Positions 1-64,000 of a DNA stretch of 64,000 nt are shown here, one piece after another. How positions within the stretch are numbered: the stretch's first letter is position 1; each line of letters starts with the position of its first letter. The DNA comes from Schaalia cardiffensis (GTDB lineage Bacteria > Actinomycetota > Actinomycetes > Actinomycetales > Actinomycetaceae), in contig NZ_JAEKIA010000002.1 in the NCBI RefSeq assembly GCF_016405145.1, positions 186,001 through 250,000 on the forward strand. The letters are read 5' to 3'. The notes beneath the pieces are model-generated. The model worked only from the letters and a program-made list of their open reading frames with translations. It searched no databases and was not told where the DNA came from. The position numbers and the translations under genes were made by a program.

Positions 1-22
1 GCACTCGGGGAGGAGAGGAACA

Positions 23-1222
23 TTGAGCCGCACTCCTTCTGAGAAAGGCGCCGTGAAAGCGCGGCGCGAAAGGGTCTTCTCGATCGACCTCGTGCGAGCG
101 ACGGCGACGATCCTCATTGTCATCACCCACTTCAACAACCCCTTCTTCTCTCAGGGGGGCTACCTCCTCGCGAACCGTCCCTTCGGCGTGTACATCGGCG
201 ACCTCGGCGTCTCACTCTTCCTCATCATCTCTGGAACCGTCCTCGCGCTGAATTACCGGCAGCCGATTGATGTGAAGAGCTTTTACTGGAAGCGCTTCAA
301 AGGCATTTACCCGATGTTCTGGACCGCGTGGGTCTTGGGAACCCTCTACTTCTTCATCGATTCGAAGGGGCACCCGCTCAATGCGGCGCCCGTGAAATCG
401 CTCATCTGGACGCTCTTGGGCATTGACGGGCTCGTCGCGAATTTTCATCTGACGACGGCGTACCTCTTGGGAGAATGGTTCCTCGGATTCATCATCATCT
501 TCTACTTGGTGTTCCCGCTCTTGAGCTGGGCGATTGAGCGGTTCCCGAAGACGACGGCGCTGATTATCGCTGCGCTGTACCTTGGTTCGATCTTCGGGCT
601 CGGTGCCGCAACTGATGTACCGATGTCCGTGATTCTGACGACGCGTCTTCCCGAGCTCGCCTTCGGCATGTACCTCGTCCGTTTTTCCGCGAGCATCCGA
701 CCCCACATGGCGATTCCCACGGCACTCGTCCTCCTGGCTTTCGAAGCACTTGACCGTTTCGGAGCTTCTGGGGCAGCTGCGCTCGTGAACCATGCGGCCT
801 TCAAAGACCTGTCCACCACCATTGTCGGACTCGCCGCTTATGTTTTCCTTATTGCGATCGCAGATTTCGTGTCAATACGTCCGCTCCGGGCGCTCGTTGC
901 ACTCATCGCGAAGTACTCCTACCCGATCTTTTTGGTGCACCACGTCATCATCTACAAGCTCTTCACCATGTCGAGCATCGACTGGATGAGTTTCAACCGC
1001 GTCCAGGTTGTCACTTTCTTCTTCGCGATTTGTGCCCTTGTATTCGCTCTCGCCGTGGCCCTTGACGCGGTGACCAAGCGGATCATCGTATTCACGAGCG
1101 CGGCCTTTGAAGGTGAGTGGTGGCGTCCTGCCATCTTCTCTCTGCCCAAGGTGGACTCCCCGTCTCAGGCTCAAGATGCTCGACCATCTGCGGACGCGAG
1201 GAGCCACGCCAATGAACGTTGA
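23..1222 (+). CDS. Acyltransferase family 3 membrane protein (OafA/YrhL-like)
   Basis: A 399-residue multi-pass membrane protein. The N-terminal motif SIDLVRATATILIVITHF (about residues 20-37) carries the conserved Arg and the membrane-face His of acyltransferase-3 proteins. Roughly ten hydrophobic segments follow. The family moves acetyl or other acyl groups from the cytoplasm onto exported sugars, so a role in O-acylating the glycan handled by the neighbouring ABC exporter is likely (inference). The TTG start is supported by GGAGAGG at 12-18. The gene upstream lies outside the window, so an upstream operon partner cannot be excluded. The C-terminal tail of about 30 residues is polar and not conserved-looking. 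Confidence 0.85.
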   Translation: MSRTPSEKGAVKARRERVFSIDLVRATATILIVITHFNNPFFSQGGYLLANRPFGVYIGDLGVSLFLIISGTVLALNYRQPIDVKSFYWKRFKGIYPMFWTAWVLGTLYFFIDSKGHPLNAAPVKSLIWTLLGIDGLVANFHLTTAYLLGEWFLGFIIIFYLVFPLLSWAIERFPKTTALIIAALYLGSIFGLGAATDVPMSVILTTRLPELAFGMYLVRFSASIRPHMAIPTALVLLAFEALDRFGASGAAALVNHAAFKDLSTTIVGLAAYVFLIAIADFVSIRPLRALVALIAKYSYPIFLVHHVIIYKLFTMSSIDWMSFNRVQVVTFFFAICALVFALAVALDAVTKRIIVFTSAAFEGEWWRPAIFSLPKVDSPSQAQDARPSADARSHANER

Positions 1223-1331
1223 CTCTGTCATGAGTGCGGGAGTGAGCGCCCCTGTGCAAGAGCATCACTCCTTCACCGCACCCGCATGGATTCGCAGCGG
1301 ATTTGATGAACAGGAGGGAAAGGTCGAATGA
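1212..1331 (+). CDS. Small coupled ORF (39 aa) between acyltransferase and ABC permease
   Basis: An ATG preceded by GAGGAG at 1198-1203 (8-nt spacing) opens a 39-codon frame. It overlaps the end of the acyltransferase gene by 11 nt, and its TGA stop overlaps the permease ATG (ATGA at 1328-1331). The ribosome site of the permease lies inside its last codons. No family is recognised; the peptide is polar, with no membrane segment. It may be a leader or coupling peptide for the exporter rather than a functional protein. Evidence is the RBS and the overlaps only. Confidence 0.4.
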   Translation: MNVDSVMSAGVSAPVQEHHSFTAPAWIRSGFDEQEGKVE

Positions 1332-2194
1332 GTGGAATCACCGATCAGCGCAAGGGCGAGTGGCAGCGGATCATTGATCTGACCCTCCGTTTCACGCAAC
1401 GCTCAGTATCCTCCGAATTCAAGGGCACGGCCCTGGGTCGACTCTGGTCTCTCATCAACCCTCTGGCAACCGTCATCGTCTTCACCATCATCTTCGGACT
1501 GGTGTTCAGGGGCTCAGTCGAACCGGGGACGAACTCCGGGATCGACTCTTTCGCGCTCTGGATCGGCATCGGCGTGTTGTGCTGGACCTTCCTCTCGAGC
1601 GGAATCATCAAGGGGATGAACTCGCTCGTTGACAATGCCGGACTCCTCACAAAAGTCTATTTCCCGCGTCAGATCCTCGTGTATTCAGCGGTTCTCGCGC
1701 TCGTTGTCGACTTCATGTTTGAGTTGCTCGTCCTCGTCGCCATCGCCTTGATCGTCGGGGGCCCCGGGGTACTCACAATGGTTCCCCTTCTCCTCGTCAT
1801 CACGCTCCTCACTGCCCTTTTCTCGACAGGCCTCGGCCTGATCCTTGCTGTCGCGACCGTCTACTTCCGTGACATCTCCCACCTGTGGCAGATCTTCAAT
1901 CAAGTCTGGATGTACGCCTCCGGGGTCGTCTTCTCCCTCAGCATGCTCGGAGACGTCGAGAAGAGGCTGTACGAGATGGGCTGGTCCTTGGGCGGGCGGC
2001 CACTGCCGATCACGACCCTCTTTCGTTTGAATCCTGCGGAGACCTTCCTGGAGGCGTTTCGCGCCTGCCTGTACGACTTCGCGCCCCCTTCCCTTCCCGT
2101 TCTCCTTGCGTGCATCGCCTGGGGCATTGGGATGTTCCTCTTCGGCAACCTTTTCTTCTCGCGGTACTCCGCCCGCATTGTTGAGGAGCTCTGA
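1328..2194 (+). CDS. ABC-2 type polysaccharide exporter permease (Wzm/TagG-like)
   Basis: 288 residues with six predicted membrane helices and the family N-terminal amphipathic signature (RFTQRSVSSEFKGTALGRLW, near residues 23-42). Together with the downstream ATPase it forms a Wzm-Wzt or TagGH-type transporter that moves a lipid-linked polysaccharide across the cytoplasmic membrane. AGGAGG lies about 10 nt upstream of the ATG. The ATPase gene starts 5 nt after the stop, so the two are co-transcribed. Length is normal for the family. The exported substrate is not shown by the sequence; the rhamnose genes nearby make a rhamnose-containing glycan plausible. Confidence 0.92.
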   Translation: MSGITDQRKGEWQRIIDLTLRFTQRSVSSEFKGTALGRLWSLINPLATVIVFTIIFGLVFRGSVEPGTNSGIDSFALWIGIGVLCWTFLSSGIIKGMNSLVDNAGLLTKVYFPRQILVYSAVLALVVDFMFELLVLVAIALIVGGPGVLTMVPLLLVITLLTALFSTGLGLILAVATVYFRDISHLWQIFNQVWMYASGVVFSLSMLGDVEKRLYEMGWSLGGRPLPITTLFRLNPAETFLEAFRACLYDFAPPSLPVLLACIAWGIGMFLFGNLFFSRYSARIVEEL

Positions 2195-2199
2195 ACCAC

Positions 2200-3429
2200 A
2201 TGACACGCCACGCCATCACCGCAAGCGGTGTTTCAAAGAAGTTTCGTCTCTACACGAATCGGAACCAGTCCCTCAAGAGGGCCTTCCTCCAGCGTTCACG
2301 CGGCAGTTACGAGGACTTTTGGGCTTTGCGAGATGTTTCTCTTGGAATCTCTGAAGGAACGACCTTCGGACTGCTCGGCCATAATGGTTCAGGAAAATCG
2401 ACACTACTCAAATGCATCGCGAAGATCCTCACTCCCGATGAAGGAAGCATCTCCTCGAGAGGACGTATGGCTGCGATGTTGGAAGTCGGCTCCGGCTTCC
2501 ACCCTGAGCTTTCTGGACGCGAGAACATCTATCTCAACGGCGCAATCTTGGGGATGAATCGCAAGGAGATTGAAAAGAAATTCATTGATATCGTCGAGTT
2601 CTCAGGCGTCGGCGACTTCATCGATCAGCCGGTGAAGAACTACTCCTCAGGCATGTACGTGCGCCTCGGCTTTTCCGTGTCGATCCACGTCGAGCCGGAA
2701 ATCCTCCTCGTCGACGAAATCCTCGCTGTTGGCGACATGGCCTTTCAACGCCGCTGCATGTCGAAGTTCGCGGACTTTCGAGAAGAGGGACGCACAGTCG
2801 TCGTCGTGTCCCACGGCCTCGAGCAGATGCGTACCTTCTGTGATGAGGTTGCCTGGCTCGACCACGGTCGCCTCCAGGATGTCGGCCCAGCCGCCGAGGT
2901 CATTGACAAGTACTCCGTCGTCGCGAATGGAGTCGAAGAGGTCGAGGGCGGCGGACGTCACTTCGGGACAGGGGAAGCGAGGATCGACAAGATTGAGCTT
3001 CTCGATGCTTCAGGGCGTTCAATCGACCGACTGAACGTGGGTCAAGAGGCGACCATTCGGATGTACTACACCTGTCAACAGCCCATCAAGGGCGCCGTCT
3101 TCGGAGCTTCTATCGACACGCTCGAGGGGACGGTCGTGTGGGGCCTGCACGGCTTGGATGCCGATTTCGTCCCCGAGACCCTCCATCCTGGTAACGGGCA
3201 TGTCGACCTGAAGATTCCCCAGATGATGTTGAGGCCCAATGAGTACCTCATCTCCGCTGCGATTCAGCCTTCGCACCTGACGGGTGTAGTCGATGCCTTC
3301 CAAAAAGGGAAGCGCTTCGAGATGATGCCCGGCCCGCGAATGGAATCAGGAGGGCTTGTTGCTCTCGATGCCCGTTTCACGGCGATGGAGCCCCCAACGA
3401 CGATGATCGATTACCACACCCAGCGTTGA
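2200..3429 (+). CDS. ABC exporter ATP-binding protein with Wzt-type C-terminal domain
   Basis: 409 residues. The N-terminal ATPase has Walker A GHNGSGKST (60-68), the signature NYSSGM (about 148) and Walker B ILLVDEILAVGD (about 168). After residue 250 comes a second domain of about 150 residues (RIDKIELLDASG... VFGASIDTLEG...) of the Wzt C-terminal type. In Escherichia coli O-antigen systems this domain binds the non-reducing-end modification of the polymer and licenses export. Its presence suggests that this glycan also carries a terminal modification, perhaps added by the adjacent acyltransferase or by LicD (inference). It pairs with the permease upstream. Confidence 0.92.
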   Translation: MTRHAITASGVSKKFRLYTNRNQSLKRAFLQRSRGSYEDFWALRDVSLGISEGTTFGLLGHNGSGKSTLLKCIAKILTPDEGSISSRGRMAAMLEVGSGFHPELSGRENIYLNGAILGMNRKEIEKKFIDIVEFSGVGDFIDQPVKNYSSGMYVRLGFSVSIHVEPEILLVDEILAVGDMAFQRRCMSKFADFREEGRTVVVVSHGLEQMRTFCDEVAWLDHGRLQDVGPAAEVIDKYSVVANGVEEVEGGGRHFGTGEARIDKIELLDASGRSIDRLNVGQEATIRMYYTCQQPIKGAVFGASIDTLEGTVVWGLHGLDADFVPETLHPGNGHVDLKIPQMMLRPNEYLISAAIQPSHLTGVVDAFQKGKRFEMMPGPRMESGGLVALDARFTAMEPPTTMIDYHTQR

Positions 3430-3462
3430 GGGAACGAGAAAGCACGATAAACTCGCCAGAAG

Positions 3463-4344
3463 GTGGAAGAAGATGAGCCACTTTTACAGCCGACTCGACG
3501 GTTTTTCCAAAACTCAAGGAAGAGCTGGGCGGGACTTGCAGTTTTCTATAGCGTGATCGCTTCGGCTTTGACCCTCCCCTTCATGAAACTGCACCGTGCT
3601 TTAGCTGTCTATGACGGATTCCAATACATCGATGCGGTTGAAAAGGCGCGTCGATGGGATGTGGTTCTTTCTTCCGATACGACTGATTAGTGCGCCAGAG
3701 TCTTGGTGGCCTGCAGGGTACGAGTCTTGTTGTCGTAGCGCTCCTCTTCCTTTTCAGGTGGCCTGGAGCATCGTGGAGACTACGACGAGCAGGCGAGGGG
3801 ATTCACCCGGGAGTGCCAGAACTCGCTCTCATGATCTCAATTTCTCTCATTGCGGCACTCTCATGGCTCGTGATCCGAAGATCTACGGGGTCATCGTTGA
3901 TCGCGCAGCTCTTGACGGTCCTGCGAAGCACACCATCAAGAGCCTCTTCACCACGATTGATGACACTGTGAAGATCATCTTCCAAGGTAATGGGGGTGGG
4001 GGTTCTCCACCCCCGAATCGATTTTCGTCTCCTTGCTCACGTGGGGCCTGCACGCGGCGTTCAATGCAACAGCCTTCTTGGACGTCGAGGCGAGCATGGA
4101 TGAGCGGCTGTTCGCTTGAGTCGGCTCCGTGAGTCTCCTGTTGATCGCGCCGATGTCAATTGTGGTTTTCGGATTCGTGTTCCACGCGCATTTCGATGTT
4201 GTCTCCCGATACGTCATGGTCCTCGTCCCGCTCTTGTGCCTACCTGCTGCCAAGCGCTTCACGAGGCACGGCTCGTCCATGCTTATCTGCGTATTCGCGT
4301 TCGCAGTTTTCGCGTATGCGGTACTCGTGCGGACAGTGAACTGA
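3463..4344 (+). pseudogene. Decayed multi-pass membrane glycosyltransferase-like gene
   Basis: Coding-looking membrane protein segments occur in succession in different frames. Frame 1, 3463-3690, includes ALTLPFMKLHRALAVYDGF. Frame 3, about 3690-3890, is hydrophobic. Frame 2, about 3870-3990, includes YGVIVDRAALDGPAKHTIKS. Frame 1 resumes from about 4018 (SIFVSLLTWGLHAAFNATAF) and is interrupted by TGA near 4117 before continuing VSLLLIAPMSIVVFGFVFH... to 4344. The last segment (VVSRYVMVLVPLLCLPAAKR) resembles the C-terminal part of DUF2142/GT-C-like membrane proteins such as the one encoded at 4458-6092. At least three frame changes plus a stop make a functional product unlikely. The exact family is uncertain. 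Confidence 0.6.
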
Positions 4345-4457
4345 GTCGGAGCATTCTCAGTAGTGCCCTGCCGACTCTCGCACCGGGACCCGTTTCATTA
4401 GTGAAGCCGGTTATCGGTTTTCCCAGAAGCCTTCGCGAGTAGCGGGGAGTGGAGAAT

Positions 4458-6092
4458 TCAGTGAGTCGTATCCTCAGCCTCGACCGGGCCTACGGCCAAT
4501 TTCTCTACCGGTTCAAGCACATCACGTTCGAGAGTAGGCTCCTCCTCGAACATCGCAGCTGCTTGATGTGAAGGGACTCCTCCTCGAGTGAAAAGGAAGA
4601 AGATCAAGGCCCCTGCCGCACCGAGAACGAAGGGGACAGTCCACAAAGGAAGGGGAGGCTGCCACGGCGAGATATAGAGCTTCCAGGTGCCTGCAACGCC
4701 GGTGAGCTGACGGTGGAGGTTGAAAACGATCGAATCCGCTTGGACTAACCAGAAGACGAAGGCCCAGGCGCTGATAGCTCGGGCACTCGGCACCTCGGGG
4801 AAAGAATCGCAATCAGCGAGAACGTATGAGGCCATCACAGGAATGAGGATGATCAACGGCAGAATGTATCGCCCCTGCCACATGATTCCGAGGCTGCGTG
4901 CTTGAGAGGCATGCAAAATGATCGGGACGATGAGGCAGAAGAGGATGCCTGAAGAGAAAATGACAAGGCGTTCACGGCGCCTGGCGAGCATCCAGATGAG
5001 CAACAGGGCTACGATGAATGCAGTCGTGAAGAGCATGAATGCCCACAGGGGCATCGGTGCGTGCATCCATCCGAAAGTACCAACGGCATGAACGATGTAT
5101 TCATCCGTGTGTCGAAGCGTATACATTGCGAGGAAACGGGGAGTAACGAAAGTTTCAGGCCCGTCCACGCTGGTGAGATTCCCGGTTTTAAGGATCCAAA
5201 TGGAGGCGGCGAGAGTCGCGAGGAATGTAACGAATATTGGACCCCAAGAACGTCGATCCTTGATGACCACCCATGTCTGTTTCCAAGGTTGGAGGGCGAT
5301 GGCTCCGAAGAGCCCAAGGGTCATGAAGAAGGGGGTGAGGCCGCGCGTGTTCGCAAACACACTCGCAATGAAGGCGAGAAGCCACATCCGACGCCCCAGC
5401 TCGCTCGGAGATGTTCTGCGAATAACGAGGAACACTTGAGACCAGAGGGCGAAGGCCGATGAAAGCTCGAGTGCCTGTGGGTTAACGGAACCAGCCAGGA
5501 AGAAGACCATGGGTGTCAGGCCCGCAGCAGCGAGGGTGAAAGAGAGCCCCGGTAGCTTCGCTTGACTGAGGGAACGGAATCCGAGTGCGAGGAAGAAGGA
5601 AGCAAGCGCGCCCGAGAGGATCCTCATGAGGTAAATGCCTACGCGGCTGTGTGAAAACAAGGCAGGCCAGGACACGAGGGCGTAATACAGAGGGTTGTAG
5701 CGTGCTGCGGGGGTATCGGTTGTGACCCAACCATTAGGACTCTCTTGGGTGTCGATGAGGGGCGTCTCGCACTCGGAGATCGGCATATCTCGATCGAAAG
5801 CATTGCATATTAAGTAGGAGATGTCCCTGTAAATCTCGGGGACCTCGACAACACGGTCAACGAGGATCTCCTCGTTGAAGATCTGGCCGTAAGCGGTGGC
5901 TGCGGCTTTCTTGATGTGGGATTGCTCATCGGGAGAGGCTGTGAGTGGGTTGTACAAGGACCATGCGGTCGTGAGAATGAAGAAAGCGCTGAACGCGATC
6001 CAGAAGACTCCTCGAGGCGAAAGCCCGATTCGTGATCTCTTGGTGTTCCGGGTAAGAACTCCACTTGAGGGGCGAACACTATCGACAGTCAC
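4458..6092 (-). CDS. DUF2142-type multi-pass membrane protein (putative GT-C glycosyltransferase)
   Basis: 544 residues with about 11-12 hydrophobic segments. The first periplasmic loop carries PDEQSH (54-59), the acidic PDE-x-x-H signature of DUF2142 proteins, which are structurally related to GT-C membrane glycosyltransferases. Such proteins are common in actinobacterial and streptococcal polysaccharide loci, and may add sugars on the outer face of the membrane (inference). The GTG start has GGAGG 7 nt upstream. The C-terminal 40 residues are acidic and soluble. It is the last gene of the minus-strand set rmlA-licD-wzx-DUF2142. Confidence 0.85.
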   Translation of the reverse strand: MTVDSVRPSSGVLTRNTKRSRIGLSPRGVFWIAFSAFFILTTAWSLYNPLTASPDEQSHIKKAAATAYGQIFNEEILVDRVVEVPEIYRDISYLICNAFDRDMPISECETPLIDTQESPNGWVTTDTPAARYNPLYYALVSWPALFSHSRVGIYLMRILSGALASFFLALGFRSLSQAKLPGLSFTLAAAGLTPMVFFLAGSVNPQALELSSAFALWSQVFLVIRRTSPSELGRRMWLLAFIASVFANTRGLTPFFMTLGLFGAIALQPWKQTWVVIKDRRSWGPIFVTFLATLAASIWILKTGNLTSVDGPETFVTPRFLAMYTLRHTDEYIVHAVGTFGWMHAPMPLWAFMLFTTAFIVALLLIWMLARRRERLVIFSSGILFCLIVPIILHASQARSLGIMWQGRYILPLIILIPVMASYVLADCDSFPEVPSARAISAWAFVFWLVQADSIVFNLHRQLTGVAGTWKLYISPWQPPLPLWTVPFVLGAAGALIFFLFTRGGVPSHQAAAMFEEEPTLERDVLEPVEKLAVGPVEAEDTTH

Positions 6093-6170
6093 GTGGGTTC
6101 CTCCAGATTCATGTCAGGACCGTGGAAAGGACGGCGAATCAGGCGCGTTCTTTCGCCTGGGCGGAGTCTA

Positions 6171-7439
6171 TCAATTTTGGAGCTCGCTGATTGAAGGGCA
6201 GTTCTTGTCCCTGCGCAGTTCCATGAAGAGGGCGAGGAAGAAATATCCGCTCAAAAGGCTCATTGCTCCCGCGTAGCCGATCGATGCTCCGAGGAGATGG
6301 AAGGGAGGAACGAGGAAGATAAGAAAAACAGTGATCGCGAGTGCGGCGACGGCGTAGCCCACGAAGACGTGGGATTGACGACGCATCGTTGTGAGCGCGT
6401 AGTAGAGGATGACACTCGCAGAGTTCATTGCACCGCCGAAGACGAGGACCATGAGCTCAAGAAGGTAGCCGCTAATGTCCTTGCCGGACAGGATATTGAG
6501 GATCGCGACGCCTAGGAAGAATGTGACCCCACCGACGAGGAGGAACGAGAGGAGAGTAGCCGAGAGCCCCCGGTAAACGATCCTGAGGAAGCCTCGAACA
6601 TTATGGGAGACCCACAGGGTCGCCATTCTCGTCAGCAGCGGGCGGAACACAATCGTTGAGAGAAGATTGATCGCGAATGCCGGCATGAACAAAAGAGCGA
6701 AATACCCCTGGTGCTCCTTATCGAGGAAGAAACTGATCGCGAAGCGCGGTGCATTTGCCAGGTAGATGGAGATGAAGGAGGCCAGTGCTAGTGGCAGGCA
6801 CAAGAGCAGAACGAGGCGAATCCGCTCACGCTGCCACAGCGGACGCAGAGAGAACAAGGCCCGCGAGGGGGGAATGAAGACGAGCACCATTGTCGCGAAC
6901 GAGACCAGGAAAGTGACCGCTGTCGTCGCGAACAGATCCCCGGTCACCCAGATCCCAATGGAGAACACCGCGGTCGTGACGAAGGAACGGATGAACCCGG
7001 CTCTTCCAGCGATATCGAGCCGTCCTTGACGCTGGAGCTCTGAGTAATACACGTCTTCGATCGCATCAAAGACACGAAGGAGCGCAACGAAGGCGATGAG
7101 AGCAGAGTCTTTGAGATCCGAGCCGAAAACCCATGAGGCGAGGAGGATACCGAGCACCATGAGAAGGACCGTGAGGATGCGGACCGCCAGATAGGTGCCG
7201 AATGTGAAGCGTCCTTGAACGTCCGTCACCTGGTAGGTGCGGACTTCGTACATGCCCAGAGTCTGGAATTGTTGGCCGATCGCAAGAGCAATCGAGAAGA
7301 CCCCCGCCGCAGCGACTCCGGCGGCCCTCGTGACGATGATCAACATGATCACAGTGGCGCCAGCCACCATGAAGGACCATGCGGTGTTCCAGAAGTAGTC
7401 TCGTCCCAGCGAGGGTGTCCGTTGTTCGGAACTCGTCAT
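6171..7439 (-). CDS. Polysaccharide flippase, Wzx/MATE-like
   Basis: 422 residues with 12-14 hydrophobic segments spread over the whole length, beginning DYFWNTAWSFMVAGATVIML as in polysaccharide-biosynthesis flippases (PST/Wzx family). It probably flips an undecaprenyl-linked oligosaccharide to the outer face. The ATG has GAGG 7 nt upstream and starts 9 nt after the licD stop, so the two are one transcription unit. A Wzx-type flippase and a Wzm/Wzt ABC exporter in one locus imply two export routes, or two glycans. No Wzy-type polymerase was recognised. Confidence 0.85.
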   Translation of the reverse strand: MTSSEQRTPSLGRDYFWNTAWSFMVAGATVIMLIIVTRAAGVAAAGVFSIALAIGQQFQTLGMYEVRTYQVTDVQGRFTFGTYLAVRILTVLLMVLGILLASWVFGSDLKDSALIAFVALLRVFDAIEDVYYSELQRQGRLDIAGRAGFIRSFVTTAVFSIGIWVTGDLFATTAVTFLVSFATMVLVFIPPSRALFSLRPLWQRERIRLVLLLCLPLALASFISIYLANAPRFAISFFLDKEHQGYFALLFMPAFAINLLSTIVFRPLLTRMATLWVSHNVRGFLRIVYRGLSATLLSFLLVGGVTFFLGVAILNILSGKDISGYLLELMVLVFGGAMNSASVILYYALTTMRRQSHVFVGYAVAALAITVFLIFLVPPFHLLGASIGYAGAMSLLSGYFFLALFMELRRDKNCPSISELQN

Positions 7440-7448
7440 CGTAGGACC

Positions 7449-8318
7449 TCAGAGCAGGCCTTTGAGAGGACCGAAGTCGACTTCGACGGGCTTGTGATTG
7501 CGGCGTTGTTCCACAGGAGGGAGCTCCATGTACTCACCGTAGGTTCGGCGCATCATGGCATCATAAGCGGGAGCGATTTGCACGGTGATCCCGTCGAAAG
7601 GCACATCCATCGTTGGTTGAATCTCATCGAGATTCACGGCCCAATTCTCAGGATCGCGCATCGAGAAGTCGGTATAGCGTCCGGTGTTCTCGCCCTCGTA
7701 TCTGCGTGCCGCTGCGTCGAAGAGCTTTTGAAGACGACGAGGAGTGACACGCAGGAGTTTCATCCCGTAGTAGGCGATGCTCGTTGCCGTGTGGATCGCC
7801 AGGCGTTTCACACCATGCGTATCAATGAGCATCGGTGTCGGGGTGCCGGTCAGGTAGAGGAGGCGCCCCCACAGCCACGTCGCTCGCGATTGCTTCTTGA
7901 AGTCAGAGGGGTCGGTCGGCACCGTGTCGAGGGGGAGGACATCGAGGCAGATCGGCATGCGGTAGTTAGCATTCTTGGCGAATTCGGGAATGAGGAGCGT
8001 CCCCGTGAAGCCGAGCTTGGTGAACATATACGGGTATTCGGGAAGAGTGCGAGTGTTGTCGAAGCGATACATCGGTCCCATGAGCGCGGGAGCTTCGGCG
8101 AGAAAACGCTCATAATCACGACGAGTCATCAAAACGTCAATGTCATCATCCCAGGGAATGAAACCTTTGTGGCGGATGGCGCCGATCATCGTCCCTCCGT
8201 ATACGGAGTAGGGGATGTTGAGTTCGCGGCACGCCTTGTCCATGTCCTCGAGCATCTTCACCAGAGCCTTTTGGATGCGAGCGAGGAGTTTGGGATCATC
8301 GATCATGTCCGATGCCAT
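7449..8318 (-). CDS. LicD-family phosphotransferase
   Basis: 289 residues. The family core YSVYGGTMIGAIRHKGFIPW followed by DDDIDVLMTR lies within the first 60 residues, with the Asp triad that binds metal. LicD proteins transfer phosphocholine (pneumococcal LicD) or other phosphoalcohol groups from CDP donors onto surface glycans. The chosen ATG at 8318 has AGGAAGGA about 8 nt upstream and matches family length. A GTG at 8402 keeps the frame open for 28 more codons but has no ribosome site. It is followed after 9 nt by the flippase gene. The substrate is not known from sequence. Confidence 0.88.
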   Translation of the reverse strand: MASDMIDDPKLLARIQKALVKMLEDMDKACRELNIPYSVYGGTMIGAIRHKGFIPWDDDIDVLMTRRDYERFLAEAPALMGPMYRFDNTRTLPEYPYMFTKLGFTGTLLIPEFAKNANYRMPICLDVLPLDTVPTDPSDFKKQSRATWLWGRLLYLTGTPTPMLIDTHGVKRLAIHTATSIAYYGMKLLRVTPRRLQKLFDAAARRYEGENTGRYTDFSMRDPENWAVNLDEIQPTMDVPFDGITVQIAPAYDAMMRRTYGEYMELPPVEQRRNHKPVEVDFGPLKGLL

Positions 8319-8468
8319 CGGAATGAGTCCTTCCTCGGCGGTAAGAAGGGCTGATTCGCCAAGCCGCCGGATTACCCATGATTGTTGCACAGGGGCGCCC
8401 ACTTGGGTGAAAAGGAGACGGTCCGGTCATCACGAGGAGGACCGGACCGAAAAGTGGAGCGAATCTCC

Positions 8469-9341
8469 TTAGACGTCGTCGCGGGCAAGTAAGTCGAGCA
8501 GGTATTGGCCGTAACCGGACTTGACGAGAGGTTCAGCCCGCTGACGCAGGCCCTCATCGTCGATGAAGCCCATTCTCCAGGCGACTTCTTCGGGGGCTCC
8601 GATCTTCATGCCCTGACGAGCCTCGACGGTGCGGACGAATGCGGTCGCATCCGCGAGGGAGTCGAAGGTGCCGGTATCGAGCCATGCGGTGCCGCGCGGC
8701 AGGACTTCGACTTGAAGCTTCCCCGCCTCCAAGTAGGTGCGGTTGACATCGGTGATCTCGTATTCGCCTCTGGCCGAGGGCTTGAGGTTCTTCGCGATGT
8801 CAACAACATTGTTGTCGTAAAAGTACAGGCCCGGGACTGCGTAGTGCGATTTCGGCTTGGCGGGCTTTTCCTCAATGGACAGGGCCGTGAAGCTCTCATC
8901 GAATTCGACGACACCGTATGCGCTCGGGTCAGACACGTGGTAAGCGAAAACGGCTCCACCATCGGGGTCGACATGACGGCGCAGCTGGGAGCCCATGCCG
9001 GGGCCGTAGAAGATATTGTCGCCCAGAACCAGTGCGGACGAGTCAGTGCCGACATGATCTGCGCCGAGGACGAAGGCCTGGGCGAGGCCGTTGGGGACTT
9101 CCTGAACGGTGTATGTGATGTTCACGCCGAGTTGTGAGCCATCACCGAGGAGACGATGGAAGCTCGGGGCATCATGCGGTGTCGTAATGACCAGGACATC
9201 TTGGATGCCTGCGAGCATGAGGGTGGACAGGGGGTAGTAGATCATCGGCTTGTCGTACACGGGCACGAGCTGTTTGGACGTCCCCAAGGTGATCGGATTC
9301 AGGCGCGTACCCGAACCTCCGGCGAGAATGATGCCCTTCAT
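8469..9341 (-). CDS. rmlA: Glucose-1-phosphate thymidylyltransferase
   Basis: 290 residues, full length for RmlA. The nucleotide-binding loop GGSGTRL is at residues 8-14, followed by [20 protein letters not shown], and YEITDVN is present in the C-terminal half. The enzyme makes dTDP-glucose from dTTP and glucose-1-phosphate, the first step of dTDP-L-rhamnose synthesis. AAGGAG lies 7 nt upstream of the ATG. It is the first gene of the minus-strand set. The remaining steps are encoded by the RmlC-RmlD fusion (divergent, 195 nt away) and rmlB at 14 kb. Confidence 0.96.
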
Positions 9342-9535
9342 TGGTGACTCCTTACACGTCGACTGATTATGGAGGTCGTGGAGCCATTATGCCCAGGGGC
9401 AGGTGGGGGCGGGGCGAGTAGGTTCGGCGAGTCCAGCGCCTTGCGTTGCGTCTTCGTCGCCTGAGGGGAAGTCCACTACTATCCTTGGAAGGGTTCGATC
9501 GCTTCAAGGGTGGTCGATGTCGTCTAGGAGCGTTC

Positions 9536-10984
9536 ATGTCTGATGCCGTCACCGGGAAACCTCTCGGAATTGAGGAGACCCCGATCCCTGGCTTCTTGAG
9601 GATCGATCTGACCGTCCACGGCGACAATCGCGGCTGGTTCAAGGAGAACTGGCAGCGTGAGAAAATGCTCGCTCTGGGCCTGCCCGACTTCCAGCCCGTG
9701 CAGAACAATGTTTCTTTCAACGACGAGGTCGGGGTGACTCGCGGTATCCATGCAGAGCCCTGGGATAAATTCGTTTCAGTCGCAACGGGGCGGGTCTTCG
9801 GCGCTTGGGTCGACTTGCGAGAAGGGCCTTCCTTCGGTGCCGTCTACACGACGATCATCGACCCCTCCGTCGCCGTCTACGTCCCACGAGGGGTCGGCAA
9901 CTCCTACCAGACGCTGGAGCCGAACACCGCCTACACCTACTTGGTGAACGACCACTGGTCGCCTGATGCCACCTACACCTTCCTCAACCTCGCCGATGAG
10001 ACCGCAGCCGTCGACTGGCCGATTCCCCTCGCTGAGGCGATTCTGTCCGATAAGGACAAGGCCCACCCCCGCATGGCGCAAGTCACTCCCTTCCCAGCTC
10101 CCGCCCCCACGGGCAAACGCGTCCTCGTCACAGGAGCCAATGGACAGCTCGGACGTGAACTTATGCGTCAATTGCCCGAGGCCGGGTACCAGACGACCGG
10201 CGTCGACTTGCCCGAGGTTGACATTTCCGATGTGAAGGCCATGGACGCCTTCGACTGGAGTCGCTTCGACATCATCATCAACGCGGCGGCCTGGACGAAT
10301 GTTGACGGCGCAGAGTCACCCGAGGGTCGTCCAATGGCGTGGCGCGCCAATGCGACGGGGCCTGCGAATCTCGCCAAAGCCGCCTCCACGCACGGCTTGG
10401 CTCTCGTGCATATCTCAACCGAATACGTTTTCGACGGCTCGTGCTCCCCTCATCTCGAAGATGAGGCGCCCTCGCCGCTGGGCGTCTACGCCCAGGCGAA
10501 AGCAGGAGGCGACGCCGCAGTTACAGCGGCGCCCAAGCATTATCTTGTCAGGACTTCTTGGGTTGTCGGCGACGGGAAGAACTTCCCTCGCCAGATGCTT
10601 GAACTCGCTTCTCAAGGCATCGCACCTCAGGTGGTGTCCGATCAGACGGGGCGCCTGACCTTCACCAGCGATCTCGCCGTCGGGATCCTTCACCTTCTCG
10701 AAACGAAAGCGGAGTACGGCACCTATAACCTTTCCGGAGAGGGGCCCGTCGTTTCCTGGGCGGATATTGCCAAACGCGTGTACGAGCTCGCGGGCAGAGA
10801 CCCGGACGAGGTCACTCCAGTCTCGACCGAAGAGTACTTCTCAGGTCGGGAAGGGGTTGCTCCCAGGCCGCTCGCTTCCGCCCTCGATCTCGGCAAGATC
10901 AAAGCCACCGGTTTCACCCCCGCGGACTCCATGAAACGCCTCGATGACTACGTTCGTTCTTTGCTGGAGAGCAAGGGAGACTGA
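9536..10984 (+). CDS. Bifunctional RmlC-RmlD fusion (dTDP-sugar epimerase / dTDP-4-dehydrorhamnose reductase)
   Basis: 482 residues. Residues 1 to about 190 form a cupin epimerase of RmlC type (RGIHAEPWDKFVSVATGRVF with the catalytic-type His, then AWVDLREGPSFG). From about residue 200 an SDR reductase follows, with TGANGQLGRE as the NAD(P) loop and YAQAK as the Tyr-x3-Lys pair. Together these cover the last two steps to dTDP-L-rhamnose, which are two genes in many bacteria. The ATG at 9536 has TAGGAG 5 nt upstream. A further 30 in-frame codons upstream lack a ribosome site. Such fusions are known in actinobacteria and bifidobacteria. Confidence 0.92.
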   Translation: MSDAVTGKPLGIEETPIPGFLRIDLTVHGDNRGWFKENWQREKMLALGLPDFQPVQNNVSFNDEVGVTRGIHAEPWDKFVSVATGRVFGAWVDLREGPSFGAVYTTIIDPSVAVYVPRGVGNSYQTLEPNTAYTYLVNDHWSPDATYTFLNLADETAAVDWPIPLAEAILSDKDKAHPRMAQVTPFPAPAPTGKRVLVTGANGQLGRELMRQLPEAGYQTTGVDLPEVDISDVKAMDAFDWSRFDIIINAAAWTNVDGAESPEGRPMAWRANATGPANLAKAASTHGLALVHISTEYVFDGSCSPHLEDEAPSPLGVYAQAKAGGDAAVTAAPKHYLVRTSWVVGDGKNFPRQMLELASQGIAPQVVSDQTGRLTFTSDLAVGILHLLETKAEYGTYNLSGEGPVVSWADIAKRVYELAGRDPDEVTPVSTEEYFSGREGVAPRPLASALDLGKIKATGFTPADSMKRLDDYVRSLLESKGD

Positions 10985-11180
10985 GTCTTCCCCTTGCTCA
11001 ACAGGCGTGGGTGAGATCTGTAGAACAGCAAGGGCATGCGCTTGAAGGAGACGCCGGGGGACACACCCTGCGATGAGAGTTCTTCTGCCCTCGGATCAGG
11101 GTTCTTCATCTCGGAGTGCTGCTGCGTCTTGCGAAAGGACCTTGGGCTTTTCAGTGAGGGGGCTGAATCGTGTTCGCCGA

Positions 11181-12749
11181 TCAGAAGTAGGCGTCCATCA
11201 TTGACACGAGGTCGTAGCCGTAGTTCTTCGCAGTCGCCCAGCCGACGCCGTTCGGATTCTCCTGGATCCCGAGGTATTCGATGTAGGGCGCTGAGCCCTT
11301 ACGGACGTACGTGAAACGAGGGTCGACCAGTGGATAAGCGAGCGTCGCACTGCTGGCCCAAGGGTCGGCGTAGGCGCGCAGATGCTGGACTTGCGCGCGC
11401 ACTCCGATCCTGACCGAGGGGAAGGAGGCTCCGGCGGCGCCTCCACCGACGGCACCGAGCCCTGCGAAGTTGAATTGGGAGGCTGTGACGTCTCCGCCGA
11501 ATTGAAGCCAGCCGGTCTCTTTCATGACTTGGCAGAATACGAGCTCAGGGCTGATCCCTTCGGCTGCCGCCTCCTCGTAGAGGATCGTCACGAAAGCGGT
11601 GATGTCCCCGGCTCCGCCGCTGCTCAGGGCCCACGTAGGATACGGACGGCCCGTGTTGAGATAGACCTGAGTCATTGAGGCGATGAGGGATGATTGAGAT
11701 GCGCTCGGCTGAGCGATGATCGGGTGCTGATCGATGTAGGAGATCCACCTGCCAGAGGAATCGAAACGACTGAGGCGCCCATTGGTGATCGCCGTTCCCG
11801 TTGCCATTGCTCCGCTCGAGGGATCGAGCCAGTACCAGGCGTCGCCGTCACGCAGCCAACCGGTCGTCATCGCTCCACTGGAGGGGTCGAGCCAGTACCA
11901 GGAGCCGCCGAGGGCGAGCCAGCCGATGGCCATATTCGCGCTCGAAGGATCGAGATAGAACCAATTCCCTTGGTCCAATACCCATCCGAGGACGCGCCTG
12001 CCCGATGAAGCGAAGTACTGCCACTTACCGGACACGAGTGTCCAGCCGGTCGCCATTTTCCCGGAAGACTCGAAGGTATAGGTCCCATCAGACAGAGTGC
12101 GAACGCTGGTTGCGAGTGAGCCGCCTTGGAGAGGATCGGCGTAATACCAGTTCCCCTCCGAGACGACCCAGCCCAGGCTCATCGCACCATTGGACTCGAG
12201 GAAGTAGCGAGCACCCCCAGTTGAGATGAACCCGGTCTGCATGATCCCTTCGAGGGGATCGAGGAAGTACCAGTATCCGGCCGAGCGGATCCACCCGCTC
12301 TCTTTCGCTCCAGAGGAGGCGAAGTGATACCAGCCGTTCAGGTATCGCCATCCGCTCGCCATGATGCCCGCTGCGTCGAAGTAGTAGTCGACTCCCGAGA
12401 TCCGCGCCCATGAGTTCTTCAGATAATCGCCGGAAGTGAGGCGCCATTTCCAGTGCGAAGCGCTCTTGACCCAGGTCCCCGAACCCGAATAGTCCAGGAT
12501 CGATGAGGAGACGACGGTCTTGATGCTGCTCGGCTCCGGCAGGCTCGAGGGAGTCGCCGTCTGCGCTGAAGGCGCGCCAAACGCTTCTTGGGGTCCGAGG
12601 GGAACAAGGACGAGTGAGAGCGCGATGCCCAGTGAGCACAGTACGGATGATGAATGCACGCGAAGTCCTATGACGGGAGTGGTCAAAGTGAAGAATCTCT
12701 TCAAACTAGCATGAACTGAAGGTGTGGTCATGCGCAAGGGGTATGTCAA
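11181..12749 (-). CDS. Secreted glucosaminidase with choline-binding-type cell-wall repeats
   Basis: 522 residues. A signal peptide (LCSLGIALSLVLVPLGPQEA then AFGAP) is followed by about ten 20-residue aromatic/glycine repeats between about residues 85 and 335 (for example WYWLDPSSGAMATG). These are the CW/choline-binding repeat type. The last 150 residues form a glucosaminidase-like domain with EGISPELVFCQVMKETGWLQ containing the catalytic-type Glu. The protein is likely a peptidoglycan hydrolase held on the wall by choline or similar residues, and it sits three genes from licD. The start is ambiguous: TTG at 12749 has GGAGAG 7 nt upstream, while ATG at 12731 has no ribosome site. Confidence 0.88.
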   Translation of the reverse strand: MTYPLRMTTPSVHASLKRFFTLTTPVIGLRVHSSSVLCSLGIALSLVLVPLGPQEAFGAPSAQTATPSSLPEPSSIKTVVSSSILDYSGSGTWVKSASHWKWRLTSGDYLKNSWARISGVDYYFDAAGIMASGWRYLNGWYHFASSGAKESGWIRSAGYWYFLDPLEGIMQTGFISTGGARYFLESNGAMSLGWVVSEGNWYYADPLQGGSLATSVRTLSDGTYTFESSGKMATGWTLVSGKWQYFASSGRRVLGWVLDQGNWFYLDPSSANMAIGWLALGGSWYWLDPSSGAMTTGWLRDGDAWYWLDPSSGAMATGTAITNGRLSRFDSSGRWISYIDQHPIIAQPSASQSSLIASMTQVYLNTGRPYPTWALSSGGAGDITAFVTILYEEAAAEGISPELVFCQVMKETGWLQFGGDVTASQFNFAGLGAVGGGAAGASFPSVRIGVRAQVQHLRAYADPWASSATLAYPLVDPRFTYVRKGSAPYIEYLGIQENPNGVGWATAKNYGYDLVSMMDAYF

Positions 12750-12896
12750 TCTGTGGCTCTCCGTCGCTTTCGAAGCACTGTGCTCCTCGCCCCTCGGCTT
12801 CTTAGCGCGCTACTCTGCCCCCAGCACACGAAAGCTCTCACCCCAGTACGCCGAAAGGAAACGGGGGAGAAGACACGACCCCTGGAGGCGAGCACC

Positions 12897-13949
12897 TTGA
12901 ACGAACAGACACGGCCCCTGCGAGTCTCCGTTGCCCTGTGCACCTACAACGGCGAGCGCTTCATTCGCGAACAGATCCAGTCGATCCTCGATCAAAGCCG
13001 CCGGGTCGATGAGATCGTCCTTGGAGACGACGATTCTGCTGATGGGACTGTCAGAATCGTCGAAGCCGTGCTCGAGGGCAGTGGCATTGATCTTCTCATT
13101 CGTCACCATCGCCCTGGCCTGGGGGTGCGCGCCAACTTCTCCGATGCCATTGCGGCGACGAGTGGAGACGTGATCGTCTTATGCGATCAGGATGATATCT
13201 GGGTGCCCACGAAGGTTGAACGCCTCCTCGATGCTCTTGAGGGTGTGGAACTCGTGCATTCCGATGCCCAACTCGTTGACTCGAAAGGGGAGTCCCTCGG
13301 AGTTCTGCTCTTGGATGAACTGCGTGCGAGCCGATGGGAGCGCGAGAACCTTCAGAAGGGCGACGCCCTCGCAGTCCTCCTCAGGAGGAACCTCGTCACG
13401 GGTGCGACTACAGCGGTCAATGGCGAATTCGCGAGGGCGGCAATGCCTGTGCCCGAAGGATGGATCCACGATGAGTGGCTGGCTCTTCTCGCCGCCCTCG
13501 ATCATTCCTTGCGCCTGCTCCCCGAGGCTTTGACCCTCTACCGCCAACACGAGAACAACCAGATCGGAGCGAAAAAGGAATCACTCCTTGCCAGGACGGC
13601 CCGCATGCTCAAGCCCGATCCCACAGACGATCGCCGGCGTCTCCTACGAGCGACTTCGGCATCCAGTTACGCTCTCAGGGCTGCTCGGGGCAGCGAGGAG
13701 GACCGTGCGCGTCTTCGTGAAGCAGCGGCGCATCAGCGCGCCCGCTCACTCATGCCGAGTGGGAGGATCTCAAGGATCCCGACGATCCTCACTGAGGCTT
13801 TCAGCGGCAGATACTCGCGTTGTTCTCGTGGCGTCCTCACCCTCGGCCGCGACATCCTCCAAGTGAAGGAGTCCGAGGGCAAAGGCAGAGGTATTTCCCA
13901 GAAGAACTCGGAGAATCCCTGTGATCTGCCTGAGAAAAGCGCAGATTAG
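12897..13949 (+). CDS. Family 2 glycosyltransferase (rhamnosyltransferase-like)
   Basis: 350 residues. It has a GT-A fold start (VSVALCTYNGERFIREQIQS), DDDSADGT, the DQDD metal motif (CDQDDIWVPTK) and the acceptor-side motif YRQHENNQIG typical of RgpB-type streptococcal rhamnosyltransferases. It probably adds a sugar, plausibly rhamnose, to the growing chain in the cytoplasm (inference from family and rml genes). The TTG at 12897 has GGAGG 8 nt upstream and gives normal family length. A longer frame from 12753 would overlap the promoter region of the divergent glucosaminidase gene and has no ribosome site. The last 60 residues are basic. Confidence 0.87.
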   Translation: MNEQTRPLRVSVALCTYNGERFIREQIQSILDQSRRVDEIVLGDDDSADGTVRIVEAVLEGSGIDLLIRHHRPGLGVRANFSDAIAATSGDVIVLCDQDDIWVPTKVERLLDALEGVELVHSDAQLVDSKGESLGVLLLDELRASRWERENLQKGDALAVLLRRNLVTGATTAVNGEFARAAMPVPEGWIHDEWLALLAALDHSLRLLPEALTLYRQHENNQIGAKKESLLARTARMLKPDPTDDRRRLLRATSASSYALRAARGSEEDRARLREAAAHQRARSLMPSGRISRIPTILTEAFSGRYSRCSRGVLTLGRDILQVKESEGKGRGISQKNSENPCDLPEKSAD

Positions 13950-13987
13950 AGGGAAATGCCTGGAATGGTGTGCGCAGTACGGCATAA

Positions 13988-15031
<1,044 letters not shown>

Positions 15032-15034
15032 TCG

Positions 15035-15973
15035 GTGGGGGCAGAGCCCATGTCTGCGCATCACTCGCGTCCTCGTGTTCTCGTCCTCATGGCCACCTAC
15101 AACGGTGGTCAGTGGATCGCAGAACAGATCGACTCCATCTTGTCTCAAAGCGGGGTCGAGGTGAGGATCCTCGCCAGCGATGACGGCTCGACGGACGACA
15201 CTCTCACAATCCTTGAAGATCGAGGGGTCAGCGTTCTCGAGGCTCGTACGGGCAAGAGAGGATCGGCGCAGAACTTCTGCCACATCATTGCCGCTGCTTC
15301 CGCTCAAGAAGACGAGTACGTCGCCCTCGCTGATCAAGATGACATCTGGTACCCGGGGCGTCTCGCCCGACAGGTGAAGATCTTGCGCGAGGGCCCCTTC
15401 GACGCCGTCTCCTCGTCAATCGACGCCTTGTATCCGGATGGGACGAAGAAGATCTTGCGCAAGGATTTCCCTGAGCGCAGGCTCGACTTCGTTTGCCAGT
15501 CCCCGGGCCCAGGCTCGACCTACGTGTTCACTCCACAGGCCTTCGCGCAATTGCAAAAGGATTTGCGTTCCGGGGTGGTCGACACCGATGCCGTGGGTTT
15601 CCATGATTGGCTGCTCTATACCCTTGCTCGTGCGCACATGATGAAGTGGCACATTGATTCGACGCCGACCCTGGCCTACCGTCAACATGAGGCCAATGAC
15701 ATGGGGGCGAATTCCGGGCTCGGGGCGGCACGAACCCGCGCAGCGATGCTGGGAACCGGCTGGTACCGTGAGCAATTCGCATTGATGGCGAGGACGGCGC
15801 GCGCTGTCACCACCGAGCCTGGCTTGAGCGCTGACATGGATCAGACATTGAGCCTCCTTCAGGGCAAGGGGATCGCCAACCGGGTACGGTTGGCGTGGCA
15901 CTGTCGACACCTGCGCCGCAGAAAGCGTGATCGGATCGTGCTGGCATTGATGGAACTCCTCGGATTGTGGTGA
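15035..15973 (+). CDS. Family 2 glycosyltransferase
   Basis: 312 residues with VLVLMATYNGGQWIAEQIDS, SDDGSTDDTL, the metal-binding ADQDDIWYPG and the acceptor motif YRQHEANDMGAN. It is similar in layout to the glycosyltransferase at 12897 and to rhamnosyltransferases of streptococcal type. It follows rmlB by 3 nt and shares its transcript. The GTG at 15035 is preceded by GGAGGGG at 15019-15025 (9-nt spacing). An ATG at 15050 is an alternative with only a weak GGGGG site. It probably adds a sugar to the surface glycan; specificity cannot be read from sequence. Confidence 0.88.
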   Translation: MGAEPMSAHHSRPRVLVLMATYNGGQWIAEQIDSILSQSGVEVRILASDDGSTDDTLTILEDRGVSVLEARTGKRGSAQNFCHIIAAASAQEDEYVALADQDDIWYPGRLARQVKILREGPFDAVSSSIDALYPDGTKKILRKDFPERRLDFVCQSPGPGSTYVFTPQAFAQLQKDLRSGVVDTDAVGFHDWLLYTLARAHMMKWHIDSTPTLAYRQHEANDMGANSGLGAARTRAAMLGTGWYREQFALMARTARAVTTEPGLSADMDQTLSLLQGKGIANRVRLAWHCRHLRRRKRDRIVLALMELLGLW

Positions 15974-15978
15974 GAAGA

Positions 15979-16935
15979 ATGAAGATACTCGTTGCCGGTG
16001 GAAGCGGTTTCGTCGGGTCGCGACTCATCCCCGAACTCCAAAGCCGAGGACACGAGGTGCGTTGCTACGACCTGGTGATCAACCCCGACTTCGCAGAAAT
16101 CACCACCCAAGGCGACGTCCGTGATCTCGCGGCTTTCACCGCCGTCGGTTGCGATTGTGATGTGATCGTCAATCTCGCAGCTCAGCACCGAGATGATGTG
16201 CGTCCACTTTCCCTTTACGACAGCGTCAACGTCGGGGGCGCGAAGAATACCGTTGAGGTGGCGCGAGCCTGCGGGATCTCCCGAATCGTCTTCACATCCA
16301 CGGTTGCCGTCTACGGCCTCGATGCGGGCGAGTCGGTTGAGACCGACCCGGTGAACCCCTTCAACGAGTATGGGCGCTCAAAGCTCACCGCAGAGGAGGT
16401 GTTCCGCGCCTGGCAGAAGGAAACAGGCGCAGACCTGACGATCGTGCGCCCCTGTGTGATCTTCGGGGAGAAGAATCGGGGGAATGTCTACACCCTCATG
16501 CGCCAGATCCACAGTGGCAAGTTCCTCAGCGTCGGCGACGGGACGAACCGTAAATCCATAGCCTATGTCGGCAATGTGGCGGCCTTCCTCGCGGATCAGG
16601 TTGAGAACTCCCACGCCTATCAGCTCTTCAACTACGCGGATAAGCCGGACCTGACGACGAACGAACTCGTGACGACGATTCGTTCGGCCCTCGACAGGCA
16701 CCGCTTCCAAGGTCTGCGGCTCCCCCTGTGGTTGGGGCTTGTCGGCGGTTACACCTTTGACGCGCTCGCAGTGCTCATCCGACGCCCCCTGCCGATCTCC
16801 TCAGTTCGCATCCGCAAGTTCGCCGCCTCGACGATCGTGGCGACCAAGGCACTGGAAGAGAGCGGCTTTGAGCGCCCCTTCGCGATCGATGAGGCTCTGC
16901 GCCGCACCGTGCGAGCTGAATTCGGGACGCACTGA
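15979..16935 (+). CDS. NAD-dependent epimerase/dehydratase (extended SDR)
   Basis: 318 residues. The Rossmann loop is GGSGFVGSRL at residues 8-17, followed by NLAAQHRDDV and STVAVYGLD. The catalytic YGRSK and the substrate segment RPCVIFGEKNRGNVY follow. It is of GalE/UDP-sugar type, but the precise sugar is unclear. It starts 5 nt after the glycosyltransferase stop, and GGTGAGAAG lies just before the ATG. An in-frame GTG at 15967 has no ribosome site. It is the last gene of the rmlB-GT-SDR set and probably supplies a second nucleotide sugar to the glycan (inference). Confidence 0.85.
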   Translation: MKILVAGGSGFVGSRLIPELQSRGHEVRCYDLVINPDFAEITTQGDVRDLAAFTAVGCDCDVIVNLAAQHRDDVRPLSLYDSVNVGGAKNTVEVARACGISRIVFTSTVAVYGLDAGESVETDPVNPFNEYGRSKLTAEEVFRAWQKETGADLTIVRPCVIFGEKNRGNVYTLMRQIHSGKFLSVGDGTNRKSIAYVGNVAAFLADQVENSHAYQLFNYADKPDLTTNELVTTIRSALDRHRFQGLRLPLWLGLVGGYTFDALAVLIRRPLPISSVRIRKFAASTIVATKALEESGFERPFAIDEALRRTVRAEFGTH

Positions 16936-16958
16936 GGCCTGGAGCACCTGAGAGGCCT
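16935..16958 (+). terminator. Possible terminator hairpin after the epimerase gene
   Basis: Two copies of AGGCCT (16935-16940 and 16953-16958) can pair across a 12-nt loop directly after the stop codon. There is no T-run, so this is weak evidence of termination. Confidence 0.3.
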
Positions 16959-17079
16959 TGTGGTGAGGCGCCCTTCTTCGTGCATCAACTCGCTTCGACG
17001 GTGCTTTCTTGTCAGGTGAGTCTGCCCCTCGCTCGTAGGCTCGGGAACTCAGCCTTCGTCTCACCGCCCCCTCACGTGC

Positions 17080-17778
17080 TCAGATCCACAGGATCTGTCC
17101 CTCTTTCGCACTGACCTTCTCAGCCTCCGTCTTGGTGTAGTGATCGGGATCGATGAGCACGACTCCGCTTGCGCGCCTCCAGGCTCCGATCAGATGCACC
17201 AGAGCCTCCTCGGCCTTCGCGTAGAGCCCAATCCGCACACCCTTCATGCCCTCACTCTCATCCACAACTTCGAAGACCTCCTCGAGGGGCAATAGTGCGC
17301 CCGTCGGGGCGCCGATGAGCAGATCGGGCTGGGCCATCACTTCGGCGAGAGCATCGAGGATCCCAGTGGGTAGAGGATCGCCCCTCCACGAAAACGCCAA
17401 GTATTCGCGCGGCTGAGCCAGAACAGTCGCCCCCGACTCGCAAGCCGCGAGGGCGTCCTCGTCAATGGTGGAAACGAGGACGAGATCGCCCGGGGCCGCC
17501 TCCTCGAGTGATCCAAGGCGCGTCCATCCCAGTGCAAGCAGAGGGACGGTCCACACGATCTCTTGCCAGAGCTCGTGACGGATGAAGAAACGCCCGCTGT
17601 GTGCCTCGCCCTCGCCGAAAAGATCCGCGCCGAGCTCTTCGCTCAACAGGTTCGAGATCTTTGAGAACCATCGGGCCAGGACCGGACCGTTGAACTCGAC
17701 CCGTTCTTTCGAGTACACGGTCAAGACGGGGCCGGCCTGAGAGGCGAGGGTGCTCAAGAGTGCGCGAAGAGAGGTCAT
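17080..17778 (-). CDS. TIGR03089 family protein
   Basis: 232 residues matching the actinobacterial TIGR03089 family: LYxxER-like VYSKERVEF, then ARWFSKISNLLSEELGADLF, and late in the protein GAWRRASGVVLID. The family resembles the N-terminal part of AMP-forming acyl-CoA ligases but lacks the C-terminal half and the P-loop, so an enzymatic role is doubtful. It sits between polysaccharide genes and whiB, as in other actinobacteria. No Shine-Dalgarno site precedes the ATG. TAGTGT lies 5 nt upstream, compatible with a leaderless transcript. Confidence 0.82.
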   Translation of the reverse strand: MTSLRALLSTLASQAGPVLTVYSKERVEFNGPVLARWFSKISNLLSEELGADLFGEGEAHSGRFFIRHELWQEIVWTVPLLALGWTRLGSLEEAAPGDLVLVSTIDEDALAACESGATVLAQPREYLAFSWRGDPLPTGILDALAEVMAQPDLLIGAPTGALLPLEEVFEVVDESEGMKGVRIGLYAKAEEALVHLIGAWRRASGVVLIDPDHYTKTEAEKVSAKEGQILWI

Positions 17779-17901
17779 GGGTGCACACTAGTCGTTTCGC
17801 TCACGCTTGAGCTGTATCTACCAGCGCGAATGAGGCCCTTCAGCATGGAAACGAGCCATGTGCAAGGGGTGTGTGGAATTTTCTCATTTACTCCAACCGG
17901 C

Positions 17902-17930
17902 TTGACTAATGCGTATGACACGCGTGTAAT
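17902..17930 (+). promoter_or_regulatory. Promoter of the WhiB gene
   Basis: TTGACT (17902-17907) and TGTAAT (17925-17930) are separated by exactly 17 nt, close to the housekeeping -35/-10 consensus, and lie 37 nt upstream of the WhiB start. A 10-bp perfect palindrome, ACACGCGTGT (17918-17927), overlaps the spacer and -10, a position where a regulator could block initiation (inference). Confidence 0.65.
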
Positions 17931-17966
17931 TCTCATATCGACACAAAACTTTGAGGAGACGGCACG

Positions 17967-18263
17967 GTGTGGAACATCTTCGGTGACGGACCGATCGCGT
18001 GGTCCGACGCATCTGATGCCGACTTCTTTGCGCGCGCCGACGGCCCGCTTGCCTGGCAGCAGCATGCCCTATGCGCACAGACCGACCCGGAGGCATTCTT
18101 TCCCGAAAAGGGAGGCTCGACTCGTGAGGCGAAGGCCGTGTGCCACTCCTGCGAAGTCCGTGAGGAATGCCTGGAATACGCTCTCGCCAATGATGAGCGC
18201 TTCGGCATCTGGGGTGGCCTGTCTGAACGCGAACGCCGACGCCTCCGCCGCTCGGCGGGCTGA
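17967..18263 (+). CDS. WhiB-family iron-sulfur regulator (WhiB2/WhmD-like)
   Basis: 98 residues with the four cysteines of the Wbl family (CAQTDPEAFFPE, then VCHSCEVREECLEY) that bind a [4Fe-4S] cluster. GIWGGLSERERRRLRR follows: the beta-turn and the basic DNA-contact tail. The neighbours (giant glycosyltransferase, DUF5719, DUF3499) match the whiB2 locus of mycobacteria, where WhiB2/WhmD is needed for septation. The GTG start has GAGGAGAC just upstream and a good promoter 37 nt away. Assignment to the WhiB2 branch rests on synteny. Confidence 0.93.
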   Translation: MWNIFGDGPIAWSDASDADFFARADGPLAWQQHALCAQTDPEAFFPEKGGSTREAKAVCHSCEVREECLEYALANDERFGIWGGLSERERRRLRRSAG

Positions 18264-18271
18264 GGGTTCTC

Positions 18272-21200
18272 GTGAGTTCTGGCGTCGTCGCCCTCGTTGT
18301 TGCCCGCGATCGGCAGGCGCATCTTGACTCCGTCCTCTTAGCTGCGGCAAGTCAAACACTGCAACCCAATCACATCCTCCTCCTCGACTGCTCAGAAGAG
18401 GCCACCCTGAAAACTCCGGGAAACCTGGATGTGCGCAGCGTCCCCACACCGGGGGCTGCCAACCTCGGGGCTGCGATCCAGCAGCTTCGCGATAGCTCTC
18501 CCGAGCTCGCTGCGGCACGCTGGTGGTGGATCCTCCACGACGATTCCATTCCCGAACCCTCATGCCTGCGCGCCCTGTGGGAAGTCGCGGACCGTGGACG
18601 CACCATCGGCTTCGTCGGCGCTAAACAGATGAGCATGGACGGCACACAGCTCCTGGAACTCGGCATTCACGCCACGAGGAGCGCCCGTCGTCTGGAACGC
18701 ATCAGCCCGGGAGAAATCGACCAGGGCCAGTACGACTCCACAAGTGATCTCCTCGCAGCAGGCACCGCAGGCGCCCTCATCCGCCCCGAGGCCTGGGACG
18801 CCGTCGGCGGCATCGACCCGGTGCTCGGGCCCTTCGGTGATGGCCTCGACTTCGGGCGCCGCCTCCACCTCGCGGGATACCGGGTTGTCGTCGCCCCGAA
18901 AGCACGAATCCGTCACGCCCGCCTCGCACTTTTCCCCCAAGGGCACGAGAAAGAGGCACTCCGAAGCGGGGGAGAGGAGGACAATTCTGATCTTCCCCTC
19001 CTCAACGCAGCGAAATCTCACCCCGCCCACGATCCACAAGACGCGAGTTTTGCAGCCAGGCGTTTCGCCCAGATTTACAACTGGGCGAAAGCAACGCCCG
19101 CGCCCCTGCTCCCCCTCCTCATGCTTTGGCTCGCGATCTGGTCGCCGATCCGCGCCTTTGGGCGTTTAAGCAGCGGAGCCTCCCACCTGGCCGGAGCAGA
19201 GCTTTGTGCATGGGCGCAGGCTCTGAGGAAGACGCCCGCGCTTTTCAAAGCGCGCCGCATCCAGGCGCGCGCCTCGAAAGTTCCCACGAAAGCTCTGAGG
19301 GGCTTGGAATCGAGTGGACGAGAACTTCGGGAACGGCGCCGAGACCTCGCGAAAGCGCTTGCGCCCGAGGATGAGAATGTCGATCCTCTCCTCATCGAGT
19401 CGGCGCGCGCCCATCGGGTGAAATCCCGGCGCATACTCCTCCTCGTCCTCCTCTTCACGGCCCTGCTCGCCCTGGGCCGCTGGTGGGGAATGAACGGGAC
19501 TCTTGCAGGTGGAGCATGGCGCGCACTGCCCGCCAGCGGCCAAGGCCTGTGGGAGAGCACCTGGTCGAACTGGGTGCCCGGAGGGGACGGGCGCATCGGA
19601 GTTGCCGACCCCCTGCTCATTGTGCTCGCACTCTTCGCCTATCCTCTGAGCCTCCTTGGCATCACGCCGACGAGCTTCGCTCGCTACCTGCTCTTCCTCC
19701 TTGCGCCACTTGCAGCGGCGAGCGCGTGGCGTTTTTCTTCTCGTCTCACCTCTTCGCCTGCTCTTCGCGGCGCTGGGGCGCTCGCATGGTCGGTCCTTCC
19801 CGCCCTGACTCTCTCACAGAGCCAGGGGCGCTTGGCTCCGGCCCTTTTCCACGTGCTGGTGCCCCTTGCTGCCTCCGCGTGGCTGAGCCTCGCAGCCCCT
19901 CGCACACCCCTGCGCCTCGAAGGGGCCCGGGGAACGATCGACGCTCCTGAGAACCTGCGTTCCGGTGCTCTTGCCCGCTTCACTGTCGTCGGTGCTGCCA
20001 TGGTGGCATGCGTCCCCTGGGCGATCCTTCCCCTGATGATTGCCCTGATCATCCTGTGGCGGCGCGGCAGCGCCAGATGGGGAGCACTCGCGGCCTTCAT
20101 GCCCGCAGCTCTCCTCATCGCTCCGACGATCTTCTCTGCTTTCCGCTTTTTCGCATGGCGGGCTCTCCTCAGCCCCTCAGGACCTGATGCGCCGAGCCTG
20201 GAGCCTGTGGCGTGGCAAGCCCTCCTGGGCCTGCCGACTCAGATCTCGCGCGTGGAGGTCCTTGCTCTCTCGCTCATCCCAGGAGCCCTTCTTCTCCTCG
20301 CGGCCCTGTTCGCTATCCTCCTTTCCCCGCATGAACGAGGCCGGGGGCTGCCCCTTGTCATCTGCTGCACGGCGCTCGCCCTCTCAGGAGGCGCAGCCCT
20401 GTCGCGCTGTGACGTGGGAGTGGAAGGGACGCAGGTGTTGACCGCATGGTCGGCACCTGCAGTGTCGATCGGCTCACTCGGACTGATCGGACTTGCCCTC
20501 AAAGCCGCCCCGAGTTCGCCCGCCTGGAACTCGAAGGCCATGCGGCCCTTCTCCTTTCTCGCAGCCCTCGCATCGCTGCTTTTCCTCGTGTCTGGGACCG
20601 CTCCGATCCTTGAGCGCATCCTCGAACATGACGCACAAGCCTCCGCTTCGACCTCGCAGCGCCTGGCCTCCCCGACACTCAGCGCCTCCACGGACCTCGT
20701 CTCCGTGGTCAGCGCCCAAGCCCAAGCCTCGACCAGAGGTGGGCGCGTCCTCGTCCTCGACTCTGATGCTGAAGTGAGCACCTTGAGCCTTCGACTCTGG
20801 CGAGGCCAAGGCCCCTCCTTCCTTGACTCGACGCCGATCACCCGCGCCCAGGATCTGCGAGCACAACTTCACGGCGATGCAATGGATCCGGCGAGCAGCG
20901 AATTGGCTGAACTCGCCCTTACCCTCGTCGTCTACCCCGATGAGGCCACGGTCCGTTCCCTCGCCGATCATGGTGTCGACACGATCTTGATCCGCCCGGA
21001 ATCTGCAGGACTGAAGGCAATGAGTGATGCCCTCGATCGAGCGCCCGGACTGGAAAAAGTCGGCGACACCGATGCTGGTTCCCTGTGGAGGCTTCACCTC
21101 GACTCCATGCACACGGCTCGCGCAAGAATCATCGACGGGCACACATGGACGAACCTCGACTCAGGCGCTCTTCGCGTCTCCGGTGACCTACCGGAAGGAT

Positions 21201-21436
21201 CGAAAGGACAGATTGTTCTCGCTGAACGCTTCGACCCCGGATGGAAAGCAACTCTTAACGCTCAGCCTCTTGAGGCCTTTGCTCGCGGATGGAGCCAGGC
21301 CTTCACCCTCGAGCAGGCTTCGGGAGACCTCCTCATCACTCACGAGAGCATCTGGGCTCTGCCTTGGAAGATCCTCACCCTTGGCGCCCTCGCCCTTGCC
21401 GCGCTCTTAGCGATCCCCTGGAGGAGACGAGCATGA
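18272..21436 (+). CDS. Giant membrane glycosyltransferase (GT2 domain plus multi-pass region)
   Basis: 1054 residues. Residues 1 to about 230 are a GT2 domain (VVALVVARDRQAHLDSVLLA, WWILHDDSIPEPSCL, GFVGAKQM). A linker rich in Ala/Arg follows. From about residue 385 to 800 come some 12 membrane helices, and the C-terminal 240 residues form an extracytoplasmic domain before a final helix with a positive end. Actinobacterial homologues beside whiB2 are thought to act in cell-envelope glycan assembly, but the substrate is not established here. The GTG start has GAGGG 6-8 nt upstream. Its stop overlaps the DUF5719 start (ATGA). Confidence 0.88.
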   Translation: MSSGVVALVVARDRQAHLDSVLLAAASQTLQPNHILLLDCSEEATLKTPGNLDVRSVPTPGAANLGAAIQQLRDSSPELAAARWWWILHDDSIPEPSCLRALWEVADRGRTIGFVGAKQMSMDGTQLLELGIHATRSARRLERISPGEIDQGQYDSTSDLLAAGTAGALIRPEAWDAVGGIDPVLGPFGDGLDFGRRLHLAGYRVVVAPKARIRHARLALFPQGHEKEALRSGGEEDNSDLPLLNAAKSHPAHDPQDASFAARRFAQIYNWAKATPAPLLPLLMLWLAIWSPIRAFGRLSSGASHLAGAELCAWAQALRKTPALFKARRIQARASKVPTKALRGLESSGRELRERRRDLAKALAPEDENVDPLLIESARAHRVKSRRILLLVLLFTALLALGRWWGMNGTLAGGAWRALPASGQGLWESTWSNWVPGGDGRIGVADPLLIVLALFAYPLSLLGITPTSFARYLLFLLAPLAAASAWRFSSRLTSSPALRGAGALAWSVLPALTLSQSQGRLAPALFHVLVPLAASAWLSLAAPRTPLRLEGARGTIDAPENLRSGALARFTVVGAAMVACVPWAILPLMIALIILWRRGSARWGALAAFMPAALLIAPTIFSAFRFFAWRALLSPSGPDAPSLEPVAWQALLGLPTQISRVEVLALSLIPGALLLLAALFAILLSPHERGRGLPLVICCTALALSGGAALSRCDVGVEGTQVLTAWSAPAVSIGSLGLIGLALKAAPSSPAWNSKAMRPFSFLAALASLLFLVSGTAPILERILEHDAQASASTSQRLASPTLSASTDLVSVVSAQAQASTRGGRVLVLDSDAEVSTLSLRLWRGQGPSFLDSTPITRAQDLRAQLHGDAMDPASSELAELALTLVVYPDEATVRSLADHGVDTILIRPESAGLKAMSDALDRAPGLEKVGDTDAGSLWRLHLDSMHTARARIIDGHTWTNLDSGALRVSGDLPEGSKGQIVLAERFDPGWKATLNAQPLEAFARGWSQAFTLEQASGDLLITHESIWALPWKILTLGALALAALLAIPWRRRA

Positions 21437-22833
21437 GATCCTCCCTGCCCGCTCTGCTTGCCCTCGCCCTCGCGCTCGGACTCCTCGGTGTAGTGGGTGC
21501 GCCGGGGCTCTTTCCGCCTCCCGAAGAACTGCGCAGCTTCGACGCTCCTGTCATGAGCGTGAAACCGAGTTCCGCGGTGCTCGCATGCCCTCCGGGGATC
21601 CTCGATCCTTTTGAACCCGAGGAAGCTGCCAACCCTGGTGCCATCTGGTCCACGACAGGGCTGGGTGCAGGGGACGAGCCTTTGAGTCAACTCGTCGTGA
21701 AAGCACCTGAAGGTGCGCACCTTGAACTTCCCTCCGGATTCATCCTCGCTGCCCAGAGCGGCGGTGAACTCCTCGGCTTGTCGGCGACCGGCTGTTCTGC
21801 CCCGCTCACGGACCAGTGGATTGTCTTGGGGTCGACGCAACTCGGCTCAGACGCCGTCCTCGTTTTGTCCAACCCCTCGCCGCTCCCTTCCAAGGTGACG
21901 ATCAGCGCGATGGGGGCCGCAGGTCCGCTCGCCGCCCAAGCGCAGCCCCTGACTGTTCCGGCGCATTCTTCGCTCCCTGTGCTCCCACTCGGCTGGTTCG
22001 CCGATGAGGACAATCTTGTTCTTCGCATCCAGGCTGAAGGCGCCGGAGTCGCCGCATTCGCTCAACTTTCCGCCCTCGACGGGGAAGTCCCACAAGGAAC
22101 GACCTGGACTTCGGCGAGTACTCCCACGAACTCTGCCATGATCCTCGGCGTCGGCGGAGAAGAGTCAGCGACTCTGCGCATCGCAGTGCCCGGCGAGGAG
22201 CCCGCCACCGTGCGCGCCACGATTCTGGGGGCCGAAGAAGAAAAACCCCTCACTGAAGAGGAGATCACCGTTGACGCGGGAACGGTCCTCGCCATCCCCC
22301 TCGATGGGGCATCCGCAAAGGAGGCTGCGCTCGAACTCGAATCCGAGCAGGCGATGATCGTGGCAGTCGAGAGAACATGGAAGGGGGGAGCATTCCCCAC
22401 TTCGACAACCCCCTGGCGCCTCCTGTCGACATCCCTGCCCTCAAAGCCCTTCACCTCCGCGAAGATCCCGGGGGCCGAAACACTTGGCAGGCTCGTGGCC
22501 TCCCAAATGAGCATGTCCACAAGGCGCCAGACTTCCGTGCACACCGAAAGTGGAATGGAGTCTTGGACGGCGAAACTCATGATCGCCCTGCCCCAAAGCG
22601 CGGGCGCAGGTAGCGCGAGTATCGAGGTCGCAGGACAGCGAGTCGAACTCCTCGAAGGCAGATCAACGATCCTTGATCTTCCCTCAGCAGACGCTTCGAT
22701 CAGCGCGAATACGCCGATTCGAGCGGCCCTGCTCATTGAGGCGGTGACGCCCAATGGGACGGTGCATGCGAGTTGGCCGGTGGGAACCGCTGGTCTGATC
22801 GCAAGGGAAGCCCAGGTCAGCGTCGAACCCTGA
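21433..22833 (+). CDS. DUF5719 family secreted/membrane-anchored protein
   Basis: 466 residues with an N-terminal signal anchor (LPALLALALALGLLGVVGAP) and an extracytoplasmic beta-rich body, for example TVPAHSSLPVLPLGWFADED. It matches the actinobacterial DUF5719 family always found after the large glycosyltransferase. It is translationally coupled to that gene by an ATGA overlap, with GGAGACGAGC as ribosome site. It is likely a partner of the glycosyltransferase at the outer face of the membrane (inference from context). The function is unknown. Confidence 0.85.
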   Translation: MRSSLPALLALALALGLLGVVGAPGLFPPPEELRSFDAPVMSVKPSSAVLACPPGILDPFEPEEAANPGAIWSTTGLGAGDEPLSQLVVKAPEGAHLELPSGFILAAQSGGELLGLSATGCSAPLTDQWIVLGSTQLGSDAVLVLSNPSPLPSKVTISAMGAAGPLAAQAQPLTVPAHSSLPVLPLGWFADEDNLVLRIQAEGAGVAAFAQLSALDGEVPQGTTWTSASTPTNSAMILGVGGEESATLRIAVPGEEPATVRATILGAEEEKPLTEEEITVDAGTVLAIPLDGASAKEAALELESEQAMIVAVERTWKGGAFPTSTTPWRLLSTSLPSKPFTSAKIPGAETLGRLVASQMSMSTRRQTSVHTESGMESWTAKLMIALPQSAGAGSASIEVAGQRVELLEGRSTILDLPSADASISANTPIRAALLIEAVTPNGTVHASWPVGTAGLIAREAQVSVEP

Positions 22834-22853
22834 TCGGCCTATCGGGAAAACAT

Positions 22854-22901
22854 AAGGCCGTTGTGGCCTTGCAGGAATCCTGCACGGGCTGTAGTGCCCG
22901 T
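22854..22901 (+). terminator. Cluster of three hairpins after DUF5719 gene
   Basis: Three inverted repeats follow each other: AAGGCC-GTTGT-GGCCTT (22854-22870), GCAGGA-A-TCCTGC (22871-22883) and ACGGGC-TGTAGT-GCCCGT (22884-22901). The first is 21 nt after the stop codon. They probably end the whiB-GT-DUF5719 transcript or protect its 3' end. Confidence 0.55.
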
Positions 22902-23048
22902 TCCGGAAGCCTGAGGGAGTGGCCTTTCAGGAAGCCTGGGGGAGTGGGGGATTCTCTGGATCCCTTTCTCCCTCCCCTCCCGAAGGCAAAGGCCGCTCCC
23001 CTCCTGAGGGCGAAAGCCGCTCCATTCCAGAAGACGCGCTCGGGGCTT

Positions 23049-23465
23049 TTAGCGCAGCTCCTCCTCGAGCTCATCGGGCGGGATCGCCAGGACCCGCGAG
23101 ATGCGCTCCACGAGAACCTTGCGGAGCGTGCGGGGAACATCGTCGTGTGAACGTAAAACGATCGGTAGGCGATATACGACGATCCTGTCTTTCAAGCCGC
23201 GGCGTCGATCCGCGTGGAAGACTCGTCCCAGCACCTCCGAATGGTCTTCCCAAGGTGCAGGATCTGAAGGGGGCACATCCTCAGTGGCGAATTCGATCGT
23301 GTACACGGCAGGCCACTTCTTCGCCAGATCGACGATCAGTGAGGTCGCGAGCGCATCGAAGTTCTCCCTGCGGGTTTTCCACGCGGGCGTTCCGGGGAAG
23401 AAGAGGGGGCCGCGAGGGCCGCGGCCATGAGGATCGCGTCGAGGATGGCGGGAGAGGGAAGGCAC
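23049..23465 (-). CDS. Metallopeptidase-family protein (actinobacterial zincin-like)
   Basis: 138 residues: RRDPHGRGPRGPLFFPGTPA, then IEFATEDVPPSDPAPWED, and a C-terminal helix VLVERISRVLAIPPDELEE. The order and motifs match the small 'metallopeptidase family' proteins next to DUF3499 in actinobacteria (Rv3259-like). The HExxH zinc motif of the wider family is absent at the expected helix (VERIS), so peptidase activity is not supported. The GTG start has no clear ribosome site. It faces the DUF5719 gene and diverges from DUF3499. Confidence 0.75.
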   Translation of the reverse strand: MPSLSRHPRRDPHGRGPRGPLFFPGTPAWKTRRENFDALATSLIVDLAKKWPAVYTIEFATEDVPPSDPAPWEDHSEVLGRVFHADRRRGLKDRIVVYRLPIVLRSHDDVPRTLRKVLVERISRVLAIPPDELEEELR

Positions 23466-23735
23466 CTGCCAAGCCTAGGTCATTCAGGCTCGCGACTGAG
23501 GAGGACGCGTCCGTGCGGGGCTGAAGATCGACCCGTACCCGAAGAGGCCTGGAACTGAGCGTGCCGACAGCTGGGCCTTTGCCCGAGGAGGCGTGGAACT
23601 GCGCGTAGGGGCAGCTGGGCATCTGCTCGACGCTAGCTGGATCGAACGCGCCCGCCCTCGCTCCGAGCACGAACCCTGAGGCTTGCACCTGGGGTGAGAA
23701 TCTCTCCCGAGCAGAAAGTGCCGTACCCTGGTGGG

Positions 23736-24188
23736 GTGATTTCGGCAAGACACTGCTCAAAGCCCGGGTGCCAACGCCCCGCAGTCGCGACCTTGACCTA
23801 CGACTACCAGGACTCCACAGTCGTTTTGGGGCCGCTCGCGACCTTTGCCGAACCGAACGCTTACGATTTGTGCGATCACCATGCAGAGCACCTCACCGCG
23901 CCAAAAGGCTGGCAGGTTGTGCGTCTCGTGACGAACTTCGAGCCGGCCCCTCCCTCGGGCGATGACCTTCTCGCCCTCGTCGATGCGGTCAGGCGCGCTG
24001 CGGAAACGCAACGCCATGCTGCCCCTGAAACCCCTACGCAGTCTTCGGGCGCGATCCGACCTGCTGCGAGGGAAGCGGAACGAGGGCCCTTCGCATCGAA
24101 GAAGGAGCCGGATACTTCCAGCCCCCTTGACCCGAACTCGTCCTACGCCAAACGCCGCGCACGCTTCACGGTGATCAGCGACGACTGA
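23736..24188 (+). CDS. DUF3499 family protein
   Basis: 150 residues. The conserved N-terminus (RHCSKPGCQRPAVATLTYDY, then GPLATFAEPNAYDLCDHHAE) has two Cys pairs and a His pair, suggesting a small zinc site. The C-terminal half is low-complexity and polar. The family is restricted to actinobacteria and lies in the whiB2 region (Rv3258c-like). GTG at 23736 matches the family start. GTG at 23694 would add 14 residues not seen in the family; neither has a strong ribosome site. The function is unknown. Confidence 0.85.
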   Translation: MISARHCSKPGCQRPAVATLTYDYQDSTVVLGPLATFAEPNAYDLCDHHAEHLTAPKGWQVVRLVTNFEPAPPSGDDLLALVDAVRRAAETQRHAAPETPTQSSGAIRPAAREAERGPFASKKEPDTSSPLDPNSSYAKRRARFTVISDD

Positions 24189-24741
24189 GGCTGTCGTTCC
24201 CCTCGAAAAGGAGAAGGGGCAAGAGGGCAAAGGGCACCTCCACGCAGGTAAACCTCGGGGGTCTGGGGCGCCGGATCACGGACGGTGTCTGGGCAGACCT
24301 CCACGCAGGTGGAGCTCAGGGCCTCGGGTAGGCGAAACTCAGGGCCTCGGGCAGGCGAATGTCAGGGCCTCTGGCACAAGATCCGCTGGCCTCAAAGTGA
24401 AGGACAAGGTGAAGGACAGGGCCTCGGAGCGAAGCTCCCGCTCAGCAAAGACGGAGGCCAAGACCCGAGACTGACACATCACCTCGGAAAGAGCAGAGCC
24501 AAGAACGAGCGCCTCTTTGAGAAGAACAGGCGTCTAAGGAACCCGCTCTATACCCCATCCCTGTGTCATGCATCCCCGCGCTGCGATGCGTCCTCTCCCA
24601 TTCATCCGGTCGAGACTCATCCTGCAGGGCACGGACGAGCTAACAAGAGGCCCGGTCTCCACCACAGGGCGCGGAAGCTTAGACAGGAGGCTCGGCCTAT
24701 GTAAGGCGCGGAAAGTCAGGCAGAACGCTCGGCCTCGGAAC
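24189..24741. repeat. Repeat-rich intergenic region between DUF3499 and membrane-protein genes
   Basis: No gene is supported in these 553 bases. ACCTCCACGCAGGT occurs at 24236-24249 and 24298-24311. A 23-bp unit starting CTCAGGGCCTCGGG repeats at 24315, 24338 and (diverged) 24361. Near the right end a unit with GGCGCGGAA and CTCGGCCT is duplicated about 40 bp apart. It lies between convergent genes. Confidence 0.6.
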
Positions 24742-25887
24742 TTAGCTGAGGCGAGTCCTGTATGCCTGCTCGAGGATGACCCCGAAATTATCACGTCGCA
24801 TGCGTTCATCGGTGTACATGAGGGTTAAGAAGGAAACAAGGAGGGGCATTGTCAGAGCCGATATGAGCGCCGAAAGAACAGCGGAGAAGGCGAGAGAAAG
24901 ATCCGGGGCGCCGAAGAAGAAGAGCCTGAAAAGGGAAGACAAGATACTCGTCAACGCCCCGATTGCGACAGAAACGAGGAGATAACGTCCAAGAGTCCTC
25001 CAGAAGACCCCTCTGGTGAGCTCCCATGAACGTTTGAGAGCCGGAAGAGGCCCGAGACCCTCGAGGGTACAAGCCGGGTAGGCATAGAGGAAACGGATCT
25101 GGACGAACACGAGACTCAGGAAAGCGACAAGCGTGCACAGCAAGGTGACGAGGACTATCACTCCGATCCGCCCCGGAGTGACCTCAACGTCATTGATGAC
25201 ATCCCCGATGATCCCGATCATGGGAAGCATTCCGATTCCGGACGCGAGCAGAATAATCGCGAAGCTCATGAGGGTGAACAGGACTGCAGTGCCGATCATT
25301 GGGATGAGCCTGGGCCAGAAACGACTGAAGGCTTCACGGACATCCACTTTTCTGCGGATAACAGCATCTGAAGAGATGATGTAGAGAGGCCCCATCACCA
25401 GGAAACTCACGATTCCCATCAGGGCCACACTGATGAAAAGACCAGAGAACAGGGGAAGGAAGAAACCGCTGAGAATACGGGGAACATCATCAGTGGAGGC
25501 ATAGCTGAGCTGCCTTGTAAAGGAATCCAAAGAAGAGAAACTCCAATAGGTCATGAACCCTTCGAATACGCCAAGAATGAGCATCGGGACGAGGGGAATG
25601 AGAAAGAGGGGAGCCGCAGCGAAACGAAGAATCTCGATGGCACCGCTGAAAAGCTCGCCGAGCCCAAGAGGACGGAAAGGGATCACAGGGCGAAGCGCAT
25701 CCTTCGCAAGAGGCGGAACCCCCCAGTTCCCTTGCTGCGTCCATGCGGATTCGGGTGCTCCTGCGGGAGTCCAGGTCTGCGCCGAAGGGGTATCCGCACC
25801 CTGCCAGCCGCCCCCGTTTCCCGGAGTAACAGGGGGCTGAGGCGCAGAGGAGTAGGAGGGGAATCCCCCGGGTGGCGGAGTAGTCAT
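24742..25887 (-). CDS. Multi-pass membrane protein (GDPD-membrane-domain-like)
   Basis: 381 residues. A Pro/Gly/Gln-rich cytoplasmic head of about 65 residues precedes IPFRPLGLGELFSGAIEILR. RPLGLGE is the entry motif of actinobacterial proteins annotated as glycerophosphodiester phosphodiesterase membrane domain. About six to seven long helices follow, with no soluble catalytic domain. It is found beside mtrA in related genomes. The role is unknown, possibly envelope maintenance (inference). It is divergent from mtrA with 147 nt between starts. Confidence 0.8.
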   Translation of the reverse strand: MTTPPPGGFPSYSSAPQPPVTPGNGGGWQGADTPSAQTWTPAGAPESAWTQQGNWGVPPLAKDALRPVIPFRPLGLGELFSGAIEILRFAAAPLFLIPLVPMLILGVFEGFMTYWSFSSLDSFTRQLSYASTDDVPRILSGFFLPLFSGLFISVALMGIVSFLVMGPLYIISSDAVIRRKVDVREAFSRFWPRLIPMIGTAVLFTLMSFAIILLASGIGMLPMIGIIGDVINDVEVTPGRIGVIVLVTLLCTLVAFLSLVFVQIRFLYAYPACTLEGLGPLPALKRSWELTRGVFWRTLGRYLLVSVAIGALTSILSSLFRLFFFGAPDLSLAFSAVLSALISALTMPLLVSFLTLMYTDERMRRDNFGVILEQAYRTRLS

Positions 25888-26013
25888 CGAATGGGCCTTT
25901 CGTCATCGGACTTGCGTATTGTCCCAAGAAATCAGCGAAGTATCCAGGGTGAAGACCCTGATGACAAGCCCTGGTTGTCTCTAGTGCAGCGGGTCGGGCC
26001 CCATCCGTGATCG

Positions 26014-26028
26014 AATCGTGACACGATT
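26014..26028 (+). promoter_or_regulatory. Palindrome directly upstream of mtrA start
   Basis: AATCGTG-A-CACGATT is a perfect 7-bp inverted repeat ending 6 nt before the mtrA ATG, where a ribosome site should be. No Shine-Dalgarno sequence is present. It could be an operator or an RNA hairpin controlling translation. Confidence 0.5.
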
Positions 26029-26034
26029 TAGTGC

Positions 26035-26715
26035 ATGAATTCACGCATTCTCGTGGTGGACGACGATCTTGCACTGGCCGAGATGATCGGAATCGTGCTC
26101 GGATCTGAGGGCTTTGATGTCGCGACCTGTTCAGATGGCGTGCAAGCTCTTGACGTCTTCCATCAAGAGAACCCGGACCTGATCCTCTTGGACGTCATGC
26201 TCCCGGGCATGGATGGGATTGAGATCTGCACCAGGATCCGTAAGGAATCCGATGTGCCGATCGTGATGCTCACTGCTCGAACGGATACTGCTGATGTGGT
26301 TGCTGGCCTCGAAGCCGGAGCCGATGACTACGTTCCGAAGCCTTTCAAACCCAAGGAACTTGTCGCCCGTGTCCGAGCAAGACTGCGAGGACGAGAAGAG
26401 GCCGTCGACGAACGCCTCGTCCTCGGCGACCTTGTCATCGACGTGTCCGGGCATACGATCCACCGGGGCGGCGAAGAGATCCTCCTGACTCCCCTCGAAT
26501 TCGACTTACTCGTCGCCCTGGGGCGCGCCCCCTGGAGAGTCTTTTCCCGCGAGGAACTTCTCGAGAAAGTCTGGGGTTACCGCCACGCCGCCGATACGCG
26601 CCTTGTGAACGTTCACGTGCAAAGACTGCGGTCGAAGATTGAACGAGATCCAGATAAGCCCGAAGTCGTCATCACCGTGAGGGGAGTCGGGTATCGTGCG
26701 GGAACCGGAGCCTGA
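26035..26715 (+). CDS. mtrA: Response regulator MtrA
   Basis: 226 residues of OmpR/PhoB type. The receiver domain has the acidic pocket VVDDD and the phospho-acceptor in LILLDVMLPGMDG (about residue 56), with the conserved Lys in YVPKPFKPKELVAR. The C-terminal winged helix ends RLRSKIERDPDKPEVVITVR. MtrA controls cell division and wall genes in actinobacteria, and its kinase MtrB and the lipoprotein LpqB follow. The reading frame of mtrB overlaps its end by 20 nt. No ribosome site is visible before the ATG; a palindrome takes its place. Confidence 0.96.
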   Translation: MNSRILVVDDDLALAEMIGIVLGSEGFDVATCSDGVQALDVFHQENPDLILLDVMLPGMDGIEICTRIRKESDVPIVMLTARTDTADVVAGLEAGADDYVPKPFKPKELVARVRARLRGREEAVDERLVLGDLVIDVSGHTIHRGGEEILLTPLEFDLLVALGRAPWRVFSREELLEKVWGYRHAADTRLVNVHVQRLRSKIERDPDKPEVVITVRGVGYRAGTGA

Positions 26716-28501
26716 ACCATCTGCTGGCCGTCACGGCCCCCACGAATCGGAGGACTCCTCTGCGAAAACATCGTCCTCGGGAGGTGCATCCCCCCAAACC
26801 CCGGGCGCCGCTGAGCCTCAGCCTGTAGAAGGAACTTGCGAAACCCCGAAGGTTTCGACCAAGGGAAGGCGGGGGAGGAGTAAATGGGCAGATGAGCTGT
26901 TGCGCGCATTCACCCTGGGGATCGCGCGAATCAAAGGCACACGCCTGTATCGGCGCGTCCAAGCCTCCGCTCCAGCCAGAGCCGTTCGCTCCTCCCTCTC
27001 CTTGCGTTCCGCCCTCGCGATCACTGTCGCTGCGCTCGCGGTCATCACGGTCTTCGCACTTCTCGTCTCCGCTCAGCTTCGCACTTCCACTTTTGAGTCG
27101 CGGCGCACTCAGATCCTCGACGATGCGGCGTTGCGCTTCTCTTCTGCTCAGACGGTCTTCGATCAGTCGACCGCGCAGACTCCGGACCAGGTTCAAGAGA
27201 CCGCCCGACAAGTCGTTTCAACAATCAACTCCTCCGCCGCGGGAGCCGGAGCGGTCTCAGTCGTCCTCTTGCGTTCCCCGGATGCTCATTCGAGTTTCCG
27301 CATCAATCAGATCACCGATGGGTCCACGGACCTGCTCATCAGCGAGAGAATGCGCACTGCTGTGCGCCAAGATGGCCGACCCCAGTGGCAATCCGTTGCG
27401 ATCCCCATGGTGGATGAGGAAGACGCTCCCGGCATTCTCGTCGGGCAAGTCGTCCAATTGCCGAGGGCGGGTAAGCACGAGCTGTACATCATCTATTCCC
27501 TCGCCTCTGATCAGCGTCAGGTCAAAATGGTGATTCGCGTCCTCTTCGCGGTGGCGCTGCCGATTCTCATTGGCCTACCGATTGGAGCGTTTTGGCTCCT
27601 CTTCTCGATCCTGCGGCCCGTACGTCGAACAGCTGAGGCTGCCAAGCACCTGGCTGCTGGTGATCTTGAGGCTCGCGTGCAAGTTCGCGGAGAAGATGAG
27701 ATGGCGGATCTTTCAATCGCCTTCAATGAGATGGCCTCGTCTTTGCAGAAGAAGATCCAAGAGTATGACGAATTGTCGCGCCTGCAGCAGCGCTTCGTTT
27801 CGGACGTGTCCCATGAGCTGCGCACGCCCTTGACGACGATCCGCATGGCGGATTCGGTGATTTGGGATCATCGCGAGGCCCTGCCCCCAATGGCCAAGCG
27901 TTCGGCTGAGCTCTTGCATGAGCAGACTGAACGCATGGATTCGCTGTTCACCGACCTCTTGGAGATCTCCCGCCACGACGCCCGCTCCGCCGACCTCGCA
28001 GCTGAGGTCATTGATCTGCGTCAGGTTGTTGCGAAGGTTGTCGCCATGAACGCGGAGCTTGCTGAGCGCCTCGGAGTCGAGGTCCGTTTGGGAGGCAGTG
28101 AAGAGCGCTGCGCTGTGGCGATTGATGACCGCAGGATCGAGCGGGTCTTACGCAATCTGCTCGTCAACGCCCTCGAGTTCGCCGAGGGCGGGCCCGTGGA
28201 CCTGACGATCGGACAATCCGATACGGATGTCGCCGTTCGAGTGAGGGACTATGGGGTCGGAATGAGTCCTGAAACCGCAGCCCACGTTTTCGACCGCTTC
28301 TACCGAGCTGACGCTTCGCGTAAACGCACGAGCGGGGGAACCGGGCTCGGCCTGTCGATCGCGGCCGAGGACGTTGCTCTCCACGGGGGGATACTTGAGG
28401 CCTTCGGAGAGCTTGGGCACGGTGCTTCCTTCCTCATGACCCTGCCGAAGAAGGCTGGCGATCAGGTACGTTCCGAACCTTTGAAACTGTGGGAGGACTG
28501 A
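26696..28501 (+). CDS. mtrB: Sensor histidine kinase MtrB
   Basis: 601 residues. A low-complexity cytoplasmic head of about 100 residues is followed by helix 1 (SALAITVAALAVITVFALLV), an extracellular domain of about 160 residues, helix 2 (VLFAVALPILIGLPIGAFWL), HAMP and the H-box FVSDVSHELRTPLTTIRMA. The ATPase has the N-box NLLVNALEFAEGG, DYGVGMS and GGTGLGLSIA. It phosphorylates MtrA. GTG at 26696 has GAGGGGAG about 9 nt upstream. It overlaps mtrA by 20 nt and its stop overlaps the lpqB ATG by one base, so the three genes form one operon. Confidence 0.94.
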   Translation: MREPEPEPSAGRHGPHESEDSSAKTSSSGGASPQTPGAAEPQPVEGTCETPKVSTKGRRGRSKWADELLRAFTLGIARIKGTRLYRRVQASAPARAVRSSLSLRSALAITVAALAVITVFALLVSAQLRTSTFESRRTQILDDAALRFSSAQTVFDQSTAQTPDQVQETARQVVSTINSSAAGAGAVSVVLLRSPDAHSSFRINQITDGSTDLLISERMRTAVRQDGRPQWQSVAIPMVDEEDAPGILVGQVVQLPRAGKHELYIIYSLASDQRQVKMVIRVLFAVALPILIGLPIGAFWLLFSILRPVRRTAEAAKHLAAGDLEARVQVRGEDEMADLSIAFNEMASSLQKKIQEYDELSRLQQRFVSDVSHELRTPLTTIRMADSVIWDHREALPPMAKRSAELLHEQTERMDSLFTDLLEISRHDARSADLAAEVIDLRQVVAKVVAMNAELAERLGVEVRLGGSEERCAVAIDDRRIERVLRNLLVNALEFAEGGPVDLTIGQSDTDVAVRVRDYGVGMSPETAAHVFDRFYRADASRKRTSGGTGLGLSIAAEDVALHGGILEAFGELGHGASFLMTLPKKAGDQVRSEPLKLWED

Positions 28502-30174
28502 TGAAAGGGCGCCCTCTGATCCTTGTTTCGCTGCTCGTGCTCGCCCTCTTCGCTGCGGCTTGCACCTCTTTGCCGAAGGCCTCTGAACCTGCGCCTTTCG
28601 ATGTTTCTGCGCATACGACGAACCCGGTGGAACTGTCCGCGGATGGTCCCGCGAGGAACTCCGATCCAATGACCCTAGTCTCGGATTTCCTTCTTGCTTG
28701 CGCTGCAGGGGCGAATGATGATTTCGCCACGGCTCGTCTTTTCCTCAGCTCCGATTCATCGCAGCGCTGGCATCCCGAGCAGCAAGTCCTCATCTACGAC
28801 ACGGCAAGTCGGCCTACTCTCACGCTCTCCTCACCCGCAGGGGAGAACACGGCCGAGGTGAGCATCTCCGCTGTGCCCGTGGCATCCCTTGATGCCTCGG
28901 GCGTCTTGTCGCGAGCAGAATCTTCACAGATCTCCCAGACACTGTCCCTGGTGAAGGAATCGGGGCAGTGGCGTATTTCCGCTCCGCAGGATTCTTTCAT
29001 CGTCTCTAAAGCGTCCTTTCTTGCTTCCTATGAGCGGGTGAATCTGTACTTCCCGGCCCACTCCGGCGATGCCCTTATTGCAGATCCTCGTTGGTTGCCC
29101 TCCCGCCGTCTCGCCTCCCACCTGATCGAAGGCCTCGTCGAAGGTCCCTCCAATGCTGTGGCGGATGCGGTGAGCAATGCGATCCCCGCAGGCACTACCG
29201 TGCCCTCCGCGCCAGTGGAGGTTACGGATCGCATCGCGAAAGTCCATGTGGAAGGTCCTGTTCCTCCAGAGGGGACGGCCAGAGATCTCCTCGTCTGGCA
29301 GATCACCTCGACCTTGGAACAAAGCCCCTCGATCACCCAGGTCGAGATTCTTGTCTCCGATGTTGAGTTGAAGGATGCGGCCCCATTGAAGGATCCCTCG
29401 TACCTGCTTGATACACGTTTGGGAATGCTGTCTGGGGCGATCGGGACCTTGAACGCGACGAAGCTCATGTCACTGCCCCTGTCGACTCCTCCTGCGGAGG
29501 GGGCTCGTCACCCCTCGATGTCGCCCGTTGACCGGGAGCTTTTCGCCTGGCGTGAAGGAGAAGAGCTGGTCGTCGAGAGGATCGAAGAGGACGCGACTCA
29601 GGTCAGGGTTTCAGTGGGGGGCGGAGGGGCTCCTTCGATTGATCGTTTCGGGTGGACATGGTCTGCCAAAGGGGGTGGGCTTGCGGCCGTCTCTTCTCAA
29701 GGTGAGGTCCTTGAAATCTCCGGCTTTGATCCGAGTTCTCTCTTTTCCCGCGTTGCTGTATCTCCTGATGGTGCTCGAGCTCTGCTCATCGGAGCGGATC
29801 ATTCGGATAAGTCTTTGATGATCGCGACGATTGTGAGAGATAGACAAGGCAAGCCCACTTCGCTGAGCTCGCTCAGTGTCATCGAGGGAATTGCCTCGAT
29901 GGTCGAGGACGCCTCCTGGGCGGGCACAGATGCTTTCGTGGTGCTGCGCCGCAAACAGAACGAGGACGGGACGGGGAGTGTTGAACTCGCCGAAGTACAA
30001 CTCGGAGGGTTTTTGACTGCATCTTCTGCGCCTGAGGGCGCTGAGGAGATCAGCGCGGGCTCGGGCCCGGGCAATGTGTGTACGAGGACTCATACGGGCA
30101 CACTTCATTGCCGTTCGGGGGCGCTATGGCAGGACATGCCTTCGGGCCTCGTCGATATTCGCTACCCGGGCTGA
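28501..30174 (+). CDS. lpqB: Lipoprotein LpqB (MtrAB-associated)
   Basis: 557 residues. A lipoprotein signal (ILVSLLVLALFAAAC) has its lipobox Cys near residue 21. A GerMN-like domain (PVEVTDRIAKVHVEGPVPPE region, about residues 215-300) and a beta-propeller-like C-terminal half follow, as in LpqB. In mycobacteria and Streptomyces LpqB sits outside the membrane and tunes MtrB signalling. The ATG at 28501 shares a base with the mtrB TGA, and GGGAGG lies 4 nt upstream. Length is normal. Confidence 0.93.
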   Translation: MKGRPLILVSLLVLALFAAACTSLPKASEPAPFDVSAHTTNPVELSADGPARNSDPMTLVSDFLLACAAGANDDFATARLFLSSDSSQRWHPEQQVLIYDTASRPTLTLSSPAGENTAEVSISAVPVASLDASGVLSRAESSQISQTLSLVKESGQWRISAPQDSFIVSKASFLASYERVNLYFPAHSGDALIADPRWLPSRRLASHLIEGLVEGPSNAVADAVSNAIPAGTTVPSAPVEVTDRIAKVHVEGPVPPEGTARDLLVWQITSTLEQSPSITQVEILVSDVELKDAAPLKDPSYLLDTRLGMLSGAIGTLNATKLMSLPLSTPPAEGARHPSMSPVDRELFAWREGEELVVERIEEDATQVRVSVGGGGAPSIDRFGWTWSAKGGGLAAVSSQGEVLEISGFDPSSLFSRVAVSPDGARALLIGADHSDKSLMIATIVRDRQGKPTSLSSLSVIEGIASMVEDASWAGTDAFVVLRRKQNEDGTGSVELAEVQLGGFLTASSAPEGAEEISAGSGPGNVCTRTHTGTLHCRSGALWQDMPSGLVDIRYPG

Positions 30175-30264
30175 AGAATCCACAGGAGCGGAGGTTCCTC
30201 TTTTCTGCACAGCTTCACGAAGGGGAAGGGTAAAGATGAGGGTGCTTCCCTTGACACTAGGCGC

Positions 30265-31347
30265 ATGTGGATTGGAAGAAGTGGCGGTTTTGTGCGAGAA
30301 GCTGCGAATCTGTTCCTTCCGACTCGCTGCGCAGGATGTGGAGCTTGGGATGAGGTGGTGTGTACGGAGTGCGCAAAGCAGGTTGAGGCCCCTTGTCATT
30401 GGGGAAGTCTTGAAATGCCGGAGCTCTTCGCCATCTCGGATATTCCTCTGCTTGACGGGGGAGCATATGAGGGGCGGAGGCGAGGTCTCATCGTGTCGGC
30501 GAAGCATTCCCCCTCATTCGACCCTGAAGAACTCCTACGACAATCGGGAATGACTCTCGGTCGGGAACTGGGGCGCATGCTCAAAATCGGGGTGCCCTCA
30601 GCCTTGGCGCAAAGCGTGGGCTCTACTCAGGGAGAGACTTTTGCCCAAGACGCTGGATCTGCCCAAGACGCTGGATCTGCCCAAGACGCTGGATCTGCCC
30701 AAGATGAGGGTTCTGCCCAAGACGCAGGATCCGTCCAGGGGGAGGTTTTTTCGCAAGACACGGGCTCTGTCCAGGACGCGAACTCTGCCCAGGACGCGAG
30801 CTCTGCCCAAGATGAAGGATTTGCCCAAGACACGGGTTCTGTTCAAGATGCAGGATTTGCCCGAGATGCGAGGTGTTCCCACAGGAAGGGGCGCGTACAA
30901 GAGGAGCGAGACGCGCGATTGGGCCGAAGAGCTTTCAGAGATAATGCGGAGCGAAAAGAGCGGCTCGCCTTGGCGAAGGGCACGGAGATCTGGGTCATCC
31001 CCGCTCCTGCCAGCTGGAAACGCCGTCTGTTCGGACGCCAAGTCACTTCCGCCCTCGCTTGTGGGCTCGCTCAGGGATTGAGCCGGGAAACAGGAGTTCA
31101 AGCCAGAGTCGTCGAGGCCGTGGGATTGAGAATCGGAACTCCCTCCCAGTTCGGAGTCGGGGGTGCACAACGGCGCAAAGCGAAGATCGGGTCCATGCGT
31201 GCGCGCCTCCCCTTGCCTGAGCCCGGGAGGATCGTCCTCGTTGATGATGTACTGACGACTGGGGCCACGATGCGAGAGCTCGCAAGGGTGTGCGCAGGGG
31301 CTTTGGCCTGCGCAGTCTTCGCGAGAGTGAATCCCCCATCCCTATGA
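30265..31347 (+). CDS. ComF-family phosphoribosyltransferase with a hexapeptide-repeat insert
   Basis: 360 residues, about 120 more than usual. The N-terminus holds the ComF zinc motif (LPTRCAGCGAWDEVVCTEC). The C-terminal PRTase domain has the PRPP loop RIVLVDDVLTTGATMREL. Between them about 15 tandem hexapeptides of form AQDAGS (residues about 115-204) are encoded by 18-bp repeats and form a likely disordered Ala/Gln/Asp/Gly/Ser linker. ComF proteins act in DNA uptake or are of unknown role in non-competent bacteria. The start codon is ATG at 30265. It is placed between lpqB and hpf as in mycobacteria. Confidence 0.88.
   Translation: MWIGRSGGFVREAANLFLPTRCAGCGAWDEVVCTECAKQVEAPCHWGSLEMPELFAISDIPLLDGGAYEGRRRGLIVSAKHSPSFDPEELLRQSGMTLGRELGRMLKIGVPSALAQSVGSTQGETFAQDAGSAQDAGSAQDAGSAQDEGSAQDAGSVQGEVFSQDTGSVQDANSAQDASSAQDEGFAQDTGSVQDAGFARDARCSHRKGRVQEERDARLGRRAFRDNAERKERLALAKGTEIWVIPAPASWKRRLFGRQVTSALACGLAQGLSRETGVQARVVEAVGLRIGTPSQFGVGGAQRRKAKIGSMRARLPLPEPGRIVLVDDVLTTGATMRELARVCAGALACAVFARVNPPSL
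30607..30876 (+). repeat. In-frame 18-bp minisatellite in comF (about 15 units)
   Basis: Units of 18 bp run without phase loss from 30607 to 30876. Three consecutive copies (30643-30660, 30661-30678, 30679-30696) are identical; the others differ by one to several bases. They encode hexapeptides with consensus AQDAGS. The perfect central copies point to recent slippage. Confidence 0.93.
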
Positions 31348-31358
31348 CTTAGGTCATA
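31343..31358 (+). promoter_or_regulatory. Palindrome at comF end upstream of hpf
   Basis: TATGAC-TTAG-GTCATA is a perfect 6-bp inverted repeat overlapping the comF stop codon. It is followed by CATAA-TCTGGG-TTATG (31355-31370). It may be an operator or part of the hpf promoter region; CATAAT (31355-31360) could serve as -10. No clear -35 is seen. Confidence 0.3.
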
Positions 31359-31526
31359 ATCTGGGTTATGCTCGTGCCATAGCCAACACGGCGGGGGACC
31401 TTTCCTGAAAGAGCCTCCGACGTGCACGGATGGAGGTGATAGCTCAGATCACGGCCCGAGGCAATGACGCGTTCGGGCATCCGATTCGCGGGCAATGGAG
31501 CCCGCCTGCTTCCCCTGGAGGAAAAT

Positions 31527-32171
31527 ATGGACATCACCGTCGTCGCGCGCAATGCGGAAATCCACCCGAACTTCCGCGCCTACGTCGAGGAAAAAGTCTC
31601 AAAGGTCACGCAGTTCTACCCCCGCGCGCAGCGGGTCGACGTTGAACTCACCCACGAGCGCAACCCCCGGCAGGCTGACACCGCTGAGCGCATCGAACTG
31701 ACCGTCTACGGCAAAGGCCCGATCATCCGCGCTGAAGCGGAATCGGCGGATCGCTACGCAGCGGTCGATATCGCCGCAGGCAAACTCTTCGAGCGCCTCC
31801 GCCGCATGCGCGATCTCGCGAAAGACCACAGACGTCGCTACCCGCGCGAACTTGACGAAGTCGAGGTGATTGAAGAAGTCGCACCTGTCGAAGAAGTGCC
31901 CGTCCCCGAGGCTCCCGCCCATCTGCGCTCCGCCGAAGATCTCAAGGTCGGTGAAGCCCGCGAAGAGCAGCTCGGTGATTCGCCGATCATTGTGCGCCAG
32001 AAGGTTCACGAGGCTGCGCCGATGACCGTTGATGAGGCTCTCGACCAGATGGAAATGGTCGGACACCCCTTCTTCCTCTTCGTTGACAAGGACACGAAGC
32101 AGCCGTGCGTCGTCTACCACCGCCACGGCTGGACCTACGGCGTCCTTCGTTTGAACACCACGGTCGAATAG
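31527..32171 (+). CDS. hpf: Long-form ribosome hibernation promoting factor
   Basis: 214 residues. Residues 1-100 are the ribosome-binding domain (MDITVVARNAEIHPNFRAYV). A linker rich in Glu/Val/Pro and the C-terminal dimerisation domain (PMTVDEALDQMEMVGHPFFL, then YHRHGWTYGVLRL) follow, so it is the long form that dimerises 70S ribosomes. GGAGGAAAAT precedes the ATG at 31527. An upstream GTG/ATG frame from 31464 is not supported. It sits between comF and secA as in mycobacteria. A strong hairpin follows the gene. Confidence 0.95.
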   Translation: MDITVVARNAEIHPNFRAYVEEKVSKVTQFYPRAQRVDVELTHERNPRQADTAERIELTVYGKGPIIRAEAESADRYAAVDIAAGKLFERLRRMRDLAKDHRRRYPRELDEVEVIEEVAPVEEVPVPEAPAHLRSAEDLKVGEAREEQLGDSPIIVRQKVHEAAPMTVDEALDQMEMVGHPFFLFVDKDTKQPCVVYHRHGWTYGVLRLNTTVE

Positions 32172-32202
32172 GACGGTGTGTAGCTCCACCACATCAATGA
32201 GA

Positions 32203-32236
32203 CGCGGGCCCCGGCGATCGTGCGCCGAGGCCCGCG
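32203..32236 (+). terminator. Strong hairpin after hpf
   Basis: CGCGGGCC (32203-32210) pairs perfectly with GGCCCGCG (32229-32236), with an inner stem CGGCG/CGCCG around ATCGTG. It lies 31 nt after the hpf stop. The T-run is poor, but stability is high. Confidence 0.7.
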
Positions 32237-32242
32237 TTCGAC

Positions 32243-32325
32243 GTGTTGCGCCGGTGGATACCAGCGAGTTTGTACGCCGGGGCTCGCGAGGGCGTGTTGT
32301 GCTGGTGGGAACTAGCGAGTTTGTG
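32243..32325 (+). repeat. 51-bp direct duplication downstream of hpf
   Basis: GTGTTGCGCCGGTGGATACC (from 32243) and GTGTTGTGCTGGTGGGAACT (from 32294) are followed in both copies by AGCGAGTTTGT. The AGCGAGTTTGT motif recurs at about 33023, before the second large flanking element. These short repeats form the left edge of the repeat complex in the hpf-secA gap. Confidence 0.6.
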
Positions 32326-32452
32326 TGGAGTACTCCGTCTGCGCTGGTCCACAAGTCGAACGGTGTGTCGCGGATCCTTGAAGAATGCCCAGGTCGAAGT
32401 TTGAATCCTCCGATGTGTGCAAGCCAAGTGTTCGACTTGTGGCCTTAGCCGG
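32312..32452 (+). repeat. Flanking element, copy A, with terminal 13-bp inverted repeat
   Basis: About 140 bp, repeated with scattered changes at 33022-33163. Inside it, CCACAAGTCGAAC (from about 32350) and GTTCGACTTGTGG (ending about 32444) form a perfect 13-bp inverted repeat about 95 bp end to end. Copies end alike in CCTTAGCCGG. No coding frame is conserved between the copies. Confidence 0.8.
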
Positions 32453-32567
32453 AGATGTCAGGCAGAGTGTGTGGCCTTGTCGGGCATTTCGGTGAAACCT
32501 GAGAGGGAGAACGGCGTACCCGGCGGCAGCTGCGGTGCCCGGTTTCGCGCGGGCAAGGGCCGAATAA

Positions 32568-33006
32568 CCCCAAACATGATCTCGGTGCCACCTGGCACCC
32601 CCACGACTCGCCGAAACCATAATCGGGGTTGTTGGAGAGTATGTGGTCCCCATGCGTGCGACCCCAAATATGATCTCGGTGGGTCTGAGTGTCCCTCGGT
32701 CCTGCCGAGAGTGTGATTGGGGTTGTTGGAGAGCGTTCGGTCCTCACGCGTGCGACCCCAAATATGATCTCGGTGGGTCTGAGTGTCCCTCGGTCCTGCC
32801 GAGAGTGTGATTGGGGTTGTTGGAGAGTATGCGGTCCCCACGCATACGACCCCAAATATGATCTCGGTGGGTCTGAGTGTCCCTCGGTCCTGCCGAGAGT
32901 GTGATTGGGGTTGTTGGAGAGTACTCGGTCCTCACGCGTGCGACCCCAAATATGATTTCGGTGCCACCTGGCATCCCCACGCCTCGCCGAAACCATAATC
33001 GGGGTA
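32568..33006 (+). repeat. Array of five 94-bp tandem units with structured linkers
   Basis: Each unit begins CCCCAAA at 32568, 32662, 32756, 32850 and 32944, exactly 94 bp apart. Units 2-4 (type B) are nearly identical and have stems CCCCAA/TTGGGG and TCTCGG/CCGAGA. Units 1 and 5 (type A) share a different core with the hairpin GGTGCC-ACCT-GGCACC and the outer stems CCCC/GGGG. The four linkers all contain the pattern 7-nt arm, GTCC(C/T)CA loop, 7-nt arm. The arms differ but pair fully (two copies) or at 6 of 7 positions. No promoter or protein is evident. Confidence 0.9.
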
Positions 33007-33021
33007 TCAGAACAGGGATGT

Positions 33022-33163
33022 CAGCGAGTTTGTGCGGGGGCGTTTCGCCTGCGCTGGTCCACAAGTCGAACGGTGCGTCTCCGATCCTTGAAGAAGTCCC
33101 AGGTCGAAGTTTGAATCTTCCGGTGTGTGTAGGCCTGGCGTCCGACTTGTGGCCTTAGCCGGT
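33022..33163 (+). repeat. Flanking element, copy B
   Basis: Second copy of the element at 32312-32452, in the same orientation, on the other side of the 94-bp array. Its terminal inverted repeat is CCACAAGTCGAAC and GTCCGACTTGTGG, with one mismatch. Both copies end in CTTGTGGCCTTAGCCGG. Together the copies bracket the array over about 850 bp. Confidence 0.8.
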
Positions 33164-33247
33164 TGGCTGAAGGAGGCGGAAACACGCGTCTTCGTGATTC
33201 TTCCCTGAGATTTTGGCGCCGAGTCGAGACAAAGCCTGGGAACTCCG

Positions 33248-33253
33248 TAAACT
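33248..33253 (+). promoter_or_regulatory. Possible -10 of secA
   Basis: TAAACT lies 60 nt upstream of the secA start and just right of the repeat complex. There is no convincing -35, so this is tentative. Confidence 0.3.
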
Positions 33254-33313
33254 GGAGCGGCGCATAGGCGCACGCGGGGCACACCGCCCCGGAAACGAAC
33301 CACAGGAGTCCCC

Positions 33314-36193
<2,880 letters not shown>

Positions 36194-36205
36194 TTCGCGG
36201 CTGAT

Positions 36206-36226
36206 GCTCCCTGTCAGGACGGGGAG
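36206..36226 (+). terminator. Possible terminator between secA and Rv3235-like gene
   Basis: CTCCC (36207-36211) can pair with GGGAG (36222-36226), followed by a T-rich stretch (GGCTTTCTTC). It lies 14 nt after the secA stop in a short convergent gap. Confidence 0.4.
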
Positions 36227-36240
36227 TGGCTTTCTTCGAG

Positions 36241-36714
36241 TTAGGCGATTTCGAGGGCGGTGGCGATCCATCGCCCTCGAAACGCTTCAAGGCGCAAAGC
36301 GACCGCGTAGGAGCGCTTTGCTCCTTTCACAACGACGGCAGATTCGACGGCCCCATTGACTTCTTGGAACCTCCACGTCGTTGGTTGGCAGGTCCTTTTA
36401 CCCACGCCAATGACTTCCTCGTCGAAGCGCAGGTGTTTAAGAGCGGAGAAAAGCGAGGGGATGAGCCAACGCTCGAGTTGGCGCTTGTCTCGAAGCCCGA
36501 GAACTGATTCGATGATCGCCCGCGCGAGGCCCGCTGACCAGGCGCCTGCTTCCGGAGCATTGACTTCGAGTCCCGCGTCTGTGCGACGGGACCTGAGCCA
36601 TTCGCGAGTATCTGATTGTTGCGATGGAGGGACATCGAATCTGAGGTCCCAGCGGAACATCCTGCGAGACGGGGTGTGTAAAGGTGTGGTGGCTGAGATC
36701 GGAAGAGAACTCAT
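36241..36714 (-). CDS. Rv3235 family protein
   Basis: 157 residues. WSAGLARAIIESVLGLRDKR followed by QLERWLIPSLFSALKHLR, then a C-terminal strand-rich part (ALRLEAFRGRWIATALEI), matches the actinobacterial Rv3235 family, found near secA. The function is unknown. Its ATG overlaps the TGA of the LysM gene (ATGA at 36711-36714), so the two are translationally coupled. Fold suggestions (SnoaL/NTF2-like) come from the family and cannot be checked here. Confidence 0.85.
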   Translation of the reverse strand: MSSLPISATTPLHTPSRRMFRWDLRFDVPPSQQSDTREWLRSRRTDAGLEVNAPEAGAWSAGLARAIIESVLGLRDKRQLERWLIPSLFSALKHLRFDEEVIGVGKRTCQPTTWRFQEVNGAVESAVVVKGAKRSYAVALRLEAFRGRWIATALEIA

Positions 36715-37685
36715 TTCGACTCCTGAGGAAGGACGAGGACGGTGCCCGGGTGAATGAGCGAGGGATCAGCGCCGACCACAGAGGCGTTCGCCGCGTACAG
36801 GGCGCGCCATGCGGCGTCGATTTGTGAATCTGAAGCCCCGGAAGGCAGGAGGGTCTCAGCGATACTCCACAGGCAATCCCCGGGTTCGACGGTGAGTGTG
36901 GCGCGAGCCTGAAGCGAGTCGAGTTCGGAGCCGTGGTACGAAAGAGGCCCCTCTCCTGAAGAAGTGCTTCCCGTGGAGGACTTGAGATCTGATGAGGGAG
37001 GAGCACTCTGCAGCTTTGTCGAGCGAGGATCGGGATCAGTAGTGGAGGAGGGCACAGATCTGCGAGTTGAGTGTGTGAGATCTTGCGGGTGAGTCTGATC
37101 TGTCCTGGGGAACTGCTCAGGGGAGTGATCGGGGGTTTGAAGATCCTGAGTGGGAGCCTGCGCCTGCTCGGCGTTGTTTTGAGGGCTGGGAGTAAGACGG
37201 CCCAGATCCGAGGGAGAAGCCTCAGCCGGATCGGTCGAATGCCACAGCCATGACACTGACTCTGAGTTGCTGGCGGTGCTATCGGTTTCAAGAGGAAGTG
37301 GGGCCGCGATTGCAGCCCCACCCATGCCGAAGCCGAGGGTGGCGAGCCCGAGGGCTGAACTGCGCGCGCCTGCGATGACCAGGCGTCGGGCGGCACCAGA
37401 ATCGATCAACATGACAGCTCTGCCGAAGGAGAACCTGAGCACTGAGGGGAGGAAAGTGAGTCGTGTCGCCAAGGCCAGCCAAGCTGCGAGGGCCGCGCGG
37501 AAAAGGATGAGCGCCACGAATGCGGTGACGGCGGCCGTGAGAAGGAACTCGGGGTGAGCTGGGGATGCCATTGGAAGAAGGCGGGCGCAGCTCGCCGCGA
37601 GGAAGAGGGAAGTCGGCGTTGAAACGAAGGCGTGTGCCAGCGTGAGTCGCAGGTCCCGTGACTCACGATCTGTGCAAGTATCCAC
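36711..37685 (-). CDS. Membrane protein with C-terminal LysM domain
   Basis: 324 residues. Two hydrophobic segments lie in the first 90 residues (LLTAAVTAFVALILFRAALA). A long Ser/Thr/Pro/Asp-rich stretch of about 130 residues follows, then a LysM domain at the C-terminus (LTVEPGDCLWSIAETLLPSG, then LIHPGTVLVLP). LysM binds peptidoglycan sugars, so the protein probably spans from membrane to wall. The GTG start has GAGGTG 6 nt upstream. It is coupled to the Rv3235-family gene and divergent from the gene at 37772 over 86 bp holding direct repeats. Confidence 0.85.
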   Translation of the reverse strand: MDTCTDRESRDLRLTLAHAFVSTPTSLFLAASCARLLPMASPAHPEFLLTAAVTAFVALILFRAALAAWLALATRLTFLPSVLRFSFGRAVMLIDSGAARRLVIAGARSSALGLATLGFGMGGAAIAAPLPLETDSTASNSESVSWLWHSTDPAEASPSDLGRLTPSPQNNAEQAQAPTQDLQTPDHSPEQFPRTDQTHPQDLTHSTRRSVPSSTTDPDPRSTKLQSAPPSSDLKSSTGSTSSGEGPLSYHGSELDSLQARATLTVEPGDCLWSIAETLLPSGASDSQIDAAWRALYAANASVVGADPSLIHPGTVLVLPQESK

Positions 37686-37705
37686 GATTCACCTCGTTTG
37701 TATAT

Positions 37706-37724
37706 AGTTCGTATCAGTTCGTAT
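37706..37724. promoter_or_regulatory. Direct-repeat operator candidate in the divergent promoter
   Basis: AGTTCGTAT occurs at 37706-37714 and 37716-37724, a 10-bp period (one helical turn). The stretch is AT-rich, adjacent to TATATA, and sits between the LysM gene and the gene at 37772. The head-to-tail layout is what BldC-type regulators bind, and a BldC-like gene lies 1 kb away. Confidence 0.4.
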
Positions 37725-37771
37725 GAATTCAGTGTGCATCGCCTTCGCTGCTTCGTCAAGGGGGTGTTCAG

Positions 37772-38410
37772 TTGTCGGCGAGGGATGCACATCTTTGCTC
37801 AAAGGAATGGAGAACGCGCTCCAAGAATGCGACTCTGGAAGCTGTGGACCTCGAACTCTTCCTGCACTCCCTCGAAGCTGAATTTGAAGCGCGCCGCCGC
37901 GAAGAACACGATGAACTCGTCGGTGAACTCGCCGACGCCGAACGAGTGTCCGTGCGCCTGGCGGACCGGATCGTGCAAGCGAGCGGTAAAACCATCACCC
38001 TGATCCTTCGAGGGGGCCAACAACTCAGCGGCAAAATCCTCGACGCGACGCGCAACTGGCTCGTGATCCGCGAGAGCTCAGGAGCATCCCTCGTGCCTCT
38101 CGGAGCGATCGAGGCGGCCTGGCCCCTCAAAGCGGGGTGTGACCTCGGAGGCGTTCGTGCAGGCCTGGGGATCTCCAGCGCCTTGCGCGGGCTTGCAACT
38201 CAAGGCTCTCCCGTCGTCATCGACCACGACGCGGGGCGCCATACGGGCATCATCCGTGAAGTCTTCGCAGATCACTTCGACCTGGACATCTCGCCCTCGA
38301 CACACGAGCTTGATTGCCGGGACCGTAGGTCGAGTCAACGCATCGCCCTCGTCACCTCGGGGATCCGCCGTGTTCGTTCCTTTGATGTACTGAGGGGAGA
38401 CGGGCTGTAA
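37772..38410 (+). CDS. Conserved actinobacterial hypothetical protein (possible SH3-like beta domain)
   Basis: 212 residues. A charged helix (EAEFEARRREEHDELVGELA) is followed by a beta-rich region (TLILRGGQQLSGKILDATRN, then WLVIRESSGASLVPLGAIEA) resembling a small Sm/SH3-like barrel. A second such segment is near residue 150 (PVVIDHDAGRHTGIIREVFA). It has no signal or membrane segment. The TTG start has AGGGGG 7 nt upstream; a GTG around 37843 is the alternative. I do not recognise a named function. It shares its promoter region with the LysM gene. Confidence 0.7.
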   Translation: MSARDAHLCSKEWRTRSKNATLEAVDLELFLHSLEAEFEARRREEHDELVGELADAERVSVRLADRIVQASGKTITLILRGGQQLSGKILDATRNWLVIRESSGASLVPLGAIEAAWPLKAGCDLGGVRAGLGISSALRGLATQGSPVVIDHDAGRHTGIIREVFADHFDLDISPSTHELDCRDRRSSQRIALVTSGIRRVRSFDVLRGDGL

Positions 38411-38739
38411 AGAGGCTATGAGCAGGGCGTTGAGCGAACTGACGCGAGGGGCGGGGAAGGAAGGTCTTCGAGCAGGACCGCTCCTAAGGGCTCACTGGGG
38501 AAGAGTCGGCGCTGGGGACTGTTTGAGCAGAGCAGAGCCCACAGGGAGTGGGGCGCGATCACAGGAAGTGTTCTGCGATTGCCAGAGCGTGTCGCGCTTA
38601 AGGGAGTGCTTCGCCTTGGCTCGAGTATGTCGCGATCGCAGGGAATGCCCTGCTTTGAGTGGGAAACTGCCCTGCCTTGAGCGGGAAGGGGGTGCCCTGC
38701 CTTGAACGGGAGTCTTGCGTGTCGACGGGGGTGCCGCGT
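38411..38739. repeat. Degenerate repeat region before the BldC-like gene
   Basis: No gene is supported. The 330 bases contain many diverged units of about 30 bp around the phrase GGGAGTGC(T/C)(C/T)CGC and its relatives (38555, 38598, 38642, 38684 and 38736 are examples), plus CCCTGCCTTGA twice. It lies between convergent gene ends. Confidence 0.5.
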
Positions 38740-38949
38740 TTACAGGGAGTGCTCCGCGATGCGCTCGCGGGTGGCGGCGTATTGCTCTTCAATGTAGTGC
38801 TCAAGCACGGCCTCCTCGACGCGCCAGGCGCGCTTGCCGCCGACCTGGATCGCGGGAAGCTCTCCAGAGGTGACAAGGGAACGCGCTGCAGACATTGTCA
38901 GGTTCAAGGTCTCAGCCACATCGGCGAGCGTCAAGAATCTCGGGGACAT
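38740..38949 (-). CDS. BldC-like helix-turn-helix protein (MerR/excisionase fold)
   Basis: 69 residues: FLTLADVAETLNLTMSAARS is a winged HTH start, followed by SGELPAIQVGGKRAWRVEEA as in BldC and excisionase-type proteins that bind DNA as head-to-tail oligomers. BldC controls development in Streptomyces. Here it may control wall genes nearby (inference). No ribosome site is seen; GATACT lies exactly 6 nt upstream of the ATG, compatible with a leaderless transcript. Confidence 0.85.
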   Translation of the reverse strand: MSPRFLTLADVAETLNLTMSAARSLVTSGELPAIQVGGKRAWRVEEAVLEHYIEEQYAATRERIAEHSL

Positions 38950-38955
38950 GCCCCG

Positions 38956-38961
38956 AGTATC
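38956..38961 (-). promoter_or_regulatory. Candidate -10 (GATACT) of the BldC-like gene
   Basis: On the minus strand GAGATACT is followed by 6 nt and the ATG. The same GAGATACT-N6-ATG layout precedes sbcD, suggesting leaderless initiation at both genes. Confidence 0.4.
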
Positions 38962-39100
38962 TCATTTCTTCTCGATTCCTACGAGATCGTCCCTTTTTCT
39001 TGTGGATAGTGCATCCTTCACTCTTCCCCGGATTCCCGCTTGACGATCATCGCCTGTGGAAAGAGCGCCAAACCCCCTCGAATCGGGGGAAGATGGCCGC

Positions 39101-39727
39101 GTGCGCAACCGACGACGAACCCTCACAGTGACTGGCCCCGTTCCGCTCTGGCGCGACCCGCGCCTCCTCGGCGGCCTCGCCCTTATCGCCGTGTCGATCC
39201 TCGCCTGCGTGTGGCTGGTCGCCCAAGCCCGAGCCGGAGTCAGCGTCTATCGCACGACCCGCCCCATCGCCATCGGTGAAAGCCTCGATGCGACGAACAC
39301 CGCCCTCGCAGATGTCAGGATCGACGCCGAGGCATACCTCGAAGAAGGGGAACTCGTCCCCGGGACGCTCGCCAAGCGATCCATGGGCGAGGGGGAACTC
39401 GTCGCGAGAGCATCAACGACGAACGAGGTCGAACAGAGCCTGCGGCGTTTCGTCGTCACAGTCGCCGACGGCTTGCCCAGCTCCACCAAACCCGGGGATA
39501 CCGTGGAACTCTGGGCCCTTCCCTCAGCCCATCCGAGCAGAGGAGCAGAAGAACAATCGCACCTGCTCGCCTCCGCGACTCTCGTGAGAATCATTGATGA
39601 TGAAGAATCACTGGTGCGCAGCGGACTGAGAATCGAAGTTCTTGTCGATGCAGGAGTTGTGTCCACGGTCCTCGACGCGACCAGCGGCCAAGAATCGCTC
39701 GCAGCAGTCCCCGTGGGGGCATCGTGA
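39101..39727 (+). CDS. SAF-domain membrane protein (CpaB/RcpC-like)
   Basis: 208 residues. One N-terminal membrane helix (LLGGLALIAVSILACVWLVA) is followed by a SAF domain (YRTTRPIAIGESLDATNTAL, then ADVRIDAEAYL and GELVARAS). CpaB/RcpC proteins take part in Flp/Tad pilus export. In actinobacteria this SAF protein next to a CpaE-like ATPase is common even where no tad genes are nearby. GTG at 39101 has GGGGGAAG about 9 nt upstream. An earlier in-frame GTG at 39056 has none. Its stop overlaps the next start (GTGA). Confidence 0.83.
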   Translation: MRNRRRTLTVTGPVPLWRDPRLLGGLALIAVSILACVWLVAQARAGVSVYRTTRPIAIGESLDATNTALADVRIDAEAYLEEGELVPGTLAKRSMGEGELVARASTTNEVEQSLRRFVVTVADGLPSSTKPGDTVELWALPSAHPSRGAEEQSHLLASATLVRIIDDEESLVRSGLRIEVLVDAGVVSTVLDATSGQESLAAVPVGAS

Positions 39728-41295
39728 GTGCCAGACAGGGTGTCGTCTTCCTCGTCAACCCCGAAGAAGAAGGCGAGATCGTTCGTGCAATCGACCAGAC
39801 GAGCGGGCTGAAAGTCGTCAGGCGCTGCGCGGACCTCGCTGAAGCGCGCGCGGCGATCCGCGCGAAGGTCGCCGCCCTCGTGGTTCTTGACATGTCCGAT
39901 CCTGACCTGGACGCCATTACCATTGACGAGCTTCATCGTTTCGGTGCCGGAGTCATCCTCGTCGCAGATCCCGAGGACACTGCGCCAGCCCGAAGCCTTG
40001 GGGCTGATGGCTTGTGCGCGCGGGGGCTTCCGTCAATGGTGGTGGACTCCCTACTTGCCCTCCTGCGCAGCGAAGACGCCGAAGAAGGAGTGTCTGCGCT
40101 TCCTCTTCCTCCGCCTCCCCCGGATTCAGAATCACAAGGCGACAAACTCCACCTTCTGGAACAGGCTCTCCTCAATCACGAAGCAGGGCGATTCTCCCAA
40201 GCTCAGGACAGGGGCGGGAGGAAGGGGCATGTGATCGCTGTGTGGGGCACCTCAGGCGCCCCCGGGCGTTCGACGATCGCGCTCGGACTCGCCCACGCGC
40301 TCGCGAAGAAAGGGGAGGTCCTCATCGTTGATGCCGACACGAAGGACCCTTCGATCGCGCACATGTCAGGAGTTCCCGTTGACGCTTCCGGATTGGCGGC
40401 ATTGGCGCGACGAGTCGTTCGAGGGGGACTTGACGCGCGCGCTGTGCGTGAAAGCGTGGTCAAATGCGCGCCCGGCCTGTTCCTCCTCACGGGGCTTGCC
40501 AGTCCCCATCGTTGGCGCGAAGCGGGCCCCGCTGCCATTGTTGAAATCATTGAAACCGCTCGATGCGAGTTCGAGTGGATCCTTGTTGATGTTCCGGCGA
40601 TCAGTCCTGACACGATGTGTGAGGAAGTGAGCCATCAGGGAAGTCAAGACGATAGTGCGGCGGCGGTCCTTGCAAACGCCGATGAGATCGTGTGTGTCGC
40701 GCGAGCGGATGTCATCGGGGTGAACCGTTTGTCTTTCGCCGTTGAGTGGCTTGCGGATCATCTTCCCGAACAACACGCCAGGATCGTGGTGAATCGGGTG
40801 GCTCCCTGCGCCCTCGGGTCTCGCCCCCATAATGCCTTGGATGCGGTCCTGTCGGGGATCGTCCCGGGGGCTCGCGTTCATATTGTCCCCGAAGACGAGG
40901 CCGTGGCCACGGGGCTCCTCGAGGGGAGAAGCGTTGTGGTGAATGCGCCGAAATCTCCTGCGGCGAAAGCCATTGAAGCCCTCGCCGAGCAGATCGCACC
41001 CTCAAAGCCGTCTTCGAAGCCGAAGCCCCCGGAAGAGTCTCCTGTGGGCTCATATCCTTCCGGGCGCAGGATTGAGGCACGAGGGCGTGGGAGGAGTGCT
41101 GAGGAGGCGAGTATTCCTGGGCGTAGAGGGACTCAGGGGATCATGCCTGAAGCTGAGGGGAGTGGGTGGAGCACTCCTGGAGAAAGAGACGCGCAAAGCG
41201 ATGCAGTGTCAAGAGAAGCTGAGTTGACGAATCGTCCCTCTCGTCCCTGGAGGGGATTTCTTTCACGGCGCAAAGGTCCGAATGTGGAACACTAG
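39724..41295 (+). CDS. CpaE-like ParA/MinD-family ATPase
   Basis: 523 residues. A receiver-like N-terminal domain lacking an obvious phospho-Asp (GVVFLVNPEEEGEIVRAIDQ) is followed near residue 170 by the P-loop VWGTSGAPGRSTIALGLA. Here the usual Lys of Walker A is Arg, as in other actinobacterial CpaE-like proteins. Then comes EVLIVDADTKDPSIAHMSGV. The C-terminal 90 residues are Pro/Ser/Arg-rich and disordered. CpaE proteins position secretion or pilus systems. It is coupled to the SAF gene by a GTGA overlap. ATP hydrolysis is not certain given the altered P-loop. Confidence 0.83.
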   Translation: MSARQGVVFLVNPEEEGEIVRAIDQTSGLKVVRRCADLAEARAAIRAKVAALVVLDMSDPDLDAITIDELHRFGAGVILVADPEDTAPARSLGADGLCARGLPSMVVDSLLALLRSEDAEEGVSALPLPPPPPDSESQGDKLHLLEQALLNHEAGRFSQAQDRGGRKGHVIAVWGTSGAPGRSTIALGLAHALAKKGEVLIVDADTKDPSIAHMSGVPVDASGLAALARRVVRGGLDARAVRESVVKCAPGLFLLTGLASPHRWREAGPAAIVEIIETARCEFEWILVDVPAISPDTMCEEVSHQGSQDDSAAAVLANADEIVCVARADVIGVNRLSFAVEWLADHLPEQHARIVVNRVAPCALGSRPHNALDAVLSGIVPGARVHIVPEDEAVATGLLEGRSVVVNAPKSPAAKAIEALAEQIAPSKPSSKPKPPEESPVGSYPSGRRIEARGRGRSAEEASIPGRRGTQGIMPEAEGSGWSTPGERDAQSDAVSREAELTNRPSRPWRGFLSRRKGPNVEH

Positions 41296-41299
41296 GCGT

Positions 41300-41764
41300 A
41301 TGCGCGTCTATCTTCCTCTTCTCGGCTCTGATCTTCTCGGTGATTTCTTGTCTTCGCGCAGGGGCTTCACAGTCATCGCGCCGAGCGCAGCGGACTCGGA
41401 GACGATCGAGGTCTTCGAAGACGATGCCCAGACCGAGGCTGCCCTCGTGTCCTTGATGGAGCTGCGAGAGCGTGAGGGCGAGCCGATGGTGCGTCTGATC
41501 GCAGCCGCAGATGTCGCCGATACTGCTCTCGAGAGCGAAGGCGAGGGCGAGGGGGTCGTTGAGACTGCCGAAATCGCTGTTTCTTGGAGCGAGGTCGTCG
41601 CAATCCTCGCGGATTCTGGCGAGGCGGCCCCCGCTGTGCTCAAGGTCGTCGAGGCGAGCGAGCAGGATGAGGCTGATGAGGCTGTGGCGGCCTTGTGGGA
41701 GCATGCACTCGAATGGTTCGACGTCAGCGAAAGGGAGAGCCTCGCAAGGGCGCTCGGCCTGTGA
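41300..41764 (+). CDS. DUF6912 family protein
   Basis: 154 residues beginning MRVYLPLLGSDLLGDFLSSR, the family start. A central acidic stretch (EGEGEGVVETAEI) is followed by EHALEWFDVSERESLARALG. The family is small, cytosolic and restricted to actinobacteria, with unknown function. It starts 4 nt after the CpaE-like gene and is probably co-transcribed. The start at 41300 rather than 41282 is chosen by family N-terminus. Confidence 0.8.
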   Translation: MRVYLPLLGSDLLGDFLSSRRGFTVIAPSAADSETIEVFEDDAQTEAALVSLMELREREGEPMVRLIAAADVADTALESEGEGEGVVETAEIAVSWSEVVAILADSGEAAPAVLKVVEASEQDEADEAVAALWEHALEWFDVSERESLARALGL

Positions 41765-42068
41765 GGCAGGCGCTACGGCGCATGACTTCGAGGAATACCC
41801 CCGAGGCAGGGCCCGTGAGGAGAACACTCGAGGCGGGCGAGGGGAAGGCCCTGCGCACTTGCTCGCCGAGAGACTAGCTTCACCCGAGGAATCCCGAATA
41901 GTCGCTTGCCGAACTGCCTTTGGACTGAGCTGGCTCCTGGGTGACTCAGAGCGGCTCTCGACCGCCTCGCCCCTTGAGTGATTCAGCCCTGGTTGCCGCG
42001 GGCGCTCAGTGACTTACCCCTGGTCACCGCGGGCGCTCAGGGACTCATCTGCCCAGATACTCATCGGC
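41765..42068. repeat. Intergenic gap with a 31-bp tandem duplication
   Basis: A unit starting CCCTGGT and containing CCGCGGGCGCTCAG is repeated at 41987-42017 and 42018-42048 with few changes. No gene is supported in the rest of this convergent gap. Confidence 0.6.
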
Positions 42069-45000
42069 TCAGCCGGTAACCGACAAGCGCGAACCTCCGC
42101 GCCCACTGGGCGTCACGGTGATCCTGTCGGGGATCTGCCGGGCCATCTCATCCACGTGACTGATCACGCCGACGACTCGCCCCGAATCCCTCAACTTGTG
42201 GAGCTCGGCCATCACGAGTTCCAGAGTCGCAGAATCGAGAGAACCGAAACCCTCATCAATGAACATCGTGCGCAGCTCAATGCCCCCGGCCTCGGCCGTC
42301 ACCACATCCGCCAGGCCGAGTGCGAGGGACAAAGAGGTATAGAAGCTCTCGCCCCCGGACAGGGTCCGCGGCGAACGCGTCTCTTCGGTGTCGTGGTCGA
42401 CGATCGCCAGGCCGAGGCCTGAACGTCGAGAACGCGTCCCATCATCGGGAGTTGAGACGAGTTCGTAGCGCCCCGAGGAGATGGACAAGAGCCGAGGATT
42501 TGCCGCCGCCAAAACCTCATCGAGGCGAGAGACGAGAACCCACGCGGACAACGGAGTCTGGAGGAGATTCTCTCTCGAAGAGGCGTCTGCGATCCCGGCG
42601 AGTCGCTTGAGGGGGCCGAAGCTGTCACGGACTTCATGAAGCTGGGAGAGGGAATGCGAGAAATCCACCTCGGCGCTCTGGATCTGCTTCAGGGCCTGTT
42701 CCAAGGAGCCAAGTCGACGCTGCGCCTCGTCTTGGCGTTTCTTCGCCTCATTCAGAGCCTCACGCAAAGGCTCTTCATCTGCCGGCACAAGACCTTCCGC
42801 GCGGGAAAGGCGCGAAGAGGCGAGCAGCTGAGTCACAGCCCCGAGCGTGGAATCGTAAGCGGAAACCTCAGCTTCGAGAGCCGTGATCTGTTTTTCGCTC
42901 GCATGGAGTGAACGGATCTCATCGTGCGCTTCAGGAGTGTCTTCGAAACCCCCTTCGTCCAAAGCCGATAGAGCCCTCTCATGTGCTGAAGCTACGAGCT
43001 GCGAACAGTGGAGGAACTCGCTCAGCCCTGAGGAAGCTTCCTTCAAGAGGGTGAGAGCGCGAGTGAGTGCGTCATCCAGGTCGCCCAGTGATTCGGCCTT
43101 CCCCGCGGCCTCAGCGCATCTGCGCTCATCCGCTTCGAGGGATTCTCGCATGGAGGTGATCTCCACTCGTCTCTCCACGAGCTCAACTTCGGCCGCTAAG
43201 CGTTGCTCCTTCACAGCGGCCTCGGTTTCACGTTCTTTCTTCAGATCCGCTTCCAGCTCCGCCTTGAGTTTCTTGACCGCGAAGAGCCTTTCGACCGCCT
43301 TCTGGGCCTCCTCGAGTTCCAAAGAGATCGAGGCCGCGTCGCCTCCGGCCCGCCCATTCGCTTCTTTCACAGCCTCCACCAGGGCCAGGTGCGCGCTTGA
43401 AGCCGCTGTGAAACGCTCATCCGCTTGAGTCTTCGCCCGATCGAGGAGGGTGATTGCGTCTCGTGACAGGTCCTCACCTTCAAGGGCGGGCATGGGGGAG
43501 GGGTGCTCAAGGGAACCGCACACCGGGCAGGCCTGGCCCTCCTCAAGGTCCTGGGCGAGGGCGCTCGCCGTCTGATTGAGCCACTGCTCATGGGCGATCA
43601 TCGCTGTGATCTGTGCGTCACGGGCTGCGGCTTTCGCTTCGCCGAGCGCCTGGGAAGCAGCTTTCATCTCCTCAATGAGGCGGAGCGCATCCTGGGCGGC
43701 GCTCATCCGGGCTTTCACCCGCTCCAAGGCTCCCTCGACCCCTTCGAGTCCGTTAATCTCAGAGGCCATCGCCTCCAATGCTTCTTCCCCCATCGCAATT
43801 CGCTGTGGTGACTCTGCGAGTTGCTCGTCGAGGTGCGCAATTGTCGCTTCGAGTGCTGCGCGTTTTTCAACACGGGCCTCAAGGGCGTGTCGACGATCCT
43901 GGAGTCCGGCTTCGAGGGCGAGGAGCTCACGAATCCGTGCACGCTCCTCGGTTCTCAACTCCTTGTGGTTTTCGATCTGGGGAAGGAAAGAGCGAGCGAG
44001 TTCTTCGCTCAAAGAGGCCTCATCGAAGGTGAGGATCTGGGCGGCGCTGCAGGCTGTCAAAGAGTGGAGAGCCTGCGTGTGAACAGCCTGACGAGCGGCG
44101 AGTGCCTGATCTCGCTGCTCAAGGCTCGGCAGGATCGCTGCGACACGGCGGGCCTGCTCGATCTTCTGGCGAGTGGCGGCGATAGAGGGGCCCTGGGCTT
44201 CAAGAGCCGTCTTCTCTTCGAGGAGACGAGTCCTCTCCTCTACGAGGACCCGATCCTCCTTCGCCTGGGCGAGGGCTTGAGCGGCCTTTTCTGCAGCTTC
44301 AATGAGGGGCGGTTGGGAGGCCCTGGCCTGGTCGAGAAGCTTTTCGGCAGTGGAGACGATGTGTTCGGCCCGTTCTCGGGCCCACCCCTCATCGGCCAGA
44401 GGATCCATGGGGGCACGAGAAGCGTGATCTTCAGGCTCCGGTGAAGGAGTCTCGAGGGACAGTGAAGGAACCTCAGGGGATGCTGAAGGAACCTCAAGGG
44501 ACACTGAAGGAGCCTCAGGGGACGTGGAAGGAACCTCAAGGGATGCTGAAGGTGTCCCTAGAGCTGCGGGGACCTCAATGTCTTTCAATTCCAGGCGCTC
44601 AAGCGCCCCGAAAGCGCGCAGGCACTCTTCTTCGGCGGCGAGAAGCCGGGCCTTGCCGGAGTTTGCCTCACTGACGAGGCGCTTTTGGAAGTCGAGATAG
44701 ACACCCGTTTCGAAGATATCGCGCAGAATGGACTCGCGATCCTCAGACTTCGCGGTGAGGAATTCGGCGAACTTGCCTTGAGGGAGGACAACAGTCTGCA
44801 AGAACTGCTCCTTCGTCAGACCGACGATCCGCTTGATCTCCGAAGAGATCTGGCGGGCACCGCGTTCAATTCCCTCAATGGTGCGGTATCCCTCCGGACA
44901 GGAGGGGTCTTCGATGACGCGTACGAGGCTCGCCTGAGAGTTCCGAGCAGATTTATTCCCCTTCGGCACATACTTCGGAGTCCGGGTCACACGATAGATC

Positions 45001-45266
45001 CCGGCAGGGGTTTCAAAGATGAGGTCGACCTCGCTATGGACCCGGGGTGAGGCGTAGTCGGAGCGTAGACGCTGTGTCGACGCATCCGATTGACGGGCGA
45101 CATCACCGTAGAGAGCGAAGACGATCGCGTCGATGAGCATCGACTTGCCCGCGCCCGTCGGCCCGGCTAAGAGGAAGAGCCCCGCATCGTCGAAGACCGT
45201 GAAGTCGATGACCTCAGTGTCGGCGAAGGGGCCGATCGCGGTGAAAGCGAGTCTGTGGAGCCTCAT
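42069..45266 (-). CDS. sbcC: SbcC nuclease subunit (SMC-like ATPase)
   Basis: 1065 residues. The N-terminal ATPase half has the P-loop LAGPTGAGKSMLIDAIVFAL. Long coiled-coil arms with the zinc hook CPVCGS lie near the middle. The C-terminal half has LSGGESFYTSLSLALGLADV and MFIDEGFGSLD. With SbcD it cleaves DNA hairpins and processes ends. A stretch of heptapeptides rich in Pro/Ser/Glu (about residues 233-275), encoded by 21-bp repeats, interrupts the first coiled coil. The ATG at 45266 overlaps the sbcD TGA. An upstream in-frame start is not used. Confidence 0.93.
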   Translation of the reverse strand: MRLHRLAFTAIGPFADTEVIDFTVFDDAGLFLLAGPTGAGKSMLIDAIVFALYGDVARQSDASTQRLRSDYASPRVHSEVDLIFETPAGIYRVTRTPKYVPKGNKSARNSQASLVRVIEDPSCPEGYRTIEGIERGARQISSEIKRIVGLTKEQFLQTVVLPQGKFAEFLTAKSEDRESILRDIFETGVYLDFQKRLVSEANSGKARLLAAEEECLRAFGALERLELKDIEVPAALGTPSASLEVPSTSPEAPSVSLEVPSASPEVPSLSLETPSPEPEDHASRAPMDPLADEGWARERAEHIVSTAEKLLDQARASQPPLIEAAEKAAQALAQAKEDRVLVEERTRLLEEKTALEAQGPSIAATRQKIEQARRVAAILPSLEQRDQALAARQAVHTQALHSLTACSAAQILTFDEASLSEELARSFLPQIENHKELRTEERARIRELLALEAGLQDRRHALEARVEKRAALEATIAHLDEQLAESPQRIAMGEEALEAMASEINGLEGVEGALERVKARMSAAQDALRLIEEMKAASQALGEAKAAARDAQITAMIAHEQWLNQTASALAQDLEEGQACPVCGSLEHPSPMPALEGEDLSRDAITLLDRAKTQADERFTAASSAHLALVEAVKEANGRAGGDAASISLELEEAQKAVERLFAVKKLKAELEADLKKERETEAAVKEQRLAAEVELVERRVEITSMRESLEADERRCAEAAGKAESLGDLDDALTRALTLLKEASSGLSEFLHCSQLVASAHERALSALDEGGFEDTPEAHDEIRSLHASEKQITALEAEVSAYDSTLGAVTQLLASSRLSRAEGLVPADEEPLREALNEAKKRQDEAQRRLGSLEQALKQIQSAEVDFSHSLSQLHEVRDSFGPLKRLAGIADASSRENLLQTPLSAWVLVSRLDEVLAAANPRLLSISSGRYELVSTPDDGTRSRRSGLGLAIVDHDTEETRSPRTLSGGESFYTSLSLALGLADVVTAEAGGIELRTMFIDEGFGSLDSATLELVMAELHKLRDSGRVVGVISHVDEMARQIPDRITVTPSGRGGSRLSVTG
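44442..44567 (-). repeat. In-frame 21-bp minisatellite in sbcC
   Basis: Six units of 21 bp start at 44442, 44463, 44484, 44505, 44526 and 44547 (plus-strand form TGAAGGAACCTCAGGGGATGC with changes). They encode heptapeptides of type LEVPSAS/PEVPSLS. Confidence 0.9.
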
Positions 45267-46471
45267 TGGAGCCCCTCCTTCCTCATATCCGTCCACACGT
45301 CCGAGACGATCTGGGCTTCCCTCGCATCGAGTTCCCTGCCGCCAACGGCCGCAAAGAAGTCGAGAGTCACCTCCTGCGGGGCCCTGGAGCGAACGCCCGG
45401 CGCGCCAGAGGGGATCGAGGATCGGATCGCGGACTCGTGAAGGATGACGAGGGCGTGGGGGTAGACCTCGCGGATGCGGGAAACCATCTGCTGCGGTCGA
45501 GCATCGTCAGTGACGCTGATCGAACAATAGGCGTTGACGAGCGCAGGATCCGGGTCGGCCAGGAGGTCTTCCATCGTTCCCCTGAGGAGGGCAAGGGGCC
45601 TGTGGACCGGAATCGGCACGAGCTCAATCTCGCACGAGTCCCCGTGCACATCGAGGAGGACAACGGACTTATCGACGCCCGCCTCGGAAAAGGAATAGGC
45701 GATGGGGGACCCTGAATATCGCAGGGGCATCCGGGCGCCCGAAATGCTCTGGGGACGGTGCAAGTGCCCGAGCGCTGCGTACACAACACCCAAGTCGATC
45801 TGCTCTTCCCCGCCGAGAGTGTCAAGCAGAGCGGCTGGCACACAGCCCACTCCGCCGACCTCGATCACTCGCTCCGAATCTGAGGGGGCGCCCCCGGTCA
45901 AGAACTCGTGAAGCATGACGATCGCCGGACGCTGATCGCCCGCTTCCCGTCGAAGCTCAAGATCGGCGCGGACTCGCCGAAGAGCGGCCGCGACGACGGC
46001 CTCATGGGAGCGGGGCAGGGGAGCGGGAAGACCAGAGTCGAGTGGAGCAAGATCGGAGAGCTCTTGGCGGACAAGATCCGGCTCCAAATAAGGGATCGGG
46101 TAGATCAGACAGCCCCCTGGGCCCCCGTGCTCGACGGCGGTGCCGATCGTGTCGACCCCGGTCGTCACGACGAGGCGCTGATCCAACATGGGGGAGAAAA
46201 GCCCCAGGCGCGTCGCACTGTCATGGTTGCCTGAAGTGATGATGACGCGGGCCTTCGCACTGAGCTCTTCGAGCATCTTCGAGGTTCTCGCGAGGGCGTT
46301 CAGGGGTGGCACCGCACGGTCGAAGAGGTCTCCACTGATGAGGACGAGCTCGATCGAGCGCGCCTCGACGAGCTGAAGAAGCCAGGAGAAGAAGGCATCG
46401 ACAGAGTCGGAAAGGTCTTGCCCGTGGAGAGTACGTCCGATATGCCAATCGGAGGTGTGAAGGATCCTCAT
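45263..46471 (-). CDS. sbcD: SbcD exonuclease subunit
   Basis: 402 residues. The calcineurin-type phosphoesterase motifs are all present: MRILHTSDWHIGRTLHG (D-x-H), LVLISGDLFDRAVPP (GD), ITSGNHDSATRL (GNHD) and YAALGHLHRPQ (GHxH). It forms the SbcCD nuclease with the following gene. The ATG at 46471 matches the family start; 77 more upstream codons are open but lack conservation. TTGGAGC directly precedes the ATG, and GATACT lies 6 nt away, so a leaderless start is possible. Confidence 0.94.
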   Translation of the reverse strand: MRILHTSDWHIGRTLHGQDLSDSVDAFFSWLLQLVEARSIELVLISGDLFDRAVPPLNALARTSKMLEELSAKARVIITSGNHDSATRLGLFSPMLDQRLVVTTGVDTIGTAVEHGGPGGCLIYPIPYLEPDLVRQELSDLAPLDSGLPAPLPRSHEAVVAAALRRVRADLELRREAGDQRPAIVMLHEFLTGGAPSDSERVIEVGGVGCVPAALLDTLGGEEQIDLGVVYAALGHLHRPQSISGARMPLRYSGSPIAYSFSEAGVDKSVVLLDVHGDSCEIELVPIPVHRPLALLRGTMEDLLADPDPALVNAYCSISVTDDARPQQMVSRIREVYPHALVILHESAIRSSIPSGAPGVRSRAPQEVTLDFFAAVGGRELDAREAQIVSDVWTDMRKEGLQ

Positions 46472-46477
46472 GCTCCA

Positions 46478-46483
46478 AGTATC
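46478..46483 (-). promoter_or_regulatory. Candidate -10 (GATACT) of sbcD
   Basis: GAGATACT followed by TGGAGC and the ATG on the minus strand, the same layout as before the BldC-like gene. No -35 of consensus type is seen. Confidence 0.35.
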
Positions 46484-46696
46484 TCGAAGCCCACGTGCAT
46501 CTGCGGACCAGGGAGTCGAATCCTGCTTTTCCGCGCCTGAACGGGGTACCACTAGGAAGAGGACACAGTGGTACCCCAGATGAGGCCAGCCATTCGATCC
46601 AAGCTCGGGGTTTGCTCCGAAGACTGCGCAGTAGCACCTTTCACCCACCCCTGCGCCACTGAAAACCCCGTGATACACAGCCTTCCAAGGCGTTTT

Positions 46697-46849
46697 CGAC
46701 ATGCAAGAAGGTGGAAGCGAAGCCCCTTCAGGCAGAGCTTTTCAACGTATGACAGGTGAAACCGAAGGTCCCCTCAGGCAGAGTCTTTGAACGCAACTAT
46801 CGACATACAAGCAGCTGGAAGTGAAGCCCCTCAGGCGGGGCTTGTTCGC
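46697..46849. repeat. Three ~52-bp degenerate repeats of a terminator-like unit
   Basis: Units begin at about 46697, 46748 and 46800 and share the pattern ACA(G/T)...GTGAA(G/A)(C/G)...CCCC(T)TCAGGC. Only the last, next to hisN, keeps a perfect hairpin. The rest of the 378-base gap (46472-46696) shows no gene. Confidence 0.6.
46824..46843 (-). terminator. hisN terminator hairpin
   Basis: AAGCCCC (46824-46830) and GGGGCTT (46837-46843) form a perfect 7-bp stem with a 6-nt loop, 6 nt after the hisN stop. Confidence 0.65.
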
Positions 46850-47668
46850 CTACTCCTCGTCTGAGGCGGCGAATCCTGGCCAATCGAGAATGCGGAGAAG
46901 ACGCTCATGAAGGAGACCATTTGTTGCAAGAGCGTTCCCACCCCAGGGCCCCTCTTCTGCGCGAAGCGAGGTGAAACGTCCACCGGCCTCGGTGACGATC
47001 GGGACGAGAGCCGCCATATCGTAGAGCTCAAGCTCGGGCTCACAGGCGGCATCGACCGCGCCCTCGGCGACGAGCATGTAACTCCAAAAGTCGCCGTACG
47101 CGCGAGTGCGCCAGAACTGAGACTGCATCCTCAAGAACTCCCCGCCGCGCTCGGCGTGGAGCCACGAGTCCAAAGAAGAGTAGGACAGTGAAGCGTCGGA
47201 CAGCTCCGCCACGGAGGAGACACTGAGCTTGCGGCCCTTGAACAGCGAGGTCCCGGCGAAAGAGCCCTGCCCCTTCGCGGCCCACCAGCGGCGCTTCAAT
47301 GCGGGAGCGGAGACGACGCCCATCACGACCTCCCCGTCTTCGACGAGGCCGATCAGGGTCGCCCACACGGGCACTCCGCGCACGAAGTTCTTCGTGCCGT
47401 CGATCGGGTCGATGATCCACTGCCGACTCGCGTGGCCACTCGTTCCACGCTCTTCGCCCACGACACTGTCACGAGAGCGCGTATGCGCCAGCTGGGAGCG
47501 GATCATATCTTCGACGGCGCGATCAGCATCCGTGACAGGGGTGAGATCGGGTTTGGAATCGACAACGAGATCCTGGGCGCCGAAGCGGGCGAGGGTAATG
47601 GCGTCCGCCTGGTCGGCGAGGACATGAGCGAGTCTGAGATCGTCGTTGTAGCGCGCGTCAGTGGTCAT
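46850..47668 (-). CDS. hisN: Histidinol-phosphatase of the inositol-monophosphatase family
   Basis: 272 residues. Metal-binding motifs of the family are present: VVGEERGTSG, WIIDPIDGTKNFVRGVPVWA (DPxDGTxNF) and a C-terminal Asp in CEPELELYDMAALVPIVTEA. The position next to rsgA and aroA is the actinobacterial hisN context, which favours histidinol-phosphatase over inositol monophosphatase. GGAGC lies immediately before the ATG, and TACCTT lies 6 nt upstream of it, so a leaderless start is also possible. A hairpin follows. Confidence 0.87.
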   Translation of the reverse strand: MTTDARYNDDLRLAHVLADQADAITLARFGAQDLVVDSKPDLTPVTDADRAVEDMIRSQLAHTRSRDSVVGEERGTSGHASRQWIIDPIDGTKNFVRGVPVWATLIGLVEDGEVVMGVVSAPALKRRWWAAKGQGSFAGTSLFKGRKLSVSSVAELSDASLSYSSLDSWLHAERGGEFLRMQSQFWRTRAYGDFWSYMLVAEGAVDAACEPELELYDMAALVPIVTEAGGRFTSLRAEEGPWGGNALATNGLLHERLLRILDWPGFAASDEE

Positions 47669-47786
47669 GCTCCAAAGGTATCGCCCCAGCGGGGTAAGTG
47701 GTGCCTTCTACGCTCAGGTGGACGCCCCGGTCCCGGGACAAGAAATCCGTCAGAACAAACAGTAACCTTCGCGAGGACGGACGCCC

Positions 47787-47946
47787 CCGGCCTCGGGAGG
47801 GGAAAGACCACAGAAAACGCAACATCCCGGCCTCGGGAGGTGAAAGACCTCGGGAAATGCAACATCCCGGCCTTGGGAGGTGAAAGCCCTCGGGAAACGC
47901 AACACCCTGTCCCCGAGAGACGACAAGCCCCGAGAAACGAAAAGCC
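47787..47946. repeat. 40-bp tandem repeats between rsgA and hisN
   Basis: Units start at 47787, 47827 and 47867 exactly 40 bp apart (CCGGCCTCGGGAGGTGAAAG core), and a fourth, diverged unit starts near 47907. They fill most of the 332-base gap between the rsgA end and the hisN start. No gene is supported in it. Confidence 0.85.
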
Positions 47947-48000
47947 CCGAGAAGTGAACGGCCCAAACCTTAGGACGCGAAAACACCCCACCCCAAGGGT

Positions 48001-49056
48001 TCAGCGCGCCGCCTTCGAGACCGCCTCCGCAGTTGCGACCGAAGCGAGCAGACGACGCGCCGACTCGGCCATGCTCTTCCTCTTCGCCGAGACCTCCTCC
48101 TCGACCGGCTCAAAAGGCGAATGCCCCTTCGCCCAGGCGTCGATCGCGCACGAGGGCTCCTCACGAGAATGAGAACACAAGGGCAGACAGTACCCGGTGG
48201 CCTCACCGACCTCGGGGAAAACAGAGAGAATATCCTCCACCGACACATGCCCCACGCCAAAGGAACGGACCCCCGGGGTGTCAACGATCCATCCTCCGCC
48301 CGCAAGCTCAAAAGCCTCAGAAGAAGTGGAAGTGTGGCGACCACGCCCGGTGACCTCGTTGACATGGCCGACCGCGCGATTCGCACTGGGAACCAGCGCA
48401 TTGATGAGCGTTGACTTCCCGACCCCCGAATGACCGACCAGGACCGAGAAACGCCCCTCCAACTCGCGGCGCAACTCGTCCACAGAATCCGGGTCATCGG
48501 CGCTTGTCACGATCGTCGTCACATCGAAGGGACGGTAGGCCTCGAGCAGCTCATCAGGCCGGGCGAGATCTGTTTTCGTCAAGCATAAGATCGGCTTCAT
48601 TCCCGCTTCATAGGCCGCAACGAGGCAACGGTCGATCATCCCCGTGCGCGGCGGCGGATCCGCCAGCGCCACAACAATGCACATGAGCTCCGCGTTCGCG
48701 ACAATCGCTTTTTCTCCCTTGAGATCGGGCGCATCTTCAAGGGAACGGCGAAGGACCGTCGAACGCTCTTCAACGGCGACGATCCTCGCGAGAGTGTCGA
48801 CCCGACCCGAAAGATCCCCGGTCACGCGCACACGATCACCCATGATGACCGAGCCGCGTTTGAGTTCCTTCGCGCGAACCGCCTGGACCTCGATCCCCTG
48901 GTCTTTGAGGCGTACCCGATAGCGGCCCCGGTCAATCGCGATCACCTGCCCGATCGGTGCTTTCGAACGGTCGGGGCGCACTTTCGTCCTCGGACGCGAG
49001 GACTTGCCGGCGCGCACGCGGACGCGGGGATCATCGGTACCGGTGTCGCGTCTCAT
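48001..49056 (-). CDS. rsgA: Ribosome small-subunit GTPase RsgA
   Basis: 351 residues. An OB-like N-terminal part precedes the circularly permuted GTPase, with LTKTDLARPDEL (G4-like), the P-loop GHSGVGKSTLINALV and DTPGVRSFG. The C-terminal zinc site is CLPLCSHSREEPSC. It helps late maturation of the 30S subunit. The ATG at 49056 overlaps the aroA TGA, so it is translationally coupled to aroA, as in other actinobacteria. A longer in-frame start at 49092 lies inside aroA and is not needed. Confidence 0.93.
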   Translation of the reverse strand: MRRDTGTDDPRVRVRAGKSSRPRTKVRPDRSKAPIGQVIAIDRGRYRVRLKDQGIEVQAVRAKELKRGSVIMGDRVRVTGDLSGRVDTLARIVAVEERSTVLRRSLEDAPDLKGEKAIVANAELMCIVVALADPPPRTGMIDRCLVAAYEAGMKPILCLTKTDLARPDELLEAYRPFDVTTIVTSADDPDSVDELRRELEGRFSVLVGHSGVGKSTLINALVPSANRAVGHVNEVTGRGRHTSTSSEAFELAGGGWIVDTPGVRSFGVGHVSVEDILSVFPEVGEATGYCLPLCSHSREEPSCAIDAWAKGHSPFEPVEEEVSAKRKSMAESARRLLASVATAEAVSKAAR

Positions 49057-50480
49057 GAGCGTTCTCCTGAAGTGCCCAGCAGCTCCTCCCACATTCGGGC
49101 GAAACCGGGAATCGTTTTCGAGGTTGAAGCGATATCGTCGAGGGTCGTGCCGGGAGCTTTCAAACCGATGATCGCCGCGAAGGTCGCCATCCGATGATCG
49201 CCGTAGGCTCTGCGCAGCCCCGGAATCAGGGGAGCGGGAATGATCTCCAGGCCATCTGCGAGTTCCTCAACCTCGCAGCCGGCCTCGCGAAGCTCGTGCG
49301 CGAGCGCGGCGAGACGATCAGTCTCATGGCCCCGAAGATGCGCGATTCCACGGATCGACGAGGGTGAACTCGCACAGGCCGCGAGGGCGGCGAGGGTCGG
49401 TGCGAGCTCCCCAATCTGCGACATATCAATGTCGATTCCCCGGATACGCCCTCCGTCGGGTCCGGTGACGACCAGATCCGAGCCTTCGCGTTCGACGAGC
49501 CCTCCCATGTCGGTAAGGATCTGCCTCCACGCGTCGCCCGCCTGCTTCGTGCGTTCTGGCCAATCCTGGACTCTCACCCTCCCCCCGCAGATCATCGCTG
49601 CCGCGAGGAAAGGACCGGCATTGGACAGGTCCGGCTCGACTGAGAGTTCTTGAGGACGAGGGGCACCCGGAAGAACGCGCCATGAAAGGGGCTCGCCCCC
49701 GTCCTCGTTGATCTGTTCAACTACACAGCCGCAGCGGCGCAGGGCCTCGCAGGTCATCTCGACGTGGGGAAGAGAAACGACGCGGCCCGGCGCTTCAACG
49801 ATGAGGGGAGCGACGAGCAGGGGGGCGAGTAAGAGCATCGCTGAGAGGAATTGTGAAGAGGCGGAAGCATCGACGCGGAGCACACCATCGGCGGGCGCGC
49901 GCAGCGGACCAGTCACAGTGAAGGGGAGGAAGCCGGGTTCGCCCTCGAATTCGATCTGCGCGCCCAAGTGGGAGAGGGTATCGAGGAGTGGGGCGAGCGG
50001 GCGTCGACGAGCAGCGGGGTCGCCATCGAAACGGACCGGCGTGTGGAAGAGCGCTGCGAGCGGCGGCAGGAAACGCATGACCGTGCCCGCAAGCCCGCAC
50101 TCGATAGCCACGCGAGCTTCACCAAGACAGGCGTGCAGATCCAGAGGGTGAACGAGGATCGCCCCCTCCTCTTCGCTCTCGAAGTGTGCTCCCAGAGTCT
50201 CCAAGGCGCTGGCGAGCAGACGGGTGTCGCGCGAGTCCAAGACCCCGCGAAGACGCGAGGGGCCAGAAGCGACTGCAGCGAGGTAGAGGAAGCGGGCGCT
50301 TTGCGACTTCGAACCGGGAAGCCTCACACACGCATTCAGGGGCCCCGAAGCGGAAGGCGCCAACCAGGGGGAGACGGGGGAAGACTCTGAGCAGGGTGAT
50401 GCTTCTGGGGCCCCGATGGACGAGGACGAAACCGTGGGATCGACAGGGGAATCGGGGGCCTTAGACGTGGAGGAACTCAC
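49053..50480 (-). CDS. aroA: 3-phosphoshikimate 1-carboxyvinyltransferase (EPSP synthase)
   Basis: 475 residues. Substrate-binding motifs are present: VRLPGSKSQSARFLYLAAVA, LCGGR-like MICGGRVRV, and DHRMATFAAIIGL near the C-terminus. It makes EPSP in the shikimate pathway. A Ser/Pro-rich head of about 45 residues precedes the enzyme. GTG at 50480 is chosen: it has GAGG about 10 nt upstream and starts 16 nt after the doxX stop. A GTG at 50561 would overlap doxX and has no ribosome site. The order doxX-aroA-rsgA indicates an operon. Confidence 0.9.
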   Translation of the reverse strand: MSSSTSKAPDSPVDPTVSSSSIGAPEASPCSESSPVSPWLAPSASGPLNACVRLPGSKSQSARFLYLAAVASGPSRLRGVLDSRDTRLLASALETLGAHFESEEEGAILVHPLDLHACLGEARVAIECGLAGTVMRFLPPLAALFHTPVRFDGDPAARRRPLAPLLDTLSHLGAQIEFEGEPGFLPFTVTGPLRAPADGVLRVDASASSQFLSAMLLLAPLLVAPLIVEAPGRVVSLPHVEMTCEALRRCGCVVEQINEDGGEPLSWRVLPGAPRPQELSVEPDLSNAGPFLAAAMICGGRVRVQDWPERTKQAGDAWRQILTDMGGLVEREGSDLVVTGPDGGRIRGIDIDMSQIGELAPTLAALAACASSPSSIRGIAHLRGHETDRLAALAHELREAGCEVEELADGLEIIPAPLIPGLRRAYGDHRMATFAAIIGLKAPGTTLDDIASTSKTIPGFARMWEELLGTSGERS

Positions 50481-50496
50481 AGGCGAGGGGCCTCGC

Positions 50497-51012
50497 TCAG
50501 GAGTGAGTGTGTGACTGGGTGAGGCTCTGGCGTCCGGCGGCGCGCGCCTCGAGGAGCGCACGGCGTTGTTTTCGAGAATTCGAGCGCCTCCACGCCGCAG
50601 AGGGCCGACCCACGCGATCCGTTGAGGCGATCGCCAAAGCGCCGACGAGTGCCAAACGCTTATTGAGCTCTTTCATCGTCTCGAAGCGCTCCTCCTTCGA
50701 CTCCGCGTCCCACACGGGCGCATTCACGAAGGCCATTGGCGCTGCGAGTCCGGCGAGAATGGCCGCTGAGGTGCGTGGAGCCTTTCCGAGGGCGAAAGCC
50801 GTACCCGCACCGATCATCACCACGCCCAAAACGCGAGTCGTCACACGCAGGTCCTCATCATCAATGGTGAGACCCGGAGTGAGTTTCTCAACGAGGGGCA
50901 CGACGGCGTGCGCCCGGTCCACGTGCTCCGAGGGGGAGCGCAGTGCTGAGAACCCATCGACGAGGAAGGGTGCGGCGAGCAGAGGGCGGGCTACGAGACG
51001 CAGGAGGTTCAT
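50497..51012 (-). CDS. DoxX family membrane protein
   Basis: 171 residues. LLRLVARPLLAAPFLVDGFS begins the family. Four membrane helices follow, including TRVLGVVMIGAGTAFALGKA. The tail is basic. DoxX proteins are small membrane proteins linked to redox stress in some actinobacteria, consistent with the divergent sigH-rsrA next door (inference). ATG at 51012 has a weak GGAAG; ATG at 51021 is an alternative. Longer frames reaching 51426 run into the sigH gene. Confidence 0.8.
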   Translation of the reverse strand: MNLLRLVARPLLAAPFLVDGFSALRSPSEHVDRAHAVVPLVEKLTPGLTIDDEDLRVTTRVLGVVMIGAGTAFALGKAPRTSAAILAGLAAPMAFVNAPVWDAESKEERFETMKELNKRLALVGALAIASTDRVGRPSAAWRRSNSRKQRRALLEARAAGRQSLTQSHTHS

Positions 51013-51068
51013 GTCTTCCATTGTCGACCAGAGCCGGGTGTTTCGTCGACCACATCTGACAGATCCTC

Positions 51069-51094
51069 GGAATAGGGTTGGGCGTTTGGCCGTT
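51069..51094 (+). promoter_or_regulatory. SigH/SigR-type promoter upstream of sigH
   Basis: GGAAT (51069-51073), exactly 18 nt, then GTT (51092-51094) matches the known -35/-10 consensus GGAAT-N18-GTT of SigR/SigH regulons. It lies about 210 nt upstream of the sigH start, suggesting autoregulation with a long leader. Confidence 0.6.
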
Positions 51095-51305
51095 GAAGTT
51101 TCCATGAGCGCATCCCCCCTCCCCTGCGAGCGAGAGCGTGGGTTTATGTGCTCTTCAGACGCGGATGCGGTGAAGGGACGCAGGGGAGTGGGACGCTCTT
51201 CGGGTGTGGATATAGCGCTCAGAAGCGCCAGAGCCAAGTGGAGAGGACTCGCTTTCGGCGTGCAGGCGAGCGCGCGGATCACAGGTCCGACTACCCTGGG
51301 AGCCG

Positions 51306-51956
51306 ATGACTTCCCTACCGACGACCACAGCGAGCGCGGACACGAGCGCGCAGCACTCGGAGCACAGTGCGCCAGAAGCGGACTCCTCGTCCGCCGAACT
51401 CGATGCCCGATTTGCCGCCGAAGCACTGCCCCTCGCCTCCAGGCTTTTCGGTGCGGCTCTCGGAATGACCCGGAACCGGGCCGACGCAGAAGACCTTGTT
51501 CAAGAGACCTATCTCAAAGCCTATTCGAGGTTTCACCAGTACGAGCCGGGCACGAATATCACCGCTTGGCTCTACAGGATTCTTACGAACACTTACATCT
51601 CCCACTACCGCAAGGCGAAGCGTTCACCCGCCAGGGCCTCAACGGAAGGAGTGGAGGATTGGCAGCTCGCCGAAGCAGCCTCCCACGACCCGATCGGCTT
51701 GAAGTCTGCCGAGGTCGAGGCTCTTGCGCAAATGCCTTCCGAAGCGGTGAAAGAAGCACTCGATGCCCTCTCCGAGGAACAGCGCATGGTCGTCGTCCTC
51801 GCCGATGTGGATTCGCTGAGCTACAAGGAGATCGCGGCGACTCTGGGAATCCCGATCGGCACCGTTATGTCCCGTCTACACCGAGGGCGGGCCGCCTTGC
51901 GCCGCTCTTTAGCGCATGTGGCGGCCGAGTATGGGATCGGAGGGCACAATGAGTGA
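51306..51956 (+). CDS. sigH: ECF sigma factor SigH/SigR-like (oxidative and heat stress)
   Basis: 216 residues. A Thr/Ser/Ala-rich head of about 30 residues is followed by region 2 ([20 protein letters not shown], then [20 protein letters not shown]) and region 4 ([20 protein letters not shown], then [12 protein letters not shown]). The partner anti-sigma with the zinc motif overlaps its end by 8 nt, the classical SigR-RsrA arrangement. It responds to thiol stress in Streptomyces and mycobacteria. GGGAG is close to the ATG. A SigH-type promoter lies about 210 nt upstream. Confidence 0.92.
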
Positions 51957-52308
51957 ACGCATGATCGACAGCATGGACGAGGACGGGCGTGCCTTGCGTC
52001 AGGCGGCTGATGCTCCTGAACGCAGTTGTGAAGAAGTCGAAGCGGTGCTTTTCGCTCTCATCGATTGCGAGGAATGCGAACAGCTGCGGGTCTCGATTGA
52101 CTCTGGTGAACTCGAGGGGCCGGATGCGGCTGAACGTCTCGTGCTCCTCGCCCACGCGACCGGATGCGAGCACTGTGCTGATGCTCTTGCCGCTGAACGT
52201 CACCTGCGCGTCTACCTGCGTTCCTGTTTCGAATCGGATGCGCCTGACGGTCTTGAAACGAGGATCGCCACGGCATTGCACCTCTCGATCGATTCCTTCA
52301 CACGCTGA
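51949..52308 (+). CDS. rsrA: Zinc-binding redox anti-sigma factor (RsrA/RshA-like)
   Basis: 119 residues. The ZAS motif [12 protein letters not shown] (H-x3-C-x2-C), with further cysteines in [11 protein letters not shown] and one Cys late in the protein, marks a redox-sensitive zinc anti-sigma that releases its sigma factor on disulfide stress. The ATG at 51949 has GGAGGG 5 nt upstream and overlaps sigH by 8 nt. A frame from 51916 lies inside sigH and is not used. Next comes bL37. Confidence 0.92.
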
Positions 52309-52440
52309 ACACGCCGCCTAAGTCACAGCCCTGATGGGGCGCGTACGTGAGGCCCGTCTCCGTGGTGCTCGTGGTGTTGGCCTCGAGGCGTGATCTGTGC
52401 GAAACTAGCCCAGTTCACTGAGAGCAATGAGGAGATCCAC

Positions 52441-52515
52441 ATGTCGAAGAGGGGCCGCAAGCGTCGCGATCGTCGCAAGGGTGGCGCGAACCACGGCAAG
52501 CGTCCGAACGCCTGA
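52441..52515 (+). CDS. Ribosomal protein bL37 (24 aa)
   Basis: 24 residues, highly basic: MSKRGRKRRDRRKGG then ANHGKRPNA. This matches the very small actinobacterial 50S protein bL37, which in mycobacteria is encoded next to the sigH locus. TGAGGAG (52428-52434) lies 6 nt before the ATG. A good terminator follows 22 nt after the stop, so it may have its own transcript or end the sigH-rsrA one. Automatic gene finders easily miss a gene this short. Confidence 0.88.
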   Translation: MSKRGRKRRDRRKGGANHGKRPNA

Positions 52516-52535
52516 GCCGAGAAGATTCGCGTAAG

Positions 52536-52562
52536 ACCCGGTGACTTTTGTCGCCGGGTTTT
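52536..52562 (+). terminator. Terminator after bL37
   Basis: CCCGGTGAC (52537-52545), loop TTTT, GTCGCCGGG (52550-52558, one G:T pair), then TTTT: a textbook intrinsic terminator. An extra A-T pair (52536/52559) extends the stem. Confidence 0.85.
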
Positions 52563-52746
52563 CGCATATTCGGAAAAAGCCTCCGCAAGCGCCGGATTTT
52601 CTCCCCGCCGAGGCGAGTTTTCGCGGGGGAGCAGGGGTGTCACACGAGCCGACTTGTGGCGTATCGCCGCCTTTTCACCGCTCCGGGGAAGCGTCCGCAA
52701 GAGCCGGGCAAGTCGCGCTTGGAAAAGCGAGCATGGGTGAAGAAGA

Positions 52747-53439
52747 TCAGTGTCCTTGAGCGAGGACCGAATCGAGGTCGGCGACCCCGGTGCGCAGCGC
52801 GTACAAGACGAGCTGGACGCGGTCTCGAGCCCCCGTTTTCACAAGCAGATGCGAGACATGCGTCTTGATCGTCGGCATGGACACCCACAATCGGTCGCAC
52901 ATCTCCTGGTTCGTCAGCCCCTGCGCGATGAGGGCGAGGACCTCCACTTCCCTTTCGGTCAACTCAGCTGAGATGGGCTCGCTCGGGGCACGCTCCCTTG
53001 AAGTCCGGCTCGGGGCCGTGGTTTCGCGCATCGCGCGGATCAGACGGCGCGTCGGTCCAGGGGAGATCACCGAGTCTCCGGAGGCGAGCGTGCGGATCGC
53101 GTCAATGAGGCTCTGCGGAGGGGTGTTCTTCAAAAGGAAACCCGAAGCTCCCGCCTCAATGGCGCCAAGGACATAGCCCTCGGTGTCGAAGGTCGTGAGG
53201 ATGACGATCCTGCCGGACAGCCCCCGGGAGACGAAGCGCCGCGTCGCCTCCAGACCATCGCAGAGGGGCATTTGCACGTCGAGGAGGAGAACATCGACGG
53301 AGGAGCGGGCCGCCAAGTCCAGAGCCTCTTTCCCATTCCCGGCCCGCCAGGAAACCTCCATGTCCTCTTGCGCGTCCAGGAGCATCGCAAGTCCCGCTAA
53401 GAACAAGGGCTCATCGTCGGCCATCCCGATGCGGATCAT
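52747..53439 (-). CDS. NarL/LuxR-family response regulator
   Basis: 230 residues. The receiver has RIGMADDEPLF, VDVLLLDVQMPLCDGLE with the phospho-Asp, and FLLKNTPPQSLIDAI with the conserved Lys. A LuxR HTH ends the protein (LTEREVEVLALIAQGLTNQE then MCDRLWVSMPTIKTHVSHLL). ATG at 53439 has AAAGGAGAAG and overlaps the stop of the upstream kinase. Nineteen more open codons upstream are not used. It is probably activated by the kinase at 53436-54815; targets are unknown. Confidence 0.93.
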   Translation of the reverse strand: MIRIGMADDEPLFLAGLAMLLDAQEDMEVSWRAGNGKEALDLAARSSVDVLLLDVQMPLCDGLEATRRFVSRGLSGRIVILTTFDTEGYVLGAIEAGASGFLLKNTPPQSLIDAIRTLASGDSVISPGPTRRLIRAMRETTAPSRTSRERAPSEPISAELTEREVEVLALIAQGLTNQEMCDRLWVSMPTIKTHVSHLLVKTGARDRVQLVLYALRTGVADLDSVLAQGH

Positions 53440-54815
53440 TTCTTCTCCTTTCCGCTGCCCGGGCCTTCGGCGGGCAAGTGGGCACGCACGAGCCAACGCC
53501 CATCACTTCTCGGAGCGGCGTGGAAGGTACCGCCAAGGGCTTCGGCGCGCTCACGCATCGTCGTCAATCCCGTCCCGACCCGGGGCCCGTCCCCTGCCTT
53601 GGAGCCGTCCTGAGGAGCGTGAGAGCCGTCCTGAGGAGCGTGAGAGCCGTCCTGAGGAGCGTGAGAGCCGTCTTGAGGGGCGCAGGCTTTCTGCGCAGAG
53701 CACACCGACACATCGACACCCTCGGCCCGCACCTTCATATCGACGAGGACGGGGCCAGCGCCATGACGCATAGCATTGGATAAGGCCTCGTGCACGATCC
53801 CCGAGCACGCCGCATCCACTGAGGCCGGGACAGAAGAATCCGCCTCAAGGGTCAAACGGATGTCGAGTTGGGCAGCACGAACCCGCTCGAGGAGGCCGAT
53901 GAGCCCTGCAAGTCCTGTGCGCGTCTCAGGTGCTAAGGGGGCTCTCCCTGAAGAACACTCGCCTGCGAGAAGAGGGACGCCAGGACCCTCAATCCCAACC
54001 GAAGAGTCCACCTGTTCGGACTCCTCCTCCCTTAAGACATCAACGAGACGTCTGAGGTCATCAATGCCGACCCGGCTCAACTCCCCGATCGTGGCGAGGG
54101 CCTCCTCGGCCCGAGTCGGGTCGGCGGCGAGCATCGCCCGGGCCCCTTCGGCCTGCATTCCAATGACCGCCAGGGAATGCCCGAGGAGATCGTGGACATC
54201 ACGAGCGATCCTTTGACGCTCCTCAACGACGGCCAGACGCCTGCGATCCTCCGCATGGGCCGCGAGCTCTTCGGCTCGGGCGATCGCCTGCTCCACCCGG
54301 TCGCGTCTCCTGCGCCGGTTGAGCCCCCACAAGTAGGCCACCCCGATGAGGGACCAGGCGGCGATGAGGACGAAGAACAGGCGCGTGAACAGCGCAATCT
54401 CCTCATTGAACAGGGGGGAGACCCTTAACGCCGTCGCAGCCGATCCGAGGGCCAGGACTGCGAGCAGCCCCCACGACCAGGGGCGGGCGATTCTCGACCC
54501 GATCGTCTCAGCCGCCACGAGGCAGAGCACGATGGAGAGCACAGAGAGGGAGTCGAAAACGAGCAGATGGAGGGCGAGCATCCCCTCAATGAGGATCACA
54601 GAAAGTAAGGAGTGGCGCGTTCGCACCGCTACTGCCGCGCAGCACACCAGGGTGAAGACCCCGAAGAGAGGAAGCTCAGCCTCGGGGCCGAGGGCTTCGC
54701 CGACACTGGAGAGCGGGGGCGTGAAAGCATGCAGATTCGTGGCAGTGACGAGGCCGAGGAGGCCTGCGCTCACAAGATCGGCGCCGCGAAAGGAGGGGAG
54801 TCGGGGCTGTGGCAC
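53436..54815 (-). CDS. NarL-type sensor histidine kinase with repeat in its ATP-binding domain
   Basis: 459 residues. Four to five membrane helices lie in the first 150 residues (DLVSAGLLGLVTATNLHAFT). The HisKA_3 H-box is RQRIARDVHDLLGHSLAVIG, and the N-box is IVHEALSNAMRHG. Four heptapeptides of type APQDGSH then occur where the Asp-x-Gly box and ATP lid are expected, followed by GTGLTTMRERAEALGG. The usual NDGxG is not recognisable before the repeats, so nucleotide binding may be altered. It is coupled to its response regulator (ATGA overlap). GTG start; ribosome site weak. Confidence 0.88.
   Translation of the reverse strand: MPQPRLPSFRGADLVSAGLLGLVTATNLHAFTPPLSSVGEALGPEAELPLFGVFTLVCCAAVAVRTRHSLLSVILIEGMLALHLLVFDSLSVLSIVLCLVAAETIGSRIARPWSWGLLAVLALGSAATALRVSPLFNEEIALFTRLFFVLIAAWSLIGVAYLWGLNRRRRRDRVEQAIARAEELAAHAEDRRRLAVVEERQRIARDVHDLLGHSLAVIGMQAEGARAMLAADPTRAEEALATIGELSRVGIDDLRRLVDVLREEESEQVDSSVGIEGPGVPLLAGECSSGRAPLAPETRTGLAGLIGLLERVRAAQLDIRLTLEADSSVPASVDAACSGIVHEALSNAMRHGAGPVLVDMKVRAEGVDVSVCSAQKACAPQDGSHAPQDGSHAPQDGSHAPQDGSKAGDGPRVGTGLTTMRERAEALGGTFHAAPRSDGRWLVRAHLPAEGPGSGKEKK
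53602..53685 (-). repeat. In-frame 21-bp minisatellite in sensor kinase
   Basis: Four 21-bp units (53602, 53623, 53644, 53665). The first three are identical (plus-strand GAGCCGTCCTGAGGAGCGTG + A); the fourth is diverged. They encode the heptapeptide APQDGSH and relatives. Confidence 0.94.
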
Positions 54816-55219
54816 GCCCCCACGTTAGTCGTTGGCCCTTCCTCGTCTCATCATCCTCTGGTATGAGGAATCCTGGCAGCTCGCTTACCACCCCCCAGAC
54901 TCCCCATTATCCCCAGGACTGAGCAAGCCTGAGGAATAGCAGGACAAGATCAGAGTGCCATTCGATGACAGCGCTGGGCGATGGGGCGTGGAAGTCACGC
55001 ATGAACGAACACTGCGCAGGATCGGCGCTCCCCTTCCCACCTTCGCTACCTCTCCCGCTTGTGGCTGTGCGGGAGCGATCCTGAGGTGTTGCACTGTGAG
55101 TACTGCGGTTCGAGGATCGTTCCCGTCTTTTTCGGCACAGCGGTGTCCGCCCTCGTGCACTGGGGCAGTCCCTTGCTTCTTGGAAGAGCCCACACACAAT
55201 GAGGAGAGGAGAACGAGGG
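54816..55219. other. Intergenic gap with a possible short zinc-ribbon remnant
   Basis: No confident gene. A plus-strand frame from TTG 55059 to the stop at 55202 (47 codons) contains LCGSDPEVLHCEYCGSRIVP, with one Cys pair and an extra Cys, but has no ribosome site. It could be a remnant. A 7-bp stem CTCCCGC/GCGGGAG occurs near 55051-55076. Confidence 0.25.
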
Positions 55220-55819
55220 TCAGTCCTGAGGCTCAGCCCCCGTCCACTCGTACCAGCCCGAATGCAAGATGAGCCAGGCGATGAGGGCGTAGCCGGACTG
55301 TCCCGGCAAGGTCAGTCCCGAGGCGCTTTGAGCGCGCGAGGCCGCCATGTCCTCGAACCACTGATCGTGGGTGGCCAGGGGAGTGGCGAGATCGACATAG
55401 GGCAGGCCCCGGCGTTGGCAGACCTCTGCGCAAGAGCGCGAAAGCTCTTTGACACTGTGATGATCAACTCCGGCCAGGGGAGCGGGGCCGATGACGAAGC
55501 AGGGGATCCCCAGGGCCGTCGCCCGGTCGGTGATATTTGCAAGGTTGAGGCGTGAACGCGCCGAACTCAGGCCCGCGAGGATATCGCTCGCACCAACGTG
55601 GATGAGCAGGCCCCGGGGTCCGCCGGAGGACAGGCGGGGCATGACTTCGCCCTCCCAACGGGCGCACAGGTCCTTCGTCGTCTCCCCCGGGGAGGCGAGC
55701 GTCATCAGTGTCGGCGGCTCACTGAACTTCGAGCGCGCGAGGACGCGCCCCACCCATCCGAGCCCTCGCGGGTCCCCGGTGCCGGCAACGAGCTCGTCGC
55801 CGATGACGCACAGGCGCAT
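55220..55819 (-). CDS. SGNH/GDSL-fold protein with degenerate catalytic motifs
   Basis: 199 residues. The fold entry MRLCVIGDELVAGTGDPRGL corresponds to block I, but the nucleophile Ser of GDS is Glu. The block III Gly-x-Asn-Asp is HVGASDI, with no Asn. The block V region reads LTLPGQSGYALIAWL, without Asp-x-x-His. Hydrolase activity is therefore doubtful, although the fold and length are kept. AGGGGG precedes the ATG. It starts 17 nt after the kgd stop and is probably co-transcribed. A binding or regulatory role is possible. Confidence 0.78.
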   Translation of the reverse strand: MRLCVIGDELVAGTGDPRGLGWVGRVLARSKFSEPPTLMTLASPGETTKDLCARWEGEVMPRLSSGGPRGLLIHVGASDILAGLSSARSRLNLANITDRATALGIPCFVIGPAPLAGVDHHSVKELSRSCAEVCQRRGLPYVDLATPLATHDQWFEDMAASRAQSASGLTLPGQSGYALIAWLILHSGWYEWTGAEPQD

Positions 55820-55835
55820 ACCGCCCCCTTCGCCT

Positions 55836-58800
55836 TCAGCGGTCGAATGCGCGCGCGATCAGATCGGCGTTCTGCGCCTTGTGAAGGGACGCGCGTCCGG
55901 CCGCAGTCGTCGCCGATTCCGGTCTCGAAACGAGGCGGACGGGCTTCGACCACTCCATGAACATATTGAGAGCGAGGAACGGCCACGCGCCCTGATTCCG
56001 GGGCTCGTCCTGGACCCAGGAGACCTGAGCGGACGGGTAGGCGTCGAGAACCTCGCGGATCTCGGCTTCCGGGAGCGGGTAGAGCTGCTCGAGCCTCACA
56101 ATCGCGGTTGAACGATCGGAGCGCGCCTCGCGTTCTCTTAGAAGGTCATAGTAGACGCGACCAGAGCATAAGAGGACGCGAGTCACCGCCGAAGGATCGA
56201 TTGAAAGATCCATTTCGTCAATGACGGGGCGGAAAGAACCGGAGGTGAATTCTTCAATGCTGGAGGTCGCGGCGCTCAAACGCAGCAGCTGTTTCGGAGT
56301 GAAAGCAATGAGCGGGCGCCTGGGCCGCTGGTAGGCCTGACGGCGCAGCATATGGAAGTGGTTCGCCGGAGTGGAGGGTTGAACGATCCACATATTGTCC
56401 TGGGCGGCGAGCTGGAGGTAGCGCTCAATGCGGGCTGAGGAGTGGTCGGGCCCCTGCCCTTCGTAGCCGTGGGGCAGGAGCATGACGAGCGAAGAACGCT
56501 GTCCCCACTTCTGTTCAGCAGAGCAGATGAACTCGTCGATGACGGTCTGCGCACCATTCGCGAAATCCCCGAATTGTGCTTCCCAAATGGTCAGGGCGTC
56601 GGGTCGCTCCACTGAGTAGCCGTAGTCGAAGGCGAGAACCGCGTATTCGGAGAGGGGAGAGTCGTAGACGTCAAAGCGCGCCTGGTCGGCGGTGAGGAAC
56701 TGGAGGGGAGTGAACTCTCTTCCGTCGAGGAAGTCGTGTAGGACCGCGTGACGCTGGACGAAGGTCGCGCGGCGGACATCTTCGCCGGACAGGCGGATCG
56801 GCGTGCCCTCCATGAGGAGGGTCCCGAATGCGAGGAGCTCCGCGAATCCCCAGTCGATGGGGCGGGTTCCATAGGCCATGTCGCGGCGCCGTTCGCACAA
56901 TTGCGCGAGTTTCGGATGGGGCGTGAAACCGCTGGGGAAGGCGGTGTGCGCATCTCCGATCCTGCGGATGAGGTCCTCTGAGGCGCAGGACTGCCATCCG
57001 ATCATCATTCCTCGTCCGGGCAGCTGGGATTCGTGCGCGACCCAGTTGGGGACCGCCTCTTCGCCCGCTGGTGAGCCAAAACCCGCCGGGGCTGTGCCCG
57101 GGGCTTTGTCAGCTGAAGCTTCGGCGCCCTCGGCGTTCGAGAGCCGCTTTTCGCGGGTCTCTTCGAGGATGCGGGAGAGTTCTTCTTCGTACTCGGCGAT
57201 GGAGGCCTGGGCTTCTGCTTCGGTGAGTTGACCGCGACCAACAAGATTACGCGTGTAGACGGCGCGTGTGGAGGGGATGCGGTTAATGAGCTCGTACATG
57301 ACGGGCTGAGTCATTGAGGGGTCGTCGCCCTCGTTGTGTCCTCGCCGCCGGTAACAGACCATGTCGATGAGGACATCCTTGTGGAACGCGGTGCGGTACT
57401 CCCAGGCGAGGGCGGCCGCGCGGACGACCGCTTCGGGGTCGTCGCCGTTGACGTGCAGGATCGGGATCTGCAGGCCTTTGGCGAGGTCGGTCGGGTAGCG
57501 GGTGGAGCGCCCCGAGGTCGGGCCGGTCGTGAAACCGATCTGGTTGTTGACGATCACGTGGATCGTGCCCCCGGTCTTGTAGCCGCTCAACTGACTGAGG
57601 TTGAGGGTCTCTTGGACGACGCCCTGGCCGATGAAGGCGGCATCGCCGTGAACGAGGACGGGGATGATCGGAAGTTCGGGGTCGCCGAGCTCCTCTTGCT
57701 TGGCCCGTACGATCCCTTCGAGGACGCCGTCGGCCGCTTCGAGGTGAGAGGGGTTGGCTCCCATGTACACCTTCGTCGCGACACCATCGTCCAGGGAGTA
57801 CACGCCCCAGGTGCCCAGGTGGTACTTCACATCCCCGGACCCTTGCCCGGTTGAGGGATCCTGGTGGCCTTCGAATTCGGAGAAGATCTGCCCGTAGGAC
57901 TTGCCCGCGATGTTCGCGAGGACGTTGAGACGGCCCCTGTGGGCCATGCCGATAGCGACTTCGTGCAGGCCGTTGCGGGCTGAGCGGGCGAGAATCTCGT
58001 CGAGTAGGGGGATGAGGGACTCCCCGCCTTCGAGGCTGAAACGCTTTTGGCCGACGAACTTCGTTTGGAGGAACTCTTCGAAGGCTTCAGCGCGGATGAG
58101 GGTTTGCAGGATGTGTCGTTGCTCAGCCGCTGAGGGCGCCTCGTAGGGGCCTTCGATGCGTTCTTGGACCCAGGCGCGCTGCTCGGGGTCTTGGATGTGC
58201 ATGTATTCGATGCCGAGGGACCGCGAATAGGTGTCGTGCAGTCGGGTGAGGATGTCGCGCAGGAGCATCTGGTCGACTCCCCCGAACCCCCCGGTGGGGA
58301 AGGGCCGGTCGAGGTCCCAGACGGACAGGCCGTAGCGTGTCATATCGAGGTCGGGGTGATGGCGCACCCGGTAGGCGAGGGGATCGGTGTCGGCTGCGAG
58401 GTGGCCGCGCGAGCGGAAAGCGTGGATGAGTTCAACGATGCGGGCTGGCTTGCCCTTTTCCCGTTCGGGGTCGTACTCCACGTCCGCTTCCCAGGCGTAG
58501 GGGCTGACGGGGACGTGCAAGGAGGTGAAGACCCTCTCGTAGAAGCCTTCAACGCCTGAGAGCTTCTTGTCGATGAGGCCGAGGAAACGCCCCGAGGCCG
58601 CGCCTTGGATGATCCTGTGGTCGTAGGTGGATGACAGGTACATCGTCTTACCGATCGCCATGGAGGCGAGCCTCCTGGCGGAAACCCCCCGGTATTGGGC
58701 GGGGTAGTCGGTGGCGCCAACACCGATGATCGCGCCTTGGCCGTTCATGAGGCGAGGCACGGAAGTGGTCGTGCCCAAGGTTCCCGGGTTCGTCAGGGTG

Positions 58801-59654
58801 ATGGTCGCGCCTGCGAAGTCGGCGGTTGTCAGTTCGCCCGTGCGGGCGCGTTGGACGATGTCTTGGTAGGCGGCGACGAACTCCATGAAGGTCAGGGTGT
58901 CGGCGTCGTGGATGACGGGCACCATCAGGGAACGTTCGCCGTTCTTCATGGCGACGTCGATGGCGAGGCCGAGGCCGACGTGCGCGTGGCGGTGGATGGT
59001 GGGTTTTGCGCCTGTCATCTCATAGCGGACGTTGAGTTCGGGCATTTCGCATAGTGCTTCGACGAGGGCGGATCCGATAAGGTGGGTGAAGGACACTTTC
59101 CCGCCGGTTGTGCGCGCAAGGTGGGCGTTGAGTAGGGCTCGGTTCTCGATGAGGAGTTTTGCGGGGATCTGGCGTTGAGAGGTTGCGGTGGGGATGGATA
59201 AGGAGTCGTCCATGTTGCGCGCGGTTGCTCTGGCAACGCCTTTGAGGAGCGCGCTTTCGTCCTCGTTGAGCGTGTTCGAACTGCGCATCGATGCGGAGTG
59301 GGTGCGCAGCTGGCGGGTGTAGGGGCTGCTCGCTTCAGCGATCATGGAGGGCGGGGCCGGGGGGAGGTCTGAGCGGGTGACGGATTCCTCGTTCGTTCCC
59401 GCTTGCGCTGTGTCGTGGGCGAATGCTTCCTCAGCGAGGATGTGGGTGCTGGTGGGGGCTTGCGTCGTTTCCTGCTCGCGCTGGAGCGGGGACATCGGGG
59501 GTTTGGCGGCGCGGAGCTGCGGGGGTGCGGATTGGGTGGAGAAGTAGCGACGCCATGATTCGTCGAGGGATGCGGGGTCGGCGAGGTAGGCCTCGCGCAT
59601 ACGCTGGATGTACCAGTTTTCCGCTCCTGGCTGCTCCTGCTCGCTGGTGGCCAC
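55836..59654 (-). CDS. kgd: Multifunctional 2-oxoglutarate dehydrogenase E2-E1 fusion / 2-oxoglutarate decarboxylase
   Basis: 1272 residues. A short N-terminal segment (ENWYIQRMREAYLADPASLD) precedes an E2-like acyltransferase domain with YDHRIIQGAASGRFLG. The E1 ThDP enzyme with GMAHRGRLNVLANI, HGDAAFIGQGVV and VYRRRGHNEGDDPS-like CYRRRGHNEGDDPS follows. This E2-E1 fusion (SucA/KGD) is specific to actinobacteria and feeds the TCA cycle. The lipoyl domain is absent and must come from another E2. GTG at 59654 has AAAGGAG 7 nt upstream; the longer frame to 59837 is not supported. Confidence 0.95.
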   Translation of the reverse strand: MATSEQEQPGAENWYIQRMREAYLADPASLDESWRRYFSTQSAPPQLRAAKPPMSPLQREQETTQAPTSTHILAEEAFAHDTAQAGTNEESVTRSDLPPAPPSMIAEASSPYTRQLRTHSASMRSSNTLNEDESALLKGVARATARNMDDSLSIPTATSQRQIPAKLLIENRALLNAHLARTTGGKVSFTHLIGSALVEALCEMPELNVRYEMTGAKPTIHRHAHVGLGLAIDVAMKNGERSLMVPVIHDADTLTFMEFVAAYQDIVQRARTGELTTADFAGATITLTNPGTLGTTTSVPRLMNGQGAIIGVGATDYPAQYRGVSARRLASMAIGKTMYLSSTYDHRIIQGAASGRFLGLIDKKLSGVEGFYERVFTSLHVPVSPYAWEADVEYDPEREKGKPARIVELIHAFRSRGHLAADTDPLAYRVRHHPDLDMTRYGLSVWDLDRPFPTGGFGGVDQMLLRDILTRLHDTYSRSLGIEYMHIQDPEQRAWVQERIEGPYEAPSAAEQRHILQTLIRAEAFEEFLQTKFVGQKRFSLEGGESLIPLLDEILARSARNGLHEVAIGMAHRGRLNVLANIAGKSYGQIFSEFEGHQDPSTGQGSGDVKYHLGTWGVYSLDDGVATKVYMGANPSHLEAADGVLEGIVRAKQEELGDPELPIIPVLVHGDAAFIGQGVVQETLNLSQLSGYKTGGTIHVIVNNQIGFTTGPTSGRSTRYPTDLAKGLQIPILHVNGDDPEAVVRAAALAWEYRTAFHKDVLIDMVCYRRRGHNEGDDPSMTQPVMYELINRIPSTRAVYTRNLVGRGQLTEAEAQASIAEYEEELSRILEETREKRLSNAEGAEASADKAPGTAPAGFGSPAGEEAVPNWVAHESQLPGRGMMIGWQSCASEDLIRRIGDAHTAFPSGFTPHPKLAQLCERRRDMAYGTRPIDWGFAELLAFGTLLMEGTPIRLSGEDVRRATFVQRHAVLHDFLDGREFTPLQFLTADQARFDVYDSPLSEYAVLAFDYGYSVERPDALTIWEAQFGDFANGAQTVIDEFICSAEQKWGQRSSLVMLLPHGYEGQGPDHSSARIERYLQLAAQDNMWIVQPSTPANHFHMLRRQAYQRPRRPLIAFTPKQLLRLSAATSSIEEFTSGSFRPVIDEMDLSIDPSAVTRVLLCSGRVYYDLLREREARSDRSTAIVRLEQLYPLPEAEIREVLDAYPSAQVSWVQDEPRNQGAWPFLALNMFMEWSKPVRLVSRPESATTAAGRASLHKAQNADLIARAFDR

Positions 59655-60049
59655 GCGGATCTCCTTTTGCTCGTCATCGAAGCCTTGACGCCAGCATAGG
59701 TGCGATCTAGGCCTAAAGGCCCGGATTTGCTGAGATTTGACGAGGCTTCGGCGTTGCTTTAAACGAAGAACGAGATGAATTTGCAATTGCGTGGTGAGGA
59801 ATTGAGGAGCATTTGAAGGAAGTTTTGAGTGCTGCACTCGATCCAGAAAGGAAGAACAGGCTCTCGGATTGGCAAGGCGTACCCCGCGCCCTTCGACGAG
59901 CGGCGGATAAGATGTGCTCGCTCCCGGACAGGCGGAGCTGTTCTCCTCCCCGGTAGACTGAGGAACGATGGACGTAGATAGTACGGGTGAGACATCGCAT
60001 CACCCAACCCGGATTCTCCCCTCCCGTTCTCTGCCTTCAAGGAGCCCCA
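59655..60049. promoter_or_regulatory. Divergent promoter region of kgd and the CorC-like gene
   Basis: 395 bases without a gene. On the minus strand TATGCT (59693-59698) could be the -10 of kgd, with a leader of about 30 nt. A short palindrome TAGGCCTA lies just beyond it. No clear promoter for the plus-strand gene was identified. Confidence 0.35.
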
Positions 60050-61381
60050 GTGCTCTTTGACCTTCTCATGCTCCTACTCGGCGTCGTCCTCACAGCGGGG
60101 ACTTTCATCTTCGTGTCTGCCGAGTTCTCCCTCGTCGCCCTCGACCAGGCAATCGTTGAGAAGCGCGCCGCACAAGGAGACCCGCGGGCGAAAGCCGTCC
60201 TCGCGGCGACGCGCACCTTATCGACTCAACTGTCCGGAGCCCAGATCGGCATCACCTTGACGACGATCCTCCTGGGCTACACGACGCAATCCACTCTCGC
60301 GGATCTCCTCTCGAAGGGGCTTGTGAGCACGGGCCTCGCCTACGCTCTCGCGAGCGGCGCGGCCGTACTCATCGCGGCTATTGTCATCAACGCCTTTTCG
60401 ATGCTTTTCGGCGAGCTCGTCCCGAAGAACCTTGCGCTCGCCCATCCACTCAAAACCGCCAGGCTCGTCGTCGCCTTCCAGACCCTGTTCACCAGCGCAG
60501 TCAAACCCCTGATCCTCGTCCTCAACGGGACGGCGAATGGGGTCTTGCGCCTCATGGGTGTCGAGCCCCAAGAGGAGATCTCCTCTGCCCGCTCAGCCTC
60601 CGAACTTGAGGCGATGCTGCGCTACAGCGCGCAGGAGGGGACGATCGATACCTCCACGGCCTCGCTCCTCATGAATGCGATCCGTATTTCGGATCTGACC
60701 GCGGTCGACGTCATGACGGACCGGGGGCGCATGCGCATCCTCGAATCCACCGCCACCGCGGCCGATGTTGTGGCCCTCTCCCACGAAAGCGGTCACTCCC
60801 GTTTTCCCGTGATCGGCGATGACCTGGACGACATCATCGGCCTCGTCTCTCTCAGGCGCGCGATCGCGGTGCCTTTCGAGCGCCGCGCGGAAGTTCCCGT
60901 CGTGTCCTCATCGCTTTTGGCGGAAGCCCCCTCTGTGCCTGAGACCGTGCCGATTGGGCCGCTCATGGTTCAGTTGCGCGACGAAGGCCTCCAGATGGCG
61001 GTCGTCGTCGACGAATATGGAGGGGTCTCTGGAGTGGTCACCCTCGAGGACGTTATCGAGGAGATCGTCGGTGAGGTGTCCGACGAGCACGATGGGCGCC
61101 GACGGGGGATCCGCACCCGATCCGACGGGCAAATTCTCGTTCCCGGCCTCCTGCGTCCCGATGAGCTCGCCGAACGCACCAGGATCATTCTTCCCGAGGA
61201 CGGGGCCTACGACACTCTCGCAGGTCTTGTCATGGCTGAACTTGGACGTGTCGCCCAAGTCGGTGATGTCGTGGTCGTTGAGGGATACACCTTGGAAGTC
61301 GTGCAGATGCAAGGACGGCGTATCACTCAGATCGCGATCGCCCCGCCCGAAGCCGCAGAAGAGGAGGAGGTGGAGCTATGA
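60050..61381 (+). CDS. CNNM/CorC (hemolysin C-like) membrane protein, first of a pair
   Basis: 443 residues. The DUF21/CNNM domain has about four helices ([20 protein letters not shown], then [17 protein letters not shown]). Two CBS domains follow ([20 protein letters not shown], then [20 protein letters not shown]), then a C-terminal CorC_HlyC domain ([20 protein letters not shown]). The family is linked to Mg2+ or Co2+ export. GTG at 60050 has AAGGAG 5-6 nt upstream; the 21 codons from 59987 are not supported. Its TGA overlaps the next ATG. Confidence 0.9.
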
Positions 61382-62445
61382 ATATCGCCTGGGGACTGAT
61401 CGTCACCTTTACCCTCCTCTTGCTCAATGCCTTCTTTGTCGCGGGGGAGTTCGCGACGACTTCGACTCGACGTTCCCAGATCGAGGCCCTGAAAGCCGAG
61501 GGGGCGCGCGGTTCTGCTCATGCGATGTACGCCCTTGAGCATGTTTCCCTCATGCTCGCGATTTGTCAGCTCGGAGTGACGATCGCGTCAACGACTCTTG
61601 GCCTCGTGGCAGAACCTGCGATCGTCAAGCTTGTGGAAGAGCCTTTGGCAGCTTTAGGTGCCTCTGCCTCTTCGGCCCACCTCGTCGCTTTTCTTCTCGC
61701 CCTCGCCCTCGTCTTGTTCCTGCACGTCGTTTTCGCTGAGATGGTCCCGAAGAATGTGTCGATTGCGAATCCTGCGCGGATGCTCCTGCTGCTTGCGCCG
61801 GTGCTTGTCGCCATCGGCCACCTTCTTCGGCCGATCATCCGCGCCATGGACGAGTTCGCGAACCGTTTCGTGCAGCTGTTCGGCGTGGAACCTAAATCTG
61901 AGATCACGGCGACTTTTACGACGGAGGAGGTCGCCTCCATCGTTGAAGTGTCTGCCGCCCAGGGAGCTCTCTCGGATGATTTGGGGTTGTTGAGCGGCGC
62001 TCTTGAGTTCTCAGAGGAGTCCGCACAAAGCGCAATGGTTCCCCTCGATGAGCTCATCACTTTGGAGAGCACGACGACGCCCGCACAGGTGGAACGCGAA
62101 GTCGCGGTCACGGGATTTTCGCGCTTCCCCATCACCAATGAGGAGGGCGCGATCACAGGCTACCTGCATCTCAAGGACGTGCTCTATGCGAAGGCCGAGG
62201 AGCGCGATGTGCCGGTCACCCCGTGGAGGATCCGCAAGATGGGGTCCGTCAACGCCGAGGACGAGGTCGAGGACGCTTTGCGTTATATGCAAAAAACGGG
62301 GACTCACTGCGCCCTCGTCGTCGATGATGCCCGGCGGGTGTTGGGAGTGCTCTTCCTTGAAGATGTTCTCGAAGAACTCGTCGGCGAAGTGAGGGACGGG
62401 CTCCAGCGCGATGATCTTGCCTGGGAGCGGGGTGAGGAGCGCTAG
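61378..62445 (+). CDS. CNNM/CorC-like membrane protein, second of the pair
   Basis: 355 residues with the same DUF21 (LLLNAFFVAGEFATTSTRRS, then CQLGVTIASTTLGLVAEPAI) and CBS regions (LHLKDVLYAKAEERDVPVTP, then GTHCALVVDDARRVLGVLFL). The C-terminal transporter-associated CorC domain present in its partner is missing; the protein ends EERGEER-like shortly after the second CBS. It is coupled by an ATGA overlap. Such unequal pairs are common in actinobacteria and may act as a heteromer (inference). Confidence 0.9.
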   Translation: MNIAWGLIVTFTLLLLNAFFVAGEFATTSTRRSQIEALKAEGARGSAHAMYALEHVSLMLAICQLGVTIASTTLGLVAEPAIVKLVEEPLAALGASASSAHLVAFLLALALVLFLHVVFAEMVPKNVSIANPARMLLLLAPVLVAIGHLLRPIIRAMDEFANRFVQLFGVEPKSEITATFTTEEVASIVEVSAAQGALSDDLGLLSGALEFSEESAQSAMVPLDELITLESTTTPAQVEREVAVTGFSRFPITNEEGAITGYLHLKDVLYAKAEERDVPVTPWRIRKMGSVNAEDEVEDALRYMQKTGTHCALVVDDARRVLGVLFLEDVLEELVGEVRDGLQRDDLAWERGEER

Positions 62446-62488
62446 GCACTCGGAGGGGACGTGGATCGGCATTCAGCCTCGTCTTTTC

Positions 62489-62636
62489 GTGTGGAACCCG
62501 GATCTTCGTGTGGAACCCGGGGTTCTTCGCGGGAAGGGCGGGGAGGATTCGCAGTGAGAGCCTCGCTTTTCGCGGGGGTGAAGGTGAGTCTGAGAGATCC
62601 GTTTTCGCGGGGGTGAAGGTGAGTCTGTGAGATCCG
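62489..62636. repeat. Tandem repeats between the CorC pair and the M23 gene
   Basis: TCGTGTGGAACCCGG occurs twice about 18 bp apart at 62489-62520. A 35-bp unit beginning TTTTCGCGGGGGTGAAGGTG is repeated back to back at 62567-62601 and 62602-62636 with a single mismatch. No gene is supported in the 295-base gap. Confidence 0.85.
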
Positions 62637-62740
62637 TCCCCCGAAGCGCTTGAAGCTCTGGCTAAGAGGGGCGCAGAAGCGGTAGTTTTGAGGAGTTGTG
62701 AACGGCTTTTGGCCGATACGTCGATGTGGAGGAAACCGGC

Positions 62741-63589
62741 TTGTCAGATCTGCCTTCTGAATGCCCGTACCCGTCTCGTCGCCAGATTCATGCGAGGACC
62801 GCTCAAGACGCCCCCATTCCTTCCTCGCATACGCCAAGATCCCTCAGGCGCGGTGCTGTGAGAATCAGTGTTCTCGCGGCTTTGAGTGCGATGACAGTCG
62901 CACTTCCCCTGTCGGGAACTCTCGGTGCTGAATGCTCTGTCGAGTTTCCTACCAGAAGCCTCGGCTATCACGCTCAGGCCACATCATGGGCCACACAGAT
63001 CTCACCTCAGACCGCGACTCCTCTTTCTGGATCTCAGACCGCGGCCTCGCGTACCCGTGTCCGCACGCCTCTCACTCTTACGACCTGCCTGCCTTCGGAT
63101 GTCTCCGGCAGCGGTGAGCGCAGCCTCGACGTGAATCCGATGACGATCTACTGGCCCCTCATGGAGGGAACCTACGAGGTCACTTCTCCCTTCGGGACGC
63201 GCGTGAACCCCGTGTCCGGTCAGGTCCTCGTTCACGAGGGGGTTGATATGGCCGCTCCAATGGACACTCCGCTCTACTCCATCTATGCCGGTGAGGTCGT
63301 TGAAGTCGCAGAGAACTCCCATTCGGGGGCGTATGTGAAGATCAAGCACACCGGAGTTGATGGCACGGTCTTCTACTCCGCATACCTTCACCAGTACATG
63401 AACAAGATTCGCGTCACGACCGGCGAAAAGGTTGAAGCCGGTCAGGAGATCGGAGCGGTCGGCTCGAATGGCTGGTCGACAGGACCACATCTGCATTTCG
63501 AGATTCGCGATTCCACTGACAAGCCGGTGGATCCACAAGAATGGATGGCGAACGCCGGAGCGCTTTACATTGGACAGAGGAACTGCTGA
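62741..63589 (+). CDS. Secreted M23 (LytM) endopeptidase
   Basis: 282 residues. A signal peptide (ISVLAALSAMTVALPLSGTL) is followed by a linker rich in Ser/Thr and an M23 domain. The domain has HEGVDMAAPMDTPLYSIYAG (zinc His and Asp) and GPHLHFEIRDSTDKPVDPQE (catalytic and zinc His), so the zinc site looks intact. It probably cuts peptidoglycan cross-bridges. TTG at 62741 has GGAGG 8 nt upstream. GTG at 62726 would put that site inside the gene and lacks its own. The stop overlaps the next ATG by one base. Confidence 0.9.
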   Translation: MSDLPSECPYPSRRQIHARTAQDAPIPSSHTPRSLRRGAVRISVLAALSAMTVALPLSGTLGAECSVEFPTRSLGYHAQATSWATQISPQTATPLSGSQTAASRTRVRTPLTLTTCLPSDVSGSGERSLDVNPMTIYWPLMEGTYEVTSPFGTRVNPVSGQVLVHEGVDMAAPMDTPLYSIYAGEVVEVAENSHSGAYVKIKHTGVDGTVFYSAYLHQYMNKIRVTTGEKVEAGQEIGAVGSNGWSTGPHLHFEIRDSTDKPVDPQEWMANAGALYIGQRNC

Positions 63590-64000
63590 TGATTCCCATG
63601 TCGTCTCGTCTCGGACCGATCATCCTTGCCCATCGGGGTGGGGACGAGGTCGCGTCGGAGAACTCCTATGAGGCTTTCGACAATGCCAGGACACTGGGGG
63701 TGCGTCATATTGAAACGGATGTGCACCTGAGCGCCGATGGGCGTGTCGTCATCAGCCATGACCCGACGGTGGATCGGTGCTTTAACGGGGTCGGCCGGAT
63801 CGCAGACTTAACGTGGCGCGAGCTGTCGAAGCTCGAGGACTCTCATGGCGCGCACATGCTCCTCTTAGAAGAGGCTCTTGACGCCTTCCCGGACATGTAT
63901 TTCAACATTGATGCGAAAGTCGATGGCGTTGAAGGTCCCCTTGTGGAGATCATTGCCGATGCGAACGCTTTCGATCGTGTTGTCTTGGCGTCGTTTTCCG
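63589..64000 (+). CDS. Glycerophosphodiester phosphodiesterase (partial, runs off the window)
   Basis: The first 137 codons are visible. GPIILAHRGGDEVASENSYE holds the catalytic His-Arg pair and Glu-Asn, and HIETDVHLSADGRVVISHDP carries the metal Glu-x-Asp and second His, as in GDPD enzymes that hydrolyse glycerophosphodiesters to glycerol-3-phosphate. The ATG at 63589 shares a base with the M23 stop, and GAGGAA lies 6 nt upstream. The rest of the gene is beyond position 64000. Confidence 0.9.
   Translation, partial: MIPMSSRLGPIILAHRGGDEVASENSYEAFDNARTLGVRHIETDVHLSADGRVVISHDPTVDRCFNGVGRIADLTWRELSKLEDSHGAHMLLLEEALDAFPDMYFNIDAKVDGVEGPLVEIIADANAFDRVVLASFS

Follow-up and report, generated by a model that had tools for sequence, protein, structure and literature searches.

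In Schaalia cardiffensis, a 21-bp minisatellite has, with a probability of about 0.8, grown in frame within the variable and probably disordered lid linker of a DesK-type histidine kinase that was already without its D-box aspartate, with a nil-to-mild effect on the enzyme. As the D-box motif appears to have been lost earlier and similar repeats are present in other genes, the array is probably a product of ordinary repeat growth and not a dedicated switch. The analyzed window (the whole stretch of DNA under study, 64,000 nucleotides) contains the following features of interest, with positions given in window coordinates:

53436..54815, minus strand: DesK/NarX-type (HisKA_3) membrane sensor histidine kinase, 459 aa, GTG start (open reading frame, Pfam, and fold match).
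53697..53705, minus strand: degenerate D-box (G1) site V371-C372-S373, with Ser where Asp is usual (alignment A1 and kinase survey; coordinates from the reading frame).
53577..53696, minus strand: entire 40-aa linker (residues 374-413) between the D-box site and the G2 box (kinase survey and AlphaFold; coordinates from the reading frame).
53598..53681, minus strand: 21-bp coding tandem array of four in-frame units, residues 379-406, in the ATP lid (TRF, unit search, and reading frame).
53565..53576, minus strand: intact G2 box GTGL, residues 414-417 (G414 and G416 invariant in 10/10 sequences of alignment A1).
52747..53439, minus strand: NarL/LuxR-type response regulator (open reading frame; family by reading of the translation).

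The kinase carries a HisKA_3 domain (PF07730, 69.1 bits, E-value 4.9e-19, cut-off 24), while its HATPase_c domain scored 23.4 bits, below the curated Pfam cut-off of 26.4, and was accepted despite this score based on the invariance of N347, G414, and G416 and on the fold match. Together with the DesK/VraS-like fold of the ATP domain, the HisKA_3 score supports the sensor kinase identity proposed in the sequence-only reading. The phosphoacceptor histidine (H208) and the adjoining NarL/LuxR-type regulator are those of an HPK7 (DesK/NarX-type) kinase, while the DxGxG (G1/D) box of this class is missing, Ser373 replacing the Asp. H208, N347, H351, G414, and G416 were invariant in all ten sequences of alignment A1. 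Among 34 other genomes of the genus, full-length matches to the kinase with > 60% identity were found only in G007 and G008, and these were used as orthologs (L008 of G007, L002/L007 of G008). The order of genes is kept in both genomes (sigma factor, anti-sigma-like, regulator, kinase, GDSL-like, and Kgd-like, the neighbors being named from reading of their translations), the distance between the kinase and the GDSL-like gene being ~0.4 kb here vs. ~2.7 kb in G008/G007. The ATG of the regulator overlaps the kinase stop codon (ATGA), and the regulator shares 82.5% and 81.7% identity with its counterparts in G008 and G007, respectively.

The array spans 84 bp and consists of four 21-bp units; TRF run on the window placed it at 53602-53682 (period 21, 3.9 copies, 96% match, score 148). 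In the frame of the gene, units 2 and 3 are identical to each other, the first unit differs from these two by two synonymous changes, and the last one by a single synonymous change and its final codon, the encoded peptide being APQDGSH three times followed by APQDGSK. When phased on the plus strand, the array divides into three identical units (53602-53664) and one diverged unit (53665-53685), which is how the sequence-only reading had described it. Searching for the 21-bp unit with ≤ 3 mismatches returned four adjacent matches in the window vs. none in 100 dinucleotide shuffles, and these four were also the sole matches in the whole 2.24 Mb genome, where a backwards-read control pattern gave one. 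A dispersed or mobile unit was also considered and was rejected because the genome holds no further copy of the 21-mer at ≤ 3 mismatches.

No DxGxG motif was found between the N-box and the G2 box of the kinase, either in the translation or in A1, in agreement with the earlier statement that no motif of this type precedes the array, and the alignment places Ser373 at the D-box site. The array, which had been proposed to occupy the position of both the D-box and the lid, is indeed in the lid, but the D-box site lies upstream of it, as the first repeat begins six residues after Ser373. Ser is also present at this site in both repeat-free orthologs (VSS and VFS), while the remaining seven, more distant homologs of A1 have Asn. 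Replacement of the D-box by the array was rejected, because L002/L007 (G008) and L008 (G007) are without the aspartate and without the repeat as well, and the suggestion that the repeat stands in for this motif is not supported. With Ser in the orthologs and Asn in the distant homologs, the comparison indicates that the aspartate was lost before the array arose.

The presence of the aspartate was also surveyed in 34 parsed HisKA_3 kinases (this one included), in which the D-box position is occupied by Asn in 24, by Asp in 6, and by Ser in 4, a non-random sample (119 matches in 34 genomes yielded loci for only 30) with many near relatives, from which duplicates were dropped. The DxGxG motif is therefore not a defining trait of the sampled group. 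Residues were read by eye from the parsed options, using the first option in each row with the exception of L065 (second option, VRDDG); L003 and L004 were drawn from a separate search, and L021 and L022 were skipped, the latter having Asp by eye (KDCGNG). The form V-x-N-D-G, instead of the usual V-x-D-x-G, was observed in 12 of the 34 kinases (L019, L060-L062, L066, and L068-L074).

The linker between the D-box site and the G2 box counts 40 residues in this protein and 34, 19, 19, 17, 15, 15, 13, 11, and 11 in the other members of A1, which makes the lid a highly variable site. In both orthologs (G008 and G007) it has 15 residues and no repeat, and the 34-residue linker (L009) is repeat-free as well; in the ten sequences of A1 the array is absent from both orthologs and from the seven further homologs. 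The AlphaFold model built with A1 as input (10 sequences) had a mean pLDDT of 76.6 and a pTM of 0.45, with ATP-domain strands and helices modeled on either side of residues 377-412 and a mean pLDDT of 84-91 in the nearest modeled blocks (351-370 and 421-450). For residues 377-412 the pLDDT was < 50, a value that is compatible with disorder and does not prove it, as well as derived from a shallow alignment; the model suggests that the linker over the ATP pocket is probably disordered. The position of the array in the lid region, where a change in copy number would act in steps of seven residues, had been recognized from the letters of the DNA and is consistent with A1, the reading frame, and the AlphaFold model.

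Repeats were also observed in other genes of this genome. A ComF-like phosphoribosyltransferase (ORF 30265-31347) contains ~12 18-bp repeats of the AQDAGS type in an insert (30640-30872, plus strand), and the stretch between its conserved flanks counts 148 residues vs. 21-38 in 6/6 relatives; the unit AQDAGS resembles the APQDGSH of the kinase, perhaps by chance. A SbcC-like ATPase (ORF 42069-45296) has 21/42-bp repeats with PSASLEV-type units in a linker (44442-44552, minus strand) that counts 91 residues with the array vs. 43-84 without visible repeats in 6/6 relatives, the longest of these (84 residues) being that of G008. The case for this gene as a second example of growth was weakened, as the length of its linker varies among relatives too; what marks it out is therefore the presence of an array and not the length, which leaves comF alone among the other genes checked with clear growth. 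Judged from these lengths, the case for growth is strong in comF and weak in the sbcC-like gene. In a second HisKA_3 kinase of this genome (ORF 13536-15089 of L034), the C-terminal tail contains a 21-bp array (IPHDAPN-like, 2.8 copies; L034 15012-15071, plus strand). The in-frame arrays of comF, the sbcC-like gene, and the second kinase favor a general process over a control specific to the kinase. Two further sites in the window were recorded: a strong 94-bp array at 32625-32963 (3.6 copies, 92% match), with a period that is not a multiple of three and a longest overlapping ORF of 191 aa, and 40-bp (3.0 copies) and 17-bp (2.5 copies) arrays at 47786-47953, just past the 3' end of a RsgA-like gene.

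Array densities were compared between 304 kb of this genome (the window plus 12 stretches, on four contigs) and 240 kb of G007 and G008 taken around the orthologous region, so that the counts represent a sample. At a TRF score ≥ 80, 30 arrays were found here vs. 4 in G007 and G008 (p = 8e-5, ~six times more), and the difference persisted when the window was excluded (20 in 240 kb vs. 4 in 240 kb, p = 0.0015). At a score ≥ 100 the counts were 20 vs. 2 (p = 8e-4; p = 0.007 without the window), whereas at a score ≥ 50 no difference was seen (55 vs. 39, p = 0.68), and G008 exceeded this genome in arrays per base. The excess is confined to high-scoring arrays. A literature search on minisatellites in Actinomyces/Schaalia found nothing relevant.

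If the array is the product of ordinary in-frame growth, slippage or unequal recombination would have lengthened it in a weakly constrained loop, and a filter would have preserved the reading frame; His208, the N-box, the G2 box, and the neighboring regulator are conserved. A single unit would give a linker of 19 residues, near the 15 of the orthologs, and the three extra copies would lengthen this flexible, hydrophilic loop by 21 residues. The kinase would remain active with the array in its lid; such tolerance is an assumption, because the lid is near the catalytic site. The expected effect on kinase activity would range from nil to mild, and the copy number probably differs between strains. 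The three synonymous differences and one changed last codon within the array could perhaps point to selection acting on the encoded peptide.

A copy-number switch would imply that slippage-driven steps of seven residues in the lid tune ATP binding or lid closure and generate heritable, reversible kinase states in the population. The array is in frame and within the lid, its near-identical copies are prone to slippage, and, as in contingency loci, the gene contains a tandem repeat, which was detected by both TRF and the unit search. Precedents exist in the lid repeats of MutL (PMC2955026) and in tolA (PMC3477136): in the former, 6-bp (GCTGGC)3 repeats (LALALA) are described in the region forming the lid over the ATP pocket, and changes in their number interconvert functional and defective alleles (PMC2955026), while for the in-frame repeats of E. 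coli tolA an influence of copy number on stress tolerance and a contraction frequency of 6.9e-5 are reported (PMC3477136). We nevertheless regard such a switch as unlikely here, considering the low predicted order of the array, its absence from both orthologs and the seven further homologs, and the larger array of like kind in comF, a gene not expected to be switched; a repeat kept at the same gene position in related species, as in a lid switch of the MutL type, was not observed. Among the papers listed in literature searches, none described a histidine kinase with a lid repeat, judging by titles and abstract openings, which is no proof of absence, and PMC12817950, the subject of which is promoter repeats in M. 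tuberculosis, serves as background only.

Still less probable is a decaying or inactive kinase (a phosphatase-only or pseudo-kinase sensor), in which the repeat would be a sign of lost constraint. The missing Asp of the D-box and the HATPase_c score below the Pfam cut-off would fit such a state, but the repeat-free orthologs lack the Asp too, Asn and Ser are frequent among the sampled relatives, the five residues H208, N347, H351, G414, and G416 are invariant in 10/10 sequences, and the adjoining regulator is ~82% conserved. In addition, VanS kinases, whose G1 box carries Asn, bind ATP weakly and still autophosphorylate (PMC10017428), and an attempt to restore the Asp yielded unstable proteins and no evidence of a raised affinity (PMC10017428). 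We give even less credence than to decay to a graded dial, in which slippage would produce cells differing by seven lid residues, so that the affinity for ATP or the kinetics of the lid would vary by degrees; lacking its D-box aspartate, the kinase would be unusually lid-dependent. If true, a two-component system would here be controlled by a MutL-like lid switch. An assembly artefact (wrong copy number or an unreal array) is scarcely credible, since the two outer units differ from the identical middle pair and an ordinary short read is longer than the 84-bp array, even if the assembly is a draft of 34 contigs and tandem arrays are usual sites of error.

The analysis separates two traits that had seemed linked, i.e., an older loss of the aspartate, frequent among related kinases, and a lid repeat so far seen in one genome. 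The genome is rich in high-scoring minisatellites, some of them in frame within linkers of conserved enzymes; such arrays are natural length variants that could be used for gauging the extent of loop lengthening tolerated by an enzyme, and the minisatellites are possible markers for strain typing.

Among known systems, DesK of Bacillus subtilis (PDB 3gif, 3ehg, and others) is alike in the dimerization helices by sequence and in the ATP-binding domain by fold. In a sequence search of solved structures, DesK was matched over the dimerization helices (residues ~170-262), and the ATP domain gave only a weak match (residues 412-435). By structure, the modeled ATP domain superposed on DesK 3ehg with a TM of 0.75 and on VraS 4gt8 with a TM of 0.71, whereas whole DesK cytoplasmic chains superposed poorly on the model (TM 0.42-0.53, all values by target length), which may be expectable with mobile domains. 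VanS belongs to a different kinase subfamily, MutL and histidine kinases have the GHKL ATPase fold in common, and the tolA repeats are, to our knowledge, not located in a catalytic domain.

VanS kinases share with this protein the replaced G1-box aspartate and, probably, a partly disordered ATP lid, although they have Asn where Ser is found here, and the part of the paper available mentions no repeat (PMC10017428). The Asn variant is called rare there (PMC10017428), whereas it is the commonest among the kinases sampled here (24/34). The intragenic repeats of tolA are likewise coding tandem repeats kept in frame, with strain variation and phenotypes that have been measured (PMC3477136), while the kinase array is known from the sequence of one genome. 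For mutL, a change in copy number by slippage was shown to switch function and the repeat is conserved in Salmonella, E. coli, and Shigella (PMC2955026), whereas the kinase array, with its 21-bp unit, is known from sequence alone and from a single genome; the mutL of Salmonella/E. coli and this kinase gene both encode an ATPase with in-frame tandem repeats in the lid that covers its ATP pocket.
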